Assembly: GCA_029210545.1 (NCBI GenBank)
Contig: JARGFV010000061.1
Coordinates: 1-12,569, forward strand
DNA length: 12,569 nucleotides
Reading direction: 5' to 3'
From: a bacterium
Lineage (GTDB): Bacteria > BMS3Abin14
Made by a program: the position numbers and the translations under genes. The notes beneath the pieces are model-generated. The model was not told the origin of the DNA. It ran no database searches and was given only the letters and a program-made list of their open reading frames with translations. Of the stretch, positions 1-12,569 are shown piece after piece (the first letter of the stretch is position 1; each line of letters opens with the position of its first letter).

Positions 1-9
1 ACCAGATAT

Positions 10-51
10 AAAAAAACGGGGCCACGATCGAAACCGCGGCCCAGTTTTTTT
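10..51. terminator. Duplicated bidirectional terminator (copy of 212-253)
   Basis: This is an exact copy of the terminator that follows tRNA-Pro: a GC-rich stem flanked by seven A on one side and seven T on the other. Here it follows only a tRNA fragment, so on the minus strand it would end any transcript running through the 78-202 spacer. Confidence 0.7.
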
Positions 52-54
52 ATA

Positions 55-77
55 TGGTCGGGGCGAGAGGATTTGAA
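55..77 (-). pseudogene. tRNA-Pro 3'-end fragment (23 nt)
   Basis: The fragment equals the 3' end of the intact tRNA-Pro at 257-333: CCA, the 3' acceptor strand, the 3' T-stem strand and part of the T loop. The adjoining sequence from base 78 onward does not supply a matching T-stem or acceptor strand, so no tRNA can fold. Such 3'-end fragments are typical of attachment-site duplications, but no integrase gene is visible in the window. Confidence 0.75.
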
Positions 78-202
78 GGAGCCTACGCCGAGCAACGTCC
101 ATGACTATCAGGATGGACCTTGATATATATCCGGCTTCGGCCCCCCAAGCCTCCAACCACCACTTTTCAGGTGGTCGGGAAGAGACCTGTTCGTCATCCG
201 CA
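78..202 (-). other. 125-base spacer with three hairpins between the tRNA-end repeats
   Basis: No open reading frame of note is present. Read on the minus strand the spacer folds into three consecutive hairpins: 153-178 (9-bp stem, 8-base loop), 133-151 (GGCTT/AAGCC) and 97-118 (GTCCAT/ATGGAC). One pair of the first stem is G-U in a minus-strand RNA but would be A-C in a plus-strand RNA, which mildly favours minus-strand transcription. It could be a small structured RNA ended by the terminator at 10-51, or a remnant of an inserted element. No known RNA family was recognised. Confidence 0.4.
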
Positions 203-333
<131 letters not shown>

Positions 334-347
334 TAATAAGACTGGGA

Positions 348-376
348 AACTTACCAACCATGGGCCACTAAGTCAA
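348..376 (-). promoter_or_regulatory. Candidate sigma-70 promoter for tRNA-Pro
   Basis: A minus-strand TTGACT (371-376) and TAAGTT (348-353) are separated by exactly 17 bases, 14 bases upstream of the tRNA 5' end. A TTCCC-containing sequence follows the -10, as it does in the candidate tRNA-Val promoter. The -35 match is good and the -10 weak. Confidence 0.5.
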
Positions 377-600
377 GATTTCAAGCAACCCCATGGCTGA
401 TAAGTTTCAGGGTCCGCGATTCCACTCGAGACACGGGGCGCGGAGACGCGGAGTTCGTATTTTATTCCAGCATTTCCGGGATTGCTTCGGCGCACCTTCG
501 GCCTCGCGATGACAACCGGCCGGCAAGAAAAAAGGGGCCATACGGACCCAAGAACGATTTGCTTGAAACTGAAAACCGTGAACTGTAAACCGTAAACTTA
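377..600. repeat. Gene-free gap with dispersed-repeat-like words
   Basis: No gene is seen between the tRNA-Pro promoter and the response-regulator gene. Three repeat-like stretches stand out. At 427-454 there is an iterated ACACGGGGCGCGGAGACGCG-type sequence. At 478-514 a GGATTGCTTCGG...CTCGCGATGAC sequence resembles widely dispersed short intergenic repeats. At 564-600 ACCGTGAACTGTAAACCGTA belongs to the GTGAAC-word family found in the other gaps of this window. Confidence 0.5.
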
Positions 601-601
601 A

Positions 602-634
602 CTTGGAAGAGACGCGTCAGCGTCCTGTTCCAAG
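602..634 (-). terminator. Hairpin centred on the response-regulator stop codon
   Basis: CTTGGAA (602-608) pairs with TTCCAAG (628-634) and GACGC (611-615) with GCGTC (620-624). This leaves a four-base loop (616-619) that contains the stop codon, with a small internal loop between the two stems. No U tract follows, so it is either a non-canonical terminator or an mRNA 3'-end stabiliser. Similar stop-codon hairpins occur after pheT, rpmI and the gene ending at 10433. Confidence 0.45.
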
Positions 635-1192
635 GTACCCTTTCACCGCATCGACGATGATCTTCAACCCCTGCTTCTTCTCGTAGAACTCGTCGAAGCC
701 GGCCTTGCGGGCATCTTCCTGGCTGACGACCTTGCCTGACATGCCGATCACCCTCAGGTTGGCCAGCTTGTCATCCTGGCGCAGTTTCCTGACCATGGCG
801 AACCCGTCGATACCGGGCATATAGATGTCGAGGACCAGGAGGTCCGGCTTGAGCCGCCCGATCTGCATGAGCGCCTCGAACCCGTTGTTGAATGTATAAA
901 CCTCGTAATCGACTGAAAGGGCGTCATCCATGGCCCTGCGGATGAGTTCGTCGTCGTCCACCACGTACACGAGCCCCATGGGGCCCTGGAGTTCCTCGGG
1001 CACTGACAGGCCGCGGTTCTTGATGAGACGAACAACCTCGCGCCTCGGAACGCGGTAGTGGCCCCCCACTGTCTGGAAAGCCACCACGTTCTTGCTCTTG
1101 ATCCAGTTCTTGATGGTATTATGATGGACTCCCAGCAGCGCCCCGACATCGTTGGGGGTGTAGTTCTGCTTGACCTTGATTTTAGGATTCAT
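617..1192 (-). CDS. Response regulator with N-terminal excisionase/MerR-type HTH and C-terminal receiver domain
   Basis: The 191-residue product has two recognisable parts in reversed order relative to ordinary response regulators. Residues about 9-58 form an excisionase/BldC-like helix-turn-helix (GVHHNTIKNW, then wing GGHYRVPR). Residues about 73-188 form a CheY-like receiver: acidic cluster D79-D81, phospho-acceptor Asp122 in LLVLDIYMPG, Ser152 in the GMSG switch position, and Lys172 in FYEKK. The proline that usually follows that lysine is replaced by lysine. The ATG at 1192 is preceded by GAGGTG with 7-base spacing. No sensor kinase is nearby. It probably binds DNA in a phosphorylation-dependent way, and the iterated words over its own promoter suggest autoregulation, which is inference. 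Its targets are unknown. Confidence 0.85.
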   Translation of the reverse strand: MNPKIKVKQNYTPNDVGALLGVHHNTIKNWIKSKNVVAFQTVGGHYRVPRREVVRLIKNRGLSVPEELQGPMGLVYVVDDDELIRRAMDDALSVDYEVYTFNNGFEALMQIGRLKPDLLVLDIYMPGIDGFAMVRKLRQDDKLANLRVIGMSGKVVSQEDARKAGFDEFYEKKQGLKIIVDAVKGYLGTGR

Positions 1193-1213
1193 GAGTTGTC
1201 ACCTCACGGTTAA

Positions 1214-1240
1214 GTCTGACAATAGTCACAATATTCACAA
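1214..1240 (-). promoter_or_regulatory. Candidate operator: three 9-base iterations
   Basis: Read on the minus strand, TTGTGA, TTGTGA and TTGTCA recur at exactly 9-base spacing just downstream of the -10 box, over the expected transcription start. A related word, TGACAAC, occurs at 1284-1290, 1263-1269 and 1195-1201. Evenly spaced short words at a regulator's own promoter are typical of operator sites for small HTH proteins. The link to the downstream product is inference. Confidence 0.45.
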
Positions 1241-1242
1241 CG

Positions 1243-1270
1243 AATATACCAGATTTTACAGAGTTGTCAA
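1243..1270 (-). promoter_or_regulatory. Strong sigma-70-type promoter of the HTH-receiver gene
   Basis: TTGACA (1265-1270) and TATATT (1243-1248) are separated by 16 bases on the minus strand. The -35 matches the consensus at all six positions and the -10 at five of six. It sits about 50 bases upstream of the ATG at 1192, in an AT-rich stretch, and is the best promoter match noticed in the window. Confidence 0.75.
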
Positions 1271-1458
1271 TTTAGGAATTACGGTTGTCAGGTTTGGAGG
1301 AATGAGGATTTAGGATTGAGGAAAGAGGTTTGCGAATTGAGAATTGGTGTGGATTTACATTGGACTTTGGATTCCAGGCGCTATCGCACCTGGAGTTACA
1401 TGTTTTGGGTTGTGGATATTTCGTCGCTCAGGTTTCACGGTTCACGATTCACTTCTCT
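1271..1458. repeat. Low-complexity gene-free gap
   Basis: The gap between the merR-like gene and the response-regulator promoter has no gene. It holds purine-rich iterations (GGATTTAGGATTGAGG at about 1306-1321, GAATTGAGAATTGG at about 1333-1346) and TTTCACGGTTCACGATTCAC (1433-1452), a member of the window-wide TTCACGG word family. No convincing terminator for the upstream merR-like gene was found. Confidence 0.5.
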
Positions 1459-1878
1459 TCAGACGTTCCCCGTGATCATCCTCAAGGCCCGCTCGAGGTC
1501 GTCGATGGCCACCTGGATCTTCTTGCGGTCCACGCCGCCCCCCGTGAAGAGGTCCATCTGTCCACGCGCCTTTTCCTCGCTGCGCATCTCGCGCATACGC
1601 TTGCGGGCGCCTGATATGGTGTAATTCTCGTCGTAAAGAAGTGTCTTGATGAGCAGGATGGACTCGATGTCCTTTTTGCGGTAAACGCGCTGTGCTGCCC
1701 TGTTCTTGGGGGGATTGAGCATGGGAAATTCGCTTTCCCAGTACCGCAGCACGTGGGACTTTATGCCGGTGAGCCGGCTCACCTCACCGATCTTGAAAAA
1801 GAGCTTGTCGGGGATGTCGACAGTATTCGTCAAAGCGGTCCGTGGCCCCGGGGCGTCCGCGCTGGAACGGATGAGCAT
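1459..1878 (-). CDS. MerR-family transcriptional regulator
   Basis: The 139-residue protein has a MerR-type winged HTH at residues about 26-95: [13 protein letters not shown], then [20 protein letters not shown] and a helix containing TISGARKRM. The C-terminal part (residues 96-139) is short and rich in charged residues and looks helical, with no cysteine pair for metal sensing, so no effector can be inferred. The ATG lies 8 bases after the ihfA stop codon with a G-rich stretch just upstream, indicating translational coupling. As I recall, a MerR gene of this type directly after ihfA and pheT recurs in deltaproteobacterial genomes. The roughly 25-residue N-terminal extension before the HTH is plausible, but a later start cannot be excluded. 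Confidence 0.88.
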
Positions 1879-1886
1879 GCGGCGGA

Positions 1887-2165
1887 TCAGCCCCCGTTAA
1901 TGTGATCCTTGAGCTTCTGGCTCGGCTTGAAGGTAAGGACCCTTCTGGCCGTGATCTCCATCTCCTCACCGGTCTTGGGATTCCTTCCCTTCCTGACATC
2001 CTTTTGCCTGATGACGAAATTACCGAAACCGGAAAGCTTGACCTTTTCACCCTTCTCGAGATCCTCCTTGAGAATCTCGAGGATCATTTCCACCGCCTCT
2101 GATGACTCCTTCTTGGAGAACCCCGTCCTGTTGTGAACCACCTCAACGATATCGGCCTTGGTCAT
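1887..2165 (-). CDS. ihfA: Integration host factor alpha-type subunit (HU/IHF family)
   Basis: The protein has 92 residues from the ATG at 2165, chosen because GGAG lies 6 bases upstream; an in-frame start at 2192 has no such site. It has the full HU/IHF fold: N-terminal helices from [20 protein letters not shown], the core [10 protein letters not shown], and the minor-groove-intercalating arm containing GRNPKTGEE followed by [10 protein letters not shown]. The arm sequence and the position downstream of pheT, as in Escherichia coli, favour the IHF alpha subunit over HU. The partner beta subunit is not in the window. IHF bends DNA at specific sites and assists recombination, replication and transcription. 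The gene likely has its own promoter in the upstream gap. Confidence 0.93.
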
Positions 2166-2216
2166 CTCGCACTCCTTCTCATCAGTGAACAAATCCCTTC
2201 AATTTCAAGAGTTTGT

Positions 2217-2246
2217 AGTTTAAGGGGTGAAGAGGTTTTTCGTCAA
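2217..2246 (-). promoter_or_regulatory. Candidate promoter for ihfA-merR
   Basis: Minus-strand TTGACG (2241-2246) and TAAACT (2217-2222) are separated by 18 bases. This gives a leader of about 45 bases to the ihfA ATG. The 240-base gap after pheT makes an independent start likely, and an internal promoter for ihfA is known in Escherichia coli. Confidence 0.5.
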
Positions 2247-2285
2247 GGGGAAAAAGGATGAACACAGTCATCATTTTCAAGTCCA

Positions 2286-2382
2286 GAGTGCAAGGTGCGT
2301 GGTGCAGAAGAAATACATTTATTCAATATCAGGAAGAGGTCGCGGTCCTTACTCTGCACTCTACACACTGCACTTTACACTC
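2286..2382. repeat. Imperfect inverted pair of TGCACTC-type iterations
   Basis: GAGTGCAAGGTGCGTGGTGC-like sequence begins at 2286 (to 2308). A reverse-complementary relative built from TGCACT/ACACT words occupies 2353-2382. The pair lies in the gap between pheT and ihfA with 44 bases between arms. The words are themselves internally repetitive, so this is both a low-complexity repeat and a potential large hairpin. Confidence 0.5.
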
Positions 2383-2419
2383 CAGGCTTCGCTGAATAAA
2401 CCGGTTCAGCGAAGCCTGG
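2382..2419 (-). terminator. 15-bp perfect hairpin embracing the pheT stop codon
   Basis: CCAGGCTTCGCTGAA (2382-2396) is the exact reverse complement of 2405-2419, with an 8-base loop. The upstream arm, read as RNA, includes the last pheT codons and the stop codon. No U tract follows. It is a candidate 3'-end structure for the pheT transcript. Confidence 0.6.
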
Positions 2420-4454
2420 CCCCGAACTCCTTTTCCAGTGCCTTCACGATCACGTCGAGGTTGCCGTCCACTTCATCGTCCGTAAGGGTCCGTTCAGCGC
2501 TCTGGTAGGTAAGCGAGTAGGCCAGGCTTTTGTGGTCTTCCGGAATACCCTTTCCCTCATAAAGGTCAAAAAGATCGACCTTGCCGAGGTTTTTCCCTTC
2601 CTGAAGAATCCTGGACGATACCTTCATATGCTCCACATCCTTGGGCACCACGACCGCCAGGTCCCTGAGGACCCCCGGGTACTGGGGGATGGGAACATAA
2701 GTGCGCTTCGTATCCACCGCGACGAGGTGATGGAGGTCCAGTTCGAACACACCGGCCCACCCCTTGATCCGGTACCGCTCCTTGAGGCCGGGGTGGATGG
2801 TTCCGACCACTCCCAGGGAGGCCTCGCCTGCCATGACCCAGGCCCCTTGTCCCGGCTGCAGGTAAGGGATCTGGATCTCCGTGAACCGGGCATCCCTGAT
2901 CCCGAGGGAGTCGAGAAGGGATTCGACAACGCCTTTCACATCGAAGAAGTCACCCTCTGTCCGCTCCCGGTACCAGCTTTTCCGGCTTCTGTCCCCGGTC
3001 ATCACACCAGCGACCCTCAGCCTTTCCTCCGGCAGTTCGCAATCCGGACAAGGGAGAAAAACCCGGCCCGTTTCGTACAGTCTCACTTCCTCCACCCTGT
3101 GGCTGAGGTTGGTCTTAAGCGCTTTGAGGATCCCGGGCAGGATGCTCGGCCGCATGACAGTCATATCTTCCGAAATGGGGTTCATCAGGGCCACAGGATC
3201 GGGGCCGCCCCCGAGACCGAGTTCGTCGATCTCCTCGAGCGAGATGAAACTGTAGGTGATCGCCTCGGAAAAATCGAGACCCTCCAGGGAAACCCTCACA
3301 CCGGCCTGCAGGGAATCCAAAGGATCGGTCTTGACGGGAACGGTACGTCCCACCGGCATTGTTACAGGTATGCGGTCGTAGCCGAAGAGGCGCGCCACTT
3401 CCTCGATGACATCCTCTTCCCTCGACACGTCCCTCCGAAAACCGGGTACGGTCACCGACCAGGTGCCGTCCTTCCCTTTTGCGGGCGCAAGTTCCAGCTT
3501 CTCAAGGGCAGAAACAGTCTCATCTTCCGGCACTTCGACGCCCAGGAAGGCGCTGACCCTTTTCATCCGGAAAGGAACCGATCGCTTTTCCTCCGGCCTT
3601 GGGTGAGCGTCCCAGGTCCCCTGGCAGACCTCCCCACCGGCCCACTGGTGGATCAGGTAAGCGAGACGGTCGACGGCCCTCACCGTCCCGGAGGGGTCTG
3701 ACCCCCTCTCGAACCTGTAGGAGGCCTCGGTGGAAAGTCCCAACCGCCGGGCACTCCGGCGGATCATGGGCGGATCGAAGCAGGCGCTTTCCAGCAGAAG
3801 GTCCGTGGTGCTGCCCATGACCTCGGAGTTGAACCCGCCCATGATACCTGCCAGGGCGACAGGCCCCAATCCGTCGCAGATGAGGAGATCCGAACTGTCC
3901 AGTTCCCTCTTCTGCCCGTCGAGGGTCTCCAGGACCTCGCCCTGCAAAGCCCTCCTGACGGCGATCCTGTTCTCCGCCAGGCGGTTGTAATCGAAGGCGT
4001 GAAGCGGCTGTCCCAACTCCATCATGACGTAGTTAGTGGCATCCACCACGTTGGAGATGGACCGGACCCCGATGGACTCGAGCCTCTCCCGTATCACCTT
4101 CGGTGCCGCACCCATTGTAATGCCAAGCATCACCCTGCCGCTGTATCGAGGGCATCCTTCCGGGTCCTCGATGTCGATGGAGGTCAGAGCCTGTACGTCG
4201 GGCCCGGATTCGGTGACCCTGGTTTCCGGCAGGGTCAATTTCCTGCCGAAAATGGCTGCCGCCTCCCTGGCGACTCCCAGGTGACACAGCCAGTCGGGCC
4301 TGTTGGGGGTCACGCCGACCTCCAGCACTGTCTGCCCCGAAACCTCCTCGACTCCCTCGACCTCCAGTCCAGCCATGGTCAAGGCGTCGGCAAGCTCCTG
4401 CGGCGTTTCACGGATCTCGAAGTAATCGCTGAGCCAGTCGATATTGATCTTCAT
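2406..4454 (-). CDS. pheT: Phenylalanine--tRNA ligase beta subunit, short form
   Basis: The product has 682 residues, against roughly 800 for usual bacterial PheT. The ATG at 4454 is preceded by GAGG at 7 bases. Domain order: N-terminal B1 part (1-40), then directly EVGVTPNRPDWLCHLGVARE (45-64); the roughly 110-residue tRNA-binding EMAP-like insert normally found between them is absent. The B3/B4 editing module follows (about 95-280, with VVDATNYVMMELGQPLHAFD and ALAGIMGG), then a B5 domain (about 290-365, GFRRDVSREEDVIEEVARLFGYDRIP), the inactive synthetase-like core, and the C-terminal FDX-ACB anticodon-binding domain (about 592-682). With PheS it forms the heterotetrameric enzyme that charges tRNA-Phe. 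It is separated from pheS by a 216-base AT-rich spacer, which is unusual because these genes are normally adjacent. Confidence 0.96.
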   Translation of the reverse strand: MKINIDWLSDYFEIRETPQELADALTMAGLEVEGVEEVSGQTVLEVGVTPNRPDWLCHLGVAREAAAIFGRKLTLPETRVTESGPDVQALTSIDIEDPEGCPRYSGRVMLGITMGAAPKVIRERLESIGVRSISNVVDATNYVMMELGQPLHAFDYNRLAENRIAVRRALQGEVLETLDGQKRELDSSDLLICDGLGPVALAGIMGGFNSEVMGSTTDLLLESACFDPPMIRRSARRLGLSTEASYRFERGSDPSGTVRAVDRLAYLIHQWAGGEVCQGTWDAHPRPEEKRSVPFRMKRVSAFLGVEVPEDETVSALEKLELAPAKGKDGTWSVTVPGFRRDVSREEDVIEEVARLFGYDRIPVTMPVGRTVPVKTDPLDSLQAGVRVSLEGLDFSEAITYSFISLEEIDELGLGGGPDPVALMNPISEDMTVMRPSILPGILKALKTNLSHRVEEVRLYETGRVFLPCPDCELPEERLRVAGVMTGDRSRKSWYRERTEGDFFDVKGVVESLLDSLGIRDARFTEIQIPYLQPGQGAWVMAGEASLGVVGTIHPGLKERYRIKGWAGVFELDLHHLVAVDTKRTYVPIPQYPGVLRDLAVVVPKDVEHMKVSSRILQEGKNLGKVDLFDLYEGKGIPEDHKSLAYSLTYQSAERTLTDDEVDGNLDVIVKALEKEFGARLR

Positions 4455-4670
4455 GGGCAAACCTCATGGTTTGAGTTTTCAGTTCACTGTTTACGGTTTA
4501 TAGTCCAACACTATTTTCTGATGAACCTTAACACCACATTTACAGACAAACGGTAGTTAATATTTTAAATCACGTTATTTACGTGCGATTCTGTAAATAA
4601 ACAGTTTAAAAAATTTGGATGTACTGTTCACCGTGAACTGTTCACCGTGAACTTGGATTTCCCAGCCAGT
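4455..4670 (-). other. AT-rich spacer between pheS and pheT
   Basis: The gap holds no gene. Its edges carry GTGAAC-type iterations (4471-4503 and 4624-4657, the latter two copies of the palindrome GTTCACCGTGAAC). The centre is markedly AT-rich compared with the coding DNA. It contains a 9-bp inverted repeat (4538-4546 with 4590-4598) enclosing a second one, CACGT/ACGTG (4571-4575 with 4581-4585). An internal promoter or a processing site for pheT is possible, but no clear promoter pair was found. Confidence 0.5.
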
Positions 4671-5684
4671 TCAAAACTGCTTCAGAAACCGGATGTCGTT
4701 CTCAAACAGCAGCCTGATGTCGTCGATGCCGAAGTGGAGCATGGCGACCCGCTCCATGCCGATCCCGAAGGCGAAACCGGAATATCTCTCCGAATCGTGC
4801 CCCACAAAGCGGAACACCTCCGGATCGATCATTCCGCTTCCCAGGATCTCGATCCACCCCGTACCGGAGCAGACGCGGCATCCTTTGCCACGGCACATCA
4901 CGCAACCCATGTCCACCTCGGCGCTGGGCTCTGTGAAAGGGAAAAAGCTGGGCCTGAACCGAACGGGTACGTCCCCGAAGAACTGGTGGATGAACTCCGC
5001 CAGGACCCCCTTGAGGTCGCTGAAGGCGATCCCCTCATCCACCATGAACCCTTCCACCTGGTGGAACATGGGCGAGTGGCTCACGTCGTAGTCATGCCGG
5101 TATACCCTCCCTGGGGAAACGATGCGCAGCGGCGGTTTTTCCAGCTCCATGGTCCTGATCTGCACCGGAGAGGTGTGGGTTCTCAGGACCGTATCCTCGT
5201 CGATATAAAAGGTGTCCTGCATGTCCCTCGCAGGGTGATCCTTGGGCATGTTGAGGGCCTCGAAGTTGTAGTAATCCTTCTCCACCTCCGGCCCGGTGCG
5301 GACCGAAAACCCCAATCCGCGGAAAATATCCAGGACTTTTCCCATCACCTGCGTCACCGGGTGACGATGGCCCCTGGAATACCGGACACCGGGGAGGGAG
5401 ATGTCGAGAAGCTGGCTTTGCACCGTTCGCTCCCGCTCCCGGATTTTAACGGCCTGCGTCCTGTCAGCCAGGAGATCCTCGATGACCTTTCTGGCCTGGT
5501 TGACCAACTGACCTGCCGCAGGACGCTGGTCCGGCGGCAGGGTGCCGAGGTTCTTGAGGAGGACAGTCAGCACACCCTTTTTCCCGAGAAACCGGACACG
5601 GGCTTCGTCGAGTTCCTTGACGGAATTGGCGCCTGCGAGGGCCTTTTTTGCTTCTTCGACAATCTGAACGACTTGCTGTTTCAT
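4671..5684 (-). CDS. pheS: Phenylalanine--tRNA ligase alpha subunit
   Basis: The protein has 337 residues from the ATG at 5684, which has GGAG 8 bases upstream; an in-frame GTG at 5714 lies inside the repeat tract and is unlikely. The N-terminal coiled-coil tRNA-binding arm covers about residues 1-90. The class II catalytic core follows: HPVTQVMGKVLDIFRGLGF (108-126), motif 2 with PGRVYRHDYD and HSPMFHQVEG (191-212), and motif 3 GFAFGIGMERVAM (303-315). A Cys-rich loop (C261, C264, C269, C272) before GWIEILGSGM matches the four-cysteine version known in Bacillus-type PheS. It forms the catalytic half of the PheS2PheT2 enzyme. It is controlled by the T-box upstream. A short bulged hairpin surrounds its stop codon. 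Confidence 0.97.
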   Translation of the reverse strand: MKQQVVQIVEEAKKALAGANSVKELDEARVRFLGKKGVLTVLLKNLGTLPPDQRPAAGQLVNQARKVIEDLLADRTQAVKIRERERTVQSQLLDISLPGVRYSRGHRHPVTQVMGKVLDIFRGLGFSVRTGPEVEKDYYNFEALNMPKDHPARDMQDTFYIDEDTVLRTHTSPVQIRTMELEKPPLRIVSPGRVYRHDYDVSHSPMFHQVEGFMVDEGIAFSDLKGVLAEFIHQFFGDVPVRFRPSFFPFTEPSAEVDMGCVMCRGKGCRVCSGTGWIEILGSGMIDPEVFRFVGHDSERYSGFAFGIGMERVAMLHFGIDDIRLLFENDIRFLKQF

Positions 5685-5704
5685 CGGTATCACTCCGCAT
5701 CTGG

Positions 5705-5783
5705 TTCTCTTCACGGTTCACGGTTCACGGTTCACGCTTCACCGTTCACGATTCACTGCTCTCGCTTCACTATTCACTACCTC
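5705..5783. repeat. TTCACGG tandem iterations upstream of pheS
   Basis: Between the T-box terminator and the pheS start lies a run of degenerate 7-base units: TTCACGG three times without interruption, then variants such as TTCACGC, TTCACCG, TTCACGA and TTCACTA. This is the longest example of the word family seen in most gaps of the window. The pheS mRNA carries the complementary GTGAACC words just before its ribosome-binding site. Confidence 0.75.
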
Positions 5784-5784
5784 C

Positions 5785-5817
5785 AAAAACAAAAATTCCG
5801 CCCCATGGGGACGGAAT
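5785..5817 (-). terminator. Intrinsic terminator of the pheS T-box leader
   Basis: On the minus strand ATTCCG-T-CCCC and GGGG-CGGAAT form a stem (5795-5817), followed by TTTTTGTTTTT (5785-5795). The T-box sequence lies immediately 5' of the stem, so antiterminator and terminator pairing are mutually exclusive, as expected for this riboswitch class. Confidence 0.9.
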
Positions 5818-5885
5818 CATTTCCGCGTTACCACCCCGGTTCCCCCGCTTTGCAGGAGCACTCGGTGGGCGACAGTCAGAAACTT

Positions 5886-6026
5886 CGATAAGGCGGTCCC
5901 CGCACCCCGCGTGGAGTGCCCGGATCAAAATCAACGTATCTTGATCCGTGAGGAAAGCGGAAAGGACGCTTTCGCTTTCCGTGGAGCAAAAAATCCCGGC
6001 TGGATTATTTGCGACCCTGTCAGTAG
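5886..6026 (-). repeat. Five-hairpin module inside the T-box leader, related to 12342-12569
   Basis: Read on the minus strand, the segment starts with CTACTGACAGGGTCGC and contains hairpins at 5986-6012, 5952-5980, 5922-5947, 5902-5919 and 5893-5903. The plus-strand unit at 12343-12491 starts CTACTGATAGCCTCGCC and has five hairpins in the same order. Shared sequence includes GCTCYACGGAAAG, the 13-mer TTTCCTCACGGAT and ATCCGGGC. In the second hairpin a G-C pair of one copy is replaced by C-G in the other, keeping the stem. A partial second unit (CTGACTGTCGCCC) follows at about 5866-5879. Confidence 0.7.
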
Positions 6027-6208
6027 TCTCTTTCGCCCGGCCCGGTTAACGGTGAGCCGCCGTCCTGCCCTACCCGCGACATGGCGCCGTTTCAGACAGG
6101 AAGCTCGGGAGTGAAAGGTCGTCTCCTGCCGCCGGGGAAGCTTTCAGCCTCTGGCTCCCCCTCTCTGGCACGGACTTCAGAAAGGACCACTCTCCTTCAT
6201 CGCTTTTG

Positions 6209-6880
6209 CTATTTGGCTATTTTTTCCACATCATCCCCGTGACCGAGGACGAGCAGGATGTCTTTTCCGGAGATCACCGTCGTTGCGAGGGGCGAGATGT
6301 TCATCTCGTAGGTCACCCCGCTCCCCGCGTTTTCAGGGGCGGTCTTGATTGCCAGCACCGATACCCCGTATTTCCCCCGAACGGAAAGTTCGGCCAGGGT
6401 CTTTCCAACCCACGTTTCCGGCGCTACGATCTCGAACACCCCGTGGTCGGCACCGAACTCGACCTGCTCAAGGATGTTGGGTTTTGCGAGGTGGCGGCCC
6501 AGTTGCCGGCCGCTGTCCATCTCCGGGTAGACCACACTGTCCGCCCCGACCTTCTCCAGGAACCTGCCGTGCAGTTTCGTCACGGCCTTGGCCACGACGT
6601 ACTTGACCCCGATTTCCTTCAGGACCATGGTCGCAAGCATGCTCGACTCAAGCATGGAGCCGATGGCCACAACAGCCTGGTCCATTTCGGCCACACCTAC
6701 CGCCTTGAGGGCATCCGCTTCCCTGGCGTCGAGCTGAACAGCCTGGGTGACGAAGGTCTGGGCTTGCTTCACCTTAACCATGTCATTGTCGATGGCGAGG
6801 ACCTGGCACCGGTTTTCAGAGAGGCTCTCGGCAACACTCATCCCGAACCGGCCCAACCCTATGACAGCGACCTGTTTCAT
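6209..6880 (-). CDS. KtrA/TrkA-type potassium uptake regulatory protein (RCK domains)
   Basis: The 223-residue protein consists of an RCK-N Rossmann domain (residues about 1-135; dinucleotide loop VIGLGRFG with G8, G10, G13; acidic D31 at the end of the second strand) and an RCK-C domain (about 140-220, GKTLAELSVRGKYGVSVLAI). Length and layout match single-unit KtrA-like subunits, which gate a membrane potassium transporter in response to ATP/ADP or NAD(H); no KtrB-like partner is in the window. The ATG at 6880 lies 7 bases after the rplT stop codon with little ribosome-binding site, so translation is probably coupled. Placement within a translation-gene operon and directly before the T-box is odd. 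A longer in-frame version overlapping rplT is unlikely. Confidence 0.9.
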   Translation of the reverse strand: MKQVAVIGLGRFGMSVAESLSENRCQVLAIDNDMVKVKQAQTFVTQAVQLDAREADALKAVGVAEMDQAVVAIGSMLESSMLATMVLKEIGVKYVVAKAVTKLHGRFLEKVGADSVVYPEMDSGRQLGRHLAKPNILEQVEFGADHGVFEIVAPETWVGKTLAELSVRGKYGVSVLAIKTAPENAGSGVTYEMNISPLATTVISGKDILLVLGHGDDVEKIAK

Positions 6881-6887
6881 CCCGGTA

Positions 6888-7253
6888 TCAGGCGCTCTCC
6901 TGCAGGCTGACGGATGCGACCTTGACGAGCTCGGCAAAAGCCACGTCGTCGTAGATCGCGATGTCGGAAAGGACCTTACGGTCCAGGTCGACGCCGGCCC
7001 TGCTCAAACCGTTGATGAACTGGCTGTAGGACAGGCCGTGATTCCTCGCCGCGGCGTTGATCCGCACGATCCATAGACGGCGGAAATCACGCTTCCGGGT
7101 GCGCCGGTCCCGGTAGGCATAGCTGAGGGCCTTTTCCACCGACATCCGGGCCTGGCTGATGAGGTTTTTTCTGCCTCCGCGGTGGCCCTTCGCCATGGCA
7201 AGGGTACTATTTCTCTTTTTCCTGGCGTGAACCGCCCTTTTTACTCTGGGCAT
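6888..7253 (-). CDS. rplT: 50S ribosomal protein L20
   Basis: This 121-residue protein matches L20 along its whole length: [14 protein letters not shown] start, [11 protein letters not shown], the [20 protein letters not shown] helix and [17 protein letters not shown] near the C terminus. AGGAG lies 7 bases before the ATG. L20 binds 23S rRNA early in large-subunit assembly. In Escherichia coli and Bacillus it also represses its own operon by binding mRNA structure; the AU-rich hairpin just upstream could serve such a role here, which is inference. Confidence 0.98.
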
Positions 7254-7269
7254 CCTGTTGCTCCTTTAG

Positions 7270-7313
7270 ATATATAAAAATCTGCGGAAATCTCTTGTCA
7301 GATTTTCATATAT
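7270..7313 (-). other. AU-rich 15-bp hairpin between rpmI and rplT
   Basis: Minus-strand ATATATGAAAATCTG (7299-7313) pairs with CAGATTTTTATATAT (7270-7284) over 15 bp with one G-U pair and a 14-base loop. Its first arm includes the rpmI stop codon (7306-7308) and its second arm ends just before the rplT ribosome-binding site. It may control relative L35/L20 expression or mRNA processing. Confidence 0.6.
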
Positions 7314-7503
7314 AGGGGATCAGTTTTCTGATATTTTTCGCATCGACGCCGCTGACAAGGGTACCTTCCCGCAGCCGTCTCTTTCGTTTCTGGTTCTTGC
7401 TCGTGAGGATGTGGCTGTGGTACGCCCGGCGTCTCTTGAGCTTTCCGCTACCGGTCTTGCCGAAGCGCTTGGCCGCACCCCTGTTGGTCTTGATCTTGGG
7501 CAT
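7306..7503 (-). CDS. rpmI: 50S ribosomal protein L35
   Basis: The 65-residue basic protein has the L35 signature: [14 protein letters not shown] at the start, [25 protein letters not shown] in the middle and the C-terminal [13 protein letters not shown] lies 6 bases upstream of the ATG, 18 bases after the infC stop. It is a structural protein of the large ribosomal subunit, in the conserved order infC-rpmI-rplT. Confidence 0.98.
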
Positions 7504-7521
7504 CTCGTTCTCCGTTCTCTG

Positions 7522-8049
7522 TTATCCCTGCTGCTGAGCGCTGCCAGTCAGCACCATGATCATGTTGCGCCCCTCCATCTTTGCGGGCGATTCCACCGAG
7601 GCGACGTCCTGGAGCAGCTCCATGAACTTGTTCAGTATCAGATAACCCCTGTCGGTGTGCACGATCTCCCGGCCCCTGAACCGGACAGTCACCTTTATCT
7701 TGTTCCCTTCGCTCAGGAACTTTCTCGCGTGTTTTGCCTTGGTCTCGAGATCGTGGCTGTCGGTCTTGGGGCGGACCTTGATCTCCTTGACCTGAATGAT
7801 CTTCTGCTTTTTCTTGGAAACCTGGGCTTTCTTGCTCTGTTCGTACTTGAACTTTCCGTAATCCATGATCCGGCAAACCGGAGGATCGGATGTGGGCGCA
7901 ACCTCAACCAGGTCGAGCCCGAGATCCTCAGCCGCCGCAATGGCGTTATGTTTCTCCATGATGCCCAACTGCTCACCATCGGCCCCGATAACCCTGAGCT
8001 GCCGGGCGGTGATCATCCGGTTGACAGCTACCTTCTTGTCAGCTCCTAT
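7522..8049 (-). CDS. infC: Translation initiation factor IF-3, probable AUA start
   Basis: Starting at ATA (8047-8049) the protein has 175 residues, normal for IF-3: N domain (residues about 8-75, [20 protein letters not shown] and YGKFKYEQ), lysine-rich linker, and C domain (about 85-172, [31 protein letters not shown]). The first ATG in frame (8014-8016) would remove conserved residues (KKVAVNR) and has no ribosome-binding site. ATA follows a perfect AAGGAGG by 6 bases. Rare AUU/AUC/AUA starts are a hallmark of infC, because IF-3 rejects them and so represses its own synthesis. The start lies inside the thrS 3' end (11-base overlap). IF-3 acts on the 30S subunit in start-site selection and ribosome recycling. 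Confidence 0.95.
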
Positions 8050-9970
8050 TTCGATCCTCCTTGCGCTTGATGACGGGGGGGGCCATTTCGCTCCTCACCC
8101 CTTCAATAAACTTGTCAAGGGACAAAACTCCCCTGTCGCCGTCTTCCCGGTGGCGAACTGCAACCGCACCGGTATCGACTTCCTTATCCCCTATAACAAG
8201 CATGTACGGTACTTTTTCGAGTTGTGTTTCCCTGATCTTGTACCCGATCTTCTCATTTCGGAGGTCGAGTTCAACCCGGAAACCCTCTTCCCGCAACGTT
8301 TCCGCCACGGAACGAGCATAGTTAGCACTCCTGTCGGTTATTGTCAATAACTTGACCTGGACCGGTGCCAGCCAGGCAGGGAAAGCGCCCGCGTAGTGCT
8401 CGATAAGCACTCCCAGGAACCTGTCGATGGAGCCGAGGATGACCCGGTGAAGCATGATGGGCCTGTGACGCTCCCCATCGGCCCCCACGAACTCGAGTTC
8501 GAACCTTTCAGGAAGGGCGAAGTCGCATTGCACGGTGGCGCACTGCCACATGCGCCCGATGGCGTCCTTGAGGATGACGTCGATCTTGGGGCCGTAAAAG
8601 GCTCCGTCTCCCTCGTTGATCTTGTACCCGATCCCCTCATCGTCAAGGGCCTGCTTGAGGGCTCCGGTGGCGCGGTCCCAATCCTCCCCGGAACCGATGG
8701 ACTTTTCAGGACGGGTCGATATCTCCATCTCGTACTCGAACCCGAACACCGCCATGACGTCCTTGATAAAGGTGATGACCCCCCGGATCTCCGAGTTGAG
8801 CTGGTCCGGCGTGCACAGGATGTGAGCGTCGTCCTGTGTGAACCCGCGCACGCGAAGAAGGCCGTGAAGGACGCCCGATTTTTCATGCCGATAGACTGTA
8901 CCCAGCTCGAAATATCTCAGGGGAAGGTCCCTGTAACTGCGGATGGAGGACTTGTAGATGAGCATGTGGGCCACGCAGTTCATCGGTTTGATACCGTACT
9001 GGACCCCTTCCACCTCTGTGAAGTACATGTTCTCGCGATAGTTGTCCCAGTGACCGGATTTTTTCCACAGGTCGGCCTTGAGAAGCTGCGGGCCCATGAC
9101 GATATGGTACCCCCTCTTCAGGTGCTCCCTCTTTTCGAAATCTTCCAGGATGGTGCGCAACAGGGCTCCCCGGGGATGCCAGATAACGAGTCCGGGTCCG
9201 GCCTCCTCCTCGATGCTGAAAAGGCCCAGTTCCCTTCCCAGCTTCCTGTGATCGCGCTTCCTGGCCTCCTCCAGGCGCTCAATGTACGCCTTGAGGTCCT
9301 TCCTGTCCGACCAGGAAGTCCCGTAGAGCCGCTGGAGCATCTTGTTATGCTCATTTCCGCGCCAATAGGCCCCGGCGGTATGGAGGAGCTTGAAAGCCTT
9401 GACGTACCCTGTGTCGGGAACATGTGGTCCGCGGCACATGTCAACGAAATCCCCCTGCCGGTAAATGGAGACGGTGTCGTCCGGAAGTTCGTTGATCATT
9501 TCGACCTTGTAGGTCTCGCCGAGCCCCCGGAAAAGCGCGATGGCCCTGTCCCTGGGCAGCACTTCCCGGGTAAAGGGGATCTTCTCGGAAACGATCTTTG
9601 CCATTTCCTCTTCGATCCGTCTCAGATCGTCGTCGTTGATGCTTTCGGACAGATCGATGTCATAGTAAAAGCCGTCCTCGATAGAGGGACCGATAGCCAG
9701 GGCCGCGTCGGGGTAAAGTTTTTTGACCGCCTGGGCCATGACGTGGGAAGAGCTGTGCCGGAAGACGTCGGCACCTTCCTCATCCCTGAAGGTCACGAAC
9801 CGGACCTCGGAATCCTCGTCCACCGGGGTGTTCATGTCCACGAGAACCCCGTTGACCGAAGCGGCGACAGACTCACGGGCGAGCCGCGATCCGATGGACT
9901 GGGCGATCTGGGCGAGGGTCGTTCCTTTGTCGTAATCCCGGCTGGTCCCGTCTGGAAATGTGATCTTCAA
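8039..9970 (-). CDS. thrS: Threonine--tRNA ligase
   Basis: The 643-residue protein is of full family length. Domains: TGS (about 1-62), editing N2 domain with H72-x3-H76 and the C179/H183 pair (CRGPH), class II catalytic core (about 245-535) with the zinc ligands C332 (KPMNC), H383 (DDAH) and H508 (MLHR), motif 2 around [19 protein letters not shown], and a C-terminal anticodon-binding domain (about 535-640). It charges tRNA-Thr and hydrolyses mischarged Ser-tRNA-Thr. The start is TTG (9968-9970), supported by GGAGG 8 bases upstream and by MKITFPDG at the usual N terminus. It is the first gene of the translation operon, with a leader full of GTGAAC repeats and no T-box. Its last codons carry the infC ribosome-binding site. 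Confidence 0.98.
8056..8062 (-). promoter_or_regulatory. Ribosome-binding site that fixes the infC AUA start
   Basis: AAGGAGG on the minus strand is fully complementary to the anti-Shine-Dalgarno core. It lies within the last codons of thrS, 6 bases before ATA. No ATG, GTG or TTG in the infC frame lies at a usable distance. Confidence 0.8.
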
Positions 9971-9990
9971 GGGTGTTACCTCCGGTAGCA

Positions 9991-10081
9991 GTTTCCGGTT
10001 ATCAGTTCACAGTTCACAGTATTTCAGATCGTCAAACGGTTTTGCGGTCTGACTGTAAACCGTATACCGTGAACTGTAAAC
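9991..10081. repeat. GTGAAC/TTCACAG iterations upstream of thrS
   Basis: Two clusters (9991-10020 and 10051-10081) of degenerate units such as AGTTCACAGTTCACAGT and CTGTAAACCGTATACCGTGA lie between the tRNA-Val terminator and thrS. The thrS promoter was not identified with confidence; a TTGACG on the minus strand at about 10027-10032 lacks a convincing -10 at proper spacing. Confidence 0.6.
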
Positions 10082-10116
10082 AAAAAGGCATCCCAATCTC
10101 AAGTTATCGGGATGCC
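10082..10116 (-). terminator. Intrinsic terminator after tRNA-Val
   Basis: GGCATCCCGAT pairs with ATTGGGATGCC (11 bp with one G-U pair, 8-base loop), followed by TTTTTG on the minus strand. It sits 17 bases beyond the tRNA CCA end and separates the tRNA unit from thrS. Confidence 0.88.
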
Positions 10117-10133
10117 ATGGTTTGAGGAGAGCG

Positions 10134-10208
10134 TGGTAGGCACGGGCGGGATTGAACCGCCGACCCCTGCCGCGTCAAGGCAGTGCTCTCCCACTGAGCT
10201 ACGTGCCT
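10134..10208 (-). tRNA. tRNA-Val, anticodon GAC
   Basis: This 75-nt tRNA has an encoded CCA. The acceptor stem AGGCACG/CGTGCCT, D arm GCTCAGTGGGAGAGC, anticodon stem CTGCC/GGCAG with loop TTGACGC (anticodon GAC at 10174-10176) and T arm GGCGG/CCGCC all pair perfectly. It decodes GUC and GUU. Its own promoter and terminator flank it. Confidence 0.97.
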
Positions 10209-10223
10209 ACAGAACAGGGAATT

Positions 10224-10252
10224 TAACTAACAACTGGAGGGCAGATTGTCAA
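10224..10252 (-). promoter_or_regulatory. Candidate promoter for tRNA-Val
   Basis: Minus-strand TTGACA (10247-10252) and TAGTTA (10224-10229) are 17 bases apart, the -10 ending 15 bases before the tRNA. A TTCCC follows the -10, as in the candidate tRNA-Pro promoter. The -35 is perfect and the -10 poor. Confidence 0.45.
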
Positions 10253-10410
10253 GCTGTTCGTCAGTTTAAGCAAGTGGTCAAACAGGTTACTTAAAGCTTG
10301 ACTGTATTCAGTACTCAGTAGCCAGATTAAGCCTGGTTTTTCCATAGTTCTTCCCAGCAGGAATATGTGTGGCTTCGTTACTGAATTCTTACTACTGGAT
10401 ACTATCCACT
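10253..10410. other. Gene-free gap between tRNA-Val and the barrel-protein gene
   Basis: No gene is seen. The stretch contains a short ATTCAGTACTCAGTAGCCAG iteration (10307-10326), reminiscent of the other low-complexity gap repeats, and a small palindrome GGATACTATCC (10397-10407). Base composition is more AT-rich than the coding DNA. Confidence 0.4.
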
Positions 10411-10445
10411 CATTTCATTCTGACCATCGAGGTCAGAATGAAATG
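10411..10445 (-). terminator. 15-bp perfect hairpin embracing the stop codon of the barrel-protein gene
   Basis: CATTTCATTCTGACC (10431-10445 read as RNA) and its exact reverse complement (10411-10425) are separated by 5 bases. The first arm contains the last codons and stop codon. No U tract follows, so termination efficiency is uncertain. Confidence 0.6.
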
Positions 10446-11746
10446 CCGTACATCAGTCCCAGCACGGCGGAGTTGAGGGGAACGAGGCCCGCAAGGGGGT
10501 CGAGGGGATCAAGGCCCGCCAGTTCCTCATCGAAAGCCCAGGAGTGCGTGAAAGTCAGCTTCAGAAGGAGATGGGGGGAAAGGTCATAAAGAGCGCTCGC
10601 TGAACTGTAGAGGTTGGAATCCACGGCGAACAGTACGCCGTCGGGACCATCCACCCGGCTCATTATGGTCGCTTCGAGCCCCCGTCCGGATTCTTCCCGC
10701 AAACCGATATCGAAACGTGCCCTGCTCATGGAATTATCGTCGAACCGTTCGATCCCGCCCTTGAGGCTGAATAGTTCGCCGAGGTCATACCGTATTTCCA
10801 TCGAGTCCAATTGCCGGTCGGGAGCCGTCCCATCCAGAGGGTAAAGAGCCAGCAGGGGCTGCCCGTCGACCCCCCAGCGCTGGACAGGATAGATACCGTC
10901 GAACCAGGCCGGAACGTAGCCGCCGCGGCACTGGATCGATGCGACCTTCACCTGAAGCCGGTTGCGATAGTAGGACGAAAAGTCGACGGAAACCGAAAGG
11001 TCGCCGCCCACCCCCTCGGCCCCATCCCCCAGCTTCCCGACGTGCCCGCCCCCTGAGATATCCATGGAGCGCCCTTCCCGGAGCACCAGTTCCAGCCCTG
11101 CGGCACTTCCGGCAACAGGATCCGTGTCATCGGTTTTGGGTCGGCCGTTCTCGAAGGTCCCCGCAAAGGACAGGGGGGCTCCCGGATCCAGCGCTCCTTC
11201 AAGGTTCAGTAAAACCCTGTCGGACAGGCGATAGGAGATGGCGACGGCCTGGACGGTAGGATCGACGGGACGGTCCACACCAGCCTCGATCCGTGTGCGT
11301 TCCCCGGCCCACCGGAACCGGAACCCCGGAAGAGCGTAGTCGGTCTCCCCTGCCCCGGAAAGACCCCGGACCAGGTACCCCTGACCCGGTGTCCAGGAGT
11401 GGAGAAGTTCGAGGCCCGCCTCCCAGAGACCCGTCGGGGATCTGTACAGGAAGGTCTTGACAGGCCGCAGCGGATCACCTTCCCTGGACCAGATATCCCT
11501 GTCCAGTTCCCACTTCTCCGCATTCCACCTCAGCGGCATGTCGAGGGACAGTTCAACGGTCGGGGAACGGTACGACACCTCGGTCAGCAAAGAGGCGTAA
11601 CGTGTATTTTCATTGGTATCCCGGTTGCGCTGCCAGGCCGTCCCTATCCCGCTTCTCACGGTGACCACATCGGCCCAGGCTGCCTGAACCGGCAGGCACA
11701 GCAGCAGGATGAGTGCCGCCAGGGATGGGAGGCGCACCGGGTTCAT
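10433..11746 (-). CDS. Exported protein of unknown function, probable outer-membrane beta-barrel
   Basis: The family was not recognised. The chosen ATG at 11746 gives 437 residues starting with a clear signal peptide: a short basic start (MNPVRL), hydrophobic core (LAALILLLCL) and a likely AWA cleavage site before DVVTVRSG. An upstream in-frame GTG at 11809 would bury the signal and is unlikely; GAGG lies 9 bases before the ATG. The mature part has many short amphipathic stretches separated by Gly/Asp/Pro-rich turns, and it ends in LGLMYGISF: terminal Phe with hydrophobic residues at alternating positions, the classic signal for outer-membrane barrel insertion. No lipobox and no catalytic motif were seen. 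It follows pgsA by 59 bases and is likely co-transcribed with it. It may be a porin-like or envelope-assembly protein. Confidence 0.8.
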   Translation of the reverse strand: MNPVRLPSLAALILLLCLPVQAAWADVVTVRSGIGTAWQRNRDTNENTRYASLLTEVSYRSPTVELSLDMPLRWNAEKWELDRDIWSREGDPLRPVKTFLYRSPTGLWEAGLELLHSWTPGQGYLVRGLSGAGETDYALPGFRFRWAGERTRIEAGVDRPVDPTVQAVAISYRLSDRVLLNLEGALDPGAPLSFAGTFENGRPKTDDTDPVAGSAAGLELVLREGRSMDISGGGHVGKLGDGAEGVGGDLSVSVDFSSYYRNRLQVKVASIQCRGGYVPAWFDGIYPVQRWGVDGQPLLALYPLDGTAPDRQLDSMEIRYDLGELFSLKGGIERFDDNSMSRARFDIGLREESGRGLEATIMSRVDGPDGVLFAVDSNLYSSASALYDLSPHLLLKLTFTHSWAFDEELAGLDPLDPLAGLVPLNSAVLGLMYGISF

Positions 11747-11805
11747 TTTTTGCACCCTCGCAAAATGTCTCCTGCAGGGTTCCTGGTAGCCATATTGCGA
11801 GTCCA

Positions 11806-12342
11806 TCACTCCTCGAGGGACCTCAAGCCGTCGAGGATGTAGATCGCTCCCGAGGTGACTGTCAGGATCCCGGTGATCACAGCCATCGGACCAAGGGTCC
11901 GAACGAACCAGGGTGATGAAAGCTGCACGGCTGCTGAAAGAACGAGAAGGATGTACAGGAACTGGAAGAAGGTCGTTACCTTTCCCACCGGGTGAGGTCG
12001 GACGGTCAGGTCCCCTTTCATAAGGTAGATGGTCAGGCTTCCCAGAGCGATGATGATATCCCTGCTCAGGACAGTGATCGCCAGCGACAAGGGTATCATC
12101 TCCAGCACCGCCAGGGTCAGGTACGAGGTGGCGACAAGGATCTTGTCAGCCAGAGGATCCAGGAACGTTCCCAGCTTCGTCTGCATCTTCCAGGCTTTCG
12201 CGATAAAACCGTCGAGACCATCTGTGACGGCCGCGGTCACGTAGACCACAATGGCGAAAACGGTTTCGCCCTGGATCACCTTGTAGAGGAACAGGGGGAC
12301 CAGGAGGATCCTGATGATGGTGAGCGCATTAGGAAGGTTCAT
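11806..12342 (-). CDS. pgsA: CDP-alcohol phosphatidyltransferase, likely CDP-diacylglycerol--glycerol-3-phosphate 3-phosphatidyltransferase
   Basis: The 178-residue integral membrane protein begins MNLPNALTIIRILLVPLF, typical of PgsA, and has several hydrophobic helices. The CDP-alcohol phosphotransferase signature is at residues 41-66: D41-G-L-D44-G45, A48-K49, then G58, D62 and D66 (GTFLDPLADK). The Arg usual after the Ala of the motif is Lys here, a conservative change. All four aspartates are present. The enzyme makes phosphatidylglycerol phosphate at the inner membrane, the first committed step to phosphatidylglycerol and cardiolipin. A related CDP-alcohol transferase specificity is possible. 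The start codon abuts the repeat unit upstream, which supplies the only ribosome-binding-like GAGG (about 10 bases before the ATG). Confidence 0.88.
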   Translation of the reverse strand: MNLPNALTIIRILLVPLFLYKVIQGETVFAIVVYVTAAVTDGLDGFIAKAWKMQTKLGTFLDPLADKILVATSYLTLAVLEMIPLSLAITVLSRDIIIALGSLTIYLMKGDLTVRPHPVGKVTTFFQFLYILLVLSAAVQLSSPWFVRTLGPMAVITGILTVTSGAIYILDGLRSLEE

Positions 12343-12419
12343 CTACTGATAGCCTCGCCAAAGTCCGGGCGGGACTTTGGCTCTACGGAAAGGGAAAAGC
12401 GTCGTTTTCCCTTTCCTCA
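12342..12419. repeat. 78-base exact repeat, copy 1 (upstream of pgsA)
   Basis: It is identical to 12492-12569 (offset 150). It contains two perfect hairpins: 12357-12381 (10-bp stem, GCCAAAGTCC) and 12387-12416 (12-bp stem, GGAAAGGGAAAA, loop GCGTCG). It reaches the first base of the pgsA start codon. A diverged relative lies in the pheS T-box leader. Confidence 0.95.
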
Positions 12420-12491
12420 CGGATAGATGACACAGCCCACAGTCATCCATCCGGGCGCCCACCACGGGCGCTGTGACGATCCGGGGGATCG
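12420..12491. repeat. Remaining part of the 150-base unit: three further hairpins
   Basis: This stretch links the two exact copies. It contains hairpins at 12421-12452 (GGAT/ATCC plus GATGAC/GTCATC), 12455-12471 (GCGCCC/GGGCGC) and 12475-12493 (GACGATCC/GGATCGTC); the last one extends into the second copy. No gene is present. The hairpins are packed end to end over the whole unit. Confidence 0.8.
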
Positions 12492-12569
12492 TCTACTGAT
12501 AGCCTCGCCAAAGTCCGGGCGGGACTTTGGCTCTACGGAAAGGGAAAAGCGTCGTTTTCCCTTTCCTCA
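12492..12569. repeat. 78-base exact repeat, copy 2 (at window end)
   Basis: It is identical to 12342-12419 and runs to the last base of the window, so the array may continue. Either the unit is tandemly repeated or the window ends at an unresolved assembly repeat. Confidence 0.95.

Follow-up and report, generated by a model that had tools for sequence, protein, structure and literature searches.

The extra hairpin module in a pheS T-box leader is very probably a copy of a high-copy MITE

The DNA analysed here, a stretch of 12,569 nt (the window; contig JARGFV010000061.1 of assembly GCA_029210545.1, GTDB lineage BMS3Abin14), carries a pheS T-box leader with a series of additional hairpins in its interior. 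The question raised by this locus is whether these hairpins are an ordinary part of the riboswitch, a domain that the riboswitch has adopted, or a mobile element that it tolerates. An earlier note had read the segment as one of two related five-hairpin units in the window and proposed a structured mobile or RNA-level repeat family.

Local alignment of the minus strand of 6026-5886 with the plus strand of 12343-12491 gives a score of 106, above the best of 1000 dinucleotide shuffles (mean 22.8, sd 4.2, maximum 46), and both segments are found by a covariance model whose training set was 16 further copies of the same genome, with both window copies excluded (Table 1), confirming that they share order and sequence. 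The motifs named in the earlier note (CTACTGA-YAG, GCTCYACGGAAAG, TTTCCTCACGGAT and ATCCGGGC) are present in the sequence, as are both versions of the second hairpin, GGAAAGGG/CCCTTTCC and GGAAAGCG/CGCTTTCC. Five hairpins had been assigned to each copy; in the T-box copy four strong ones stand, but the fifth is decayed. The two-copy picture does not hold, since the family occupies about 206 loci in 72% of the genome and a tandem partial copy follows the second one in the window itself.

Table 1. Features of the T-box leader, the repeat copies and related genes (window coordinates unless another contig or locus is named)
Feature	Position	Strand	Evidence
MITE copy in T-box leader, H1-H4 intact, H5 decayed	5877..6021	-	covariance model CM R1, 98.8 bits, E 1e-27; leaders of six relatives without insert
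Second MITE-family copy, first array unit	12348..12493	+	covariance model, 109.7 bits, E 6.5e-31
Third copy, tandem, partial, ended by window edge	12498..12569	+	covariance model, 67.3 bits, E 1.6e-18
Hairpin H1 of T-box copy	5986..6012	-	
Hairpin H2 of T-box copy (GGAAAGCG/CGCTTTCC)	5952..5980	-	pair probability ~1 for most pairs in whole-leader fold
Hairpin H3 of T-box copy	5922..5947	-	fold of leader
Hairpin H4 of T-box copy	5902..5919	-	fold of leader
pheS T-box riboswitch leader with insert	5804..6209	-	Rfam RF00230, full-length match 1-219, 74.8 bits (gathering cut-off 93), E 4.5e-15
pheS, gene under leader control	4671..5714	-	TIGR00468, 354 bits
Native linker helix, 5' arm GGGCGA	6033..6038	-	alignment with six relatives
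Native linker helix, 3' arm TCGCCC	5867..5872	-	alignment with six relatives
Native loop, 5' side, AAGAGACTACT; CTACT like array-module junction (GACTGCTGATAG)	6022..6032	-	
T-box intrinsic terminator, intact	5794..5818	-	fold and terminator scan
RAYT gene of own genome	C150; L032:1429-2118		NF047646, 83.8 bits, cut-off 80

Alignment of full-length copies defines the repeat as a non-coding MITE of 154-155 bp, with five hairpins (H1-H5) and terminal inverted repeats (GATAGGGTCGCAAAAAGTCC and GGACTTTTTGCGAGTCCATC). A search of its own genome with the second window copy returns more than 100 places, and the 20-bp MITE end has 437 matches with at most two mismatches, compared with 0 for a reversed-pattern control. 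In total, 206 loci, including 56 full-length copies, were located in 1.97 Mb; genome-wide, the family occupies roughly 200-300 places. Among the 55 full-length copies with readable flanks, 25 are bordered by exact 6-bp direct repeats of the pattern AANNTT, whereas 2000 trials with shuffled partners average 1.6 and never exceed 7. Placement is mainly intergenic: called ORFs contain 11 of the 128 non-edge loci, as against 68% of random windows (ORF calling being approximate). At many loci, H1-H2 or H3-H4 modules are repeated to form an array. Furthermore, 78 loci lie within about 160 bp of the ends of the fetched stretches (85 contigs, C1-C85 of the genome, a few of them cut at 20 kb), indicating that the assembly is broken by the family. 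The repeat is thus short and non-coding, bears terminal inverted repeats and target duplications, and is dispersed at high copy number, the features by which a MITE is recognised. The proposal of a structured mobile repeat family is borne out by these ends and duplications, by hundreds of copies and by a likely parent IS (see below).

The two window copies have opposite orientation relative to their genes, as originally noted: the T-box copy is on the pheS strand, while the copy at 12348-12493 is antisense to pgsA. At 12335-12365, the array runs directly up to the start codon of pgsA (12342, minus strand) and supplies the only Shine-Dalgarno-like GAGG near it (GGCGAGGCTATCAGTAG-ATG). Seven relatives have other, non-array sequence in front of the same start codon.

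A search for DDE_Tnp_1 led to a candidate for the autonomous partner, a 531-aa ORF at C1:15778-17370 that contains the domains DUF772 and DDE_Tnp_1. Its best NCBIfam match is IS1182 (NF033551; E 1.8e-33), at 116.2 bits compared with a curated family cut-off of 270, and the element is for this reason called IS1182-like only. Its ends, GACGGCATCGCAAAAAGT and GATGGACCCGCAATTAGT, resemble those of the MITE, and its flanks are AATATT and AACCTT. Elements with homologous transposases in two relatives begin GACGGACTCGCAAAAAGT (G009) and GATGGCTTCGCAAAAAGT (G007), the G007 copy being preceded by AAGGTT. Specifically, the three elements share about 17 terminal bases and an AANNTT-type site with the MITE, which makes the IS1182-like element the probable autonomous partner of the family. 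The likeness of the MITE to the C1 element is weaker at the other end and stops after these 17 or so bases, short of the hairpins. At one locus (L257), the autonomous element and a MITE stand side by side with AACCTT alone between them, as if one had hit the target duplication of the other. A lax scan for end pairs flanking ORFs yielded mostly chance pairs, and an IS1595 partner was rejected, with zero PF12762 matches in 12 genomes.

The genome also encodes a RAYT (REP-associated tyrosine transposase), and the repeats are short, palindromic, intergenic and clustered, as would suit a REP/BIME-type repeat moved by that enzyme. We consider this origin very improbable: terminal inverted repeats and 6-bp target duplications point to a DDE transposase, and the RAYT gene lacks REPtron-style flanking, the nearest copy seen lying about 770 bp off with an AACATT duplication of its own. 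A RAYT origin, with copies flanking the gene and free of target duplications, was rejected on these observations.

By covariance-model search, 10 of the 11 genomes examined from the same GTDB family carry the MITE, compared with 0 of 29 from outside that family. Nine of the ten carriers hold from 21 to at least 74 copies each, and one (G002) holds 2; carriers include CP070698 (bin582), JAFGWO01 (Zodletone) and JALHUC01 (PFL40). The complete same-family genome G001 has zero copies, in contrast to the nine copy-rich relatives, and either loss or lack of invasion is possible there. The exact end pattern occurs in no viral contig of IMG/VR, and a phage origin was rejected. A very abundant MITE family is thereby documented in a poorly characterised, uncultured bacterial family; the literature searched holds no earlier description of it.

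Two other kinds of repeat occur in the window. An exact 77-bp direct repeat (1-77 and 203-279) consists of a terminator-like hairpin together with the final 20-odd bases of tRNA-Pro (minus strand, 257-333), and looks like the attachment-site duplication of a small tRNA-targeted insertion. Strings of a degenerate heptamer, TTCACGG / CCGTGAA, lie between genes at 568-599, 1428-1458, 4470-4505, 4620-4654, 5705-5776 and 9998-10083.

The T-box model aligns to the leader over its full length, interrupted by a single large insertion that lies after the IIA/B element and before Stem III; the score is below the RF00230 gathering cut-off, and the pheS leaders of insert-free relatives score 47.8-94.6. 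The insertion had been placed between Stem I and the antiterminator, and this alignment gives its site more exactly. The leader measures 406 nt, compared with 242-261 nt for the pheS T-box leaders of six same-family relatives, and removal of the 145-nt unit leaves 261 nt, the normal size that had been anticipated. Alignment shows that all six of these leaders lack the insert, which contradicts the reading of the segment as an ordinary conserved T-box stem. At its site, most of the six carry a short helix of the GGGC/GCCC type, capped by a small loop. In the window leader, the insert sits between the arms of this linker helix, in the loop, and the specifier, T-box sequence and terminator stay in place. 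The T-box copy has no recognisable AANNTT duplication of its own; on its left it is flanked by ACTACT, which is similar to the sequence where array modules meet (GACTGCTGATAG), and the copy may therefore descend from an array copy. Given the unrecognisable duplication and the decayed H5 end, we infer transposition of this particular copy from the behaviour of its family.

Taken together, the module is very probably a copy of the high-copy MITE that entered the pheS T-box leader by transposition or was brought there within an array. The family would be mobilised by an IS1182-like DDE transposase, probably supplied in trans from an element with matching ends. The copy may have persisted because it landed between IIA/B and Stem III in the loop of the short linker helix; there it would fold as independent hairpins, add no terminator- or promoter-like site, and stay clear of the specifier loop, the tRNA-pairing T-box bulge and the terminator. 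In single-sequence folds of the full leader, H2-H4, Stem II and the terminator are kept; the linker helix is predicted in half of the ensemble without the insert and is not predicted with it, and its presence in the real RNA is uncertain. Scans of the insert found no terminator- or promoter-like site, the only terminator-like site of the leader being that of the T-box itself. Since the insert does not reach the working parts of the T-box, the leader probably still senses Phe-tRNA in the ordinary way, with the insert as a bulky passenger. The suggestion that the insert is tolerated is likewise supported, because every T-box part is intact and the insert is predicted to fold by itself. The leader of an essential aminoacyl-tRNA synthetase gene appears able to accommodate a transposon, large and folded, within a linker loop, and this leader amounts to a natural insertion experiment on T-box architecture. 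Rfam scans of 20 MITE loci from relatives and of 130 kb of the own genome returned tRNAs only, with no further riboswitch insertion.

The compensatory change in the second hairpin, pointed out in the earlier note, is real, but as RNA-level evidence it is weak, such changes being family-wide. Across 105 distinct copies, 97.3% of cells are paired under the model structure, and both-sided stem changes occur in 205 cells, as against 45 for shuffles and no more than 52 for slid controls; the alignment was fitted to the covariance model and so leans towards pairing, and the cells are not independent. One-sided changes in H1-H4 number 46 G-U and 36 A-C. Because plus-strand RNA should favour G-U, these combined counts do not clearly point to selection on the RNA strand; by hairpin, the G-U:A-C ratio is 27:7 in H3 and 3:14 in H2. 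Template-switch repair of quasi-palindromes can yield the same pattern of covariation, and maintenance of palindromes at the DNA level or a mutational origin fits the compensatory changes equally well. The excess of both-sided changes is what would recommend the repeats as independent structured RNA genes or cis-regulators, kept paired by selection on RNA. Such a role is highly unlikely in our judgement, as the repeat in the window has no Rfam match, pairing outside H3 is about equally compatible with either strand, and copies in tandem gene contexts are antisense in 41 cases and sense in 30. The compensatory changes, family-wide and roughly strand-symmetric, do not show RNA function, and covariation across a family of palindromic repeats is by itself no proof of it.

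A narrower possibility is that this one copy was adopted as a working domain of the riboswitch, one that might stabilise the linker helix, time the polymerase or bind a factor, and is now kept by selection on its RNA. Its H1-H4 are still folded despite a diverged sequence, it lies on the leader strand at a position that does not disturb the T-box, and by hand inspection its one-sided stem changes include two G-U, zero A-C and one U-U mismatch. We nevertheless regard adoption as unlikely: family copies outside riboswitches are equally well folded, the 105 copies have no clear RNA-strand bias, and the insert in the leader is known from one genome only. If adoption were true, the MITE would be a traceable riboswitch expansion domain born by transposition into a linker loop.

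The MITE reading, which we prefer, places the locus among known systems. Prokaryotic MITEs derived from IS elements have been reviewed (PMC10969869); in such MITEs the transposase is supplied in trans, as proposed here. Stem-loop transcripts of MITEs are well known. The IS1182-linked MITEs of Methanosarcina (ISMac2; 160 and 169 bp, PMC3852290) and other IS-derived MITEs share with the window MITE its size, terminal inverted repeats, target duplications, intergenic bias and richness in stem-loops. Unlike these relatives, the window MITE has five separate inner hairpins, modules repeated in extensive tandem arrays, and hundreds of copies per genome, with one lying inside a T-box leader; its target duplication is 6 bp (AANNTT) compared with 4 or 0 listed for the ISMac2 MITEs (PMC3852290). 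In the IS1182 family, which the probable parent transposase resembles (116 bits for the C1 protein against the cut-off of 270), IS1272 is reported to target inverted-repeat structures (PMC5678879). The T-box copy similarly lies inside a helix, whereas new IS1272 insertions have no reported target duplications (PMC5678879) and the window family has 6-bp ones.

The leader, like the pheS-type T-box of RF00230, has a complete Stem I, II, IIA/B, Stem III, antiterminator and terminator, and departs from the standard T-box in having about 145 nt derived from a transposon between IIA/B and Stem III. In the literature searched, no MITE is described within a T-box leader, the nearest being the remark that pneumococcal BOX elements have possible T-box-like motifs (PMC10969869). 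By description, the BOX elements of Streptococcus pneumoniae resemble the window MITE in being modular and hairpin-rich, with a variable number of inner modules and clustered insertions. In BOX, it is the repeat that is said to contain possible T-box-like motifs; in the window, a genuine T-box contains the repeat.
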